Of a stretch of DNA of 64,000 nt, positions 1-64,000 are shown one piece after another. Position numbers and translations under genes: made by a program. The stretch spans positions 36,300 through 100,299 of the forward strand of contig NZ_JAQTOD010000005.1 in NCBI RefSeq assembly GCF_028713515.1, in the 5' to 3' direction. The notes under the pieces are model-generated. The model saw only the letters and a program-made list of their open reading frames with translations, was not told the DNA's origin and ran no database searches. Each line of letters begins with the position of its first letter. The first letter of the stretch is position 1. Origin of the DNA: Sulfurimonas sp. (GTDB taxonomy: Bacteria; Campylobacterota; Campylobacteria; Campylobacterales; Sulfurimonadaceae).

Positions 1-1
1 C

Positions 2-1756
2 TCGGCAGTTTTTCTTCCAGTTGCTTTTTTAGGTGGGCTTAGTGGAGAGATGTATAAGCAATTTGCCATTACTATTGTTATGTCGCTCGCTATCTCTGGG
101 CTTGTCGCGCTTACACTTACGCCTTCGTTATGTGCTTTGATCTTAAAACCAGATCATAAAGAACCAAAGTATTTCTTCAAATGGTTTAATGGTTTTTTTG
201 AGAGCGCAACAAGAGGTTACTCAAATACTTTAAAGTTAACTATCCGATACTCTCTTTTGAGTATGTTACTCTTTGGTGGGCTTCTATTTGTCACATATAA
301 CATGTTTACAACCCTAAAAACTGGACTTGTTCCGACCGAAGACAAAGGGACTGTTTTTGTCTTTAGCTATAACCCTCCATCTGCTTCGCTCAGCAGAACG
401 GATGCTCTTACCTCGGAGATTTATGATATAGCCTCAAAAGATAAAGCGAGTGTAAAAGATATAATCCAGTTTGCTGGAATAGACTTTGTCACTTTCTCAC
501 AAAGAACGAACTCTGCAGCTACTATCTTAAAACTTAAACCATGGGAGCAGAGAAAAGATCCAACGCAGCAGGCAAGTTATATAGCGTCTGAGATGGGTAA
601 AAAACTATCACGCACAAGCGATGGATTCTCTTTTGGGGTTGTTCCTCCTCCGATTAGGGGTATGGGAATAGCTGGCGGATTTGAGATGTATGTTCAAAAT
701 AGAACAGGCGCAGATCTGGCAGAGTTGCAAAAAAATGTTGATGAGATTATCAAAAGAGCCAATGCGAGACCAGAATTAGAGGGTGTTAGAACAACGCTAA
801 ACACCTCTGTTCCAAAATATAAGATAGATGTAGATACGGCAAAAGCAAAAGCAAAAGGGGTAAATGCTGATGATATTTACCAAACTCTAAATGCAACTTT
901 TGGAAGTTTTTATGTAAACGATTTTAACATGCTAGGTAGAACATATATGGTAAATATGCAAGCAGAGGAGTCTTTTAGAAAAACGCCACAAGATTTAGAG
1001 AAAATATTTGTTAGAAATAAAAAAGGCGAAATGATTCCTCTTAGCTCGTTTGTAACACTAAAAGAGAGTGTTGGTGCTGATTTGGTTGAGAGATTTAACC
1101 TCTTTAATGCAGCAAAAATATCAGGACAAGCCTCTCTTGGATATAGCTCTGGAGATGCACTAAGAGTGATGGAAGAGGTTTCAAAAGAGGTTCTTCCAGA
1201 GGGTTATAGCATCAGTTGGATAGGTACGGCTTATCAAGAGAAGCAGATATCAAGTGCTGGAAATCTGGCATTTATCTTTGGAATTATATTTTTATATCTG
1301 ATTTTAGCTGCCCAATATGAGAGATGGCTTATGCCAATAGCTGTTATTTTAGCTGTTCCATTTGGTGTGTTTGGAGCCGTTGTTGCAAATCATCTAAGAG
1401 GGCTTGATAACGATATCTACTTCCAGATAGGAATCCTTGTTTTAGCTGGTCTTAGCGCTAAAAATGCTATTTTGATTGTTGAGTTTGCGATGCAAAAAAG
1501 AGCGCAAGGTATGGAACTTGTTGAGGCTGTTTTAGAAGCCGCAAAGATTCGTCTGCGTCCTATTATTATGACCTCGTTGGCATTTACCCTGGGAGTTATC
1601 CCTCTTGCAATAAGCAGTGGAGCAGGAGCAGCAAGTAGACACTCCATAGGAACTGGAGTTGTTGGCGGGATGCTATCGGCTACATTCTTGGCGATAGTGT
1701 TTATCCCTCTTTTTTATATTTTAGTTTCAAAAATAAGAAGTAAAAAAGAGAAGTAG
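2..1756 (+). CDS. RND-family efflux transporter permease (AcrB/MexB-like), C-terminal part; gene continues left of the window
   Basis: Open frame runs upstream of the ATG at 50 (SAVFLPVAFLGGLSGEMYKQFAITIVMSLAISGLVALTLTPSLCALIL); typical HAE1/RND motifs GLSAKNAILIVEFA and FIPLFYILV at C-terminus. Confidence 0.93.
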   Translation, partial: SAVFLPVAFLGGLSGEMYKQFAITIVMSLAISGLVALTLTPSLCALILKPDHKEPKYFFKWFNGFFESATRGYSNTLKLTIRYSLLSMLLFGGLLFVTYNMFTTLKTGLVPTEDKGTVFVFSYNPPSASLSRTDALTSEIYDIASKDKASVKDIIQFAGIDFVTFSQRTNSAATILKLKPWEQRKDPTQQASYIASEMGKKLSRTSDGFSFGVVPPPIRGMGIAGGFEMYVQNRTGADLAELQKNVDEIIKRANARPELEGVRTTLNTSVPKYKIDVDTAKAKAKGVNADDIYQTLNATFGSFYVNDFNMLGRTYMVNMQAEESFRKTPQDLEKIFVRNKKGEMIPLSSFVTLKESVGADLVERFNLFNAAKISGQASLGYSSGDALRVMEEVSKEVLPEGYSISWIGTAYQEKQISSAGNLAFIFGIIFLYLILAAQYERWLMPIAVILAVPFGVFGAVVANHLRGLDNDIYFQIGILVLAGLSAKNAILIVEFAMQKRAQGMELVEAVLEAAKIRLRPIIMTSLAFTLGVIPLAISSGAGAASRHSIGTGVVGGMLSATFLAIVFIPLFYILVSKIRSKKEK

Positions 1757-1767
1757 CATACCTTGCA

Positions 1768-1853
1768 ATTCTCGAAAAAGTAGTTTTTCATAGTTTTAGT
1801 GAGTTGGAGTGGACGATAAGTTCCTCCCACTAAAGTGGAGTTGTTTATTTTAG
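1768..1853. repeat. Dispersed intergenic repeat, copy 1 (pairs with 39044-39129)
   Basis: 86 bp aligns without gaps to 39044..39129; shared blocks attctcgaaaaa.tagtttttc, ggacga, ctcccactaaa, ttttag. Confidence 0.75.
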
Positions 1854-1855
1854 CG

Positions 1856-2482
1856 TTACTGTGGTAAGAGATTGAAAAATCTAGTGGCTTGTAGCTCATC
1901 ATCATTTAAGTTTTCTAGCGCAAAATCCTCATCTTCAGACATAAGTTTTTTTATCTCTTTTTGACAATAGTCAAACAACATATTTTTTGCATCATCCAAG
2001 TTTGCTATAAAACCTAAACCACTAAACATATATGGTGACTCTTGTTCAAGACAGATAATCGTGCCATCACACTTATCCTCTAGCATATCCACAAGGTCTC
2101 TGTATGAGATGTTAAACTCCGTAGCATTCCATCCAATCTCCTCCATCTCTTTTGTTGAAAACTCATCAACTCCATCGGCAGTTGTGTCGTCGTAAGATGC
2201 TCTTGGAGTGTTGTATCCTATAATCTCTTGCCAGTTTGAAAAAGCTTTTATCAAAACTCTGTTCGCATCCACTACTAGTTGATAGTTTTTTCCAAGAGCA
2301 CCCTCAAGGTGTGCGTTCATCTCGGCTACACCACTGTAGATAAGTATATCTTCTATGGTAAAAGGTTCATGGCGTATTGCCCCATCAATCCTTATTCCAA
2401 AATGTTTTTGAGACTCTATGGCTTCTAAGAGTTTACTTTTGTCGACAACAATAATTTCTTTAAAAAGATTGAATTTTTTCAT
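1856..2482 (-). CDS. Hypothetical protein (208 aa)
   Basis: Long ORF, acidic, no recognised motif. Confidence 0.7.
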   Translation of the reverse strand: MKKFNLFKEIIVVDKSKLLEAIESQKHFGIRIDGAIRHEPFTIEDILIYSGVAEMNAHLEGALGKNYQLVVDANRVLIKAFSNWQEIIGYNTPRASYDDTTADGVDEFSTKEMEEIGWNATEFNISYRDLVDMLEDKCDGTIICLEQESPYMFSGLGFIANLDDAKNMLFDYCQKEIKKLMSEDEDFALENLNDDELQATRFFNLLPQ

Positions 2483-2589
2483 ACATACTTCCTTTTATTT
2501 CGAGGGCATTATAAAAGTTTTTGCTTTATTTTAGTATAATGCCGAAAATTTTTTAAGCATTTAAGCTTAATATAAAACAAGGAAATTAA

Positions 2590-3612
<1,023 letters not shown>

Positions 3613-3741
3613 TATTTTTAAATCTTCGCAACTCAGCTTTTATTGGTTGAGTTGCACTCTGCTCCAAACAAATCTTTTACAATTTTTCAAGCTTATAAAA
3701 AAATGTACTATCGCATTTATTGCTAAAATGTTATCTGTAAA

Positions 3742-4704
3742 TTAAATAATTGTTTGTAATCTGATGAGCGATGAGAGCAAAATAGCACTTTTGTCAACAC
3801 CAGAACTCTTCATCTTTAACTCGCTATCAAGCAAGAGATTATGTAGTTTATGGTAAGTTTGTGGTTTAAACTTTAAAGAGAGAGCAGCTTTTTCATCAAC
3901 TACAAATTTTGGGGCAGGGTATCCTAATATGTCAAGCGCATTTGCCACACCATTTACGCGAATGTAGATGTTAAACATATAAAGCGTCGTGATATATGAG
4001 GTTATCGCACTAATTACTCTTATCTCATTTTCTCCATGTCCTAGGATGTTTAAGAGCTCGTCTTTAAAATCTTTTTTGTTTAGTATGTTTTTTATAAGCT
4101 CATCTATGTTGATTTGGGCCAATCCAAAAACTAGATTATCCACATCTTTTGTCGTTATGGCTCTATCAAAAATTCTGAATTTTTCTATCTCATTGCAGGC
4201 AAGCGCTACATCTGTGTTATGAATATTTAGAAGATGAGAAATGGTGGAGTTGTCGATATTAACTTTTTTCTCTTTCGCCATCTGAGAGACTATGAAAATA
4301 GACTCACCCAAATTTGGATTGAAAAACCTAACGCTCATAGCTTTTGTTTTGGCAAATGCTTTTGCATAAGTGGTGTAATCGTCCCCATAATAGGCGTAAA
4401 CGAAAATGTTGTCAGAGTTTTTTTCACAATAGTTTATAAAAATATCCAAATCTTTTTTTGGAATCTTTTTTTCACTTTTAATGATTAGTACATTTTGTCC
4501 GCCAAAAAGTGAAGATTGTGATAGATGCGCTTTTGCTGATTCAAAGTTGTACTCATCATGATAAAACTTCAGAAGTGAAGCATCTGCGATGTCTGTAACT
4601 CTGTTTGTGTAGGCATCGATCAAAAAACTGCTCTCTCCAAAAAAAACGAAGCTGTTTGAAACGGAACCGTTTTGTATGTGCTTGTCTAGCTCGTTTTTAT
4701 ACAT
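3742..4704 (-). CDS. holA: DNA polymerase III delta subunit (HolA-like)
   Basis: MYKNELDKHIQNGSVSNSFVFFGESSFLIDAY...; HolA-like length and architecture; start likely the internal Met at 4704 rather than ORF start 4752. Confidence 0.75.
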   Translation of the reverse strand: MYKNELDKHIQNGSVSNSFVFFGESSFLIDAYTNRVTDIADASLLKFYHDEYNFESAKAHLSQSSLFGGQNVLIIKSEKKIPKKDLDIFINYCEKNSDNIFVYAYYGDDYTTYAKAFAKTKAMSVRFFNPNLGESIFIVSQMAKEKKVNIDNSTISHLLNIHNTDVALACNEIEKFRIFDRAITTKDVDNLVFGLAQINIDELIKNILNKKDFKDELLNILGHGENEIRVISAITSYITTLYMFNIYIRVNGVANALDILGYPAPKFVVDEKAALSLKFKPQTYHKLHNLLLDSELKMKSSGVDKSAILLSSLIRLQTII

Positions 4705-6628
4705 CAACAATCTTAAGTATTTCTGCAAATATTTTGGCTTTTGGTATGTCAACTTTAGTAATGCTAATTATCACATCTTCAAATAGAGTCGCTTTTGAAG
4801 CAGATACGATATGTATTTTCGCACCTTGCACTTCATCATGAAGCTCAGCTTTAAGTTCTGGCAGAGTCTCTATGATTCGAGCTTTAAGTTCTTTGCCTAT
4901 ATTTGTCTCTGCCCATCTAGCAAATTTTCTCGCCATAAATTCAACTTCTATCGTGCTGGCTTCTCTCTCTTTTTCGCTTATTGTCATACTCAACGATTCT
5001 ATATTTCGAAGAACATACGAACCTTCAATAGTATCATGATTTGCAATTGCTTTTAGTAATCTATGGACTATCAAATCACTATATCTTCGGATAGGAGAGG
5101 TAAAGTGTGTGTACTGCTCAAATCCAAGTCCAAAGTGTCCTGCGTTTATTGGTGCATATCTAGCTTGCATCTGTGAGCGAATAATGAGAGTATCGACCTC
5201 TGCTTCTAAATTCATTGCTCTTGCTTGATCTTGAATGTTTGTGATTGTCTCTTTTATGGAACTTTTTATATCTACAAATATTCCAACTCCAGCTAGTTCT
5301 TGATAAAGTTTTTGAAGTTTTAACTGGCTTGGAGGTTCATGTATTCTGAAAATCCCTCTTTTAAACTGCGCAGCCGCCTCTTTGTTTGCAAGCAACATAC
5401 AATCTTCTATAAGTGCGTGAGAGGGAGTCTCTTTTGCAAAAGCAGTTGAGACGAGATTTGAGTTTTCATCAATCACCATCTCAATCTCTTCTGAGCGGAA
5501 GTCATAGCCAACCTTTAGTCTTTTTGCCTTTAGCCTATCAGTCACTACTCTAAGTTTTTTGATATACTCAAAAATCTTCTCTTCTTCTGGATTTTTTGCT
5601 TCTAGTTTCCCATCAAAAAAACTATCTATCTCTTCATAGTTAAATCTTCTATCAGAGTGGATTATTGCCTCATAAACTTTTGATTTAGTAACTTCAAGAG
5701 TGTTAATGTCAAGTTTTATCTCAAAAACATACGCCAATCTATCGACATGAGCCTGAAGTGAGCAGAGTGTTTCACTTAGCTCACGAGGGAGCATCGGGAT
5801 AGAACGATGCGGAAGATAGATAGAGAAACTTCTATAAATTGCCTCGTTATCAATCGCGCCAAATGGCGTGACATACTCGCTAACATCGGCAATAGCAACA
5901 TAAAGAGTGCTGTTTTCATCATCCCAACAGATTGCATCATCAAAATCTTTTGCTGTTACTGGATCGATCGTACAAAAATTGAGATACCTCAAATCAACTC
6001 TAGTTGGATAGTTTGAAGCATCTACCTCTTTAAAAGATTTTGCGATTTCTAGAACTTCACTATCAAATTCATCGTGTTTGTTAAATTGTGCAAGAACTAT
6101 TTTTTCATCAACGAGTGGATCTGCGATATTTCCTAGCTTCTCCATAATGGTATAAGTCTGATTTTCTACTTTAAAAACATCACCATCGCTATAGCTGTTA
6201 AGTTCTTGTTCTGCGCCTATTGGATGGTCATTTTTTAGATTGACTAGAGATTTTTTACCATCTCTTGTGATTATGTAAGCCACGCTAAATGTCTGTGCTC
6301 TACCAACAATTTCAACAATTTTTGCACTGGGGGTTCCTCTGACGCCTAATAATCTTTGAGCTATTATAAGATCTCCTTCAGTCGCATTTCCTAAATCACC
6401 CTCGCCGATAAAGAGGTCATGAACATTTTCGCCAATAACATTAAGGTACGCTGTACCTTTTTGAACAAGCCCTAGTGTGCCAGCACGATACTTGGAGTTG
6501 AATTTATAAATATTGTCTTTTTTTGTAATGTAATTTTTTGCGAAAAAGCTGTTGACGCGCACAAGTTCGTCCGCGGAGATATCTTGCTCACTCAAGCCGT
6601 GAGTAAGCCTTATAAGAAGAGATTTCAT
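4697..6628 (-). CDS. rnr: RNase R/VacB-family 3'-5' exoribonuclease
   Basis: RNB domain: CTIDPVTAKDFDDAICW, YLPHRSIPMLPRELSETLCSL, HFGLGFEQYTHFTSPIRRYSDLIVHRLL. Confidence 0.95.
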   Translation of the reverse strand: MKSLLIRLTHGLSEQDISADELVRVNSFFAKNYITKKDNIYKFNSKYRAGTLGLVQKGTAYLNVIGENVHDLFIGEGDLGNATEGDLIIAQRLLGVRGTPSAKIVEIVGRAQTFSVAYIITRDGKKSLVNLKNDHPIGAEQELNSYSDGDVFKVENQTYTIMEKLGNIADPLVDEKIVLAQFNKHDEFDSEVLEIAKSFKEVDASNYPTRVDLRYLNFCTIDPVTAKDFDDAICWDDENSTLYVAIADVSEYVTPFGAIDNEAIYRSFSIYLPHRSIPMLPRELSETLCSLQAHVDRLAYVFEIKLDINTLEVTKSKVYEAIIHSDRRFNYEEIDSFFDGKLEAKNPEEEKIFEYIKKLRVVTDRLKAKRLKVGYDFRSEEIEMVIDENSNLVSTAFAKETPSHALIEDCMLLANKEAAAQFKRGIFRIHEPPSQLKLQKLYQELAGVGIFVDIKSSIKETITNIQDQARAMNLEAEVDTLIIRSQMQARYAPINAGHFGLGFEQYTHFTSPIRRYSDLIVHRLLKAIANHDTIEGSYVLRNIESLSMTISEKEREASTIEVEFMARKFARWAETNIGKELKARIIETLPELKAELHDEVQGAKIHIVSASKATLFEDVIISITKVDIPKAKIFAEILKIVDV

Positions 6629-7426
6629 CTAGATAAGTAGAGCAGCTTTTTCAAAGCTTTCTATATCGAGTGAATATTTGTTGATTAGTTCTCTTGCGGC
6701 AACTAAGCTCTCCTCTGTGATAACACCATTTAAAGGAACAGCTGTTCTTGTTACATGCAGTATCTGCGCTGCTTTTCTATCAGCATCTTGTGCTTTATCA
6801 GGATTTAGACAATGACGAATTGTGTTTACTAGACTAGGTTCAAATTTCCACTGCTCAAATATTGAAGCACTAACTTCCGGAGTATCAACACCAACAATTG
6901 CTCTCTCTGCTGCTTCCACATCCTGAAGTTCTTTGAGGGCCTCTTTAAACTGCTCTTGAAGATTATTTATGAGCATATGCTGAGATATTAAAACTTTACC
7001 AATCTCCACAAGAAAAGCAGCAGGAGAGAGAATTCCTAGAAGCTTAGGTTCTTTTCTTAGGCACCATGCAGTCACAAGCGCATGTTGTCTTTTTGATAAT
7101 ATAGAGAATGTATCGCTATCAATTCCATAAGGAGATAGATTGAGGGCAAAACTTTTTTTTATAATACTTGCAAGCGCAAAGCCCCTGATTGTGCCCATTC
7201 CAAAAAGACCAACCGCTTGACTTATAGCATTTATCTCTCTAGAGAATCCATAAAGCGGGGAGTTAGCAGCTTTTAAAATATCAGCCGTTAAAAGAGGATC
7301 AGTCTCCAATATTTTTACCATATCATTGAAATTACTATCTGGATTTTGATAAACAGCTTCTATCTGCATAGCAGACTCCGGAAGGGGTGGAAGTTGTTTA
7401 ATCTGCTTGAGTATATCTTCTGTCAT
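6629..7426 (-). CDS. HDOD domain-containing protein
   Basis: LPPLPESAMQIEAVYQNPDSNFNDMVKILETDPLLTADILKAANSPLYGFSREINAISQAVGLFGMGTIRGF. Confidence 0.88.
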   Translation of the reverse strand: MTEDILKQIKQLPPLPESAMQIEAVYQNPDSNFNDMVKILETDPLLTADILKAANSPLYGFSREINAISQAVGLFGMGTIRGFALASIIKKSFALNLSPYGIDSDTFSILSKRQHALVTAWCLRKEPKLLGILSPAAFLVEIGKVLISQHMLINNLQEQFKEALKELQDVEAAERAIVGVDTPEVSASIFEQWKFEPSLVNTIRHCLNPDKAQDADRKAAQILHVTRTAVPLNGVITEESLVAARELINKYSLDIESFEKAALLI

Positions 7427-7551
7427 TATGTTTTTCTCTCTTTGTAGACTGTTAAAATTAACATTATTATAGTAAATCTATATAAACAAATGACTGAATA
7501 TTTATCGTGTTTACAAAATATTGCTATCATTTTTTAAAAAAAAGGACAGAA

Positions 7552-7878
7552 ATGCAAAGAGATGCCATGCTTACACAATTAGGATATGTTCCAAATGATG
7601 CTTTATTGAAGCAGCTTGAAAAAATTGAAAAGAACACGATTGGTTATGAGAAGATACAAAAACATATTATGGATTTGCATGACCACCTAAAAGTAAATGG
7701 TGCCTATGTCGCTCTTTCAAACTCAAACGACTATTTTAAAATCAAAATTGACTCTATTACTCCAGAATTAAGTGAAGAAGCGCATGAGAAAGTGCAGAGA
7801 TTTAGTGATAAATTTAAAATAAAAATTGAAAAAGTCAAAGACAAAGAGACATATTATATCATAGGGTTTGAGGGTTAA
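7552..7878 (+). CDS. Hypothetical protein
   Basis: ORF with internal ATG preceded by aaaggac RBS; conserved-looking, no recognised domain. Confidence 0.65.
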   Translation: MQRDAMLTQLGYVPNDALLKQLEKIEKNTIGYEKIQKHIMDLHDHLKVNGAYVALSNSNDYFKIKIDSITPELSEEAHEKVQRFSDKFKIKIEKVKDKETYYIIGFEG

Positions 7879-7886
7879 TTTTCAGA

Positions 7887-8411
7887 GTGCAAGAACCCAT
7901 AAGTCAAGAGGGATACGACCTTATAATAGCAGAATTTAAGTTCTTACTAGAGGTTGAAAAACCAAAGACAGCGCAAGAAAAATTGGTAGCTGCCGCGCTT
8001 GGTGACAGAAGTGAAAATGCTGATTATCAGGCAGCAAAAGAGAAGCTTAGATTTATAGATAAGAGACTTTTTTATCTAAACTCCATGATTCAAAAATCAC
8101 AAATCATAGACCCATCAAAACACTCACACAACAAAGTAGGCTTTGGAAGTAGTGTAAAACTCCTAGATATTAGCAGTAATGAGGAGTTTACATACACTAT
8201 CTGCGGAGTTTTAGAGTCTGAGCCAGAAAATTGTCTTATTTCTGTACATGCTCCACTCTCTCGTGCCATGATAGGAAAAGAGTGTGGCGATGACTTTATA
8301 GTTAAAATTCCAAGTGGTAAAAAAGAGTATGAAATATTGGAAATTTTCTATAAAAATATATTCTCTTTGAAGAAAAATATAAAAACAAAAGCTGATTTTT
8401 CTTTTCATTAA
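7887..8411 (+). CDS. GreA/GreB-family transcription elongation factor-like protein
   Basis: ISQEGYDLIIAEFKFLLEVEKP...AALGDRSENADYQAAKEKLRFIDKRLFYL; C-terminal FKBP-like domain. Confidence 0.85.
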   Translation: MQEPISQEGYDLIIAEFKFLLEVEKPKTAQEKLVAAALGDRSENADYQAAKEKLRFIDKRLFYLNSMIQKSQIIDPSKHSHNKVGFGSSVKLLDISSNEEFTYTICGVLESEPENCLISVHAPLSRAMIGKECGDDFIVKIPSGKKEYEILEIFYKNIFSLKKNIKTKADFSFH

Positions 8412-8519
8412 AACTCTTTTTACACCCATTTAGATATAATCCACCCTTAAAAACTGATGTTATGTACTAGTTCGTTTTGGTGCATGACATTGGTAAAACC
8501 AAAATTTCAGGAACTATCC

Positions 8520-10733
8520 GTGAGCCAACAACTTCAAGATATAGAAAAAGTACTTAAATCACACAAGCTTTCAAATGAAGATTACACACATATAAAAAAA
8601 ATATTAGGTCGTGAACCAAACTTGGTGGAGATTGGTATTTTCTCTGCGATGTGGAGCGAACACTGCTCATATAAATCTTCAAAAGTTCATTTAAGTGGTT
8701 TTCCAACAAAGGCTCCATGGGTAATTCAGGGTCCTGGTGAAAATGCTGGAGTAATTGATATTGGTGGCGGATATGCTGCTGTTTTTAAGATGGAGTCACA
8801 TAATCATCCAAGTTTTATAGAGCCATATCAAGGTGCCGCAACTGGTGTTGGTGGAATCATGAGAGATGTTTTCACTATGGGAGCAAGACCTATTGCAAAC
8901 TTAAATGCTCTTAGATTCGGTAATGTTTTAAATGATGATAAAATTTCTGCTCATCAGAGGTATCTTGTTCGCGGTGTTGTAGAGGGAATCGGTGGTTACG
9001 GAAACTGTATGGGTGTTCCGACTATCGGCGGTGAAACCAGTTTTGACGAGTGCTATAACGGTAACATTCTTGTAAATGCTTTTACTTTGGGGCTTGCAAA
9101 ATCTGATGAGATTTTTTATGGAAGAGCTGACGGTATAGGAAATCCGGTAATTTATGTCGGTGCTAAAACAGGACGAGATGGTTTAGGTGGAGCTGTCATG
9201 AGCAGTGATAGTTTTACAGAGGAGAGCAAATCTCTTCGCCCAACCGTTCAAGTAGGCGATCCATTTACTGAAAAACTTTTGCTCGAAGCTTGTCTAGAGC
9301 TGTTTAAAACTGAACATGTTGTGGGTATTCAAGATATGGGAGCTGCTGGACTTACCTCTTCATCTTTTGAGATGGCGGGAAGAAGCGGCAGCGGTATGAT
9401 AATGCACCTTGACCGCATTCCGGCTCGTGAAGAGGGAATGACTCCTTATGAGTTTATGTTAAGTGAATCCCAAGAGAGAATGTTGCTTTGTGCAAAAAAA
9501 GGGAGTGAATCAGAGATTATAAAAATCTTTGAAAAGTGGGATTTGGATGTTGCTGTTGTTGGCGAAGTAACTGCAACTGGAAAAATGGAGCTTTTCTGGC
9601 ATGGAGAGAGAGTGGCTGAGGTTCCAGTGGATCCTGTTAGTGAAGAAGCCCCAGTTCTGAACCGTCCAATGAGTCGCCCAGCGTATTTGGACAAAATTGC
9701 GGATGTTACAATTGATGATTTTGAGAGAGTGTCAAACAAAGAGGCATTTAGTAAGCTTACCAAATCTATGGAAGTTGTAGATAAATCGTGGATTTACACT
9801 CAATATGACTCAATGGTACAAACAAACACTATAAAAAAAGGCGGAATGCTTGATGCTTCTGTTATCAGAGTAAAAGAGAATGGAAAAGCGCTTGCTATGA
9901 GCGCTGATTGTAATGTTCGCTACTGTTATATCGACCCAAAAGCTGGAGCTGCAGCTGCTGTTATTGAGAGCGGTAGAAATGTTGCTATGAGTGGAGCTAG
10001 ACCACTTGCTATTACGGATTGTCTAAACTTTGGAAATCCAGAAAATCCAGAAGTTATGTGGCAGTTTGCAGAGAGTTGTTTGGGTATAAAAGAGGCTTGT
10101 TTGGAACTTACAACGCCAGTAATCGGTGGAAATGTGTCTCTTTATAACGAAACAAATGGCGTTTCTGTTTTTCCAACTCCCTCAATAGCGACTGTTGGTG
10201 TTAACGATGATGCAAACAAAGTTTTGATGTCAAGTTTTCAAGGAGAGGGAAACACTCTTTATCTTGTCGGCGAATCAAACTCTGAATTTGGTGGTTCACT
10301 TTACATGAAAGAGATTTGTGGCGCTGTTGCTGGCAAAATCCCTGTGATAGACTACGAAAATGAACTTGCTCTTTGGGATTTGGTTATAGAAGCAAACAAA
10401 AAAGGCATGCTAGAGTCCGCAAAAGATGTAAGCAGTGGCGGTGTGGCTATCACACTTGCTAAAATGGCTGCGGTATCTGGATTTGGCTGTGATGTTAGAA
10501 TGCCTGTAAATGATGAGAGAGATATTTTTGCAGAGAGCATGAGTAGAGCAATTATAGAAGTAAAACAGGAAAATTGTGCTGATTTTGAATCAATGGCAGG
10601 AATTTTACCAAATCATAAAATCGGTATAGTCGGCGGAGATAGTATCATAATCAACAACTTGGAGATGAGTATGGAAGAGCTAAAAGATAACTATTTCAAT
10701 ACATTTAAAAGAGTTATAGAGAGAGATATTTAG
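8520..10733 (+). CDS. purL: Phosphoribosylformylglycinamidine synthase II
   Basis: [55 protein letters not shown] at 8520 with aggaa upstream is a more likely start than the ORF-track ATG at 8457. Confidence 0.95.
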
Positions 10734-10826
10734 TAATTAAACCTTTTTTCTAACTGCTCACCACTCTTTGGTGAGTACGATTTATCTCATAAAATTAAAT
10801 ATTAAACATCAAGCACCATAGGATAA

Positions 10827-10849
10827 ACGCTCCTTGTTTAAAGGAGTGT
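10827..10849. other. Intergenic hairpin
   Basis: ACGCTCCTT-gttta-AAGGAGTGT, 9-bp stem including one G-U pair. Confidence 0.4.
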
Positions 10850-10878
10850 CTCGATGCTGTTTTAAAAATCTAAATCAA

Positions 10879-11163
10879 TTAATTTTCTTCTTTTGTGTCA
10901 AGAATATACCAATTTTTGTTATTTCTCTCATCTAGACTCTCTTTGCCTTTTTTATAATCCAGCAGATACTCAATAACTTTGATTCCGCTAATGGAACCAT
11001 TTGTGAGCACTGTCCCAGTTTTAGATTTATTTGTATCTTGTTTTTGAGACTCATTTGTGCTTATTGGTTTGATGGGAATCCACTTTACATCTGAACATAA
11101 ACTTATTGTTGCAAATATGGTAAAAAAGATTAAGAAGGTAGTTTTTATCATCAGCTCCCACAA
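10879..11163 (-). CDS. Hypothetical small secreted protein
   Basis: N-terminal hydrophobic segment (MIKTTFLIFFTIFATISLC, internal start near 11148); no domain recognised. Confidence 0.5.
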   Translation of the reverse strand: MWELMIKTTFLIFFTIFATISLCSDVKWIPIKPISTNESQKQDTNKSKTGTVLTNGSISGIKVIEYLLDYKKGKESLDERNNKNWYILDTKEEN

Positions 11164-11334
11164 TGTATAATTTTACTTTTGAAATGGTATCAAGATTACT
11201 GTTTAGATATTAAAAAACACAATAAGAAAAGGGTTACATTCTTGGAAAATAGTAGTGCACTAAATAGCACTAAAACGACACCGAGAGCCGAGTTAATTGA
11301 TTAAAAGTGCTTGTTTGTGAGGTTATAAATGTGG

Positions 11335-11409
11335 TGGCTCCGAATACTGGATTCGAACCAGTGGCCAAGTGATTAACAGTCACCTACTCTACCGCTGAGC
11401 TAATTCGGA
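11335..11409 (-). tRNA. tRNA-Asn (anticodon GTT), CCA encoded
   Basis: Reverse complement TCCGAATTAGCTCAGCGGTAGAGTAGGTGACTGTTAATCACTTGGCCACTGGTTCGAATCCAGTATTCGGAGCCA folds as cloverleaf. Confidence 0.95.
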
Positions 11410-11430
11410 ATGTTTAACAATACTAACAAG

Positions 11431-11507
11431 TGGTGTCAGAGGGGGGACTCGAACCCCCGACCCCCGGCTTATGAGACCAGTGCTCTAACCAGCTGAGCTA
11501 CCCTGAC
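11431..11507 (-). tRNA. tRNA-Met (anticodon CAT), CCA encoded
   Basis: Reverse complement GTCAGGGTAGCTCAGCTGGTTAGAGCACTGGTCTCATAAGCCGGGGGTCGGGGGTTCGAGTCCCCCTCTGACACCA. Elongator Met versus CAU-Ile not resolved by eye. Confidence 0.9.
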
Positions 11508-11654
11508 ATCTGTTTGTAAGAGCGGAATTATACATTTGCTAAACTTTAACTTACCTAAGACTATATAGAAATAATTAAATTAATAAAAATTTCATATATA
11601 TTAATTATGTATATTTAATATACTAAAGTTTATTGAGTGTATTTTGTTAGTAAC

Positions 11655-11708
11655 CTTTAGTCTTTAAGGCTAAAGATATTGACATTGTTGCCTTTTTTTG
11701 AGTAGTAT
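11655..11708 (+). promoter_or_regulatory. Candidate groES promoter with upstream inverted repeat
   Basis: CTTTAG-N9-CTAAAG (11655-11675), then TTGACA (11679-11684), 18-nt spacer, TAGTAT (11703-11708), 35 nt before groES ATG. Confidence 0.45.
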
Positions 11709-11742
11709 TGCGCTTGTAAATTATATTTCATAAGGAGTTTAT

Positions 11743-12003
11743 ATGAATTTTCAACCATTAGGTAAAAGAGTTTTAATAAAAAGAATCGAAGAGTCAAACA
11801 CTACGGCTAGCGGTATCATTATTCCTGATAATGCTCAAGAAAAACCGTCAAGAGGTGAAGTTGTGGCAGTTAGTCAAGAGGTAAGTGATATTTCATGCGG
11901 CAATATAGTAGTTTTTGCAAAATATTCAGGCAGTGAAATATCATTGAATGGCGAAAAATTTATAGTAATAAACACGGAAGATGTTTTTGGAATAGTAAAA
12001 TAA
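11743..12003 (+). CDS. groES: Co-chaperonin GroES
   Basis: [41 protein letters not shown]. Confidence 0.95.
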
Positions 12004-12139
12004 TTTTTAGAGATTGGCCGATAGGCATAAAGCAGTTCAAAGTTTGGGTTACATTTGCTAGATGTTAAAAAGACGGGGATTTGCTGCTCATTTATGGCGG
12101 CTGTTCTCTTGTAAATAATAATAAAATAAAGGAATCAAT

Positions 12140-13768
12140 ATGTCAAAAGAGATAATATTTTCAGATAATGCAAGAAATGCTCTTGCTCGTGGAGTTGCGA
12201 AATTAACAGATGCCGTTAAAGTAACGATGGGGCCTCGTGGTCGTAATGTTTTAATACAAAAAAGTTACGGGAGTCCGATAATAACAAAAGATGGTGTTAC
12301 TGTTGCTCGTGAGATTGAGCTTAAAGACACGATGGAAAACATGGGTGCTCAGCTTGTAAAGCAGGTTGCTTCAAATACTGCTGATGAGGCAGGAGATGGC
12401 ACAACAACGGCTACTGTTCTAGCAAATGCAATATTTACTGAAGGACTTAGAAATATAACTGCCGGAGCAAATCCAGTTGAGATAAAGCGTGGTATGGATA
12501 AGGCTTGCGAAGCAATCTTAGTGAATCTAAAAGCATCTTCAAAAGCTGTAAATGGTAAACAAGATATAGCACAAGTTGCTTCAATCTCTGCAAACTCTGA
12601 TGAGCAAATTGGAAATATGATTGCAGAAGCTATGGAAAAAGTTGGTCAAGATGGCGTTATAACTGTTGAGGAAGCTAAAGGTATCTCTGATGAGCTTATC
12701 GTTGTTGAGGGTATGCAGTTTGATAGAGGTTATTTGAGTCCATATTTCATAACAAATACAGAAAAGATGGTTGCTGAGATTGATAATCCTTGGGTTTTAC
12801 TCTGCGACAGTAAAGTATCTTCACTCAAAGATCTGCTTCCAGTTTTAGAGCAGGTTCAAAAAACTTCTCGTCCACTTTTGATAATTGCTGAGGATGTTGA
12901 GGGCGAGGCTCTCTCAACTTTGGTTGTAAATAAACTTCGTGGAGTTTTAAATATATCTGCCGTTAAAGCCCCTGGTTTTGGCGATAGAAGAAAGGCGATG
13001 CTTCAAGATATTGCGATTTTAACTGCTGGTGTGGTAATCTCTGAGGAGACGGGGCACACGCTTGAGGGCGCTACAATAGCAATGTTGGGTCAAGCTTCTC
13101 GTATTATTATTGATAAAGATAATACTGTTATAGTAAATGGTGCTGGTTCATCTGAGTCAGTAAAATCAAGAATAGCAGAGATTAAAGTTCAAATAGATGC
13201 AACAAGCAGTGAGTATGACAAAGAGAAACTTCAAGAGCGATTGGCAAAACTTAGCGGTGGTGTGGCTGTTATAAAAGTTGGCGCTGCGACTGAGACTGAG
13301 ATGAAAGAGAGAAAAGATCGCGTTGATGATGCGCTATCAGCTACAAAAGCGGCTGTTGAAGAGGGAATTATTATTGGTGGTGGAGCTGCTCTTGTTCGTG
13401 CTGGCGCCAAAGTTAATCTTGAACTTTCTGGAGACCAGAAGATAGGTTGTGAAATCATTCTTCGTGCCATCAAAGCGCCTATGAAGCAGATTGCGCAGAA
13501 CGCTGGATATGATGCCGGCGTAGTTGTGAATGCGGTTGAGAATGCAACAAGTGCAAATGTAGGTTTTAATGCAGCAACAGGCGAATATGTTGATATGTTT
13601 GAAGCAGGAATCATTGACCCACTAAAAGTTGCTCGTGTTGCTCTTGTGAATGCTACTTCTGTTTCAAGCCTGCTTTTAACAACCGAAGCGGCAATTTTTG
13701 AGATACCTGAAGACAAATCTAAAAATGATATGAATGCTGGAATGCAGGGTATGCCTGGAATGATGTAG
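12140..13768 (+). CDS. groEL: Chaperonin GroEL
   Basis: [36 protein letters not shown]...; C-terminus MQGMPGMM. Confidence 0.98.
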
Positions 13769-13772
13769 TTTT

Positions 13773-13802
13773 AAGCCACACAAAATGTGGCTTAATTTTT
13801 TT
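13773..13802 (+). terminator. Rho-independent terminator after groEL
   Basis: AAGCCACA-caaaa-TGTGGCTT followed by aattttttt. Confidence 0.85.
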
Positions 13803-14313
13803 ATCTAGCTTCTTTTATAGCTTCAAGAGCCGCTTCATAGTTTGGCTCAGAGGTTACCTCTTTTACAATCTCTTTGTAGACAATGACTCCGCTTCTATCA
13901 ACTACAAAAACAGCTCTTGCGCTTAACCCTTTTAATGCGTTGTCATCCATCAAAACCCCATACGCTCTGCTGACATCTTTATCTATATAATCGCTTGCAA
14001 CAGTTAGATTTTCAATGCCGCTTGTTGTGCAAAATCTCTCTGATGCGAAAGGTAAATCCATTGATATAACTGTTGTTTCGCAAATATCAAGATTGTTTAC
14101 ATCTTCATTAAATCTTCTTGTCTCTGAGGCGCATATATCCGTGTCAAGCGAAGGCAGTGTGATGATGAGTTGAATTTTATCTTTTGCTCCTCCAACAAAA
14201 ACAGCTTTTAAATCAGTTCCAACTGCACTAACAACTGGTGCTTTGTCCCCTACACTGATTGCGTTTCCAGCTAATTTTACTGTCGTGCCTTTAAATAGAG
14301 TTGTTTGCATCAA
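13801..14313 (-). CDS. tpx: Thiol peroxidase
   Basis: TLFKGTTVKLAGNAISVGDKAPVV...LPSLDTDICASETRRFNEDV. Confidence 0.94.
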   Translation of the reverse strand: MMQTTLFKGTTVKLAGNAISVGDKAPVVSAVGTDLKAVFVGGAKDKIQLIITLPSLDTDICASETRRFNEDVNNLDICETTVISMDLPFASERFCTTSGIENLTVASDYIDKDVSRAYGVLMDDNALKGLSARAVFVVDRSGVIVYKEIVKEVTSEPNYEAALEAIKEAR

Positions 14314-14452
14314 TATTCCTTAATTTTTTTTGAATTATATTATACCAAACCAAACCGATTATACAATCTTAAGAATTGGTTTTTAATCTTTGATTAACCT
14401 GCTTCGCCGTTCTTTTTTTGTATAATCTTACAGAAACAGAAAAAGAGAGAAA

Positions 14453-14692
14453 ATGCAAAATCCATTTGAGTCAGGTCACATAAAAAACTACATACTGCTT
14501 TATGTTAGCGTTGTGGTTATTATGATACTTTTTTTTATAGCAAGTACGCTTTTTTATGATGTCTCTAAGGTTGAAAAAAAAGTTTTTAGTATTGAGCAAA
14601 ACAACACAGCAAAGATAGAAAAAAGAGAGCAGGTTATACAAAAAGATGATAACTTAAGTAATAAGCTAAAGCTGTTGGATAAAGCTTACTAG
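14453..14692 (+). CDS. Small single-TM hypothetical protein
   Basis: One TM helix (YILLYVSVVVIMILFFIASTLFY) then charged tail. Confidence 0.55.
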   Translation: MQNPFESGHIKNYILLYVSVVVIMILFFIASTLFYDVSKVEKKVFSIEQNNTAKIEKREQVIQKDDNLSNKLKLLDKAY

Positions 14693-14720
14693 CTCTTACA
14701 ATACCAACAAAGGATAGATT

Positions 14721-14999
14721 ATGAGACAAACTTTTGAGATACTAAATGTTAAGTGTGGTGGATGTGCCAATACCCTTAAAAAAAGTTTGGCTGAGGATTT
14801 TGGAGAGGTTGAGGTTGATTTGGAGTCTGATCCAAGAAAGATTACTCTGGAGGTAAAAGAGAGTGAGATACAAATGCTAAGCCAAAAGCTAAGAGCACTC
14901 GGTTATCCGCTCACTACGGATGAGTTAAGCAAAATAGAAAAATTTACTATGGGTGCAAAAAGTTTTGTCTCGTGTGCTATTGGTAAAATGGACTCGTAG
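14721..14999 (+). CDS. Heavy-metal-associated (HMA/CopZ-like) domain protein
   Basis: FEILNVKCGGCANTLKKSL, CxxC metal site with ferredoxin-like HMA pattern. Confidence 0.75.
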   Translation: MRQTFEILNVKCGGCANTLKKSLAEDFGEVEVDLESDPRKITLEVKESEIQMLSQKLRALGYPLTTDELSKIEKFTMGAKSFVSCAIGKMDS

Positions 15000-15026
15000 T
15001 GAAAATTATATGTTAATTTTTTGCTA

Positions 15027-15422
15027 CTAATTCTCTTTTGTCACTATGTAGAGCTGTTCGTGCTTTAAGCGCTTGAGTATATCCATAACACTCACAAAAT
15101 CTTGAAATTTAGACTCTTTATCGCTTCTTAAAATTACCGTTTGATCTCTTGAGATATCGGAGAGTCTCTTCTCTAGTGCCACTAAATCAACTTTTTCATT
15201 CTGAAAATGAATCTCGCCTTTTGCATCAACATAAATAGTTACCTCTTTTTTGTTTTCTTCTTTTGTGCTGCCTTTTGCGGTTGGTAGATCAACTGGAATG
15301 ATGCCTTGGTTTATGAACGTCGCTGTTGTTAAAACCATAACTAAAAGAACGAGCATAATGTCAATGAACGGAATAACATTTATCTCATCAAATCTTTTTC
15401 GCTGTTTTTTAAATTTCACCAT
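15027..15422 (-). CDS. exbD: ExbD/TolR biopolymer transport protein
   Basis: RFDEINVIPFIDIMLVLLVMVLTTATFINQG. Confidence 0.92.
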   Translation of the reverse strand: MVKFKKQRKRFDEINVIPFIDIMLVLLVMVLTTATFINQGIIPVDLPTAKGSTKEENKKEVTIYVDAKGEIHFQNEKVDLVALEKRLSDISRDQTVILRSDKESKFQDFVSVMDILKRLKHEQLYIVTKEN

Positions 15423-15423
15423 T

Positions 15424-15873
15424 TTAGTTGCTTTTTTTATCTTGAGCTACATCAAAAACTGTGAGTATTTTTTCCACTTTTCGCAGAAGTATAGAGTAAG
15501 CAACGATGGCTGGCATAGCAACAACAAGACCCATGGCGGTGGCTTTTAGAGCAAGAGCTAGGCCTGTCATAATTTTTTTGGCATCAACTGCTCCGGCGTC
15601 ACCCATTGTGTAAAAAGTAAGCATAATTCCAAGAACCGTTCCTAAGAGTCCGACATAGGGAGCATTTGAGCCGATGGTGCTGATGACGCTAATGTTGTCC
15701 GTTAAATCCATCTCGAGAGTGTCTCTGTGTTCATAGTCGCTTGAACGAATGCTTGCATAAAACATCATTCTCTCTATAAAAAGCCAAACCGTGACAACGC
15801 TCATAAGCACTAAAAGCCCCATAACTCCGTAATCAATACCTTTTTCTGCGTAAACTAAAAAATTATCCTGCAT
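15424..15873 (-). CDS. exbB: ExbB/TolQ/MotA proton channel family protein
   Basis: IGSNAPYVGLLGTVLGIMLTFYTMG...ALKATAMGLVVAMPAIVAY. Confidence 0.92.
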   Translation of the reverse strand: MQDNFLVYAEKGIDYGVMGLLVLMSVVTVWLFIERMMFYASIRSSDYEHRDTLEMDLTDNISVISTIGSNAPYVGLLGTVLGIMLTFYTMGDAGAVDAKKIMTGLALALKATAMGLVVAMPAIVAYSILLRKVEKILTVFDVAQDKKSN

Positions 15874-16721
15874 TAACTCTCCTTAAATTTAAGTGTAACT
15901 GTTGTACCAACATTTGGTTTTGATTTGAAGTTCAATAAAATGTCGTTTGTGTCACAAAATCTCTTTACCATGCTAAGTCCAATACCAAAACCTCGTATAT
16001 CTTTATTGTTTTGATAGTAGCTGTCAAAAACACTCAAAAGCTCTACTTCGTCCATCCCGCAACCATAATCTTGTATGGATAGAGTATTTGCCTCTAATTT
16101 TACACTGATTTTATTAACGCTTTGTGAAAATTTGATACCATTGTCAATAAGATTATCTATGACTTTTGATAATCCAATCTTATCGTTTAGTACCTTTGTT
16201 GAGGTTAGATTTAGCTCAAACTCTACTTGAGAGTAGATAGGAGAGAGAAAATCAACTCTGCTTTGAACGAGCTTACAAAGTTGAATCTCCTCGTGAACCA
16301 CACTTGAACTTTGGAGTTTTATCATGTAGTCAAGTTCATTGTAACGCTCTTTTAGCATATCACAAGCACTCTGAATCCGCTGAATCCGCTTCAAATCTTT
16401 TGGGTCATTTAGGCTCTTTTTTATCATCTCTATGTTTGTTGTGATGGTGCTGATTGGAAGATTTAACTCATGAAGAGTCTCTTTTGAGAGGTTTTGCAGG
16501 TTTGTAATATGCTCTAAAAGTGGGTCAACTGATAGCTTGGAGATAATAACTCCAGCAAAAATAACTAGGTTTATTAAAACAAGAAGTAGAACTGGGTAGT
16601 TTTTTGTCTCTAAAACTATCAAAGAGTAGTATAAAATACCCAAAAGTGAAACAGCCGTTAGGGTGTAGTAGATAAAAATATTTATGCGGTGGTTATGAAA
16701 CAAGTTTGTAACCGATTCCAC
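15873..16721 (-). CDS. Sensor histidine kinase
   Basis: LHELNLPISTITTNIEMI (H-box), LIDNGIKFSQ (N-box), GFGIGLSMVKRF (G-box). Confidence 0.9.
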   Translation of the reverse strand: MESVTNLFHNHRINIFIYYTLTAVSLLGILYYSLIVLETKNYPVLLLVLINLVIFAGVIISKLSVDPLLEHITNLQNLSKETLHELNLPISTITTNIEMIKKSLNDPKDLKRIQRIQSACDMLKERYNELDYMIKLQSSSVVHEEIQLCKLVQSRVDFLSPIYSQVEFELNLTSTKVLNDKIGLSKVIDNLIDNGIKFSQSVNKISVKLEANTLSIQDYGCGMDEVELLSVFDSYYQNNKDIRGFGIGLSMVKRFCDTNDILLNFKSKPNVGTTVTLKFKES

Positions 16722-17343
16722 GGATATTTTCTATGTTTATCTCAGGCAGAAGCTGTTTGATGCGGTTGATGTAAACCCTTACTGCTCCATCGCTAGTGCT
16801 TTGTGAACTGCTCCATAGTTCGTTTAAGATAAGCTCTTTTGGTACAGTTTTGCCAGAGTGTTTCATAAGTAGAAGAAGAAGGTCGTACTCTTTTTTAGAG
16901 AGCTCAATCTCCGTATTTTTATATAGAATTCGTTTATGAGTTTCGTCGTGATAAAGTAAGTCTGAGAATCTATTTATCTTATTTGTTCGTTTTAAAATCG
17001 CATTTATGCGAAATATAAGTTCATTTGCATCAAATGGCTTCGTAACAAAATCATCGCCGCCGCTCTCATAGCTCTTTTTTAAAACTTCTTTGTCTTTGTG
17101 GGATGTTAAAAAGATAGTAGGAGTTGTGTCGTTTGATTCTCTTAGCTCTCTTAGGAGGGTTACGCCGTCCACAAGGGGAACGGCTATGTCCAGTAGATAG
17201 AGGTCAAACTTTTGCTCAAATGTTGTATCTAGAGCACTTTGACCATTTGCGCAATGAATAACACCAAAGCCACTCTCTTCTAAAAAATCTACAAGAGTCT
17301 CTGCAAAAAGGACATCATCTTCAAGAAGTAAGATTTTATTCAA
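16693..17343 (-). CDS. OmpR-family response regulator
   Basis: KILLLEDDVLFAETLVDFLEESG...DLYLLDIAVPL...KPFDANELIFRI plus winged-helix. Start probably TTG at 17343 overlapping the pyrC stop. Confidence 0.88.
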   Translation of the reverse strand: MNKILLLEDDVLFAETLVDFLEESGFGVIHCANGQSALDTTFEQKFDLYLLDIAVPLVDGVTLLRELRESNDTTPTIFLTSHKDKEVLKKSYESGGDDFVTKPFDANELIFRINAILKRTNKINRFSDLLYHDETHKRILYKNTEIELSKKEYDLLLLLMKHSGKTVPKELILNELWSSSQSTSDGAVRVYINRIKQLLPEINIENIRGIGYKLVS

Positions 17344-18343
17344 CGCTTTGGATTGCCCAGTTGATGGTTTTTCCAGCGTACATCGGAACAACAGTTCCAT
17401 AGATATTTGGTACAATAAAGTCTCTTTTTTCTAAGATTATCTCTTTGAACTCTGGGCAGATTTTATAGATGCTTTGTGCATTATCGCTCACAAAAGTTTG
17501 AAGATTTTCTAGTTTGTTATGCTTTTCAAAAACATCACATAGTAGTTGAAGAGCGATGGGAGCGCTAAAAACTCCAGCTGCACATCCAGCGGACTCTTTT
17601 TTATCTTGAGGATGAGGCGCTGAATCTGAACCAAACATTACTTTGGGATGAGCGTTTAGTGCTACACTCAGAAGCGCCTCTTTGTCCTCTGGTCGCTTGG
17701 CGATTGGTTTACAGAAGTTATGTGGCATCATCATTCCGCCGACAACATCATCAAGCGTTATGATGAGATGATGAACAGTTATGGTAGCGTAGAGATTTTT
17801 ATACTTATCCAGCATCTCAACAGCCTCTTTTGTCGTGATATGCTCCATAATAATTTTCAAATCAGGAAAGTTTTTAGCCAAAAGTTCATAAACGCTCATA
17901 AACTCTGCTTCTCTATCCATAACAAAACCATCGCTCTCGCCGTGAACGCAAAGAGGAATCCCTAAAATACTCATAGCTTCAAGAGTCTCACGCATCTCCT
18001 CAATATTAAAAGATGAAACGCCTCCTTCAGAATTAGTGGTAATACCAGCTGGATAGAGTTTTATTGCCATAATGTCGTTAGACACGGAAGCTAAAAACTT
18101 TTTATCATAATTTTTGTAAAAGAGTGTCATGTACGGCTCAAAATAGTCATTTGGAATCGTCGCCATAATCCGCTCTTTATAGGCTCTAACATCCTCTAGC
18201 GTCTCAACCGGTGGAACTAAGTTTGGCATAACTATTCCACCGCTAAAACTATAAGCACTTAATGGTGCGACGGTCTCTAGCATCACGCCATCGCGAAGAT
18301 GAAGGTGCATATCTAGAGGCATTAGCAGAGTGTGAGTTTTCAT
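17336..18343 (-). CDS. pyrC: Dihydroorotase
   Basis: LMPLDMHLHLRDGVML; MFGSDSAPHPQDKKES. Confidence 0.95.
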   Translation of the reverse strand: MKTHTLLMPLDMHLHLRDGVMLETVAPLSAYSFSGGIVMPNLVPPVETLEDVRAYKERIMATIPNDYFEPYMTLFYKNYDKKFLASVSNDIMAIKLYPAGITTNSEGGVSSFNIEEMRETLEAMSILGIPLCVHGESDGFVMDREAEFMSVYELLAKNFPDLKIIMEHITTKEAVEMLDKYKNLYATITVHHLIITLDDVVGGMMMPHNFCKPIAKRPEDKEALLSVALNAHPKVMFGSDSAPHPQDKKESAGCAAGVFSAPIALQLLCDVFEKHNKLENLQTFVSDNAQSIYKICPEFKEIILEKRDFIVPNIYGTVVPMYAGKTINWAIQSVE

Positions 18344-19698
18344 AGGGTTTCCTTGGCTTGTAAAATTAGTTTATTTATGGTTTTTTCATAAAGTCCTACA
18401 TCCTCTTGCGAGGTCGATTCAAAGCGAGTTACTAAGATGGGTGTTGTATTGCTAGCTCGCACCAAGCCCCAGCCATTTTCAAAGTTTATACGAACACCAT
18501 CAACAGTTATAATATCTTTTATAGCTGGAAGATAGGCAGGAGGAGCTTTTAAAAGCTCTTTTACTCTATCCATAAGTTTAAACTTCTCTGCTTCGGTTGT
18601 TTTTACTTTTATCTCTTCGGTTGAGAAAACAAGAGGCAGTTTTGCTAGCTCTGCATCCAAATCAATTCCATCATGAACTAACTCTAACATTCTAAGCGTT
18701 GCGTAAATGGCATCATCATAGCCAAAGTAGCGATTTTTGAAAAAGATATGTCCACTAACTTCACAAGCCAAATCTGCGTTTGTCTCTCTCATTTTTACCT
18801 TTAAATTTGAGTGACCAGTTTTATACATAATGGCTTTAGCGCCTCTTTTTTCTAATTCATCATACATAACCTGAGAGCATTTTACCTCTCCGATTACTGT
18901 CGGCTTGTCCATTTTCATAGCGTACAAAAGAGCCATCATATCGCCCTTTATGTTGTTTTTGTGAGTTAAAACTGCGATTCTATCGGCATCACCGTCATAA
19001 GCAAAAGCGATATCGCCATCAGATGCTAAAAGTTTTTTTATATCTTCTAGGTTGTGTTCATCCGATGGGTCTGGATGGTGATTTGGAAATGTACCATCAG
19101 GATTGACAAATAACCCTTTTGCATTGAGTTTTAGAGCACTAAAAATTCTCTCGGTTACAACACCAGCAACGCCGTTTCCGCAATCATAAACAATGCGGGT
19201 CGGCATACTTGCAAGATGGGAAAATTCACTAACTAAAAAATCAACATATTTTGAGAGAGCATCTATTTTAATAACTTCTCTTGGAGCCTTTGGCGGAAAA
19301 TTAATGATATCGCATTCTCTTCCCAGAGCATAAATATCTTCGCCGAAAAATGGAGCTTTGTCAATTGTGATTTTAAAACCGTTGTACTCACTTGGGTTGT
19401 GAGAGCCTGTTATCATGACTGATGCCGATGGAGTAATACCGCTCCATTCCTGATAGTTTGTAAAGTAGTTCACAGGAGTTGGAACCATCCCCATATCCAG
19501 AACTTTCTTGCCACCGGCATTAAGTCCAGAGATAAGGTACTCAAAGAGGATAGGAGAGTGACTTCTTGCATCGTATCCAACCGCAACAAATTCGCCATCT
19601 ATTTTGCCAGCTAACGCATAGCCGATTTTTGTAACACTTTGTTCGTTTAGTTCCTGCTCAAAAATCCCTCGAATATCATACTCTCTGTAAATGCTCAT
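18340..19698 (-). CDS. Phosphomannomutase/phosphoglucomutase
   Basis: VMITGSHNPSEYNGFKIT, FAYDGDADRIAVL, RASNTTPILVTRFES. Confidence 0.93.
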   Translation of the reverse strand: MSIYREYDIRGIFEQELNEQSVTKIGYALAGKIDGEFVAVGYDARSHSPILFEYLISGLNAGGKKVLDMGMVPTPVNYFTNYQEWSGITPSASVMITGSHNPSEYNGFKITIDKAPFFGEDIYALGRECDIINFPPKAPREVIKIDALSKYVDFLVSEFSHLASMPTRIVYDCGNGVAGVVTERIFSALKLNAKGLFVNPDGTFPNHHPDPSDEHNLEDIKKLLASDGDIAFAYDGDADRIAVLTHKNNIKGDMMALLYAMKMDKPTVIGEVKCSQVMYDELEKRGAKAIMYKTGHSNLKVKMRETNADLACEVSGHIFFKNRYFGYDDAIYATLRMLELVHDGIDLDAELAKLPLVFSTEEIKVKTTEAEKFKLMDRVKELLKAPPAYLPAIKDIITVDGVRINFENGWGLVRASNTTPILVTRFESTSQEDVGLYEKTINKLILQAKETL

Positions 19699-19791
19699 AA
19701 TTTATAGCCTTTAAATTTGTTGGTGCAATTTTACAGTAAATCGCATATTATTAAAATATAATGATATTATTTTATAAAAAAGGATAAAAAT

Positions 19792-20436
19792 ATGAGATTG
19801 TCGTTTATATTGACAGTTGCCTTACTTGCTTTTTTTATGAGTGGATGTATGAGCAGAAGTCCACAGGCAAAGAATTCTGGCTTTTTTAAAGATTATAAAT
19901 CGTTTGAGAAACTTGTAGATTTTAACAAAAAATCAGACCATGAGATAGTTCTGAAAAAGAGTGCAAAAGAGTATAAAAATGTTATCGTTTCTGCCGTGCA
20001 GGTAATTTCGACAATTGAGCCAGAACAGCAAACTGCGTTACAGAAAAAACTTTATAAAGAGATAGGCGACTATTTGAATGCGGAGTATAAAAAAAGCATC
20101 CAAAACAGCGGTAAATATAGATTGGTTGAGAAAAGCGATGAGGATACTTTGGTGTTAGAGAGTGCAATTTCTGTTGTTGAGGTTCATCCAGATGATGAAA
20201 AATGGAGTCAATTTTCGCCAGTATCGTTGGGGCTTAGCGTAGTTTCTGCTAATGTTTATATGGATGGCGATGTTAGACTTTTGGGTGAAAAACGGTTAGT
20301 TGATGCTCAAACAAAAGAGGTTATTTCACAAAGCATGAGTGTAATAAAAGATATAAAGATAATACCAAAAGGTGATGAGTTGGAGCTTGAAGATCTTAAA
20401 CCAGCGCTTAATGAGTGGATAATGCACATAAAATAG
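19792..20436 (+). CDS. DUF3313-like lipoprotein
   Basis: Lipobox FFMSGCMS; SGFFKDYKSFEK; domain assignment from memory. Confidence 0.65.
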   Translation: MRLSFILTVALLAFFMSGCMSRSPQAKNSGFFKDYKSFEKLVDFNKKSDHEIVLKKSAKEYKNVIVSAVQVISTIEPEQQTALQKKLYKEIGDYLNAEYKKSIQNSGKYRLVEKSDEDTLVLESAISVVEVHPDDEKWSQFSPVSLGLSVVSANVYMDGDVRLLGEKRLVDAQTKEVISQSMSVIKDIKIIPKGDELELEDLKPALNEWIMHIK

Positions 20437-20447
20437 GCAAATAGAAG

Positions 20448-21188
20448 ATGTCCCTGCAGGTAGGATGGAGATACTTTCCATTTAAGAGCGTTTTTATAGA
20501 TAGCGATGATTTGGTCTTTGGTGGTATAAAGATTGTCCAGCTATCAGATCTGCATTTGACAAAAAAAGTAAGTGTGAAGTACCTTGCAGAGTTAGTTGAA
20601 AAAATAAATGAGCTAGCTCCAGATTTGGTTGTTTTTACTGGCGACATATTGGAAGTCAATGCATTTGGTGTAAAAGAGCAGATAAAGACATTTGCTTCAC
20701 TAAACTCTCCAGCCTATTTTGTTAGCGGAAATCATGACATTATTTATGGGGTAAAACAGCTAGAGGAGCTCATGGAAAAAAGTGGCATCGTCTGTCTAGA
20801 TAATGCCATAGTTACAATAAAAATCAAAGAATTATTGATACAGTTGGTTGGACTAAGTGATAGATATGGTTTTTTAAAAGGTATAAAACGAATGCCAAAA
20901 GAGCTCTTTTTGAAATTAAATCCAGATTTACCGACAATTCTTTTAGCCCATCAACCAAAAGATGTAGAGCATATTGGCTCTTATCGTGTGGATATCCAAC
21001 TAAGCGGACACACACACGGCGGGCAATTTTTCCCATTTACCATTCTTGTAAAACTCTTTCAACCATATTTTTCAGGACTCTATAGATACAATAAAACAAA
21101 CCTATATGTTACAAATGGCTTGGGATATTGGGGTATAAAAGCTAGATATAAAGCCTCAAGTCAAATCCCAGTTTTAACGATTAATTAG
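20448..21188 (+). CDS. Calcineurin-like metallophosphoesterase
   Basis: IVQLSDLHLT, VVFTGDILE, VSGNHDIIYG, QLSGHTHGGQFFPF. Confidence 0.92.
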   Translation: MSLQVGWRYFPFKSVFIDSDDLVFGGIKIVQLSDLHLTKKVSVKYLAELVEKINELAPDLVVFTGDILEVNAFGVKEQIKTFASLNSPAYFVSGNHDIIYGVKQLEELMEKSGIVCLDNAIVTIKIKELLIQLVGLSDRYGFLKGIKRMPKELFLKLNPDLPTILLAHQPKDVEHIGSYRVDIQLSGHTHGGQFFPFTILVKLFQPYFSGLYRYNKTNLYVTNGLGYWGIKARYKASSQIPVLTIN

Positions 21189-21239
21189 CCTACCTCTAAG
21201 CCCCCTTATGTCATAGTTTCACAATAAAAAGGAGTTAAT

Positions 21240-21767
21240 ATGGCGGCAGGTTCTACGATATGCAAGGCGCAACTTAGTATTGCTGATATGGATAGGAACT
21301 ATTATGAGACACATGATGTCACGATAGCACAGCACCCATCAGAGACTGATTTGAGGCTTATGATTCGTCTTGCGGCTTTTGCTCTTAATGCATCCGAGAG
21401 ATTGGTAATTACTAAAGGTATCGGAGGCGATGATGAACCTGAACTGTGGGAGAAAAACTACGGCGGCGAGATAGAGTTGTGGATAGATTTGGGGCAGGTC
21501 GATGAGAAGCGGTTGCGAAAAGCTTGCGGCAGAAGCAAAAAAGTAATCGTTTATACCTACAACACTAACAGCGCAACAGCGTGGTGGAAGCAAAACGCGG
21601 CAACTTTTGCACGATTTAAAAATTTAAGCGTTATCCATTTGCACGCAGAGGGAATCGAAAAACTTTATGAGAGGTCAATGCGTCTTCAGTGCAATATCAG
21701 CGATAAGGAGTTGAGTTTGCATAGTGATAAGGGCGATGTGACGATAACTCAAGAGCAGTGGCAGTAA
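21240..21767 (+). CDS. YaeQ family protein
   Basis: CKAQLSIADMDRNYYETHDVTIAQHPSETDLRLMIRLAAFALNA; ELWIDLGQVDEKRLRKACGRSKKVIVYTY. Confidence 0.93.
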   Translation: MAAGSTICKAQLSIADMDRNYYETHDVTIAQHPSETDLRLMIRLAAFALNASERLVITKGIGGDDEPELWEKNYGGEIELWIDLGQVDEKRLRKACGRSKKVIVYTYNTNSATAWWKQNAATFARFKNLSVIHLHAEGIEKLYERSMRLQCNISDKELSLHSDKGDVTITQEQWQ

Positions 21768-21872
21768 GAGAAAACTCTATCATTTGTGTTTAATTAATAT
21801 TTATGTTGTACAATAAACCAATATACATTGTGTTTATTTTTTAAAAAACAGTTATCAAAAGGAAATAAAAAA

Positions 21873-22343
21873 ATGAAGAAGTTTCTACTAGCTTTATGTT
21901 TAAGTGTTATGGCTCTGAGCGCAGGAGAGCTTGTTGTTGGTTCGCCTCTTGGTGCTTTAAATGAATTTAAGTTTGAGACCCCACAAGGGCGAGAGATGAA
22001 GATCTCTAAAAAACCAAAACTTATTATTGTTGCTTTTGAAAAGGATACCGGAGCGCTTGTAAATGAATTTTTGGCAACGAAAGAGCCATTTTATCTTATG
22101 AAAAATGGCTCCACTTTTATAGCTGATATTCATGAGATGCCGACACTTGTTACAAATATGTTTGCTCTGCCAAAACTAAAAAAGTATAAGCATCTTATCT
22201 ATCTTCATTATGATGAGAAATTTCATAAGGTTGTTCCGAACAAAAAAGATAAAGTAACACTTCTTTTTATAGATGGAGATAAAATTAAGAGCATCTCATA
22301 TATCTCTACAAAACAAGAGTTGCAATCAGCTATTGAAAAATGA
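21873..22343 (+). CDS. Secreted protein, possibly thioredoxin-fold (no CxxC)
   Basis: Signal peptide MKKFLLALCLSVMALSAGE; body resembles redox-fold periplasmic proteins; start at 21873 preferred over 21828. Confidence 0.6.
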   Translation: MKKFLLALCLSVMALSAGELVVGSPLGALNEFKFETPQGREMKISKKPKLIIVAFEKDTGALVNEFLATKEPFYLMKNGSTFIADIHEMPTLVTNMFALPKLKKYKHLIYLHYDEKFHKVVPNKKDKVTLLFIDGDKIKSISYISTKQELQSAIEK

Positions 22344-23413
22344 TTTCACTAAAAGCACTTAGTAAAAATCCATTTAAGAGTCTGCTAATATTTTCATCCA
22401 TCACTATTGCGGTGATGGCAATTTTTCTTATTAGTTCCGTTTCTGCTGGCATAATCGGGATGTACTCGAAGATGATTAAAACTGATGGGGATATCATCAT
22501 AACCCAAAAGGGTATCTCAGACACTTTTTTCTCAAATGTAGATATCTCACTTCTGGATAAAGTAAATGGCATAAAAGGGGTATCTGGCAGTTATGCGATG
22601 ATTGTCGGAGCTTCTCCTATCGGGCATATTCCCATTGCTGGGATTTACGGAACCACTAAAAATCACTTTTCTCACTATAGGCTTGAGAGCGGAGAGTACC
22701 CAAAAGATGGCGAGGTAATTTTAGGAAAAGGGCTGTCTAAACATTTTGTCACTAAAAGCATAAATGTTGGAAGCAAGAACTTTAAAATCTCTGGCGTTTA
22801 CAATAGCGATATTGGTTTTGAAGATGGCGGTGTTGTCATGAATATAGAGGATGCTGGCTTGCTTTTTAACCGCTCTGCGTCGTTTATTTTGGTATCTGTA
22901 AAAGAGCCAAAAGAGATAGATGATTTAGTAAAGAGCATCTCATTGTTGAGTAGTGACATTGAGGCAAAAACAACAAAGAGCTTTATAAAAGAGTACAACC
23001 AGTTTAAGATTATTGAAAATTCATCTTTTGTTATCTCATTTTTAGCCTTCAGTATGGGGCTTATGGGGATTGCTTCGGTTATGAGTATGATAGTAAACTC
23101 TCGAAAAGAGGAGTTTGGTATTATGCGGGCACTCGGGAAAAGTAGATTTTTTATTATCAAGAATCTCTTTTTTGAGACTCTGATTATGAGTATTTCGGCA
23201 TATATTTTTGCTCTCATCCTTAGTCTAATAATATTGACAATGCTCCCACACATCGAGATGCTTCAAGGGTATGTAAATGGCACGCTCTCTATGCAAACGG
23301 CACTTTTAGTTCTTATTTCTACTCTTGTTATGGCACTTCTGGGCTCTTTGATTCCTGCGTGGATTGCTTCTAAGACAGACCCTATTTTGCTAATAAATCA
23401 AGGATGCTCATGA
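22340..23413 (+). CDS. FtsX/MacB-like ABC transporter permease
   Basis: Four-TM MacB topology with large periplasmic domain; NSRKEEFGIMRALGKSRFFIIKNLFFETLIMS. Confidence 0.9.
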   Translation: MISLKALSKNPFKSLLIFSSITIAVMAIFLISSVSAGIIGMYSKMIKTDGDIIITQKGISDTFFSNVDISLLDKVNGIKGVSGSYAMIVGASPIGHIPIAGIYGTTKNHFSHYRLESGEYPKDGEVILGKGLSKHFVTKSINVGSKNFKISGVYNSDIGFEDGGVVMNIEDAGLLFNRSASFILVSVKEPKEIDDLVKSISLLSSDIEAKTTKSFIKEYNQFKIIENSSFVISFLAFSMGLMGIASVMSMIVNSRKEEFGIMRALGKSRFFIIKNLFFETLIMSISAYIFALILSLIILTMLPHIEMLQGYVNGTLSMQTALLVLISTLVMALLGSLIPAWIASKTDPILLINQGCS

Positions 23414-24033
23414 TAAAAGTTTCCAATATTTCGCACTTTTATGGTTCTGAGCAAGTGCTTTATGATATATCTTTTGAAGTAAAAGATGGCGAGTTTGTTT
23501 TTTTGAGCGGAGATAGCGGAAGTGGCAAATCTACACTTCTCTCTATTCTCTCCACGCTTCTAAAGCCATCTCATGGAGAGCTTTTTTTGGATAACACTCC
23601 GGTTGGGCAAATTGCAGATATTGACAAATTTCGTCAAAACAAGATAGGTTTTGTTTTTCAGTTTCACTACCTCATAAACTATCTTAGCATTTATGAAAAT
23701 ATTGCCCTTGCGGCACTTGATGATAAAAAGCAAAACATAAATGCTCTTTTGAGTGATTTGGGTATTTTGGAACTCTCCGCCCGCTATCCAAATGAGATTT
23801 CAGGTGGTCAGAGGCAGAGAGTCGCTCTTGCAAGGGCACTTATTAATGAACCAAAAATTATCTTTGCTGATGAACCGACTGGGAGTTTGGATTCTAAAAA
23901 TAGCAAAATTGTGTATGAGCTTTTGGCAAGAGCTTTAAAGCAGGGCACGACCGTTGTTGTCGCTTCACATGATTTAAAAGTCCAAAAGTACGCAACTAAA
24001 ACAGTAAGGCTAATAGATGGAAAAATTCAATAA
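23404..24033 (+). CDS. LolD/MacB-like ABC transporter ATP-binding protein
   Basis: Walker A GDSGSGKST, signature ISGGQRQRVALARAL, Walker B IIFADEPTG. Confidence 0.95.
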   Translation: MLMIKVSNISHFYGSEQVLYDISFEVKDGEFVFLSGDSGSGKSTLLSILSTLLKPSHGELFLDNTPVGQIADIDKFRQNKIGFVFQFHYLINYLSIYENIALAALDDKKQNINALLSDLGILELSARYPNEISGGQRQRVALARALINEPKIIFADEPTGSLDSKNSKIVYELLARALKQGTTVVVASHDLKVQKYATKTVRLIDGKIQ

Positions 24034-25558
24034 GCTTATTCATGACATTGTTCCTATTTGGGCATGGATATTTTTAGCATCTGTTTTTGTTGGAGCGCTC
24101 TATTCGGCGCAACTCATCGGTTTTACTCTTTTTGACAAAACGCTTCTTGAGCCAACAACTGCTCGCTCTTTGCATATAACGCTTATGCTTTATGGTCCCG
24201 TTATGCTCGCTCTTTCGCTCCTTCCTTTTGCGCTTTTTAGCAGAGATGGTTTAAATCTTGATGGCGCTGTTTTGCCACTAAAAACCTACTTCTTTTTATG
24301 GCATCTATTTTTATTTATGGCTGTTGTATCAATTTTGCTTGGCGTGCAGAGAGGTTTGCCATTTTATGATTTTGCTTATGAGCTCAACTTTATCCTAGCA
24401 TCTTCTGGTATTTTTTATATTGTTGCAATATTTAAAATCATTAAGCAATACAAGGTAGTGCCACTTTGGGTAAAAGTCTCTAAAACACTGCTTTTTATAG
24501 CTCCAATTTCGCTTTTAGTTTTAATGAATCCAACTTTTGGTCAAGTTGAAAAAACACTATCAGGTCCTCATGGCGACAATACGCTGGGTATGAGTTTTAC
24601 GCTGATTCCTCTTTTTTATCTTCTTATAAAACTTCACACAAAAGAGAAATTTATTCCAAAATGGCATATATTTTGGGTTTTACCGCTGGTTGCTTATGCT
24701 GCATCTATCGCAACTCGTATTTTTAGAGGTGAGCTATCTTATGGTGAAGAGTGGGTTTATCAGTGGCTGACTTTTGCTTATTTGCCTCTGCTTGTGAAGT
24801 GGTGCATAGATGCCAAGCTTACTCTTAGGTCAGATGCTTATCTCATCATCTCTATCTGGGCGTTTTTATTTGTCATGATTCAAGGAAATATTCTCTTTAT
24901 CCCGGAGATTCGTTGGGTTTTTCACAGAAATGATCTGGTTGTGGCACATGCTCATGTCGCCATCGGAGTTGGTATCTTTTTTATGGCGCTTAGTCTGCTT
25001 AGTTACTTCTACAAACTGCCTCAAAAGTTTGCAAATTTTTGGTTTTTAGTTGTGGGAGTTATATTTTTCTCGCTAACAATTGCTGGTTTTAGTGAAGCGG
25101 GATATATAAATCTTGACATAGTTTTGATGCTTCAAATACGCTTTGTAGGCGGAGTTTTAGCTGTTGGAGGGCTTTTTTATTTTATAACTAAAGAGATGAA
25201 ACTACCAAAAGCAAACGCACTGACACTTTACCATCTAAACGGTTTTGCCTCTGATGGTTTGGGTGCCATGATTTTGTTTTTATCTGCGCCGTTTTTGTTT
25301 GATTTTTTAGGGTTTAAATTTGCTCAAGAGTATTATCTTGTCTTTGGTTTTATGGGTTTTGTCGGTATCTTGCATCTGGTTGGAGTCTATAGAGATGCAC
25401 ATCTTTTTGCATGGCTCACCTCAATAGCTCGTCTTATCACAGGAACTATTTTCTTATCTCTCTTTTATCTTCACACTATTGATATATTAGGTCTGCTTGT
25501 CGGTTTTTATGATGTATCTTACGCACTAATTTATATGCTTTTTAGAAATCGCCTATGA
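24017..25558 (+). CDS. Divergent heme-copper oxidase-superfamily subunit I-like protein (CuB His ligands not conserved; possible gNOR-type)
   Basis: 12+ TM helices; ARSLHITLMLYG (helix II low-spin heme His, H53) and VVAHAHVAIGVG (helix X pair, H311/H313) like CcoN/COX1; helix VI GDNTLG in place of CcoN GHNAVG (D187); no HH pair in helix VII. Confidence 0.75.
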   Translation: MEKFNKLIHDIVPIWAWIFLASVFVGALYSAQLIGFTLFDKTLLEPTTARSLHITLMLYGPVMLALSLLPFALFSRDGLNLDGAVLPLKTYFFLWHLFLFMAVVSILLGVQRGLPFYDFAYELNFILASSGIFYIVAIFKIIKQYKVVPLWVKVSKTLLFIAPISLLVLMNPTFGQVEKTLSGPHGDNTLGMSFTLIPLFYLLIKLHTKEKFIPKWHIFWVLPLVAYAASIATRIFRGELSYGEEWVYQWLTFAYLPLLVKWCIDAKLTLRSDAYLIISIWAFLFVMIQGNILFIPEIRWVFHRNDLVVAHAHVAIGVGIFFMALSLLSYFYKLPQKFANFWFLVVGVIFFSLTIAGFSEAGYINLDIVLMLQIRFVGGVLAVGGLFYFITKEMKLPKANALTLYHLNGFASDGLGAMILFLSAPFLFDFLGFKFAQEYYLVFGFMGFVGILHLVGVYRDAHLFAWLTSIARLITGTIFLSLFYLHTIDILGLLVGFYDVSYALIYMLFRNRL

Positions 25559-26463
25559 TATACTCGAGCGCTTTAGCACTTCTTTTAGGATTTGAGCTAA
25601 GCTACTATCTTCTAATCATTCAAACTGGAGTAGTGGCGCATTTTCACTCAGATATGCTGACTCTTTTTCCAATGTTTATGGGCGGTGTAGCAGGTACGAT
25701 TATGAGTGGTTTTTCTTGGGGGAAGATAACAAATCCAATTCATAAAATCATGCTGGCTCTTCTTCTGCAACTACTACTCTCTTTTTCATACCCAGAATAC
25801 AACCTTTTCACTCTTGTTTTGCTTGGTCTCTCTGTTGGAATGATGGCTCCTTTGGGGATTTATCTCTTTAAGTCACATCAGCAAAAAGAGCTCTTTTTTG
25901 CTCTGGCAATTGCTTATTCAACAGGTACATATCTTTTTAAGACTAGCGCAGACGGCAGAATTTGGATGGCGGTTTGCTTTACGCTAATTCCACTCTTTAG
26001 TGCGGTTGTGTTGCGAAAATATAGAGTTCAAACAGAAAATAAGAGAGAGTCATTTCCTATAGCTTCATACCTGCTTTTAATGTTATGGATACTTCTGGAT
26101 TCTAATCTTTTTGAGACGCTATTAAGACACAGCAACATAAATATATGGTCAAACTACACTTTTGTTATCATAGCTTTTCATATTTTAGGGCTTCTTGGTG
26201 GCTACTTTATAAAGATGCCAAATTACAAAAAACATATATTTATAGCTCTACTTTTTGTGGGGAGTTACTCTGTTTCATATCTTGAATTGCCTCTTGCGCT
26301 TGCAATGGTTTATCCGTTTGTTATCTCTTATTATAATGTTGTTGTTTTTACTACGCTGACAAAAGAGATGAGTTTAACGAAGCTCTCTTTTATGATGATT
26401 TTTGTTGGCTGGGTTGCATCTGGTGCTGGTTTAGCGATTGCCCTCGGTGGATTTTTCCATTGA
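25555..26463 (+). CDS. Multi-TM membrane protein coupled to the HCO-like subunit
   Basis: ATGA stop/start overlap with upstream gene; about ten hydrophobic helices, MFS-like in feel. Confidence 0.7.
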   Translation: MIYSSALALLLGFELSYYLLIIQTGVVAHFHSDMLTLFPMFMGGVAGTIMSGFSWGKITNPIHKIMLALLLQLLLSFSYPEYNLFTLVLLGLSVGMMAPLGIYLFKSHQQKELFFALAIAYSTGTYLFKTSADGRIWMAVCFTLIPLFSAVVLRKYRVQTENKRESFPIASYLLLMLWILLDSNLFETLLRHSNINIWSNYTFVIIAFHILGLLGGYFIKMPNYKKHIFIALLFVGSYSVSYLELPLALAMVYPFVISYYNVVVFTTLTKEMSLTKLSFMMIFVGWVASGAGLAIALGGFFH

Positions 26464-26490
26464 GTTGCAGTTTAAATTTAAAGGATAAAA

Positions 26491-27009
26491 ATGAGATATT
26501 TAGTTTTAGCATTATTTTTGGTATTTCCGCTTCTGGCTGGAAATTTAGAACTTAAAAAAGGTTCAGTTGCGGCTCACACAGAGATGGCAATGGATAAGAC
26601 AATTGATCCATCGAGCAATTCTCTTCATGGAGAAGTTAGTATGGATGGCGAGGATGTAACATCACTAAAGGGAAAGTTTTGGGTTGATTTGACTCTTTTT
26701 AAGAGTGATAACAGCAAAAGAGATACAAATATGTACAAAGATATGGCAACTGACAAGTTTAAAGTAGCATCTTTTACAATCTCTTCAGTTGTTAAGAAAG
26801 GTGATGGCTACGCAATCAATGGAGTTATGAATTTTCATGGAGTAGAAAAACCAATGAGTGCTGATGCAAAAATCAGTGCAAAAGATGGCGGGCTAACTAT
26901 AGAAGCAAAGTCAAAAATGTTATTTAGCGATTATGGCATGAAGATGCCGTGTATGGTTTTTATGTGTGTTCGTGATGAAGTTGACTTAACAATTAAGGCC
27001 AATTTTTAG
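26491..27009 (+). CDS. YceI family periplasmic protein
   Basis: Signal peptide then LHGEVSMDGEDVTSLKGKFWVDLTLFKSDNSKRD...YAINGVMNFHGVEKPM. Confidence 0.9.
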   Translation: MRYLVLALFLVFPLLAGNLELKKGSVAAHTEMAMDKTIDPSSNSLHGEVSMDGEDVTSLKGKFWVDLTLFKSDNSKRDTNMYKDMATDKFKVASFTISSVVKKGDGYAINGVMNFHGVEKPMSADAKISAKDGGLTIEAKSKMLFSDYGMKMPCMVFMCVRDEVDLTIKANF

Positions 27010-27010
27010 C

Positions 27011-27032
27011 ATTAAGGGTGTGCACCCTTAAT
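27011..27032. terminator. Candidate bidirectional terminator hairpin between convergent genes
   Basis: ATTAAGGGTG-tg-CACCCTTAAT. Confidence 0.55.
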
Positions 27033-27786
27033 TATTAACCTCTCTCTTTTTTTCCATAAACAAAACCAAGATTAGCGTTATAAGCGTACCTACAAATACA
27101 ATGCTATATCCAGTTGGCCAGTCGTAATGGTAGGATAAAAAAAGTGCTAGTGAGATGAAAAACCATCCGTAAATCCAGCCAAAAAGCAGTGGATTAAGTC
27201 GCTTTTGCAAAAGAGCAACTAGTGCCGGGGCAATTAAGAGTGTAAACACAACTAAAACACCAGCTAGTTGTACAGATGAGGTTACCGTAACTGATAAAAG
27301 CGAGAAGAAGAATAGCTCTTTAAAGAATCCACTTAGCCTTGGATAGAGCGTGTAGTAGAGCAGGGCGACAGCGCCGTATGTCAGTGCTGACTTTGTAACT
27401 TCACCGCTACTAACAAATAAAATATCATTTGCCATCAACTGTTTAAACAGCTCATCCCCACCACTTCCAGAGCTAAGAACAATCATCACCGCAGATGCGC
27501 CAAGCGCATAAAGAAGGCCTATAAAAGCCTCAACATGGCGAGTGTTTCGATTGGCGTATGTAATGAGTAGTGCTCCAGTGAGTGCAAAAATAAGACTCAG
27601 CAAGACCTGTTTTTCTCCACTAAAAAAAGTAGCACTTACGGCGATTCCAACTGCTGAGAGCTGACCAACGGCTAAGTCTGTAAAGATAACTCCTCTTTTT
27701 ATTATCTCAAGCCCAAAAATGGTATGAATTCCAACAAGTAAAAACGCTAAGCCTAGTGCAGGGAGTAGGATTTCTATGGTTGACAT
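27028..27786 (-). CDS. Metal (Zn/Mn) ABC transporter permease, ZnuB-like
   Basis: LALGLAFLLVGIHTIFGLEIIKRGVIFTDLAVGQLSAVGIAVS; ABC-3 family. Confidence 0.88.
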   Translation of the reverse strand: MSTIEILLPALGLAFLLVGIHTIFGLEIIKRGVIFTDLAVGQLSAVGIAVSATFFSGEKQVLLSLIFALTGALLITYANRNTRHVEAFIGLLYALGASAVMIVLSSGSGGDELFKQLMANDILFVSSGEVTKSALTYGAVALLYYTLYPRLSGFFKELFFFSLLSVTVTSSVQLAGVLVVFTLLIAPALVALLQKRLNPLLFGWIYGWFFISLALFLSYHYDWPTGYSIVFVGTLITLILVLFMEKKREVNN

Positions 27787-28658
27787 ATTTTTGCAACAAT
27801 CGTATCAAATAGCGCTTCAAGTGATGCTGTATTTGGCAATGCTCCAACATCATGAGGCAGGATAACCGCTTTCGCGCCTGACTTTTCAGCTATAAATTGT
27901 GCTGATTTTGTCTCATGATAATCATCTTGGATGATTAGTTTTATCTTCTCATTTCTAATCAATCCGATTAGCTCCATTGAGTGTTTAGAGTTTGGCGATA
28001 TTCCTGGAAGTGGCTCAATAGTAGAGGCTGTGCTTATGGAGTAGCGATTTAAAAAATAGCTGAAGAGTTCATGATACTGCACTAGTTTACTGTTTCTGCA
28101 AGACCCCATTTTACTATCCCATTGTGCTAGTTTTTCGCCCCAGTGCAGAGCAAATGCGTCATAATTTGCATGATAACTATTTTTATTTGCAGAATCTAAG
28201 TTTGAGAGTTTTAGCATAATCACTTTTGCTAAAGTTAGCATATTGTGAGGGTCTAGCGAGTAGTGTGGGTTTCCATCCCCATGAACATCGCCTCCAGCGC
28301 GAGATAAGTTTGTTGGTTTATCAATTAGTTTGATATATTTTGAGAGATCAAGATAACCTGATGCTCCTTGAATAATTTTAGGGTTGTTTGACTGCGCTAA
28401 AAGTGGTGGAATCCAACCAATCTCAAGGTCGCCACCATTTAAAATCAGCAAATCGCTATTTCGTAAAATTCCAATATATGAAGGTCTAGGAGTCACAAAA
28501 TGAGGATCAGATGAGGCTTGAGCGATAACGCTAACTTCCACTTTGTCTTTAGCGATTGTTTTTACTAGCTCCCCAATATATGGATAAGCCGCAGTTACAT
28601 GAACTGAAGCAAAGATAGGAAGTGAGCAAAATAGGGCTATTATAATTTTTTTCATCAT
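27774..28658 (-). CDS. Metal ABC transporter substrate-binding protein, ZnuA-like
   Basis: HVTAAYPYIGELVKTIAKDKVEVSVIAQASSDPHFVTPRPSYIG; HYSLDPHNM. Start likely at 28658 (MKKIIIALFCSLPIFA signal peptide). Confidence 0.88.
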   Translation of the reverse strand: MMKKIIIALFCSLPIFASVHVTAAYPYIGELVKTIAKDKVEVSVIAQASSDPHFVTPRPSYIGILRNSDLLILNGGDLEIGWIPPLLAQSNNPKIIQGASGYLDLSKYIKLIDKPTNLSRAGGDVHGDGNPHYSLDPHNMLTLAKVIMLKLSNLDSANKNSYHANYDAFALHWGEKLAQWDSKMGSCRNSKLVQYHELFSYFLNRYSISTASTIEPLPGISPNSKHSMELIGLIRNEKIKLIIQDDYHETKSAQFIAEKSGAKAVILPHDVGALPNTASLEALFDTIVAKICQP

Positions 28659-28665
28659 GCTCTCC

Positions 28666-29961
28666 TTAAAAAGAGTGAGCGCCGTGAGCACCTAGCTCTA
28701 GCGTGTAGTTAAGTATTATTTCGTTTATTGTTTTTGCTTCACCGTCAATAAATTTAGAGTCATCTTTGTTATATTGCAGGCGAAATCTTGAGAATTCAAA
28801 CGGTTTGTAGTCCAGTTTTATGCTTGAACGATGAAGGTTATTTACACTATCAGCGGAAAGCTCGGCGTGATTTTTGGTTATATCATCGTATCGAATACCA
28901 GTTGCCCAATTTCCATTAATTTTATAGAGTAGCTCGCTGTAATATCCTGCTTGTTTTTTAGTTGTTATAGCAACATCCATATCTCTTTGTATCCACTCAT
29001 TTTGCCAAATCAGAGAACTTTGGTTGCCAAGTGGGTACTCTAAAGTAAAATCTGCACCATAAATATTTGTTTGTCCAAAGTTTGTGAAGCTATCTGGGAT
29101 AGGATCTCCAAGTCCATCGAGATTTTGAATCTCTGATTTTCCATTCGCATAACTAACCCCTGCTAGAAGTGTCAAATCTTTTATGCTCGTGCTAGTTTTC
29201 AGATATCCAACCGCAGTTGAAGCTGACTCTTTTGCACTAAATCCTTGATTTGGATTACCATTAAAGAGTTCAAACCCTGCCATAAGATAAAATGGTGTTG
29301 GTGCAACCCATTGAAGTTGTGCTCCCTCGCCACCTAAACCATCAAGACCAAAAAGAGTGTTGTTAATCAGCTCTTGATCTTCAAAATTCCACGCATGATG
29401 ATGCTTCTCGTTTGCTCTACCGAATGCACTTTTAAATTTACCGGCTTTAACTCTAAGTCCATAATCCAGAGCGCGAGTAACAAAGTAAGCCTCTTCAACC
29501 TCTAGCGTTCCATCTCCGTGGATATGAAAAATAGCACTTGCATTAAAGTACGGATCAACAGTGGCGCCCATAGCAACTTCCGCGTAGTTAAAGTTAAATC
29601 CATCTTTTGCATTGTTTTGAATCTCCATATCCCCTTCATCTACAAATCCAGGGATTGAAGTCTTTTTTGCATACTGTGTGTTACTTTTGTTTCTGGATGT
29701 GTATCCACCATTTAAGATTAAAGAGATATCTGGAAGTAGAGTAGCAACCGGTACGCTATGCGTCTCTTGTGCCATGCTCTCAAGCGTCTCCTCTTTTTCT
29801 TCGACTACAGGCTTAGTTGCCTCTAATGTTTGAATGCGTTTTTGCATGTTTGATAGCTGTTGTTGTAACTGTGCCATATCTTTTTTAAGCTGCTCGACTT
29901 CATTGTTTTGCGCAAACAGGGCAGTTGCACATACAAGCGAGAGCAATGATTTTTTAATCAT
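28666..29961 (-). CDS. Outer-membrane porin-like protein with N-terminal coiled coil
   Basis: Signal peptide, EVEQLKKDMAQLQQQLSNMQKRIQTLEA coiled coil, then beta-barrel-like alternation with C-terminal F. Confidence 0.8.
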   Translation of the reverse strand: MIKKSLLSLVCATALFAQNNEVEQLKKDMAQLQQQLSNMQKRIQTLEATKPVVEEKEETLESMAQETHSVPVATLLPDISLILNGGYTSRNKSNTQYAKKTSIPGFVDEGDMEIQNNAKDGFNFNYAEVAMGATVDPYFNASAIFHIHGDGTLEVEEAYFVTRALDYGLRVKAGKFKSAFGRANEKHHHAWNFEDQELINNTLFGLDGLGGEGAQLQWVAPTPFYLMAGFELFNGNPNQGFSAKESASTAVGYLKTSTSIKDLTLLAGVSYANGKSEIQNLDGLGDPIPDSFTNFGQTNIYGADFTLEYPLGNQSSLIWQNEWIQRDMDVAITTKKQAGYYSELLYKINGNWATGIRYDDITKNHAELSADSVNNLHRSSIKLDYKPFEFSRFRLQYNKDDSKFIDGEAKTINEIILNYTLELGAHGAHSF

Positions 29962-30016
29962 AGTTTTTCCAATAATATATAATTTTTTTATTGATGATTT
30001 AGAAAATTAGTGTTTA

Positions 30017-30331
30017 TTATTGGAGAGGAGGAGCACGGATGTTTGCATAAGTTAACCGTTTAAAGTTATATTTTTTTGCTATAAAGAAAATCTGAAAAAA
30101 TGGGATAAAAAGCAGAATTACTGGTGGCGCTATTTCAAGATCACCAGCAAAAAAGAACTCTTCTAAAACATAAACGCTACAACTGCTATCGTGCGAGGCA
30201 TGGTATGGATTGTGGATATAGTTGTGGCTTATAAAAAACGCAAACATAACAAATAGAGATATAAGAAATTTAAGCCTAAGCTTTTTTTGCTTTTTATTTA
30301 GGCTAGTAAAAAATCTATTTTCTATTTTTTT
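30017..30331 (-). CDS. Small His/Cys-containing membrane protein
   Basis: MKKIENRFFTSLNKKQKKLRLKFLISLFVMFAFFISHNYIHNPYHASHDSSCSVYVLEEFFFAG...; two TM helices; internal Met start preferred to 30409. Confidence 0.55.
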   Translation of the reverse strand, partial: KKIENRFFTSLNKKQKKLRLKFLISLFVMFAFFISHNYIHNPYHASHDSSCSVYVLEEFFFAGDLEIAPPVILLFIPFFQIFFIAKKYNFKRLTYANIRAPPLQ

Positions 30332-30505
30332 CATAATACGAATTGTATCTTTAGCTCTCTTATGAAGAACTTTATATCTGACAGTTACTAAGGAGATGAA
30401 ATAATGCAATTTTAATCAAAAGTTACTCAGTGCTAATCACTACTGTTTTGAACAAATTTTTTGTTGTAACACTTCTCTGATTTCTGTTTTTTAGTAAAAA
30501 AAACA

Positions 30506-32137
30506 CTAAGCATTAAACCGTTTTAGAGTCTCACTCAGTTTTTCAGCTGTAAGCTGTAGATGTTCGGCTGATATACTAATCTCATGGATATTGTTTGTTG
30601 TAGTTTGAATATTTTCAACTATTTCATTCATCTGTGAAGTAATCATTTCTGCACCTTTGCTATCTTTGTCGGCATTATTTGCAAGTGATTGAATAAGTGA
30701 AAAACTCTGGTTAATTATATCAACTGTGACATGAATGGTTTGCTCTAATTTTTGGGAATTATTACTAAGTTTTTTGATATTTTCTGCATTTGCTCCCATC
30801 TCTTCAGCTGCATCATTAATTGATTGAACAATTGTGCTTATGGTTGTATTGCTCTCTATTAAACTATGCTGTGTTCGTTCGGCGAGTTTGCGTACTTCAT
30901 CGGCAACTACGGCAAACCCTCTTCCGTGTTCTCCAGCACGAGCCGCTTCTATGGCAGCATTGAGCGCCAATAGATTGGTTTGATCAGCTATATCGCCAAT
31001 AACAGAGAGGACATCTTTAATTTGTTGCGTTTCTTGTGTGAGATGACGCAAGCGTGCTGAAAACTCTTCTTCTAATATTGCACTCTCTCGCAGAGAGCCA
31101 ATCATTGCTTGAATCTCTAGCTGAGCGAGCTTGAGTGTTTTATTTGCTTCTTCTGCTGTTTTTTGACTCTCTTTTGTAGCTTCTGCTGATTCTTGCATAC
31201 TGGAGCTTATCTCAGAAGCTCTTTTAGTTGCAGTGAGTGCTGTGGTATTATCTTTTTCCATTTGCCCACTGATTGTCTTTGTTGTTTTCAGAAGAAGTAT
31301 TGACACATCGGCGTTAGATAGGGCCGTATTTTTAGCCTCGTTGACCATTTGCTCGGTTGTTTCAATAAATAGATTAATTGAGCGAGAGGCTTCGCTTAAT
31401 TCATCATTACCTATAATAGTTATTCTTCGGCTAAGATCACCTTTGCCTTGGTGAATAGCATCAGAAAAATCTGAAATAGAAGAGATGTTATGAATAGACT
31501 TAAGAATTGTTCGTCCTATAATAGTAACTAATCCTATAACTACTGTGATTATTATAAAGGTAAATATAATAATAGAGGTGGTTAATTTTTCTCCATTATC
31601 GCTGATTGATTTGCGCTTTTGATCATACTCTTTTTGAACATTTCCTACGATGGCATCAAGATCATCAGTTGGTTGTCTGTCGATTCCATTGACGGTCTTG
31701 TCGCCCACCTTGTAGCTGTCTATTGTCGCTTTTTTATATGCCTCTAATCCTTCACGATATTTCTGCCCCATTGTTTTATGTATCTCTAAAAACCTATCAA
31801 TCTGTAGCTGCAGGTCAGGCGTAGAGCTAATTTTTTTAAGAGAGAGCATGAGTTTTTGTACTTTTTCTTCTTCTCTTGTAAATCCACTTAGATATTTATT
31901 TAATTTTTCAGGATTATAGCCGCGAAGAAGAATATTTTTCCATTCTTGAACTTGTATTTTGAATGCTACTTGTGCTGAACGAGCAATATTTACCGATTCT
32001 ATCGCTGATGATGATTGTGCTAAAAGATCTTTTTGCAGTGATGTATAGCCACTAACTGCTACAATTGTAGCAACTGTAATTCCTAAAAATACCGTTAGAT
32101 TGATAATAATTAACCTAATTTTTATTGTGAAATTCAT
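30506..32137 (-). CDS. Methyl-accepting chemotaxis protein
   Basis: [44 protein letters not shown] hairpin tip; HAMP; 4-helix-bundle sensor. Confidence 0.96.
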
Positions 32138-32394
32138 GAAAACTCCTGTCTGTAAATTGAACCGTCTACATTACCTATTGTGGTTATTTCTACTATAAAA
32201 AATAATAATAGTTATGTTAAAATAAATAACCTTAAAGAAACTAATAAAAATCTTTTGAACATATATATGTGAAAGTTGCTTGCTATCAATCAAGCAGATA
32301 CTGATTTGATATCTCTAAATATTTTGCCTATCTTTATTTTTACCTTACTATAATTGTATAATTATCTCGTTTCTGTAATATTGAGGATTTTTTA

Positions 32395-34812
32395 ATGAAA
32401 AGCAGTACGACCTTAACATTGATTTCAAAGTATACTAAAGCATTTATTCTGTTTTTTTCAATCTTAATTGCCTTGTCTCTTTTTTGGAATATTGGTAATG
32501 TCAAAAAAGAGACTCAGCGACTAGCTGAAATGGAAGCAACCACTAGCTTAAACAAAGATCTTGCATTTCGTCTGTGGGGAACACGGCATGGGGGTGCTTA
32601 TCTTATTGTAGATGAGCAGACGCAGCCTAGTGTTTTTTTGGCACATGTTTCTGAGCGTGATGTTAAAACAACATCAGGTAAAACATTAACTCTCTATAAT
32701 CCCGCAACTATGCTTCGTGAAATCATGAATGATTACTCTAAACTCTATGGAGTTAAAGCCCGTATCACTGCAGAGCTCTATTTGAATCCCGAAAATGCTC
32801 CTGATGCGTGGGAGGCAAAAGCACTTAAAGAGCTCAAGCGAGGAAAAAAAGAGTTTAAAGAGATAACGACTATAGAGGGGAAAGATTATCTGCGCGTTAT
32901 GCAACCAATGTACATGGAGGATGGGTGCTTGAAGTGTCATGCCTGGACGGGAATAAAAGTCGGCGGATTGCGTGGCGCTACTGACATTTCTATCTCTATG
33001 GAGAAATATGAAGCACTCAAACAGCAAAGTATCAACAAGCTTATATTTACTCACACTATTTTATGGCTAATAGGTATTGGAAGCATTTTTTTTCTAGGAC
33101 GCCAACTTAATAAACGCGAACAGAAAATTAAGGAGAATCAGGAGCATTTGCGTATTGTTTATAAAGCACTTGAACAGAGTGCCAATGGTATTTTAGTTGC
33201 AGACCAAAATGGAATAATTCAGTATACTAACGGTGGGTTTGAGAGAATCAGTGGATATATGCGAGATGAGCTAGTCGGGCAATCACTCTATAAGATTAAA
33301 TCAAATCTCAATCCATCTGTGCTGTATGATGATATGTGGTCTAAAATTTCCAATGGACAGACATGGAGAGGAGAGCTGAGAAATAGAAAGAAAGATGGTT
33401 CTGTCTACTGGTGCTATGAAACAATCTCTCCAGTTATTGCTCCTGGTGGTAAAATAACTCACTATATTGGAGTAGTTGAAGATATTGAAAATCGGAAATT
33501 GGCAGAGGAGCATATTAAGCAGTTGATGCAATATGATGCGCTAACAAACCTTCCTAATCGTAACTATTTCCGCGAAAAACTAGATGCACAACTCCTTAAT
33601 GCTTCTGTAGAAAGCAGGATATTTGGTCTTATTTTTCTTGATATTGACCGTTTTAAAATGATCAATGACGCACTAGGTCATCTGATTGGAGATATATTGC
33701 TTCAATCTCTCTCTGAGCGATTTATACATGAGAGTAAAAATGGACTCTTTATTTCTCGTCTTGGTGGCGATGAGTTCGCCATTATAACCCCACTGACAGA
33801 CTCCAAAAAAATCATAGAAAATTATATTGAAAAGATTAAACAAATTATTAGAAAACCATTCTTTATCCAAGAACATGATATTTTTGTGACCGCTAGTATC
33901 GGAGTGACTATCTATCCTCAAGATGGCATAGATGCCGAAATCTTAATTAGATCAGCAGACATGGCAATGTATGGAGCAAAAATAAATGGTAAAAATACCC
34001 ATCTTTTCTTTGAGCCGGTACATGGTGATTTTGCATCAGAGATTTTAGAGATTGAGAGTGGTTTACATAAGGCAATTGAAAATAGTGAGCTTTTTCTCGT
34101 TTATCAGCCGAAATGGGACACCAAAGAGAATAGATTTATAGGTTTGGAGGTATTGGTTCGATGGCAAAGTAAAACGCTAGGTTTTATGAATCCAGCGAAG
34201 TTTATTCATATTGCTGAAGAGACCGATCTTATTGTTATTTTAGGTGAATGGATACTTAGAGAATCACTTGTAGCTATGATGAGACTCTCTTTGGTTGTAG
34301 GGTTTGTACCAAAAATTTCTGTCAACCTCTCTCCGGTACAGTTCAAAAGTGAGGGATTAAACGCAATGGTTAAGGATTCTTTAGAGAAAACCAATTTCCC
34401 TCCTGAGCAACTTGAGCTTGAGATTACCGAAGGAGCACTTGTAAATAATCCAGTTGCTTCGATTGAAAAGATGACTGATTTATGCAATTATGGAGTAAGT
34501 TTTTCAATTGATGATTTTGGAACAGGCTACTCATCAATGTCATATCTTAAAAAATTTCCGGTTTCAACATTGAAAATAGATAAGTCGTTTGTTGATGATA
34601 TCATTGATGATCCACATGATCGAGCAATCATACAGGCGATTGTTACTCTTGCAAAATCATTCAATATTGACACTATTGCCGAAGGAGCTGAAACACGCGA
34701 ACAAGTTGATGCTCTAAATAGTTTGGGGTGTTATAACATACAAGGATACTGGCATAGTAAGCCTTTGGAATATACGGCTCTGTTGGCTTATTTTGAAAAG
34801 ATAAAAGAGTAG
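32395..34812 (+). CDS. Membrane PAS-GGDEF-EAL protein with heme-c-type (DUF3365/Tll0287-like) sensor domain
   Basis: CLKCHAWTGIKVGGLRGATDISI, PAS, RLGGDEFAII, EAL-type domain starting GLEVLVRWQ. Confidence 0.9.
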   Translation: MKSSTTLTLISKYTKAFILFFSILIALSLFWNIGNVKKETQRLAEMEATTSLNKDLAFRLWGTRHGGAYLIVDEQTQPSVFLAHVSERDVKTTSGKTLTLYNPATMLREIMNDYSKLYGVKARITAELYLNPENAPDAWEAKALKELKRGKKEFKEITTIEGKDYLRVMQPMYMEDGCLKCHAWTGIKVGGLRGATDISISMEKYEALKQQSINKLIFTHTILWLIGIGSIFFLGRQLNKREQKIKENQEHLRIVYKALEQSANGILVADQNGIIQYTNGGFERISGYMRDELVGQSLYKIKSNLNPSVLYDDMWSKISNGQTWRGELRNRKKDGSVYWCYETISPVIAPGGKITHYIGVVEDIENRKLAEEHIKQLMQYDALTNLPNRNYFREKLDAQLLNASVESRIFGLIFLDIDRFKMINDALGHLIGDILLQSLSERFIHESKNGLFISRLGGDEFAIITPLTDSKKIIENYIEKIKQIIRKPFFIQEHDIFVTASIGVTIYPQDGIDAEILIRSADMAMYGAKINGKNTHLFFEPVHGDFASEILEIESGLHKAIENSELFLVYQPKWDTKENRFIGLEVLVRWQSKTLGFMNPAKFIHIAEETDLIVILGEWILRESLVAMMRLSLVVGFVPKISVNLSPVQFKSEGLNAMVKDSLEKTNFPPEQLELEITEGALVNNPVASIEKMTDLCNYGVSFSIDDFGTGYSSMSYLKKFPVSTLKIDKSFVDDIIDDPHDRAIIQAIVTLAKSFNIDTIAEGAETREQVDALNSLGCYNIQGYWHSKPLEYTALLAYFEKIKE

Positions 34813-34891
34813 TTTTAGATAGTTTTACTTATATAAATAGTTACAATCTTAGTCTCGCTGTGGTATTATTGCTAAAAAGTAGAGAAAAAAT

Positions 34892-37456
34892 ATGAATAAA
34901 ATTGAAACAATATATTTGAAAGATTATAAAACGCCAGAGTTTAAAATTAGCAATTGTGACTTAGTTTTTGAGCTGTTTGAAGATCATACTTTGGTTACAA
35001 ATATGATGAGCATAACGAAAGAGGACGATAGTTGCCATGATTTGGTTTTGGATAGCTTAGAGCTTGATTTGGTTGATATCTATCTCGATGATGTGAAACT
35101 ACAAAGCCAGAACTATATAATCGCCAAAGATAAACTCATAATTTTAAATATTCCAAAAAAATTCAAACTTATTATTTTAAATAAAATATATCCACACCTA
35201 AACAGCGAGCTTGAGGGACTATATAAATCTGGAGATATTTTTTGTACACAAAATGAACCAGAGGGCTTTAGAAGGATTACTCCATACATTGACCGCCCAG
35301 ATGTAATGGCTGTGTTTAAGACGACCGTTGTGGCTGATAGAGAAAAGTATCCACTACTGCTTAGTAATGGAAATACAGAGACAAATTTTAGACTTAATGA
35401 TGGAAGGCATGGGGTAACTTGGTTTGACCCACATCCAAAGCCATCGTATCTTTTTGCATTAGTGGCTGGGGATTTGGGAGTTACAAAAGATAAGTTTGTA
35501 ACAAAGAGTGGCAAGTTGGTAAGACTAAATATCTACACTGACAAAGGAAACGAATCCAAGTGCAAACATGCTATGAAATCCCTCAAAGAGGCGATGGAGT
35601 GGGATGAGAGAGTTTATGGCAGAGAGTATGATTTGAGTCTCTATAACATAGTTGCGGTTGATAGTTTCAACATGGGTGCTATGGAAAATAAAGGGCTAAA
35701 TATATTTAACTCTAGCTATGTTTTAGCAGATGAAGATAGTGCCACAGATACTGATTTTATGGGCATACAAAGCGTTATTGCTCATGAGTATTTTCACAAC
35801 TGGACTGGGAATAGAATAACATGTAGGGACTGGTTTCAGCTCACTTTAAAAGAGGGTTTAACTGTATTTCGAGACCAATGTTTCTCGGCAGATTTGAACT
35901 CAAAAGAGGTTGTGCGCCTTGATGAAGTAAAATCCCTTAGAGAGAGACAGTTTGTTGAGGATGGCTCGCCTACGGCTCATCCAATTCAACCAGATTCATA
36001 TATGGCGATAAATAACTTCTACACCGCAACCGTTTATGAGAAAGGCGCTGAGGTAATTCGTATGATTCACACTCTTTTGGGGGAAGAGAGATACAGAAAA
36101 GGTATGGATTTGTACTTTGAAACATTTGATGGTCAAGCGGTTAGGACAGATGATTTCTTATGGGCAATGAGCAGTGCCGGCGAGATTGATCTGAGCCAGT
36201 TTAAAAGATGGTATCATCAATCAGGCACACCAACACTTCTTGTGCAAGAGAGTTTTGAAGGTGGGGAGTTTAGGGTAGCTTTAACACAGAGAGTTCCGAA
36301 TGCAGTTGATGGAAGCGAGCAAAAACCATATCTCTTTCCATTAAAAATCGCTCTTTTGGATGAGAACGGCAAAGAGATTCAAGAAAAAACAGTGATAGTT
36401 TCAAAAGATAAAGAGGAGTTTGTTTTTAGCGTTAAAGCAAAACCGATTTTATCGATAAACCGTGATTTTTCAGCACCAATTATAGTCAAGCAAGAGGAGA
36501 ATCACTACTCATTTTTGATGAAGCATGATAAAAATAGTTTTGTAAAGTATGAATCCGCGCAATCTTTTGGTATCCAGACAATAGAGCGTATTATGAGTGG
36601 TGAAGAGATAGATGAAGAGTTTGTAAAATCTTTCGGACATATTTTAGAATCTGGTTTAGATTTATCGTATAAAGCCCTACTGCTAGAGCTTCCAAGCACT
36701 TCCGAAATTATGCAAAGACAAAATGAGATAGATTTTGATGTTATACATAAAGCTAAAGAGAAGTTGCAAAAATATTTAGCAACTACTTTTAAAGATAAGC
36801 TTTTAGAAATTTACAGCGAAAACCATAAACCAGAATCAAAAGTGATTGATGCGAAAAATATTGGGCAAAGAGCTATAAAAAATCGCGTCTTAAACTTATT
36901 GTCCATGTTAAAAAATGATGAAATAGCTATCCTTGCAAAAGAGCAGTACGACTCTTCAGTCACTATGACGGACAGAGTTACGGCACTTAATGTTTTAGAA
37001 AACAGTGCACCAGGATTGGCAAAAATTGCACTTGCGGATTTTCATCATAAATATAAAAACGATTCGTTGGTTATGAACAAATACTTCTCAATTTTTGCAT
37101 CTTCACTTAGAAATGGCACATTAAGTAGAGTGATAAAACTTCAAGAAGATGAGGCATATGATGTGCTTGTACCAAATCTAGTTCGTTCACTTATAGGTTC
37201 ATTCAGCAAAAACTACATACATTTTCATGCAAAAGATGCAAGTGGCTATAAATTTGTAGCAGATAAAATTATTGATATTGATAAAATAAATCCACAAATA
37301 GCTTCTGGGCTTCTGGGCGCATTTAAAATATATGAGAAGCTAAGCCCACTAAATAGGACTTTGATGAGAGAAGAGTTGGAAAGGATTCTTTCTGCTGAAT
37401 CAATTTCAAAAAATGTATATGAGTTAACTAGTAAAATATTAAAAAATAAATTATGA
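34892..37456 (+). CDS. pepN: Aminopeptidase N (M1 family)
   Basis: GAMENKGLNIFN; VIAHEYFHNWTGNRITCRDWFQLTLKEGLT. Confidence 0.97.
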   Translation: MNKIETIYLKDYKTPEFKISNCDLVFELFEDHTLVTNMMSITKEDDSCHDLVLDSLELDLVDIYLDDVKLQSQNYIIAKDKLIILNIPKKFKLIILNKIYPHLNSELEGLYKSGDIFCTQNEPEGFRRITPYIDRPDVMAVFKTTVVADREKYPLLLSNGNTETNFRLNDGRHGVTWFDPHPKPSYLFALVAGDLGVTKDKFVTKSGKLVRLNIYTDKGNESKCKHAMKSLKEAMEWDERVYGREYDLSLYNIVAVDSFNMGAMENKGLNIFNSSYVLADEDSATDTDFMGIQSVIAHEYFHNWTGNRITCRDWFQLTLKEGLTVFRDQCFSADLNSKEVVRLDEVKSLRERQFVEDGSPTAHPIQPDSYMAINNFYTATVYEKGAEVIRMIHTLLGEERYRKGMDLYFETFDGQAVRTDDFLWAMSSAGEIDLSQFKRWYHQSGTPTLLVQESFEGGEFRVALTQRVPNAVDGSEQKPYLFPLKIALLDENGKEIQEKTVIVSKDKEEFVFSVKAKPILSINRDFSAPIIVKQEENHYSFLMKHDKNSFVKYESAQSFGIQTIERIMSGEEIDEEFVKSFGHILESGLDLSYKALLLELPSTSEIMQRQNEIDFDVIHKAKEKLQKYLATTFKDKLLEIYSENHKPESKVIDAKNIGQRAIKNRVLNLLSMLKNDEIAILAKEQYDSSVTMTDRVTALNVLENSAPGLAKIALADFHHKYKNDSLVMNKYFSIFASSLRNGTLSRVIKLQEDEAYDVLVPNLVRSLIGSFSKNYIHFHAKDASGYKFVADKIIDIDKINPQIASGLLGAFKIYEKLSPLNRTLMREELERILSAESISKNVYELTSKILKNKL

Positions 37457-37528
37457 AGTTATAAAAATTTTATAAGTTTTAAGATATTATTATCACAAAG
37501 TTTTTAACTTTTCAGAAAAGGAATAGAT

Positions 37529-38998
37529 ATGGCAAGATTAGTTGTTCTTGGTGGTGGTGTGTCAGGTCACACTGCTGCTACTTTTGCGGCAAAATGGTTA
37601 GGTTCAGCTCATGAAGTTGTGGTAGTAACACCAAATGCGAAATGGAATTGGATTCCATCGAATATTTGGGTTGGTGTTGGTGAGATGAGTAAAGAGGAAG
37701 TTACATTTGATTTAGCTCCTGTTTATGCAAAAGCTGGGATTATATATCATCAAGCAAAAGCGCTCGGTATTCATCCAGAAGGCAATGAGACAAGCGATAA
37801 GCCTTATGTTGTTGTTGAGTCTACAGAAGCTGGTAAAGTAGGCAAAATTGAGAATATCGAGTATGATTACTTGATTAATGCAACTGGACCAAAGCTTAAC
37901 TTTGCTGCAACTCCAGGTCTTGGTGATGCTAATGGCTTGGGTGAATTTACTGTTTCGGTTTGTACTGCAGATCATGCTGTCCACGCATCTCATGAACTTC
38001 AAAAATGTATAGAGAAGATGAGAAAAGGCGAGAGACAAAAGTTTTTAGTTGGTACGGGTCACGGTATGTGTACTTGTCAAGGTGCTGCATTCGAGTATAT
38101 TTTCAATATTGAACATGAGTTAAATAAAGCTGGTGTTCGTAATATGGCTGACTTAAAGTGGATTTCAAACGAGTCATTTTTAGGCGACTTCGGTGTTGGT
38201 GGACTACATATGAACACTATGGGATTTGCTGTTAGTTCAAAAATATTCGCTGAGTCCCTTTATACGGAGAGAAATATTGATTGGGTAATCGGCGCTCATG
38301 TTAATAAAGTAGAAGCTGGTAAAGCACACTACGAGCTTCTTGATGGCACTATGGGCGAAGAGAGTTTTGACTTTGCAATGCTTATCCCTCCTTTTGCTGG
38401 TGTTGGCTTAAAAGCAATCAGTAAGACTGGTGAAGATATAACTACAACAGTTTTTGCTCCAAACGGATTTATGAAAGTTGATGCAAACTATAATGCTGGC
38501 AGTTATGAGAATTGGAAAGCATCTGACTGGCCAAAAACATACCAAAATCCAACTTACAAAAATATGTTTGCTTGTGGAATTGCATTTGCACCACCACATC
38601 CAATCTCTAAACCAATGAGTTCACCAAACGGAACTCCGATTACTCCAACTCCTCCAAGAACTGGTATGCCATCGGGAATTATGGGTAAAGTTGTTGCGCA
38701 AAGCGTTTGCGATAGAATCTTACATGGTGCAGATGCACCACTTCATGAAGCTTCAATGGCTCACATGGGTGCTGCTTGTGTTGCATCTGCAGGTAAAGGT
38801 CTTTTCACTGGTACTGCTGCTGCGATGACAATATATCCTGTTGTTCCAGATTTTGAAAAATATCCAGGAACTGGTCGTGACTTAGATTATACTTTTGGTG
38901 AAATCGGTCTTGCTGGTCACTGGATTAAGCATATTCTTCATCATCTATTTATCTGGAAAGCTAAGCTTAAGCCAGGCTGGACATTAATTCCAGAATAA
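37529..38998 (+). CDS. sqr: FAD-dependent sulfide:quinone oxidoreductase
   Basis: LVVLGGGVSGHTAATFAAKWLGSAHEVVVVTPNAKWNWIPSNIWVGVG; GTGHGMCTCQGAAFEYIF; C-terminal amphipathic HWIKHILHHLFIWKAKLKPGW. Confidence 0.85.
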   Translation: MARLVVLGGGVSGHTAATFAAKWLGSAHEVVVVTPNAKWNWIPSNIWVGVGEMSKEEVTFDLAPVYAKAGIIYHQAKALGIHPEGNETSDKPYVVVESTEAGKVGKIENIEYDYLINATGPKLNFAATPGLGDANGLGEFTVSVCTADHAVHASHELQKCIEKMRKGERQKFLVGTGHGMCTCQGAAFEYIFNIEHELNKAGVRNMADLKWISNESFLGDFGVGGLHMNTMGFAVSSKIFAESLYTERNIDWVIGAHVNKVEAGKAHYELLDGTMGEESFDFAMLIPPFAGVGLKAISKTGEDITTTVFAPNGFMKVDANYNAGSYENWKASDWPKTYQNPTYKNMFACGIAFAPPHPISKPMSSPNGTPITPTPPRTGMPSGIMGKVVAQSVCDRILHGADAPLHEASMAHMGAACVASAGKGLFTGTAAAMTIYPVVPDFEKYPGTGRDLDYTFGEIGLAGHWIKHILHHLFIWKAKLKPGWTLIPE

Positions 38999-39043
38999 GT
39001 TCGTTTTAGGGAGTGATTATAAAAAAGTGTAAGGCATTCTCTG

Positions 39044-39129
39044 ATTCTCGAAAAACTAGTTTTTCGTAGCTTTAGGGGATTGGGAAGGACGAGGGGTTTC
39101 TCCCACTAAAACGAACCTGTTCGTTTTAG
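39044..39129. repeat. Dispersed intergenic repeat, copy 2 (pairs with 1768-1853)
   Basis: Ungapped 86-bp match; contains perfect palindrome gaaaaactagtttttc. Confidence 0.75.
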
Positions 39130-39163
39130 TTTTTAATAATAAAAAAAACATAAAGGAAACATC

Positions 39164-39328
39164 ATGGAAAAGAAACCAGAGCACAACATTAAAGCGTATG
39201 GAAACAATTTTACTACAATGACACCTGGGCCATTCGCGGTAAAAATGAGAACTTGCGTTATTTGGCAGTTTTTAAGATTTCTTGCAATTAACATCAAGAT
39301 GATAGTTGTAGTAAGAAAAAGTCACTAA
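39164..39328 (+). CDS. Small ORF (54 aa), downstream of sqr; below the ORF-track cutoff
   Basis: MEKKPEHNIKAYGNNFTTMTPGPFAVKMRTCVIWQFLRFLAINIKMIVVVRKSH; preceded by aaaggaaacatc. Confidence 0.55.
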   Translation: MEKKPEHNIKAYGNNFTTMTPGPFAVKMRTCVIWQFLRFLAINIKMIVVVRKSH

Positions 39329-39413
39329 TCTACAAAGATGCCCTACGGCATATAGTTCACCTCATTTTGGGGTGAATTAAATCCCATCCATATTTTTAAT
39401 TAAGGCGAAAATT

Positions 39414-40223
39414 ATGATCAAAGAAATAATAACTTATCCAACTCCTCCAAGTGTAGCATATGGTACGGATGTAAGAGTTTTTAATGAAGAGATATTCTCC
39501 TTAATTCAAGATATGAAAGATACTATTGAGGCAAATTCGTTGGATGGACTTAGTGCATTTCAGATTGGTAGCTACTTTAATATTGTTGTTGTAAAGCAAG
39601 AAAATGGTGAATTTTTAGAGCTTATCAATCCAAGATTGATAAGCAACAGCGGTAGGGTTACGACTGTTGAAAAAACAGCATATTTTCCAGATTTAACCGC
39701 AGAAATAACAAGGTATGAAACAATCAGTGTTGTCTATCAAGATAGGGATGGTAATCAACACTCTCTTAAAGCAGATGGCGCATTTGCTATTTTACTTCAA
39801 AGAAAGATTGATTACACGCATGGCTCAAGCTTTATAAATAAACTATCAAAAAAAGAGAAAAAACTTTTTGAGAGAAAATTAAAATTTGGAGCAAATATTG
39901 CAATTTCTGAAGTTTGTCCTACAACCTTTAAAAGAGACTATATTATCAAAGCTATAAATATAGTGCTGATTGCTATGGTTATCTTGCTTGTTTCTTCGCT
40001 TTTTTTAAGTAAAGAAACGACTGAAAATTTCTGGAGCTATCAACTTTATGCTTCTTTCCTGGCAGTTAGCTTAAGCATAGTCTACTTCTTTTATGCACAA
40101 TACGAAGGGAAGCGATTTACATCTTGTACAAGTTGTCAAATCGGAAACATAATCGGAACAGCAGTAATTCTTCTTATAAAGCTCTCTATAATAACGCTCA
40201 TATCCTACTTTATTCTAAGCTAA
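39414..40223 (+). CDS. Peptide-deformylase-like protein with substituted catalytic residues, fused to C-terminal TM helices
   Basis: GLSAFQIG for GLAAPQVG, EKTAYFPD for EGCLSFPG, LQRKIDYTHGSSFINKLS for QHEIDHLNGVLFIDRLS; then three TM helices and CTSC. Confidence 0.8.
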   Translation: MIKEIITYPTPPSVAYGTDVRVFNEEIFSLIQDMKDTIEANSLDGLSAFQIGSYFNIVVVKQENGEFLELINPRLISNSGRVTTVEKTAYFPDLTAEITRYETISVVYQDRDGNQHSLKADGAFAILLQRKIDYTHGSSFINKLSKKEKKLFERKLKFGANIAISEVCPTTFKRDYIIKAINIVLIAMVILLVSSLFLSKETTENFWSYQLYASFLAVSLSIVYFFYAQYEGKRFTSCTSCQIGNIIGTAVILLIKLSIITLISYFILS

Positions 40224-40234
40224 AAGCAGGATAG

Positions 40235-42892
40235 ATGAGAAGTAGAGTTCCTTATTTGGTAAAAGCAGAAGCTATCTTTACATCTTCAAAAGACAAAATA
40301 CTCTCTCAATGGTTCTCGTATGACTCTCCAAAAAAGATACTAAAACTTCACAATATAGAAACAAAATATTTTCTAGATAATTATGCAAACGGTGTATTTG
40401 ATTACTTCATTGACATAATTGCAAACAAGGTAAAAATAGGTGACTGCCCTGTAATGCAAGAGCTAATGGCTTATCTCAAAGATAAAGAGATTAGGGCAGA
40501 TGAGCTGTTTGAGATATGTAGTCACTTTAGACGCTCGATGATAGACTTTACATATGATACAAAAATAAATTCTAAAGAAATATTTGATGAGATATCGTAT
40601 CTTTTTGATAAAAACTTTCAAGGAGTATTGAAGTTTTACACAGATACTATTTTTCAAAAAGAGAAAGAGATAGATAGACATGTAAAACTTCTTCTTGAGT
40701 ATCAAAGAGCGCTTGACGAGAGTACTATCGTTTCAAAGACAGATAGAGATGGAATTATTACATATGTAAATGAAAAGTATATAAAATTAAGTGGATATAG
40801 TGCCGAGGAACTTATAGGCAGTAAGCATGGCATTGTTAAGCATGACGATATGCCACAAGAGTATTTTGATGATTTGTGGTTTCAGTTGGTAAATAGTGGC
40901 GTCTTTAGAGGAACCCTTAAAAATCTAAAAAAGAACGGTGAATATTTTTATATTGATGTAACGATAGTAAAAATAACTGATCCTTATGACGATGTGATAG
41001 AGTATATGTCAATCGCAACAGATGTGACAAAGCTTATAGATGCAAGAGTTGAAGCACAAATGGCCTCTCAGGCAAAAGAGTATTTTTTATCCAATATGTC
41101 ACATGAGATAAGAACCCCACTAAATGCTATTTTAGGTTTTGTAGATCTTCTGATAGGGGAGGATGTATCTAAACAGCAGAGAAAATATTTGGAGATTATC
41201 TTAAATAGTGGAGAGAACTTACTTAGTATTATCAATGATATTTTAGATTTTTCAAAGATAAGAAGTGGTGAATTTACTGTTGAGCCTAGAATTTTTTCCA
41301 TTCATAGTGATATTAGCCATACTCTAGAGCTTTTTGTTGCCTCTGCTAATGCAAAAGATATAACATTAACCTCATTTATAGACCCATCAATACCAAAAGA
41401 GCTATATGCGGATTCGCTTAGACTAAAACAGATATTATCTAATTTTTTAAGTAATGCAATTAAATTTGTAAAAAGTGATGGACATATTCATGTTAATGCA
41501 ACTTGTAATAACAAAATCCTTAAAGTCAGCGTAAGTGATAATGGCATTGGTATATCACAAGATGATATAAAAAGCATATTTTCACCGTTTATGCAGGTAA
41601 ATTATAACGGAGTTGGAAAGTTTGGCGGAACTGGACTTGGTCTTTCAATCTGCAATCAATTATCGAAGCATATGGGTGGAGACATCTTTGTAAAGTCTAG
41701 TCTTGGAGTTGGAAGTATATTCTGGATTGAGATACCAGTAGAGATATATAACAGCGAGTGTCAAGTATTTAGTGACTTAGACGAAGTTAAAGAGCTAAGA
41801 ATTATATTTTATCTCAAAGATGGACAGATGAACTATAAAGCAGGTTCATTTTTAAAATACTCCGAACTATTTAATATAAATATTGAGCTTAGCGATACTC
41901 TTGATATAGATTTTGATGTAGCAATTTTTTTAGAAGAGAGTTTTGACGAAAAATTAGAAAATAAAATTCTTGATCCAAATAAAAAATATATATCCATAAC
42001 GAGTAAGCCAAGCGAAAAATATAAAAAATATCCAAATATCTCCTCTCTAATTTTTCCATTATATTGCTCAAAGATAAAAAACTCATTTGATGAGCTTTTG
42101 CATCCAGAGGCACTACTGTGTGAGCGGTCTAAAAAAAATAACAAAAAGTTTTCAGGACATGTCTTGGTTGCAGAGGATAATGAAGCAAATCAGGAACTTA
42201 TAAAAATTTTATTGACCAAGTACGGACTTACCTATGACTTAGCAAACAATGGAGCAGAAGCGGTTGAACTCTATAAAACAAATAAATATGATCTCATACT
42301 CATGGATGAACAGATGCCGATTATGGATGGAAATGAAGCAATAGCGCATATTTTGGCTTATGAATCACAGCACAAATTAAGACATACCCCAGTTTCAGCA
42401 CTTACTGCAAATGTTATAAAGGGTGCAAAAGAGAGAGGATTAAAAAGTGGATTTGACTCGTTTTTAGGAAAACCAATAGTTATAAAAGAACTAGAGAGAG
42501 TTTTTTATACTTATCTGGAGGGTTTAGCGGTTGCTACTGAGAGTTTTTTATCATTACCCTCAAACGAAAAAGTGTTAGGATTGGATATTGTTTGTTTGTC
42601 AAAAGAGTTGACACTTGATAAAGATGAGCTTATCTTATTGATAGAACTTTTTATAAAAAAAATGTTAAAGCAACTCCCAGAACTAAGCGCCGCAATAAGA
42701 GATAGGGATTATAAAAAAATTGCCATGATTTCTCATAGTATTAAAGGCTCAAGTGCAAATTTTAGAATAGAGTCAGTCCAAAAAGATGCATCTAGAATGG
42801 AAGATATGGCAAAACAAGAGAGCGATTTTTTTGATTATGATATGACATTTGAGAATATAAAAGAGAGAATCGAGATGATAAAAATTATTTAG
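40235..42892 (+). CDS. Hybrid sensor histidine kinase (N-terminal helical domain, PAS, HisKA, HATPase, REC, Hpt)
   Basis: MSHEIRTPLNAILGF, LSNAIKFV, GGTGLGLSIC, YDLILMDEQMPIMDG, SHSIKGSSANFRI. Confidence 0.93.
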   Translation: MRSRVPYLVKAEAIFTSSKDKILSQWFSYDSPKKILKLHNIETKYFLDNYANGVFDYFIDIIANKVKIGDCPVMQELMAYLKDKEIRADELFEICSHFRRSMIDFTYDTKINSKEIFDEISYLFDKNFQGVLKFYTDTIFQKEKEIDRHVKLLLEYQRALDESTIVSKTDRDGIITYVNEKYIKLSGYSAEELIGSKHGIVKHDDMPQEYFDDLWFQLVNSGVFRGTLKNLKKNGEYFYIDVTIVKITDPYDDVIEYMSIATDVTKLIDARVEAQMASQAKEYFLSNMSHEIRTPLNAILGFVDLLIGEDVSKQQRKYLEIILNSGENLLSIINDILDFSKIRSGEFTVEPRIFSIHSDISHTLELFVASANAKDITLTSFIDPSIPKELYADSLRLKQILSNFLSNAIKFVKSDGHIHVNATCNNKILKVSVSDNGIGISQDDIKSIFSPFMQVNYNGVGKFGGTGLGLSICNQLSKHMGGDIFVKSSLGVGSIFWIEIPVEIYNSECQVFSDLDEVKELRIIFYLKDGQMNYKAGSFLKYSELFNINIELSDTLDIDFDVAIFLEESFDEKLENKILDPNKKYISITSKPSEKYKKYPNISSLIFPLYCSKIKNSFDELLHPEALLCERSKKNNKKFSGHVLVAEDNEANQELIKILLTKYGLTYDLANNGAEAVELYKTNKYDLILMDEQMPIMDGNEAIAHILAYESQHKLRHTPVSALTANVIKGAKERGLKSGFDSFLGKPIVIKELERVFYTYLEGLAVATESFLSLPSNEKVLGLDIVCLSKELTLDKDELILLIELFIKKMLKQLPELSAAIRDRDYKKIAMISHSIKGSSANFRIESVQKDASRMEDMAKQESDFFDYDMTFENIKERIEMIKII

Positions 42893-43646
42893 TTTTATCA
42901 TCCTCTATAAAATAACCTATCCCAGAAGCATTTTTTATAATATCACTCGGAAGCTTATTTCTAAGCCTCCAAACAAGTGTTCTTATGCTGTTTTCTGTTG
43001 CTGTATTTTCTTTCCACACATAATCAAGAGCCTGACTGAAGCTGATTATATGTCCAAGCTTGGCGACAAGTAGCCTTAAAATTGCACTCTCTTTTTTTGT
43101 AAGTTTTAGTTTTTCATCATTGTAAAACACTTCACTTTTTATGATGTCAATAGTGTATCCATCCCCAAAACAGACAATTGGCTTGTTTGGTTCTTTTTTT
43201 AGATATAACATTTTTTCTAAGCTTTTGTCATCAATTTTTGATCCAGCTAACTCATCATATCTTTGATTTTCCATATCAAATTTAAAAATAGCGGTTTGGA
43301 TGGTTGCGTGAAGTGATGCTGGATCAAAAGGTTTTACAATATAGCCATACGGCTCAGTTTGAACGGCCTCTGAAATAATCTCATTGTCACTATGTGAAGT
43401 TAGGTATATAAAGGGTATAGGGTGATTATTTCTTATAAATTTTGCAAGAGCTATTCCATCGTTGCTCTCTTGAAGAGAGATATCTATAAGAATGATACTA
43501 GGATTGTGCAGGTTGACACTATCTTTGGCATCAGCAGAATTATCGCAAATGGCTACAATCTCATAATTGTATTTTTGCAACGACAGTTTTAAGTTTAGGG
43601 CTGTAACCTCGTCATCTTCAACAATAATAACAGAATGTTTTGTCAT
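42885..43646 (-). CDS. Response regulator with REC and winged-helix DNA-binding domain
   Basis: SVIIVEDDEVTALNLKLSLQKYNYEIV...IILIDISLQ...YIVKPFDPASL; C-terminal trans_reg_C. Confidence 0.9.
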   Translation of the reverse strand: MTKHSVIIVEDDEVTALNLKLSLQKYNYEIVAICDNSADAKDSVNLHNPSIILIDISLQESNDGIALAKFIRNNHPIPFIYLTSHSDNEIISEAVQTEPYGYIVKPFDPASLHATIQTAIFKFDMENQRYDELAGSKIDDKSLEKMLYLKKEPNKPIVCFGDGYTIDIIKSEVFYNDEKLKLTKKESAILRLLVAKLGHIISFSQALDYVWKENTATENSIRTLVWRLRNKLPSDIIKNASGIGYFIEDDKTK

Positions 43647-43785
43647 AAGTAGCCTAAGTAATTATTTTGTGATATAAATTATCTTGATATTATAGTGTAA
43701 GTTTTTTTAAATAAAACAAATATTTATTTTACTTAGCCGTTAGTAACCGTTTTAATATATTCAGCAATGCAGTTGAGAGAGATGT

Positions 43786-44478
43786 TTAATCTACTCTCAT
43801 GTATTCAAGTCCAAGCTCTCCCGAGATTCTTTTTTCAATACTTGCCCTATAGTTTGGAGCGATTGAGTAGATTGTAAGAATTTCATCTAAGATATCCCTA
43901 TGTTTTATAGGATTTGCAAATGCCATATTTGCGTCAAGAATTGAGACTCTGCTCTCATCACTCTTTTGTACTACTACTTCATCACCGGCAACTATCTCCC
44001 CCTCTTTAAGCACTCTATAGTACCATCCAGTATGTCCAGTTATGTAAATTTCATTTGTGAATTTTTTGTTGTTCCATCTTTTGGCAATTTTATAGCATGG
44101 TTTTCTCACTTGAGATACTTGCATAATAGTTGAGCCAATTTTATGTATATCGCCCAAGAACACACTGCTTTCATGCAGTCCTGAAATAGTAAGATTTTCA
44201 GCTAGCGCACCAAATGGTAACTCATTGACATCTAAGAACTCAGCCCACTCCTTGTAATTTTCATGGCTGTTTGCAAAAACCGCTTTTTCTAACCCACCGT
44301 GATGGGTTTTATCTGCCACTTCATCACCATCTATACCATACCTACCAACAAAAACTTTTGAATTAACTACTTCCTTAAATGAAGCACTTTCCCAATATTT
44401 TTCTAAGAATTCACCACTCTGTTTATCGCCATAGGCTTTTGCTTTGCCGACTTGAATAGATATAACTCTGCTCTTCAT
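43786..44478 (-). CDS. MOSC domain-containing protein (YiiM-like)
   Basis: GIDGDEVADKTHHGGLEKAVFA; GALAENLTISGLHESSVFLGD; MKSRVISIQVGKAKAYG start preferred. Confidence 0.9.
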   Translation of the reverse strand: MKSRVISIQVGKAKAYGDKQSGEFLEKYWESASFKEVVNSKVFVGRYGIDGDEVADKTHHGGLEKAVFANSHENYKEWAEFLDVNELPFGALAENLTISGLHESSVFLGDIHKIGSTIMQVSQVRKPCYKIAKRWNNKKFTNEIYITGHTGWYYRVLKEGEIVAGDEVVVQKSDESRVSILDANMAFANPIKHRDILDEILTIYSIAPNYRASIEKRISGELGLEYMRVD

Positions 44479-44561
44479 AAATACAACCTTGTAAAAAAGA
44501 TTATTGTAGCAAAAAAGCAAAAAAAAATTATTTCATAGCAATATGACCAAGCCCAAGGAAA

Positions 44562-45521
44562 TTAAGATTTTTTTATATAATTAAGAAGTTTTTGGTCTAT
44601 TTTATATTTTTGACTTGTTACTTCATCTATCTCTTTATGAATAAAACCATTTTTTGTATAACAGACAACACTTGAATTTATTCCACCAAGAAGGGCATCA
44701 ACCGCGTGATTTACAAATTTATAAGCCATAAGCCTATCGTAAACTGTTGGGTTTCCGCCTCTTTGGATATGACCCAAAACACAGATTTTGCTCTCAACGC
44801 CAACTTCATTCTCGAACCACTCAGCTATCTCTTTTGTCTCTTGTTTTATTCCCTCAGACACTACCGCTATAAAATACCTTCTTCCATTTTTTATCTGCTT
44901 TTTGAAATCATTTTTATAGCTGTTTAAATCATACTCTACCTCTGGGATAAGGCAAAGCTCCGAACCGGAAGTTAAGTGTGAAATAAGTGCTAAATAGCCA
45001 CAATCTCTCCCCATTGTCTCAATTACAAATGCACGCGAGAATGAGGAAGCTGTATCTCTAATCGCATCAATGGAACTCTTTATGATATTGAGGGCGGTGT
45101 CAACCCCTAGACAATACTCATTTTGGCTTATATCATTATCGATTGTGGAAGGGATTGCACAAAATTTTATCCCATGCTCTTTATGCAGCTCATGAATTCC
45201 TCTAAATGAGCCATCACCGCCTAAAACCACAAGCATATCTATTTTTGAGTTATCAAGATTTTTCTTTGCAACTGCTCTTGACTCTTTTGTCATAAACCTC
45301 TTACTTCTTGCACTCCCTATTTTTGTTCCGCCACGAGTCAAGATTCCAGCAACATCATCATAAGAGGCTTTTTTGATTTTATTGTCAATCAATCCCTCAA
45401 ATCCATCAAATATAAAATATGGAGATAGTCCCATTTTTATAGAGTATTCAACAAAGTGTTTTAGTGCTGGATTCATGCCGCTCACATCGCCACCAGAGCA
45501 TAAAATAGCTATGTTTTTCAT
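44562..45521 (-). CDS. pfkA: 6-phosphofructokinase
   Basis: AILCSGGDVSGMNPAL, VVLGGDGSFRG, IPSTIDNDI, VIETMGRDCGYLAL, LGHIQRGGNPTVYDR. Confidence 0.92.
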   Translation of the reverse strand: MKNIAILCSGGDVSGMNPALKHFVEYSIKMGLSPYFIFDGFEGLIDNKIKKASYDDVAGILTRGGTKIGSARSKRFMTKESRAVAKKNLDNSKIDMLVVLGGDGSFRGIHELHKEHGIKFCAIPSTIDNDISQNEYCLGVDTALNIIKSSIDAIRDTASSFSRAFVIETMGRDCGYLALISHLTSGSELCLIPEVEYDLNSYKNDFKKQIKNGRRYFIAVVSEGIKQETKEIAEWFENEVGVESKICVLGHIQRGGNPTVYDRLMAYKFVNHAVDALLGGINSSVVCYTKNGFIHKEIDEVTSQKYKIDQKLLNYIKKS

Positions 45522-45645
45522 ATCAAATCTCTTTTTAGTTTTTTAAAGTTTACCATCTTCTTATCTCTTGTTAGCTAAAATCACATAATTTAAAATTTTC
45601 CCCTCGTTTTCTTGCCGAAAGGTATAGCTTTAGTGAGAGGAATTA

Positions 45646-45668
45646 TCTAAGGAATTCACTTCCTTAGA
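45646..45668 (+). promoter_or_regulatory. Hairpin abutting purH Shine-Dalgarno
   Basis: TCTAAGGAA-ttcac-TTCCTTAGA perfect 9-bp stem directly followed by gaaggag and GTG at 45682. Confidence 0.6.
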
Positions 45669-45681
45669 GAAGGAGAAAAGA

Positions 45682-47220
45682 GTGGTAAAAAGAGCTTTAG
45701 TAAGTGTAAGTGATAAGAGTGGCATAGTTGATTTTTGTAAATCACTTGTAAAAAATGGTTTTGAAGTTATCTCAACTGGTGGAACATATAAGATACTAGT
45801 AGAAAATGGGATAAAAGCCATCGAAATAGATGAAGTTACAAAATTTCCAGAGTGTTTTGAAGGACGCGTCAAGACTTTAAATCCATTCGTTCATGGTGGA
45901 ATTCTTCATCGCCGTGATAAGCAGTCACACCTAAACCAAGCAAAAGAGCTTGGCGTTGAAGCTATTGATTTGGTTTGTGTGAATCTCTATCCATTTAAGG
46001 CGACAATTGAAAAAACTGATGATTTTGAAGAGATTATAGAAAATATCGACATTGGTGGACCTGCAATGGTTCGTTCGGCTTCTAAAAACTTTGATAGCGT
46101 TATGATAGTAACTGATGTAAATGATTACGCAAAGGTTATAGATGCGCTTGAAAATGAGAAAAATACACTAGAGTTTCGTCGTAATCTTATGATAAAAGCG
46201 TTTGAGCACACAGCGGCGTATGACTCAATGATAGCAAACTATATGAACAGTCGTTTCAATGGCGGTTTTGGAGAGAAACAGTTTATAGTTGGAAACAAAG
46301 TTATGAACACTCGTTATGGCGAAAATCCTCATCAAAATGGAGCGCTATATGAGTTTGACAAACATTACTCGGACAACTTTAAAACTCTAAAAGGTGAGGC
46401 GAGTTTTAACAACCTAAATGACTTAAGTGGTGCTGTAAAAATCGCTTCTGCTTTTGGGGTGGAAAATGCAGTTTGTATCACAAAACATGGAAATCCTTGT
46501 GGTTTTGCTATCAAAGATACTTTGCTAGAGGCTTACGAAGAAGCTCTAAAATGTGACCCTGTTTCGGCGTTTGGCGGAGTTGTTGCAGTAAATGGTGTTG
46601 TAACAAAAGAGTTGGCACTTAAAATGAATGAGATATTCTTAGAAGTTATCATAGCTGGGCGTATAACAGAAGAAGCACAAGAAGTTTTTGATAGCAAGAA
46701 ACGAATCAAGCTTTTTGAGATGGGACATGACAAGCTCGTTTTAGCAAACGATATTAAAGATTTCAAACATATAGATGGCGGGTTTGTATATCAAGATGCC
46801 GATAAAGTTAATGATGATGAAGTTAAAAACGCAAAACTTATGAGTGCTAAAGAGGCGACACCGCAGGAGAAAAAAGATATGGAGATAGCTTATAAAGTAG
46901 CATCTCTTACAAAATCAAACTGTGTTGTGTATGTTAAAAATTCTGCGATGGTAGCCGTTGGAATGGGCATGACAAGCCGTGTAGATGCAAGTCAGTGTGC
47001 ACTTAAAAAAGCTAAAGAGATGGGGCTTGATGTAGCAGGCGCAGCACTAGCAAGTGAAGCATTTTTCCCATTCCGTGATAGCATCGATGCAGCTGCAGCA
47101 GCTGGAGTTAAGAGCGTAATTGAGCCAGGAGGAAGCATAAGAGACGAAGAGATTATAGAAGCTGCCAATGAGTTTGGTATGAGCCTTTATTTCTCAGAAG
47201 TGAGACACTTTTTACATTAA
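45682..47220 (+). CDS. purH: Bifunctional AICAR formyltransferase/IMP cyclohydrolase
   Basis: [55 protein letters not shown] start. Confidence 0.97.
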
Positions 47221-47221
47221 A

Positions 47222-47265
47222 AATATTACTACTCTATTGGACATGACCAATAGAGTAGTAATATT
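47222..47265. terminator. Perfect 19-bp inverted repeat after purH, no U-tract
   Basis: AATATTACTACTCTATTGG-acatga-CCAATAGAGTAGTAATATT. Confidence 0.65.
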
Positions 47266-47280
47266 CACTCCAAACCTTGA

Positions 47281-47310
47281 TTGACATCCGCTCAACCCTT
47301 ATGATATAAT
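47281..47310 (+). promoter_or_regulatory. Sigma-70-type promoter of cbpA
   Basis: TTGACA, 18-nt spacer, TATAAT; 36 nt upstream of cbpA ATG. Confidence 0.7.
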
Positions 47311-47346
47311 CGCACTTAACAAATAATCAAATTTTAGGAATTTAAA

Positions 47347-48216
47347 ATGGCTAAATCACTTTACGAAACGCTTGAAATAAGCGATAATGCAACAGAAGCA
47401 GAGATTAAAAAAGCATATAGAAAATTAGCAAGAAAGTACCATCCTGATGTCAATAAAGAGAAGGGTGCAGAAGATAAATTTAAAGAGATAAATTCGGCAT
47501 ACGAAATTCTTAGCGATAAAAAGAAAAAAGCTCAGTATGATGCGCAGGGCGACAGTATGTTTGGAGGACAGAACTTCCATGATTTCTCTCGCTCATACGG
47601 TGGAGGCAACGATTTGGATGAGATACTAAGAAGTATGTTCTCTGGCGGTGGCGGATTTGGTGGCGGTGGCGGATTTGGCGGATATAGCAGTGGAGGTCGC
47701 CCGCAGCAACAGCCAGATTTAGATATTGAGACAAGCGTTGTGATACCTTTTAGTGTCGCCATCCTTGGAGGTTCTCACTCCGTTGCAGTTAATGGAGATA
47801 GATTTGATATTAAAATCCCAGCAGGTGTAAAAAGTGGCGAAAAAATGCGGGTAAAGGGAAAAGGACATGCTCAAAATGGAAGAGCAGGTGATCTGTTTCT
47901 AAAGATAAATGTAGCCGCAAATCCAGAGTATGTTAGAGAAGATGATGACCTCATCAAGATTTTCAACCTACCTCTTCATGCTGCACTGTTTGGTGAGAAA
48001 ATAGAGATAAAAACTCTTGATGGCGAGATAAAACTAAAAGTTCCACAAAATACTAAAAATGGACAGAGATTTCGCGTAAAAGAGAAAGGTGCTATGAATA
48101 GAAGCACAAAAGTTCGTGGAAATTTATATCTTGAAGCAAATATAATTCTGCCAAATATTGATGATTTGGATGAAAAGTTAGTTGAGATTATGAGAGAAAA
48201 ATTACCAAAAGAGTAA
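47347..48216 (+). CDS. cbpA: DnaJ-family co-chaperone CbpA
   Basis: J-domain SLYETLEISDNATEAEIKKAYRKLARKYHPDVNKEKGAEDKFKEINSAYEILSD; G/F region; DnaJ C-terminal domains. Confidence 0.92.
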   Translation: MAKSLYETLEISDNATEAEIKKAYRKLARKYHPDVNKEKGAEDKFKEINSAYEILSDKKKKAQYDAQGDSMFGGQNFHDFSRSYGGGNDLDEILRSMFSGGGGFGGGGGFGGYSSGGRPQQQPDLDIETSVVIPFSVAILGGSHSVAVNGDRFDIKIPAGVKSGEKMRVKGKGHAQNGRAGDLFLKINVAANPEYVREDDDLIKIFNLPLHAALFGEKIEIKTLDGEIKLKVPQNTKNGQRFRVKEKGAMNRSTKVRGNLYLEANIILPNIDDLDEKLVEIMREKLPKE

Positions 48217-48250
48217 CCATAAAAAAGAGAAAACTACTGCTTGGGTTTCT

Positions 48251-48473
48251 CTGCCTCGCAAGAGGCAGGCTTTAGTGCCATAGCGGCTAGCGTAGCAGGA
48301 GGGACTGGTTCCTCTTGCGTTTAAAATCAAATGAGGGGTTCCCTTCATTTTGTAAAACAAACTGCCTTGCAAGAGGCAGGCTTTAGTGCCATAGCGGCTA
48401 GCGTAGCACGAGGGACTGGTTCCTCTTGCGTTTAAAATCAAATGAGGGGTTCTCCTTCATTTTGTAAAACAAA
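48251..48473. repeat. Tandem direct duplication, two copies (48251-48361 and 48362-48473)
   Basis: Near-identical ~111-bp units; each begins CTGCCTy-GCAA-GAGGCAG hairpin. Confidence 0.9.
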
Positions 48474-48489
48474 ATTAAGGGAGAATAAT

Positions 48490-48867
48490 ATGATTCACCA
48501 ATACGACGAACCAGTATATCTAATAAGTATAGTCGCAAAGATTTTAGATATCCATCCTCAAACACTTAGACAGTACGAGAGAGAAAACCTTCTCACGCCA
48601 ATGCGTTCAAGCGGAAAAATAAGGCTATATTCTCAAAAAGACATAGATAGAATAAAGTTGATTTTGAGATTAACTCGTGAGCTTGGTGTAAATTTGGCTG
48701 GTGTTGATATTATTCTTAGACTGAAAGTTAATGTTGATGAGATGGAACAAGATATTATCTCACTTAGGCAAGAAGTTTTAAAAGCCAAAAGTTCACACTC
48801 TGCGGTGTCCGATAAAGCGCTTGTGACTAAAAAAAGTATTTATGATATGGTAATTTTTGAAAAATAA
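48490..48867 (+). CDS. hspR: MerR-family heat-shock regulator HspR
   Basis: YLISIVAKILDIHPQTLRQYERENLLTPMRSSGKIRLYSQKDIDRIKLI; start ATG at 48490 with ttaagggagaata upstream, not 48442 inside the repeat. Confidence 0.88.
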   Translation: MIHQYDEPVYLISIVAKILDIHPQTLRQYERENLLTPMRSSGKIRLYSQKDIDRIKLILRLTRELGVNLAGVDIILRLKVNVDEMEQDIISLRQEVLKAKSSHSAVSDKALVTKKSIYDMVIFEK

Positions 48868-48913
48868 AAATAGCTACAAACTAGCTCTCTGATCTGGGAG
48901 CTAGTTTTATTTT

Positions 48914-50185
48914 CTACTCGTTAAGTCTTTTTATATCGGCACCAACATTTTGTAACTTCACTTCAAGAGAATCATAACCACGGTCAAGATGGTAGATGCG
49001 GTGCACATTTGTGACTCCGTCTGCTATAAGTCCAGCTAAAACCAATGCACTAGAAGCTCTTAGGTCTGTAGCCATAACATCAGTACCACTAAGCTTTGTT
49101 CCACCAACGATTGTTGCAGTATGCCCACTTAAAGAGATATCGGCACCCATTCTTTGAAGCTCACTAACATGCATAAATCTGTTCTCAAAAAGTCTCTCTT
49201 CAATGATAGAAGTGCCATCAGCTTGGGTTGTAAGAGCTAAAAATTGAGCTTGCATATCTGTTGGAAATCCTGGATACTCTTGCGTTACAATCTTTACATG
49301 TTTTTGTACTTTTGATGGATGGATTGTTATTGTGGTGTCTGTAAATGAGATTTTGTTTCCCATCTCTTCAAGTTTTGCTATAACAGCACCCAAGTGCTTG
49401 TGGTTTGCATTTTCAAGTGTTAGTTCTGAGTTTGTAATTGCGCCAGCACAAAGATAAGTCCCAGCTTCGATTCTATCAGGAATAACGCTAAATTCGGCAA
49501 TGTCAACAAGTTTTCCATCTGTTCCATGGATAGTCAGTACGCCTGTTGAAATTCCATCAATTTTGACTCCACTCGCATTTAAAATTTCACAAAGTTGGAC
49601 AACTTCAGGTTCTCTTGCTGCGTTTGTGATTGTAGTGATGCCTTTTGCCAAAGCCGCCGCCATAACTATATTTGCCGTTCCTGTAACAGTTATTTTATCA
49701 AAAATAATCTGACACCCTTTTAATCCATCTGGTGCAGTAGCGTGGATGTAGCCAGCTTCTATATTTATAACTGCTCCCATCTGCTCTAGTGCTTTTAAGT
49801 GCAAATCAACTGGGCGTTGGCCGATAGCACAACCACCTGGTAAAGATACTTCACAATGCCCAAATCTAGCTAAAATTGGACCCAAAACAAGGATGGAAGC
49901 GCGCATAGTTCTTACTATATCGTATGTTGCTTTGGTCTCATGAAGAGCAGAAGTGTTTATGCTTATGATGTCGCTACCGTTGCTAAGGTCAGAGCATGAA
50001 GCTCCTAGATTTGAGAGCAGTTTTAGGAGAGTTTTTATATCTACAACATGAGGCAGATTTTTTATGTCAACCCTATTTTTTGCAAGTATTGTCATAGCAA
50101 TTAGCGGAAGAGCAGCGTTTTTTGCACCGGAGATTTTAATGTTGCCATTTAGAGTGTTGGCTCTGTTGATTTGTAGATAGTTCAT
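48914..50185 (-). CDS. murA: UDP-N-acetylglucosamine 1-carboxyvinyltransferase
   Basis: [53 protein letters not shown]. Confidence 0.97.
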
Positions 50186-50296
50186 TTTTATCTTTTATTT
50201 TGGTTTTTATAGTTGTGGATTATATCTTTTGTACCATTATGAACAAATAAAGTAGGAGTTTTGATATAATCTAAGTAGATAAAAATAGGGAAAAGA

Positions 50297-50740
50297 ATGA
50301 GCTCAGCATTAGACAAGCTAAAAAATTTAACAAATAAAATCTCAGGTTACGAGAGAGCTAGAAAAAGCAATATGGAGATTTTAGAAAACCTGTTTTTTGA
50401 ACTAAGTATCAATAAAAAAGTTGAAGATTTTAGTGAACTTTTTAACTATAAAGCCATAAACTTATCTGGCGCTTCACTTCTTATGGAAAATTTAGGTGAA
50501 ATAAAAAAAGGTAAATATCTTCAAATTTTAGCGATAAGCTACGACAAAGAAGCTACAGTAAAAAACAAAAATATCTCTTTAGCCTATTTTGGAAAAGCTG
50601 AAAATGTAGATGGTGCCTTAAAAGATAAGGTCGTTGAGTTTATTATAAGATTTAGATTTGAGAAAAGTTTTATGACTCTTGAACACTATCACATAATGCT
50701 TGAGAGCTTTAAGACAGAAGAAAAACAAAACACAAACTAG
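50297..50740 (+). CDS. Hypothetical protein
   Basis: 147-aa ORF upstream of the exonuclease-like gene. Confidence 0.65.
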   Translation: MSSALDKLKNLTNKISGYERARKSNMEILENLFFELSINKKVEDFSELFNYKAINLSGASLLMENLGEIKKGKYLQILAISYDKEATVKNKNISLAYFGKAENVDGALKDKVVEFIIRFRFEKSFMTLEHYHIMLESFKTEEKQNTN

Positions 50741-50743
50741 CAA

Positions 50744-51451
50744 ATGTTAATATTTTTAGATTTAGAAACAACGGGGCTTGAGGATATAGATAAGATTTGT
50801 GCAGTTGGAATCATTGCTGTTGATGACGCAAAAATGATTGTGAAATATGACCTAGTAAATGAGGCAAAGAAAATATCTTCCAAAGCTTCAAGCGTAAATC
50901 ATATAACCAACGAGATGCTAAAGCAGAAGCCAAAACTAAAAGATTCTGATGCGTATAAGTTTTTAGAAGAGCATAACCATGAAGATTCAATAATTGTCGC
51001 TCACAATGCAAAATTTGGCATTAAAATGCTTGAACTTGGTGGATTTATTTGGCACGGGAAGGCCATAGATACGCTAAGAACTACAAAACATCTTATTCCT
51101 GAATGTGAATATTTTTCACTGCAATTTTTGAGATACGAACTAAAGCTTTACAGAGATGAGAGCAGAGAGACTGCTTTGTTTGAAAATAACATTCTTGAAC
51201 GAAAAGCGCTTCATGACGCGCTAATTACTAAACTTTTGTATAAATATCTTTTAGAAATAGAGCCACAAAATAGGCTTCTTGAGCTTAGTGAAAAAAAAGT
51301 TTTGATGCAAAAGTTTGGATTTGGGAAATATGCCGATAAGCACATTGAAGAGATAAGTATGTATGATAGAGCTTATCTGGAGTGGATGCTTTGTAATATT
51401 GCTGAGTTGGATGAAGATTTGAGATATACGATAGAGTATTATTTAGATTAG
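50744..51451 (+). CDS. DnaQ-like 3'-5' exonuclease
   Basis: MLIFLDLETTGLEDIDKICAVGIIAV (Exo I), IIVAHNAKFGIKML (Exo II), ALHDALITKLLY (Exo III-like). Confidence 0.85.
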   Translation: MLIFLDLETTGLEDIDKICAVGIIAVDDAKMIVKYDLVNEAKKISSKASSVNHITNEMLKQKPKLKDSDAYKFLEEHNHEDSIIVAHNAKFGIKMLELGGFIWHGKAIDTLRTTKHLIPECEYFSLQFLRYELKLYRDESRETALFENNILERKALHDALITKLLYKYLLEIEPQNRLLELSEKKVLMQKFGFGKYADKHIEEISMYDRAYLEWMLCNIAELDEDLRYTIEYYLD

Positions 51452-51495
51452 ATGATGTGTTATACTTCTTTAAAAATTAACAAATAGGGGCAAGT

Positions 51496-51855
51496 TTGAA
51501 AATAGCTGTTGAGTGTAAATCCCCACTACTTCAAAAATCATTAGAACTTTTTTTAGATCAATATCTCTGTTCATTAAAGCAGTGTGATATTGTTATTAGA
51601 GATACAGAGTGCATGGATGATAAGAGGTGTTTTTATGTATCGAGTGACAAAAGTTCTGATTTAATCAAACCTTTTTCAAAATCACAACTTATATTGGCAC
51701 TAGAAAAACGATATAAAAGTATGAAAAAAGAGATAAAAAATGAGCCAATCGGCAACTATATGAGTTTTGATATTTTAGAGAGACGAATAGAGTCCTTAAC
51801 TGCCGAGTATCAAGCTAATCTTCTGAAAGTAATTAAAGCATTTTATGAAAACTAA
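51496..51855 (+). CDS. Hypothetical protein
   Basis: 119-aa ORF overlapping rsmD start. Confidence 0.6.
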   Translation: MKIAVECKSPLLQKSLELFLDQYLCSLKQCDIVIRDTECMDDKRCFYVSSDKSSDLIKPFSKSQLILALEKRYKSMKKEIKNEPIGNYMSFDILERRIESLTAEYQANLLKVIKAFYEN

Positions 51856-52435
51856 ACCAATCACAAAAAAAATTATCTCTGGAAAATTTAAAAACAGAGT
51901 TTTAAAACTTCCATCAAAGGAGACAACCAGAACATCAAAAGCGATAGTTTTAGAGTCTTTTTTTAATACACTACAGTTTGATATAGTTGATTCGGTGTTC
52001 ATTGAGGTATTTTCTGGAAGTGGCTCTGTTGGACTAGAAGCACTTAGTCGTGGCGCAAAAAAAGTTATCTTTATGGAGCAAGACAGAGAAGCTCTAGCTG
52101 TTTTAAGAGAAAATATTGAACAGACCGACCCATCGATGTGCGAGATTGTTCGAGGCGATAGTTTCGTTAATATTGGCAGTGTTGTAAAAAAACTGCAAAC
52201 AAGAGATGAAGTTGCGTATTTTTACATAGATCCTCCTTTTAGCATAAGAGAAGGTATGGAAGATATTTATGAAAAAACTATAAATTTAATAGCTTCTTTG
52301 CCAAAAGAGTACACAAAACAGATAATTATAGAGCACATGAGTACTCTTGAAATCCCAGAAAAAATTGAGCAGTTTTTTATAAAAAAATCTAAGAAATTTG
52401 GAAATACAACTTTAACTTACATGGACTGCAACTAG
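51845..52435 (+). CDS. rsmD: 16S rRNA (guanine-N2)-methyltransferase RsmD
   Basis: IISGKFKNRVLKLPSKETTRTSKAIVLESFFNTL; FIEVFSGSGSVGLEALSRGAKKVIFME; FYIDPPF. Confidence 0.92.
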   Translation: MKTKPITKKIISGKFKNRVLKLPSKETTRTSKAIVLESFFNTLQFDIVDSVFIEVFSGSGSVGLEALSRGAKKVIFMEQDREALAVLRENIEQTDPSMCEIVRGDSFVNIGSVVKKLQTRDEVAYFYIDPPFSIREGMEDIYEKTINLIASLPKEYTKQIIIEHMSTLEIPEKIEQFFIKKSKKFGNTTLTYMDCN

Positions 52436-52477
52436 ATTATCTAAACTTCAATAACAAATTTTCCTATTTTATCGAAT

Positions 52478-52492
52478 TGGAATAACAATTGC
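52478..52492 (+). promoter_or_regulatory. Candidate sigma-54 promoter upstream of flgI
   Basis: TGG-aataacaatt-GC (GG-N10-GC spacing), 28 nt before flgI ATG. Confidence 0.6.
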
Positions 52493-52519
52493 TTTGATAA
52501 GAGAATATCAAGGATTGTT

Positions 52520-53563
52520 ATGAAGAAATATATTTTATTTTTGCTTATTTGCACAACTATTTATGCTGCAAAGATAAATGATGTTGCAAGTGTTGTCGGG
52601 GTCAGGGACAATCATCTTATAGGCTATTCTCTCGTTGTTGGTCTTAAAAAAACCGGCGATGGAACAACCTCAAAATTCACTCTCCAGTCAATCGCAAATA
52701 TGCTTAGAGCCATGAATGTGGATATGCAACCAATTGATATAAGATCAAAAAATGTTGCAGCAGTTGTTGTAACGGCAGAACTAGCACCATTTGCCAGACA
52801 GGGTGATAAATTTAATATAACAGTATCATCAATCGGCGATTCTACTTCACTAGAGGGCGGAACTCTTCTTATGACTCCTTTAAAAGGGGTGGATGGAAAG
52901 ATTTATGCGCTTGCTCAGGGCGCCCTTAGTATTGGTGGACGAAACGGCAAAGGAGATTCTATAACGCACTCAACTGCTGGACTTATTTATGATGGTGGAC
53001 TTGTTGAGAGAGAAATAGATATAGATTTGTATCATCAAGACTATATAACGCTATCTCTAAAAGAGGCAAATTTTAAAAATAGTGTCTCTGTTCAGTCAGC
53101 CGTAAACTCTTTTTATAGTTCACAGCTGGCAGTTGCTATGGATTCAAGAACTATTAAGCTTCAAAAACCAAAAGATAAAAGCATGATAGAGTTTTTAGCA
53201 GAAGTTCAAGATATAGATATGGATTTTGATGTTCAAAACAGAATTATCATTAATGAAAGAACAGGGACAATAGTCTCTGGTATCGGGATTATGGTAAAGC
53301 CAATCGTTATGACACATGGTGATATAACAATAAAAATTTCTGAACAAGACGATGTGAGCAAGCCAGATGGTTCAATGGTTGTGGATGAAAATCTTGTAGT
53401 TGGTCTAAAAGAGAATGAACTGTATGCAAAATCCGGAACAATGACGGTGGCAAATTTGGTTCGCTCACTCCAAAAGATGGGCGCTAAACCAAAAGATATC
53501 ATCTCGATTTTAGAAGCTATGAAAAGCGCTGGCAGTATCTCCGCAGAGTTGAAGTTGATATAA
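52520..53563 (+). CDS. flgI: Flagellar P-ring protein FlgI
   Basis: AKINDVASVVGVRDNHLIGYSLVVGLKKTGDGT. Confidence 0.96.
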   Translation: MKKYILFLLICTTIYAAKINDVASVVGVRDNHLIGYSLVVGLKKTGDGTTSKFTLQSIANMLRAMNVDMQPIDIRSKNVAAVVVTAELAPFARQGDKFNITVSSIGDSTSLEGGTLLMTPLKGVDGKIYALAQGALSIGGRNGKGDSITHSTAGLIYDGGLVEREIDIDLYHQDYITLSLKEANFKNSVSVQSAVNSFYSSQLAVAMDSRTIKLQKPKDKSMIEFLAEVQDIDMDFDVQNRIIINERTGTIVSGIGIMVKPIVMTHGDITIKISEQDDVSKPDGSMVVDENLVVGLKENELYAKSGTMTVANLVRSLQKMGAKPKDIISILEAMKSAGSISAELKLI

Positions 53564-53865
53564 TGTACAACTATAGCGCTAAGGATTTACAAGCTGGATT
53601 TGTTTCCCAACAGCATCAGCTTCCGAAAATAACACCAAAGCCAGAAGATTCAAAATTAAGAGAGCAGACAGACGCTTTTGAGTCAGTCATACTAAAAATG
53701 TTACTTGATACTGCTATGAGTGATGAGAAAAATATCTTCTCACAGCAGAAAGATCCAGGTGATAAAATCTACAAGTCAATGTACAGAGAAGAGCTTGCAA
53801 AAGCTAGCGCAGGAGGGTTTGGATTTTCTCAGATGCTTTACGAGTATCTGAGTCAAAAAAAATAG
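53563..53865 (+). CDS. flgJ: Rod-binding protein (FlgJ N-terminal type)
   Basis: LREQTDAFESVILKMLLDTAM...YKSMYREELAKASAGGFGFSQMLYEYL. Confidence 0.85.
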   Translation: MYNYSAKDLQAGFVSQQHQLPKITPKPEDSKLREQTDAFESVILKMLLDTAMSDEKNIFSQQKDPGDKIYKSMYREELAKASAGGFGFSQMLYEYLSQKK

Positions 53866-53872
53866 TTTATCC

Positions 53873-53899
53873 TAAATTTTTCTATCTATTTGCCGATAT
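53873..53899 (+). promoter_or_regulatory. Candidate sigma-28 (FliA) promoter upstream of flgM
   Basis: TAAA-N15-GCCGATAT (taaatttttctatctatttgccgatat). Confidence 0.75.
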
Positions 53900-53944
53900 G
53901 ATTGGATATGAATAGACTTTAAAAATAGAGAAAAAGGAAAGATT

Positions 53945-54154
53945 ATGATACCACAGGTAAATAACGCGAATGTTTTCAACGGATACGCGAGCACAGTTGC
54001 AAAAGATTTAAATACTTCAGAAAAGCAGGAGTTGAAGATTTCTAAGCAGGGCGATACAAGTAGGGTTCAAGAGATAAAAGACGCTCTTGACTCCGGAGAA
54101 TATAAAATTAATTTACAGGCTTTGTCTAAAAAAATAGCAGATGAGCTTATGTAA
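53945..54154 (+). CDS. flgM: Anti-sigma-28 factor FlgM-like
   Basis: DTSRVQEIKDALDSGEYKINLQALSKKIADELM. Confidence 0.85.
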   Translation: MIPQVNNANVFNGYASTVAKDLNTSEKQELKISKQGDTSRVQEIKDALDSGEYKINLQALSKKIADELM

Positions 54155-54174
54155 CCATAAAAAAAGGATTTAAA

Positions 54175-54603
54175 ATGCTTTCATATCATCTACAGGGTGC
54201 ACTAAACGACTTAAGAGATTTAATAAAAATAACAGAGTTTGATGTAGAAGATATAAAGAAGGCAGATAACACTCCTCAATTTGATAGACTAAAACTAAAA
54301 GAGGAAAAGCTTAAGAGTTTTGAATCAAAAAAAGCGATGATTGACCATGAGATTTCCTCTTTAGTTGTTAAAAATCCACAAAAAAACCTTCCAGAATTGC
54401 TCGATGAAGAGCAACATAACTATCTAGAAGAGATGAAGGTAGAACTCTCTAATCTTCGTGATGTAAATAAAAAATATGCAAGATTAGTTCTAGCTGTTAG
54501 TAACTTATATAACTCATTTTTAGAAAAAATAGTACCAACAGAGATGCAAGGGTATACAAAAGTTGCCTCAAAAAATTCTGCGATTTTACAAATAAGAGTC
54601 TAA
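54175..54603 (+). CDS. FlgN-like flagellar chaperone / hypothetical
   Basis: Helical 142-aa protein between flgM and flgK; position-based. Confidence 0.6.
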   Translation: MLSYHLQGALNDLRDLIKITEFDVEDIKKADNTPQFDRLKLKEEKLKSFESKKAMIDHEISSLVVKNPQKNLPELLDEEQHNYLEEMKVELSNLRDVNKKYARLVLAVSNLYNSFLEKIVPTEMQGYTKVASKNSAILQIRV

Positions 54604-54604
54604 A

Positions 54605-56485
54605 ATGGGGTCACTATTTAATTCACTTCACATAGGGTATTCGGGGCTTAATGTTTCCCAATTGGCAATTGAAGCCACCAGTCATAATGTCGCAAATGCA
54701 GACAGCGATGGATATACAAGACAAAGGGTGGTTACTAGTGCTGCTACTCCCTTAAATAGTGTAAAGGGAAATATAGGCAATGGCGCTGAAGTTACAGCAA
54801 CTGAGAGAATATTTGATGACTTTGTTTTTGATAGATACACTAAACTTTCTGGCGACAAAGAGTATAGTGATTATGAGAAAAAAACACTGAATGAGCTCTC
54901 TTCATATTTCCCTGAAGTAGATGGTGTTGGCATAAAAGCAGATATGCAGGAGTATTATAATATGTGGCAAAGTTTTGCAGATAATCCTGACAATGCCTCA
55001 ATGAAACTAGCTCTTGCAAAGCAGACAGAGATTCTTTCAGACCATATAAAACAGACACAAGACCAAGTTTTATCTCTACAATCACAAATAAATAGTGAGT
55101 TATCAACCAATATAGATGAAGTAAACTCTTTAGCAAAAGAACTCGCACAATTAAACAAAAGTATAGATGCAGCCGAAGCAGCTGGTGGTTATACAGCAAA
55201 TGATTTAAGAGATAAAAGAAATGTAATTGAGAGAGATTTGTCCAAACTTATTGGAGCTGATGTAAACTCTGGAAAAACCACATCAGATACTCAAATTGAT
55301 GGAACAACAAAAACATCCGGAAGTTATACTCTTAGCGTAAATGGCTTTAACATTGTTGATGGAAGCTCGTATCATCCAATTCATATATCAAATAAAGACA
55401 ACGCGTTTGGACTCTATGATATCTCATATGAGAGACAAGATGGAACCTTGATACCAATGTCTGAGAAGATAAGTGGTGGGAAAATAGGTGCAATTTTAGA
55501 GTTAAGAGGTGGAGCGATTGATACAACCACGGGAATGCCATCAGATGGTATTTTGCAAGGTGTTGTATCAGAACTAGATGCTTTTGCTAGTAAGCTCATA
55601 GAGTCAACAAATAATCTTTACGCCAAAGCATCAACAAATAGAATGGATTCAAATACCTTTGTTGGAGTTAGCGATAACACTGCCTTAGTAAACTCATCTT
55701 TAAACATAAAAACAGGTACATTTGACCTAGTTGTTTATGATATTGATGGAAATGAAACTGCAAGAAAAAGCATAACCATAAACTCTTCTACGGTAATGAG
55801 AGGAGTCCCCGGTTCTAACTCAATTCAGGGGCAAATGGAAGCAAATAGTGATGATAATGGTGATGGAAACTTAAATAATGATATTGATAATTTTATTAAA
55901 TTTAATCTTGGAAACTTTATAAATGGGGATAGTTCTCTCTCGTTTACAATGAATCCGCAATCAGAAGCAAAAGGATATAAATTTAGTATCCAAGATAATC
56001 TAGCTACAACCTCATTTGATTCTGGTACAAACTTTGCCGGTGCACTTGGCATGAATAGATTTTTTGATGGGAAAAATGCTAGAGATATAGATCTAAAAAG
56101 TGAGTTTAAAGTGAACTCAACGCTAATGTCGGCTGGATACACAGCTGTTTCTGGAGATAACAGATTAGCAATGGATGCTATTCAGCAACAGTTTGAAAAA
56201 TATGATTTTAAAATGGATGGCAAGACTTATAATGCAACCATGTACGGAATGTATGATATTGTTGCAACTGGAGTTGGAACACAGACAAACGGTTCTAAGA
56301 TAAGAAATGACACCATTACGGCACAGTTTAATGCAACGGAACAGGAGTACTCATCTGTTTCAAAAGTAAACATGGATGAAGAGATGGCGAACCTAATCAA
56401 ATACCAAACATCTTACGGTGCTGCCGCTAAAGTTATATCTACAATTGATCAGATGATGCAGACGCTACTTGGCATAAAATCATAA
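54605..56485 (+). CDS. flgK: Flagellar hook-associated protein FlgK
   Basis: LFNSLHIGYSGLNVSQLAIEATSHNVANADSDGYTRQRV; C-terminal SSVSKVNMDEEMANLIKYQTSYGAAAKVISTIDQMMQTLL. Confidence 0.95.
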   Translation: MGSLFNSLHIGYSGLNVSQLAIEATSHNVANADSDGYTRQRVVTSAATPLNSVKGNIGNGAEVTATERIFDDFVFDRYTKLSGDKEYSDYEKKTLNELSSYFPEVDGVGIKADMQEYYNMWQSFADNPDNASMKLALAKQTEILSDHIKQTQDQVLSLQSQINSELSTNIDEVNSLAKELAQLNKSIDAAEAAGGYTANDLRDKRNVIERDLSKLIGADVNSGKTTSDTQIDGTTKTSGSYTLSVNGFNIVDGSSYHPIHISNKDNAFGLYDISYERQDGTLIPMSEKISGGKIGAILELRGGAIDTTTGMPSDGILQGVVSELDAFASKLIESTNNLYAKASTNRMDSNTFVGVSDNTALVNSSLNIKTGTFDLVVYDIDGNETARKSITINSSTVMRGVPGSNSIQGQMEANSDDNGDGNLNNDIDNFIKFNLGNFINGDSSLSFTMNPQSEAKGYKFSIQDNLATTSFDSGTNFAGALGMNRFFDGKNARDIDLKSEFKVNSTLMSAGYTAVSGDNRLAMDAIQQQFEKYDFKMDGKTYNATMYGMYDIVATGVGTQTNGSKIRNDTITAQFNATEQEYSSVSKVNMDEEMANLIKYQTSYGAAAKVISTIDQMMQTLLGIKS

Positions 56486-56492
56486 AATATAT

Positions 56493-57290
56493 ATGCCAAA
56501 ATTTAGTATATCGGTCTTAGTGCTTCTCTTTTTTGTATCGTTTTTCGGATCATTTTTTTATACAACAGATGCATATCATCTTAATGCAGGTTCAATACTG
56601 CTTCCACCATCACAAGAGCACATTTTTGGCACAGACAGGTTGGGAAGAGATATGCTTGCAAGACTAATAGAAGGTGGCAAAATTTCACTTATTATAGGTG
56701 TCGGAAGTGCTTTTATAGCGTCCTTTGTTGGTCTGATTATTGGCTCGATGGCTGGATATTTTAGAGGTGGCGTGGATAAAGGTTTTGTTATTGTGGTTGA
56801 TTTATTTTTAACATTTCCAACATTTTTTCTACTTTTAGCTCTTGTGAGTTATGTAAACGCCTCAACTTGGGTTTTGATATTTATAATCTCCGTAACTGGA
56901 TGGATGACGACGGCTAGATTGGTTCGTTCGGAGAGTTTTAAAATCACATCACAACCGTTCATAAAGATACTAAACATAGCAAAAATAAGCAAGATAAAGA
57001 TACTTTTTAAGTATTACACACCTATTTTAGCACCTATATTTTTGGTTGGATTTACATTTGGAGTCGGCGGAGCGATACTCTCAGAATCAGCTCTTAGTTT
57101 TTTAGGTCTTGGCATTGTAGCTCCTCAGATGAGCTGGGGAACAATTTTAAGTGATGGAAAAGATGTGATTGAGATAGCTTGGTGGGTTAGTTTCTTCCCT
57201 GGACTTATGATTTTTTTGATAACGCTTTCGCTTATAAACATCTCAAATTATCTGCAACAACTAACAAACCAAAAGCAGATTCAAAACTAG
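56493..57290 (+). CDS. ABC transporter permease, DppC/OppC family
   Basis: PPSQEHIFGTDRLGRDMLARLIEGGKISLIIGVGSAFIASFVGLIIGSMAGYFRG. Confidence 0.92.
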   Translation: MPKFSISVLVLLFFVSFFGSFFYTTDAYHLNAGSILLPPSQEHIFGTDRLGRDMLARLIEGGKISLIIGVGSAFIASFVGLIIGSMAGYFRGGVDKGFVIVVDLFLTFPTFFLLLALVSYVNASTWVLIFIISVTGWMTTARLVRSESFKITSQPFIKILNIAKISKIKILFKYYTPILAPIFLVGFTFGVGGAILSESALSFLGLGIVAPQMSWGTILSDGKDVIEIAWWVSFFPGLMIFLITLSLINISNYLQQLTNQKQIQN

Positions 57291-57409
57291 ATAAATGAGC
57301 AGAGTAGAAGTATTAAACTAGCTCTTTTAGAGTTTTTAAATATTTATATCTAAAATACTTAATCTACTACAGAGCTAGATAGTCCCTTGTTTTTATGTTT
57401 GCTTTATTG

Positions 57410-57709
57410 CTAGCGCAGTGTTGGTATATATTCTGAGAGTGCTTTAATCTCGTCGTCACTTAGCTCTGATGCCTTTTCTTGCATTGTTGAACCCATGCCA
57501 TGACTATCTCTTTTGTCATACTTGTAGCCTTTGAGTGACTTGTAGATAGTTTGCGAATCTAGTGCGCCAACAATAAGGCTTGCGCCTAAACCACTCTCTT
57601 GCATTTTTGTGCCATGGCACTCAGAACATACAGAAGAGACGATGCTACTAGCTTCTCTTGCGGATAGCAGTGTGCTTAACAAAAACAAAATAACAGAATT
57701 TTTTTTCAA
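57410..57709 (-). CDS. Periplasmic c-type cytochrome
   Basis: Signal peptide, CSECHG heme site, MGSTMQEKASELSDDEIKALSEYI. Confidence 0.88.
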   Translation of the reverse strand: MKKNSVILFLLSTLLSAREASSIVSSVCSECHGTKMQESGLGASLIVGALDSQTIYKSLKGYKYDKRDSHGMGSTMQEKASELSDDEIKALSEYIPTLR

Positions 57710-58082
57710 TATATACCCCTCTTGATGATTTATTACAATTGTAGGTGCTTTTACACTGTTTGTCTCTTAAAAATATATTTATCATAAAAAAGTAATTTTA
57801 GTTATATAAAATACTTTTTAACTATTGTGAGTTTTGATAAATACCAATCAGCTATAGTTTATTCATAAAAAATATACTTTTACTTTTATTGCATATTTTG
57901 TATAGATAGAAGTCAATTAATAATATGAAGCAAAAACGAATGGTATAATTTCTGAGCTAATTTTGCATAAATAATGTTACTGAAAATTGAAATAAAATAT
58001 ATAAATTTTTCCTAGATTGTGACACAAAAAATAAGTTTATGTGTTGTTTGAGTTTAGAACCCATAAAAGGAGTTAAAATATA

Positions 58083-58652
58083 ATGATATTAATGATAGAT
58101 AATTATGATAGTTTTACTTACAATATAGTTCAGTACTGCAGAGAACTTGGGGCTGATCTTAAAATAATTAGAAATGATGAGATGGGCATAGAGGAGATTG
58201 AAGCTTTAAATCCAGAGAAGATTATTATCTCTCCTGGTCCGGCTACTCCTGATGATGCAGGAATTACCCTTGAAGTTATAAGACATTTTAAGGATAAAGT
58301 GCCAATTTTAGGTATATGTTTGGGTCATCAGAGTATAGCTCAGGTATTTGGTGGCGATGTTGTTCGTGCTAAAAATATGATGCATGGAAAAACATCTAAA
58401 ATGCAGAGGGTTGGAGAGAGCGAGATTTTTAAAGGCTTGCCTAAAGAATTTGTTGCAACAAGATACCACTCTCTAATCGTAAAAAAAGATAATTTACCAG
58501 AAGTGATAGAACCAACCTCATACAGTGAAGATGACAATGAGATAATGTCGCTAAAAATCAAAGACAGAGAGATTTATGGTGTGCAGTTTCATCCAGAATC
58601 TATCATGAGTGAATATGGTCATGAGATATTAGGAAACTTTTTAAAAATATGA
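58083..58652 (+). CDS. Anthranilate/aminodeoxychorismate synthase glutamine amidotransferase component
   Basis: MILMIDNYDSFTYNIVQYCRELGA; SPGPATPDDAGI; ILGICLGHQSIAQVFGG; GVQFHPES. trpG versus pabA not decidable from sequence alone. Confidence 0.92.
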   Translation: MILMIDNYDSFTYNIVQYCRELGADLKIIRNDEMGIEEIEALNPEKIIISPGPATPDDAGITLEVIRHFKDKVPILGICLGHQSIAQVFGGDVVRAKNMMHGKTSKMQRVGESEIFKGLPKEFVATRYHSLIVKKDNLPEVIEPTSYSEDDNEIMSLKIKDREIYGVQFHPESIMSEYGHEILGNFLKI

Positions 58653-59842
58653 ACGCTCGCTACATTCTATTCTTTGTATTGGGAATAGATGCTCTTATAC
58701 TAATCTTTCAGAGTAGTGAGCTCTCTATATCTTACAATGAGGCGCTTCTTCTATTTGGTGATTTCTCATTTTTACAAACAATCGTAAAAGCTTCAATATA
58801 TTTTCTTGGGCAAAACGACTTAGCGCTACGACTCCCTATGATTTTTCTACATTTGTTAAGTGTCACTCTTCTTTATAAAATAACTAAAAAATATCTAAAA
58901 AAACCAAGCAGTAGAGTCTGGATAACACTTATTTTTATTTTACTTCCAGGAGTTATTAGTTCAGCATTAATAGTAAATAGTGCCGGATTAGTTATCTTTG
59001 GACTCTTGTTATTTGTTTATTTATATGAAAATTATCACATAAAATACATATATCCACTTTTGGCGGTTTATTCGTTAGTGAGTGGTGGTTTTGTTTATCT
59101 CTTTTTGGCTCTGATATTTTTTTCAATATTCACAAAAAATAGACTGTTTTTTATCTATAATTTATCTCTATTTGCTATATCAATTTATCTATATAAGATT
59201 GACCTGCATGGCTCCCCAAGTGGACATTTTCTAGACCTGCTTGGAGTGTATGCAGCAATTTTTACTCCTATAATTTTTGTATATCTCTTTTATGTGCTCT
59301 ATAGAAAATACTTAACAAAAGATATTTCTGTATTGTGGTTTATTTCATCTACCGCATTGATTATCTCACTTCTATTATCGTTTAGGCAGCGACTCGATAT
59401 TGAGCTTTTTGCACCATACCTTATTTTAGCACTTCCTTTGGCTGCACAGACCTTTGAGCACTCATATAGAGTTCGTCTGAAGATTTTTAGAAAAAATTAT
59501 AGATTTATATTCATTCTAGCATTAGTAATTCTTTTCATAAACAGCTCAGTAGTTTTTTTTAATAAATATTTATATGTTTTTATTGATAATCCAAAAAAAC
59601 ATTTCGCATACAATATGCATGTGACAAAAGAGCTAGCAAAAGAGCTTAAAAAAAGAGATATAAATTGTGTTAGCGCAACAAAAAAAATGTCTTTAAGACT
59701 AGAATTCTACGGTGTAACAAAATGTAATAAGTATGAACTAGAAGAGAATTCTTTAAGTAATAAAAAAAGAAGTGATGTAACGATTCGTTACAAAAATAGA
59801 GTTGTATATTCTGCAGATGTTACAAAGATAAACAAAAATTAA
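58649..59842 (+). CDS. Multi-TM glycosyltransferase-like (GT-C/ArnT-like) protein
   Basis: ELSISYNEALLLFGDFSFLQTIVKASIYFLGQNDLALRLPMIFLHLLSVTLLYKITKKYL. Confidence 0.7.
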   Translation: MNARYILFFVLGIDALILIFQSSELSISYNEALLLFGDFSFLQTIVKASIYFLGQNDLALRLPMIFLHLLSVTLLYKITKKYLKKPSSRVWITLIFILLPGVISSALIVNSAGLVIFGLLLFVYLYENYHIKYIYPLLAVYSLVSGGFVYLFLALIFFSIFTKNRLFFIYNLSLFAISIYLYKIDLHGSPSGHFLDLLGVYAAIFTPIIFVYLFYVLYRKYLTKDISVLWFISSTALIISLLLSFRQRLDIELFAPYLILALPLAAQTFEHSYRVRLKIFRKNYRFIFILALVILFINSSVVFFNKYLYVFIDNPKKHFAYNMHVTKELAKELKKRDINCVSATKKMSLRLEFYGVTKCNKYELEENSLSNKKRSDVTIRYKNRVVYSADVTKINKN

Positions 59843-59930
59843 AGCAATCGAGTGCTTTGCACCAGTAGAGAACAGTTAATTAATTAACCTTATGTTAGTA
59901 TTCCGCAAATATTATTAATAGGGAGTTGCA

Positions 59931-61265
59931 ATGGCTCAAAAAGCGATTAGAGAGTATGACGCAAAGTCAATCTTGGCAAAACATTGGAAAAAATACTTTC
60001 CAGATTTTACTTATGCTTATGAAACTATAATGGTTCAAAATGGATCAGAGTTAAAAGAGGCTGCCAAGAGCAAGTCTTGGATAAAGAGTAAAGCACTTGT
60101 TGCTAAACCAGATATGCTTTTTGGAAAAAGAGGCAAGAATGGTTTAGTTCTTTTTAGAGATACAAAACCTGGTGATGTATCATTAGAAAAAGCTGCTAGT
60201 TGGATTGATGAGAAATCTTCATCAAAACAATCTGTATACTTTTCATTTGAGGGTGACACTCCACATGGTGAAGCAAAAGTAGATATGTTAACTCACTTTA
60301 TTGTTGAGCCATTTACTCCACATGCCCAAGAGGAAGAGTACTATATCTCTGCTACATGTGTTGGCGATGATGATATGCTTTATATGTCGGCTGAGGGCGG
60401 CATGGAAGTTGAAGAAAACTGGGATAAAGTTACGGAGGTTGCTTTTAAAATAACTGATAGTGAAGAGGTAATTGCCGAGAGAATCAAAGCAAATATCCCA
60501 AAAGATGTTGCAGAAAAAGATAAAAAGGCATTTGCTGAGTTTGCAATCGGCTTTTTTAGAGCATATAGAGAACTGAATTTTGCATATCTTGAAATTAACC
60601 CGTTTGTAATGCAGGGTAAAAAAATAGAACTTCTTGATATGGTTGCAAAACTTGACGATACAGCTGGTTTTATGATGGCAAAAGATTGGGGAGATGTTGA
60701 ATATCCTACATCATTTGGAATGGAAGCAAAATCTCCAGAAGTTGAGGCTATTGAAGCTGCTGATGCTAAGACAGGTGCTTCACTAAAACTTACACTCTTA
60801 AAGCCAGATGCTAGAATCTGGACTATGGTTGCAGGTGGTGGTGCTTCAGTTGTTTACGCTGATACTATCGCTGACTTGGCTGGAATCGAAGATTTGGCAA
60901 ACTATGGCGAGTATAGTGGTGGACCAACTACTGGTGAGACAAAATTTTATGCTGAGACTATTTTAGGTCTTATGACAAAAGCAAAAGACGCAAAAGATAG
61001 AGATAAAGTTCTAATCATTGGTGGAGCTATTGCAAACTTTACAGATGTTGCAAAAACTTTTACGGGAATTATTCAAGCATTTGAAAACTATGCTGAAAAG
61101 ATGAAAGAAGTTGGTATCAAAATCTATGTTCGTCGTGGTGGACCAAACTATGAAAAAGGTCTTAAAGATATCAAAGAGGCTGCGGATAGATTGGGACTTT
61201 ATATTGAAGTTTATGGACCAGAAACACATGTTACAGACATCGTGCGTATGGCACTAGCGAAGTAA
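59931..61265 (+). CDS. aclB: ATP-citrate lyase, small (beta-type) subunit
   Basis: MAQKAIREYDAKSILAKHWKKYFPDF; IWTMVAGGGASVVYADTIADL; ATP-grasp-like subunit. Confidence 0.92.
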   Translation: MAQKAIREYDAKSILAKHWKKYFPDFTYAYETIMVQNGSELKEAAKSKSWIKSKALVAKPDMLFGKRGKNGLVLFRDTKPGDVSLEKAASWIDEKSSSKQSVYFSFEGDTPHGEAKVDMLTHFIVEPFTPHAQEEEYYISATCVGDDDMLYMSAEGGMEVEENWDKVTEVAFKITDSEEVIAERIKANIPKDVAEKDKKAFAEFAIGFFRAYRELNFAYLEINPFVMQGKKIELLDMVAKLDDTAGFMMAKDWGDVEYPTSFGMEAKSPEVEAIEAADAKTGASLKLTLLKPDARIWTMVAGGGASVVYADTIADLAGIEDLANYGEYSGGPTTGETKFYAETILGLMTKAKDAKDRDKVLIIGGAIANFTDVAKTFTGIIQAFENYAEKMKEVGIKIYVRRGGPNYEKGLKDIKEAADRLGLYIEVYGPETHVTDIVRMALAK

Positions 61266-61274
61266 GGGGAGAAA

Positions 61275-63089
61275 ATGGCACAACTATTTACTAAAACAAC
61301 ACAAGCAATTTTTTGGAACAACAACACAACGGCAATACAAAGAATGTTGGATTATGATTATACAATCCAAAGAGAAACTCCTTCAGTAGCTGCAATTGTT
61401 GCTCCAACAAGCGGAAATAAATTTGAGAAGTTCTTTTATGGACCAAACGAGATAATGATTCCTGTTTTTAAAAGTACACCAGAAGCTAAAGCTGCACTAC
61501 CAAAAGCTGATGTTTTACTAAACTTTGCATCTTTTAGAACTGCTTATGAAGTAACTATGGAAGCATTAAACCTTGGTGGTTTTAGCTCTATTATGATAAC
61601 AGCAGAGGGAATTCCTGAGAGACTTGCTCGTGCTATGAATCAACATGCAAGAGATAAAGGTGTAACAGTAATCGGACCTGCAACAGTAGGTGCTATCGCT
61701 CCAGGTGCATTTAAAATTGCAAATATTGGTGGAACGATTGAGAATATTATTAGTTCAAAACTTCACCGTGCCGGCTCATGTGGGCTTGTAACTCGTTCAG
61801 GTGGACTATTCAACGAACTCTCAAACATCATTGCAATCAATGCTGATGGTATCGCCGAGGGTGTTGCTATCGGTGGAGATAGATTTGTAGGATCTGTATT
61901 TATTGATAATTTACTAAGAATGGAAGCTAATCCAGAAGTTAAATATATGTTACTTTTAGGTGAAGTTGGCGGTACTGAAGAGTACAAAGTTATAGAAGCT
62001 GTAAAATCAGGTCAAATCAAAAAGCCAATTATTGCTTGGTGTATCGGTACAATCGCTAAGTATTATGATAGTGGTGTTCAGTTTGGTCACGCTGGCGCAT
62101 CTGCAAATGGCGACATGGAAACAGCTGAAGCAAAAAATAGAGCGATGAAAGAGGTTGGTATTCATGTACCTACATCATTTAACGATTTACCGGAAATTAT
62201 CAGTGCTGTTTATCATGCACTTCATGCTGAGGGTATTGTTAAAGATATAAAAGAGCCTGCAATGAATGTATGCCCTAAAGTTAGAAGAAGTAAAGAGTTT
62301 ATCTGTACTATTTCTGATGACAGAGGTGACGAAGCAACTTATGCCGGCTTCCCAATCTCTTCACTTGCAACCCCAGATACTGGCAAAGGAATCGGTGATG
62401 TTATATCGCTTTTATGGTTTAAAAAACAGTATCCACAATGGGCAACTCAGTTTATTGAGACAGTTATTAAAACTGTAGCAGATCATGGTCCAGCAGTTTC
62501 AGGTGCACATAACTCAAAAGTTACAGCAAGAGCTGGAAAATCAGTTGTTGAAGCACTTGTAACAGGACTTCTTACAATTGGACCAAGATTTGGTGGAGCA
62601 ATTGACGGCGCTGCTAAGTATTTCAAATATGCAGATGACAACAAACTCTCTCCAGCAGAGTTTTTAAATCATATGAAAAAAGAGGGTGTTCCAATCCCAG
62701 GTATTGGTCATAGAATCAAATCACTTAAGAATCCAGATTTAAGAGTAGAAGGTCTTAAAAAATTCGCACGCGAATATTTCCCATCAACTTCACTACTTGA
62801 TTATGCACTAACAGTTGAACAGTTAACAACATCAAAAAAAGAGAATCTAATTCTTAATGTTGATGGAACTATTGGTATTTTAATGGTAGATATGTGGAGA
62901 GCATTAGGATATAGTGAAGAAGAGATTAATGAGTTTATTGACTCAGGTACTCTAAACTCATTCTTTATTGTTGGAAGAAGTATCGGGTTTGTTGGCCATA
63001 TCTTAGATGAGAAACGCCTTGCAATGCCAATGTATAGACACCCAATGGATGATATCTTGTATGATGTTCCAATGGCAGAGAAAATTTAA
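61275..63089 (+). CDS. aclA: ATP-citrate lyase, large (alpha-type) subunit
   Basis: Succinyl-CoA-synthetase-like + citrate synthase-like: FGHAGASANGDMETAEAKNRAMKE; PIPGIGHRIKSLKNPDLRVEGLKKFA. Confidence 0.93.
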   Translation: MAQLFTKTTQAIFWNNNTTAIQRMLDYDYTIQRETPSVAAIVAPTSGNKFEKFFYGPNEIMIPVFKSTPEAKAALPKADVLLNFASFRTAYEVTMEALNLGGFSSIMITAEGIPERLARAMNQHARDKGVTVIGPATVGAIAPGAFKIANIGGTIENIISSKLHRAGSCGLVTRSGGLFNELSNIIAINADGIAEGVAIGGDRFVGSVFIDNLLRMEANPEVKYMLLLGEVGGTEEYKVIEAVKSGQIKKPIIAWCIGTIAKYYDSGVQFGHAGASANGDMETAEAKNRAMKEVGIHVPTSFNDLPEIISAVYHALHAEGIVKDIKEPAMNVCPKVRRSKEFICTISDDRGDEATYAGFPISSLATPDTGKGIGDVISLLWFKKQYPQWATQFIETVIKTVADHGPAVSGAHNSKVTARAGKSVVEALVTGLLTIGPRFGGAIDGAAKYFKYADDNKLSPAEFLNHMKKEGVPIPGIGHRIKSLKNPDLRVEGLKKFAREYFPSTSLLDYALTVEQLTTSKKENLILNVDGTIGILMVDMWRALGYSEEEINEFIDSGTLNSFFIVGRSIGFVGHILDEKRLAMPMYRHPMDDILYDVPMAEKI

Positions 63090-63103
63090 AAACACTACTC
63101 GAA

Positions 63104-63141
63104 AGTTAAACTTTAAGAACTGAGTTTCTTGAAGTTTAACT
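63104..63141. terminator. Long hairpin after aclA, no U-tract
   Basis: AGTTAAACTT-t-AAGAA-ctgagt-TTCTT-g-AAGTTTAACT (16-bp stem counting one U-G pair). Confidence 0.6.
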
Positions 63142-63232
63142 GCTCATTCCATAAAATTATTTCAGTTAAAACCCCTCTACTTTATTACCTTTTTTGATAT
63201 ACTTATATCAAATATAGTTGACTGGATTACAT

Positions 63233-63856
63233 ATGAAAAAAGCATTCACGATGTTAGAGCTAATTTTTGTCATAATAGTCATCGGCATAATAGCTGCTGT
63301 TGTAATTCCAAGAACAGGTTCAAATAAACTCAACGAAGCGGCACTTCAGGTTCTTTCTCATATAAGATACACACAGCATTTGGCTATGGTAGACGATAGA
63401 TTTAATGCAGGTAATCCGTTGTGGTTTCGAGAAAATTGGCAAATTGAGTTTAAGTCTGCAGCAAATGTGTACTATCAAATATATTCAGACAGGGATCATA
63501 ATGGAAATTGTGATGTTATAAACAGAGAAGCTGCAGTAGATTCTATGACTGGTTCTACTTTGGATGGAAATAGCAACATTACAGATCTTAAAAAAACATT
63601 CTCTATTTCTAGTGTTGCTTTTTCACCAAGTTGTAGTGGAAATGGTACGGGAAAAGAATTATCTTTTGATGTTATAGGACGACCATATTTTTATATTACC
63701 AGCGCAAACCCACCTACCTCAAATATCTATACATACTTGTTGCTGTCAAATTGCGACATAACGTTAACAAGTCCAGAGGGGACAGCAAAAATAAGAGTGC
63801 ACCCAGAAACAGGATATGCTTGTATATTGAATAATGCTGGAACAGATTGTCTTTAG
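63233..63856 (+). CDS. Type IV pilin/type II secretion pseudopilin-like protein
   Basis: MKKAFTMLELIFVIIVIGIIAAVVIPR prepilin N-terminal motif (atypical ...T/M cleavage site), start at 63233. Confidence 0.88.
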   Translation: MKKAFTMLELIFVIIVIGIIAAVVIPRTGSNKLNEAALQVLSHIRYTQHLAMVDDRFNAGNPLWFRENWQIEFKSAANVYYQIYSDRDHNGNCDVINREAAVDSMTGSTLDGNSNITDLKKTFSISSVAFSPSCSGNGTGKELSFDVIGRPYFYITSANPPTSNIYTYLLLSNCDITLTSPEGTAKIRVHPETGYACILNNAGTDCL

Positions 63857-64000
63857 ACTTTTTCTAAATTTATCCACCAATTAAGCCCTCTCTAAGCAAC
63901 TCTTACCTATAATTCCCATCCACAAACAAAGCGACCTAAAGTTTAGGTGTAACGCTCTAGAAGAGCCGAAATAACTTCGTTTGAGATCATTGAAAACTAA

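Follow-up and report, generated by a model that had tools for sequence, protein, structure and literature searches.

The window, a stretch of 64,000 nucleotides from Sulfurimonas sp., contains a gene for a divergent member of the heme-copper oxidase (HCO) superfamily which, judged from its sequence, conserves the residues for two hemes and lacks the histidine triad of the CuB/FeB site. Because this triad has been lost and the gene is part of a fixed cluster with envelope-transport and lipid-binding genes, the protein probably has a role other than O2 or NO respiration. The gene (P0001) is located at positions 24017-25558 on the forward strand, exactly where an earlier note on this DNA had placed it, and codes for 513 residues from an ATG start; H53, H185, D187, H311 and H313 had also been correctly positioned there. 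The protein consists of a 12-helix HCO core (residues 1-395), followed by four extra C-terminal transmembrane helices (approximately residues 400-513).

Sequence searches barely recognize the protein. Its score against Pfam COX1 is 23.3 bits, below the curated cut-off of 34.8, with 20 of 24 family members matching this model at E <= 0.01. Searches of NCBIfam and, with the single sequence, of PDB gave no match, and a PDB profile search with the 24-member family alignment returned cbb3 subunit I as the sole match (E 4e-4). Of the helices in the AlphaFold2 model (pLDDT 84, pTM 0.82), 12 correspond to those of the HCO core and four more lie at residues 401-508. Foldseek found cbb3 subunit I as the best match to this model (E 4e-7, probability 1.0, TM-score 0.58, rmsd about 6-7 Å) and cNOR as the second-best. 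The HCO-type fold that had been suggested from the sequence is thus confirmed, and it is well supported that P0001 is a divergent HCO-superfamily protein with a fold closest to that of cbb3 subunit I. As the TM-score is modest and the rmsd is 6-7 Å, the two proteins share a fold but are not closely related. In a phylogenetic tree the family forms a separate, long-branched clade with an SH-aLRT support of 96, which covers the clade itself and not its exact sister group, long branches meeting in this tree; one CcoN sequence is an outlier with an extreme branch. The C-terminal four-helix extension (25199-25555, forward strand) lies beyond the 12-helix core and carries the invariant residues Y405, D413, H453, R472 and D499. 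It has no Pfam family and no relative among the solved structures in PDB, and there is no second copy of it in the same genome.

The residues expected at the two heme sites are strictly conserved. We aligned 98 family members (41-76% identity) and found six invariant histidines (H53, H185, H303, H311, H313 and H453, the latter in all 97 readable rows), with D187, N188, R234, E245 and D413 likewise invariant. The invariance of H53, H185, D187, H311 and H313 in 98 members indicates real constraints rather than chance. When compared by HHalign with the CcoN family from the same genome, H53 and H311/H313 fall on the heme ligands, as the earlier note had proposed. H53, in helix II (codon 24173-24175, forward strand), would be a low-spin heme ligand and is present in 98/98 sequences. 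Codons 303-313 (24923-24955, forward strand; H-RND-LVVA-H-A-H) include H311, the putative high-spin heme ligand, and H313, the putative low-spin heme ligand of helix X. They also include H303, which aligns with the CcoN histidine located eight residues ahead of the HxH pair, the propionate/Mg-site position of HCOs. R375 aligns with the arginine preceding helix XII in CcoN. In these alignments, conservation thus covers the heme-propionate residues H303 and R375 as well as the axial ligands H53, H311 and H313, and the protein is predicted to bind two hemes.

The situation differs at the CuB site. The codons of H185-G186-D187 (24569-24577, forward strand; GPHGDNTLG) mark the start of helix VI, and HHalign places D187 at the position of the helix VI CuB histidine (GHNAV in CcoN, GDNTL in P0001). 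Aspartate is found at this position in all 98 family members. When HCOs of all types were aligned together with MAFFT, helix VI was misplaced, so that the mapping of D187 rests on HHalign and on the GHN/GDN motif; the confidence of the AlphaFold2 model is below 50 at residues 177-184, directly before H185. The helix VII His-His pair is aligned by HHalign with codons 238-239 (G-E; 24728-24733, forward strand), which are variable. A single histidine occurs at position 238 in 23/98 and at position 239 in 5/98 members, perhaps because an ancestral His-His pair has decayed, and the pair itself occurs in none of the 98. MAFFT shifts the register to R234/I235, and neither register contains a His-His pair. 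From these comparisons, the CuB/FeB triad of the helix VI histidine and the helix VII pair is absent from the family. This agrees with what had been read from the single sequence, namely an aspartate in helix VI with H185 nearby and no His-His pair. The acidic residues in the segment GELSYGEEW had also been pointed out. They are indeed present, but mean less than had been supposed: E239 and E244 vary, and the invariant E245-W246 pairs with a conserved Asp-Trp of cbb3 oxidases (PDW) and is thus probably not a new ligand.

The CuB/FeB site is usually regarded as what defines heme-copper oxidases and NO reductases. A family with both heme sites and without the second metal would have kept the HCO fold for a task other than reducing O2 or NO. 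Genome surveys of bacteria that cycle sulfur and nitrogen should take care not to count such genes among the terminal oxidases or NO reductases. Carriers belong to a widespread group, the sulfur- and microaerophilic Campylobacterota, and, given the fixed module, the function can be tested in carriers available in culture (Sulfurospirillum, Malaciobacter). In the literature that we searched, neither CuB-free HCO homologues nor this gene cluster are described.

The genome codes for three further HCOs: a cbb3 subunit CcoN (L001), NorB together with NorC (L002), and L003. With CcoN, which is its best match by fold, PDB profile search and HHalign, P0001 shares the RxLH of helix II, the H(8)HxH arrangement of helix X, the arginine before helix XII and the GHN/GDN motif. 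It differs from cbb3 oxidases in having no CuB triad, four extra C-terminal helices and a COX1 score below the cut-off, and in having no CcoO/CcoP partners, as no such cytochrome c genes occur in its cluster. With cNOR (NorB) it has in common the HCO fold and two b-type heme sites, which are predicted in P0001, but it lacks HLWVE, His-His and a NorC partner, and the canonical NorBC is encoded separately in the genome. Another family of NorB-like proteins, about 460 residues long (L158-L162; motifs HLWVEG and GHHFFYIG), was noticed in several relatives (G036, G032, G012, G031 and G009).

For gNOR, an active-site aspartate has been described, and the enzyme has been found in Sulfurimonas, Sulfurovum and Persephonella; its second active-site residue, at +4 of helix VI, is listed as D (PMC8756737). 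Membership in this family had been considered for P0001 in the earlier note, and P0001 does share the helix VI replacement of His by Asp and the bacterial group. However, it is L003 (contig C1, 167345-168784), only 25% identical to P0001 over 130 residues, that is likely to be gNOR, its sequence matching the published description. L003 has the helix VI motif WWGLDLIADG with a second aspartate at +4, retains His-His, reaches a full COX1 score (164 bits) and is adjacent to a gene for a 215-residue protein. This neighbour looks COX2-like by eye and has no Pfam match. P0001 has an invariant glycine at +4 (G191, 98/98) and no His-His, and it is flanked by ABC and MFS-fold genes with no adjacent COX2-like subunit. 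We therefore reject membership of P0001 in gNOR.

The HCO-like gene belongs to a fixed, conserved gene module. In the window, all on the forward strand, this begins with a periplasmic protein of 156 residues without cysteines that is thioredoxin-like by eye (21873-22343). It is followed by an FtsX/MacB-type ABC permease (357 residues, 22340-23413), which overlaps both of its neighbours, and by a LolD/FtsE-like ABC ATPase (209 residues, 23404-24033), the end of which extends 17 nt into the HCO-like gene. The HCO-like stop codon is in turn overlapped by the gene for a compact MFS-fold membrane protein (302 residues, 25555-26463), so that each gene from the thioredoxin-like to the MFS-fold protein overlaps with the next; a YceI-family periplasmic lipocalin comes after it (172 residues, 26491-27009). 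Of the 50 loci that are flanked by long sequence on either side, all have the MFS-fold and FtsX genes, 49 have the ATPase, 48 have YceI and 39 have the thioredoxin-like protein. A metallophosphoesterase (246 residues, 20448-21188, forward strand) is a frequent neighbour, which precedes the module in Sulfurimonas and follows it in Arcobacter and Sulfurospirillum. The FtsX permease and LolD-like ATPase resemble LolCDE/MacB-type transporters, but the best NCBIfam models are all far below cut-off and the partner is an HCO-like protein.

Several features of individual module members and loci were noted. The MFS fold is evident from an AlphaFold2 model with a pLDDT of 92.5; this family is unusually short, has no Pfam entry and shows invariant D182, E187, R191 and H209 in a 32-member alignment. 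The cysteine-less thioredoxin-like protein has no Pfam family and no PDB relative, and has conserved F55-E-K57 and F97-A-L-P100 segments. In a Campylobacterales MAG (L041, 9500-13400), four extra ORFs separate the HCO-like and MFS-fold genes, and in three loci (L078, L098, L099) the module is rearranged, with the MFS-fold and YceI genes ahead of FtsX, ATPase and HCO-like gene. An apparent fusion in L025 (an open frame of 748 residues) proved to be merely an out-of-frame read of an ABC gene.

We scanned 84,980 species genomes for the locus with two short peptide patterns, which distant relatives elsewhere could escape. Among the 80 matches listed (22 weaker ones apart), all named organisms are Campylobacterota; two MAGs titled "Proteobacteria bacterium" and "bacterium" have 43-50% identity with P0001. 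Within a sample of the phylum, the gene occurs in 60 of 397 genomes and 18 of 68 genera, and no plasmid copies were found. It is dispensable in some lineages, as indicated by two cases of loss. In the complete genome G032 (C1:2376633-2376890, L031), residues 67-489 are lost in frame, leaving 86 residues with the rest of the operon kept, and in G473 (C1:1208658-1210193) the gene is broken by several stops. A COX1 search of 60 relatives showed that every carrier among them has another HCO that scores as a cbb3-type oxidase, so that O2 reduction does not need P0001.

As a tentative reading, to which we would give somewhat less than an even chance, we propose that P0001 is a b-type electron conduit with two hemes and no CuB, which would serve to maintain the envelope or quinones. 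Having lost the CuB site, it would be an electron carrier in the inner membrane and would act within an envelope module made up of the FtsX/LolD-type ABC transporter, the MFS-fold protein, the cysteine-less thioredoxin-like protein and the YceI lipocalin. YceI would carry a lipid or quinone substrate that faces the periplasm, and P0001 would pass electrons between this substrate and the menaquinol pool, much as has been suggested for the lipocalin BcnA and its cytochrome b561 partner LcoA. The fold, the conserved heme ligands, the missing CuB triad and the fixed module are what the data show; we infer that hemes are bound, which way the electrons run, what the substrate is, and any physical link of the protein to the ABC transporter. 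YceI lipocalins bind isoprenoid quinones, pair with di-heme cytochrome b561 and limit lipid peroxidation; LcoA-BcnA shields membranes from lipid peroxyl radicals, its quinone-recycling step being a proposal (PMC9113575). We propose the conduit because this pair is the closest functional parallel: in both systems a YceI lipocalin is encoded together with a two-heme b-type membrane protein, predicted as such in the case of P0001, and on these two features the analogy rests. The systems differ in that the HCO and b561 folds are unrelated and in that ABC and MFS transport genes accompany P0001. Elsewhere the genome has two more YceI genes, and also two b-type cytochromes of family PF01292, so that the function could be redundant. 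The invariant H185 and D187 suggest that the distal pocket may keep a specific job, which counts against a simple conduit. A more elaborate version, possible but doubtful, is that an envelope machine of ABC, MFS and lipocalin components has taken up the oxidase fold, its copper site removed, as redox subunit. Electrons from the quinone pool would then control or drive the handling of lipids or quinones across the membrane, and a new site formed by H185/D187 might occupy the former CuB pocket.

The earlier note had mentioned an electron conduit as an alternative, and we favour this part of it, with a mechanism that is conjectural; its altered metal site with NO reductase activity fares less well. 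A non-canonical reductase of NO or another small molecule, with a new second metal bound by H185, D187 and neighbouring residues, would explain why both are invariant in 98/98 sequences, and the helix VI change from His to Asp also occurs in the gNOR-like L003 of the same genome. However, no His-His is left, helix VI lacks an acidic residue at +4, the genome already encodes NorBC along with a gNOR-like enzyme, and most relatives with NorB-type genes have no P0001 homologue. In addition, NosZ is not enriched in carriers (24 of 60 versus 103 of 337 non-carriers; Fisher p=0.18, uncorrected for phylogeny), which argues against a role in denitrification, and three carriers (G002, G108, G109) have one other HCO only, which is cbb3-type by score and leaves them without any NO reductase. 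We thus consider such a reductase improbable. Only a little more credible, and still unlikely, is a gas-binding sensor or regulator, in which the high-spin heme on H311 would bind NO, CO or O2 in an open distal pocket and gate the ABC transporter or a two-component system. This accords with the retained high-spin ligand and the lost CuB, and in L088, a locus of the Arcobacter type, the module is followed by genes for a response regulator and a sensor kinase, but such two-component genes do not regularly accompany the cluster, a low-spin heme would be unnecessary for sensing, and we know of no HCO-fold sensor.

That the HCO fold provides just membrane architecture for the ABC/MFS system, as a transport or scaffold subunit with the hemes as structural relics, is quite improbable. 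The transporter neighbourhood is fixed, and the G032 operon persists with the HCO-like gene mostly deleted in frame, the G473 copy being broken; nevertheless, the heme ligands and propionate residues are invariant in 98 sequences, unlike a relic site. Least probable of all, and by our estimate very improbable, is a factor that helps to assemble cbb3 oxidase or NO reductase or supplies them with copper or heme. CcoN is the closest relative, and the next gene has an MFS fold, as has the cbb3 copper importer CcoA. The family is, however, restricted to 60 of the 397 phylum genomes, cbb3 being far more widespread among relatives, and P0001 is not beside ccoNOQP in its genome, where the cco genes are located at 351 kb on contig C2.

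Further along the window, on the reverse strand (27028-29961), there are genes for an ABC-3-type permease, a ZnuA-like metal-binding protein and a porin-like protein, assigned by eye, which represent a probable zinc or manganese uptake operon.
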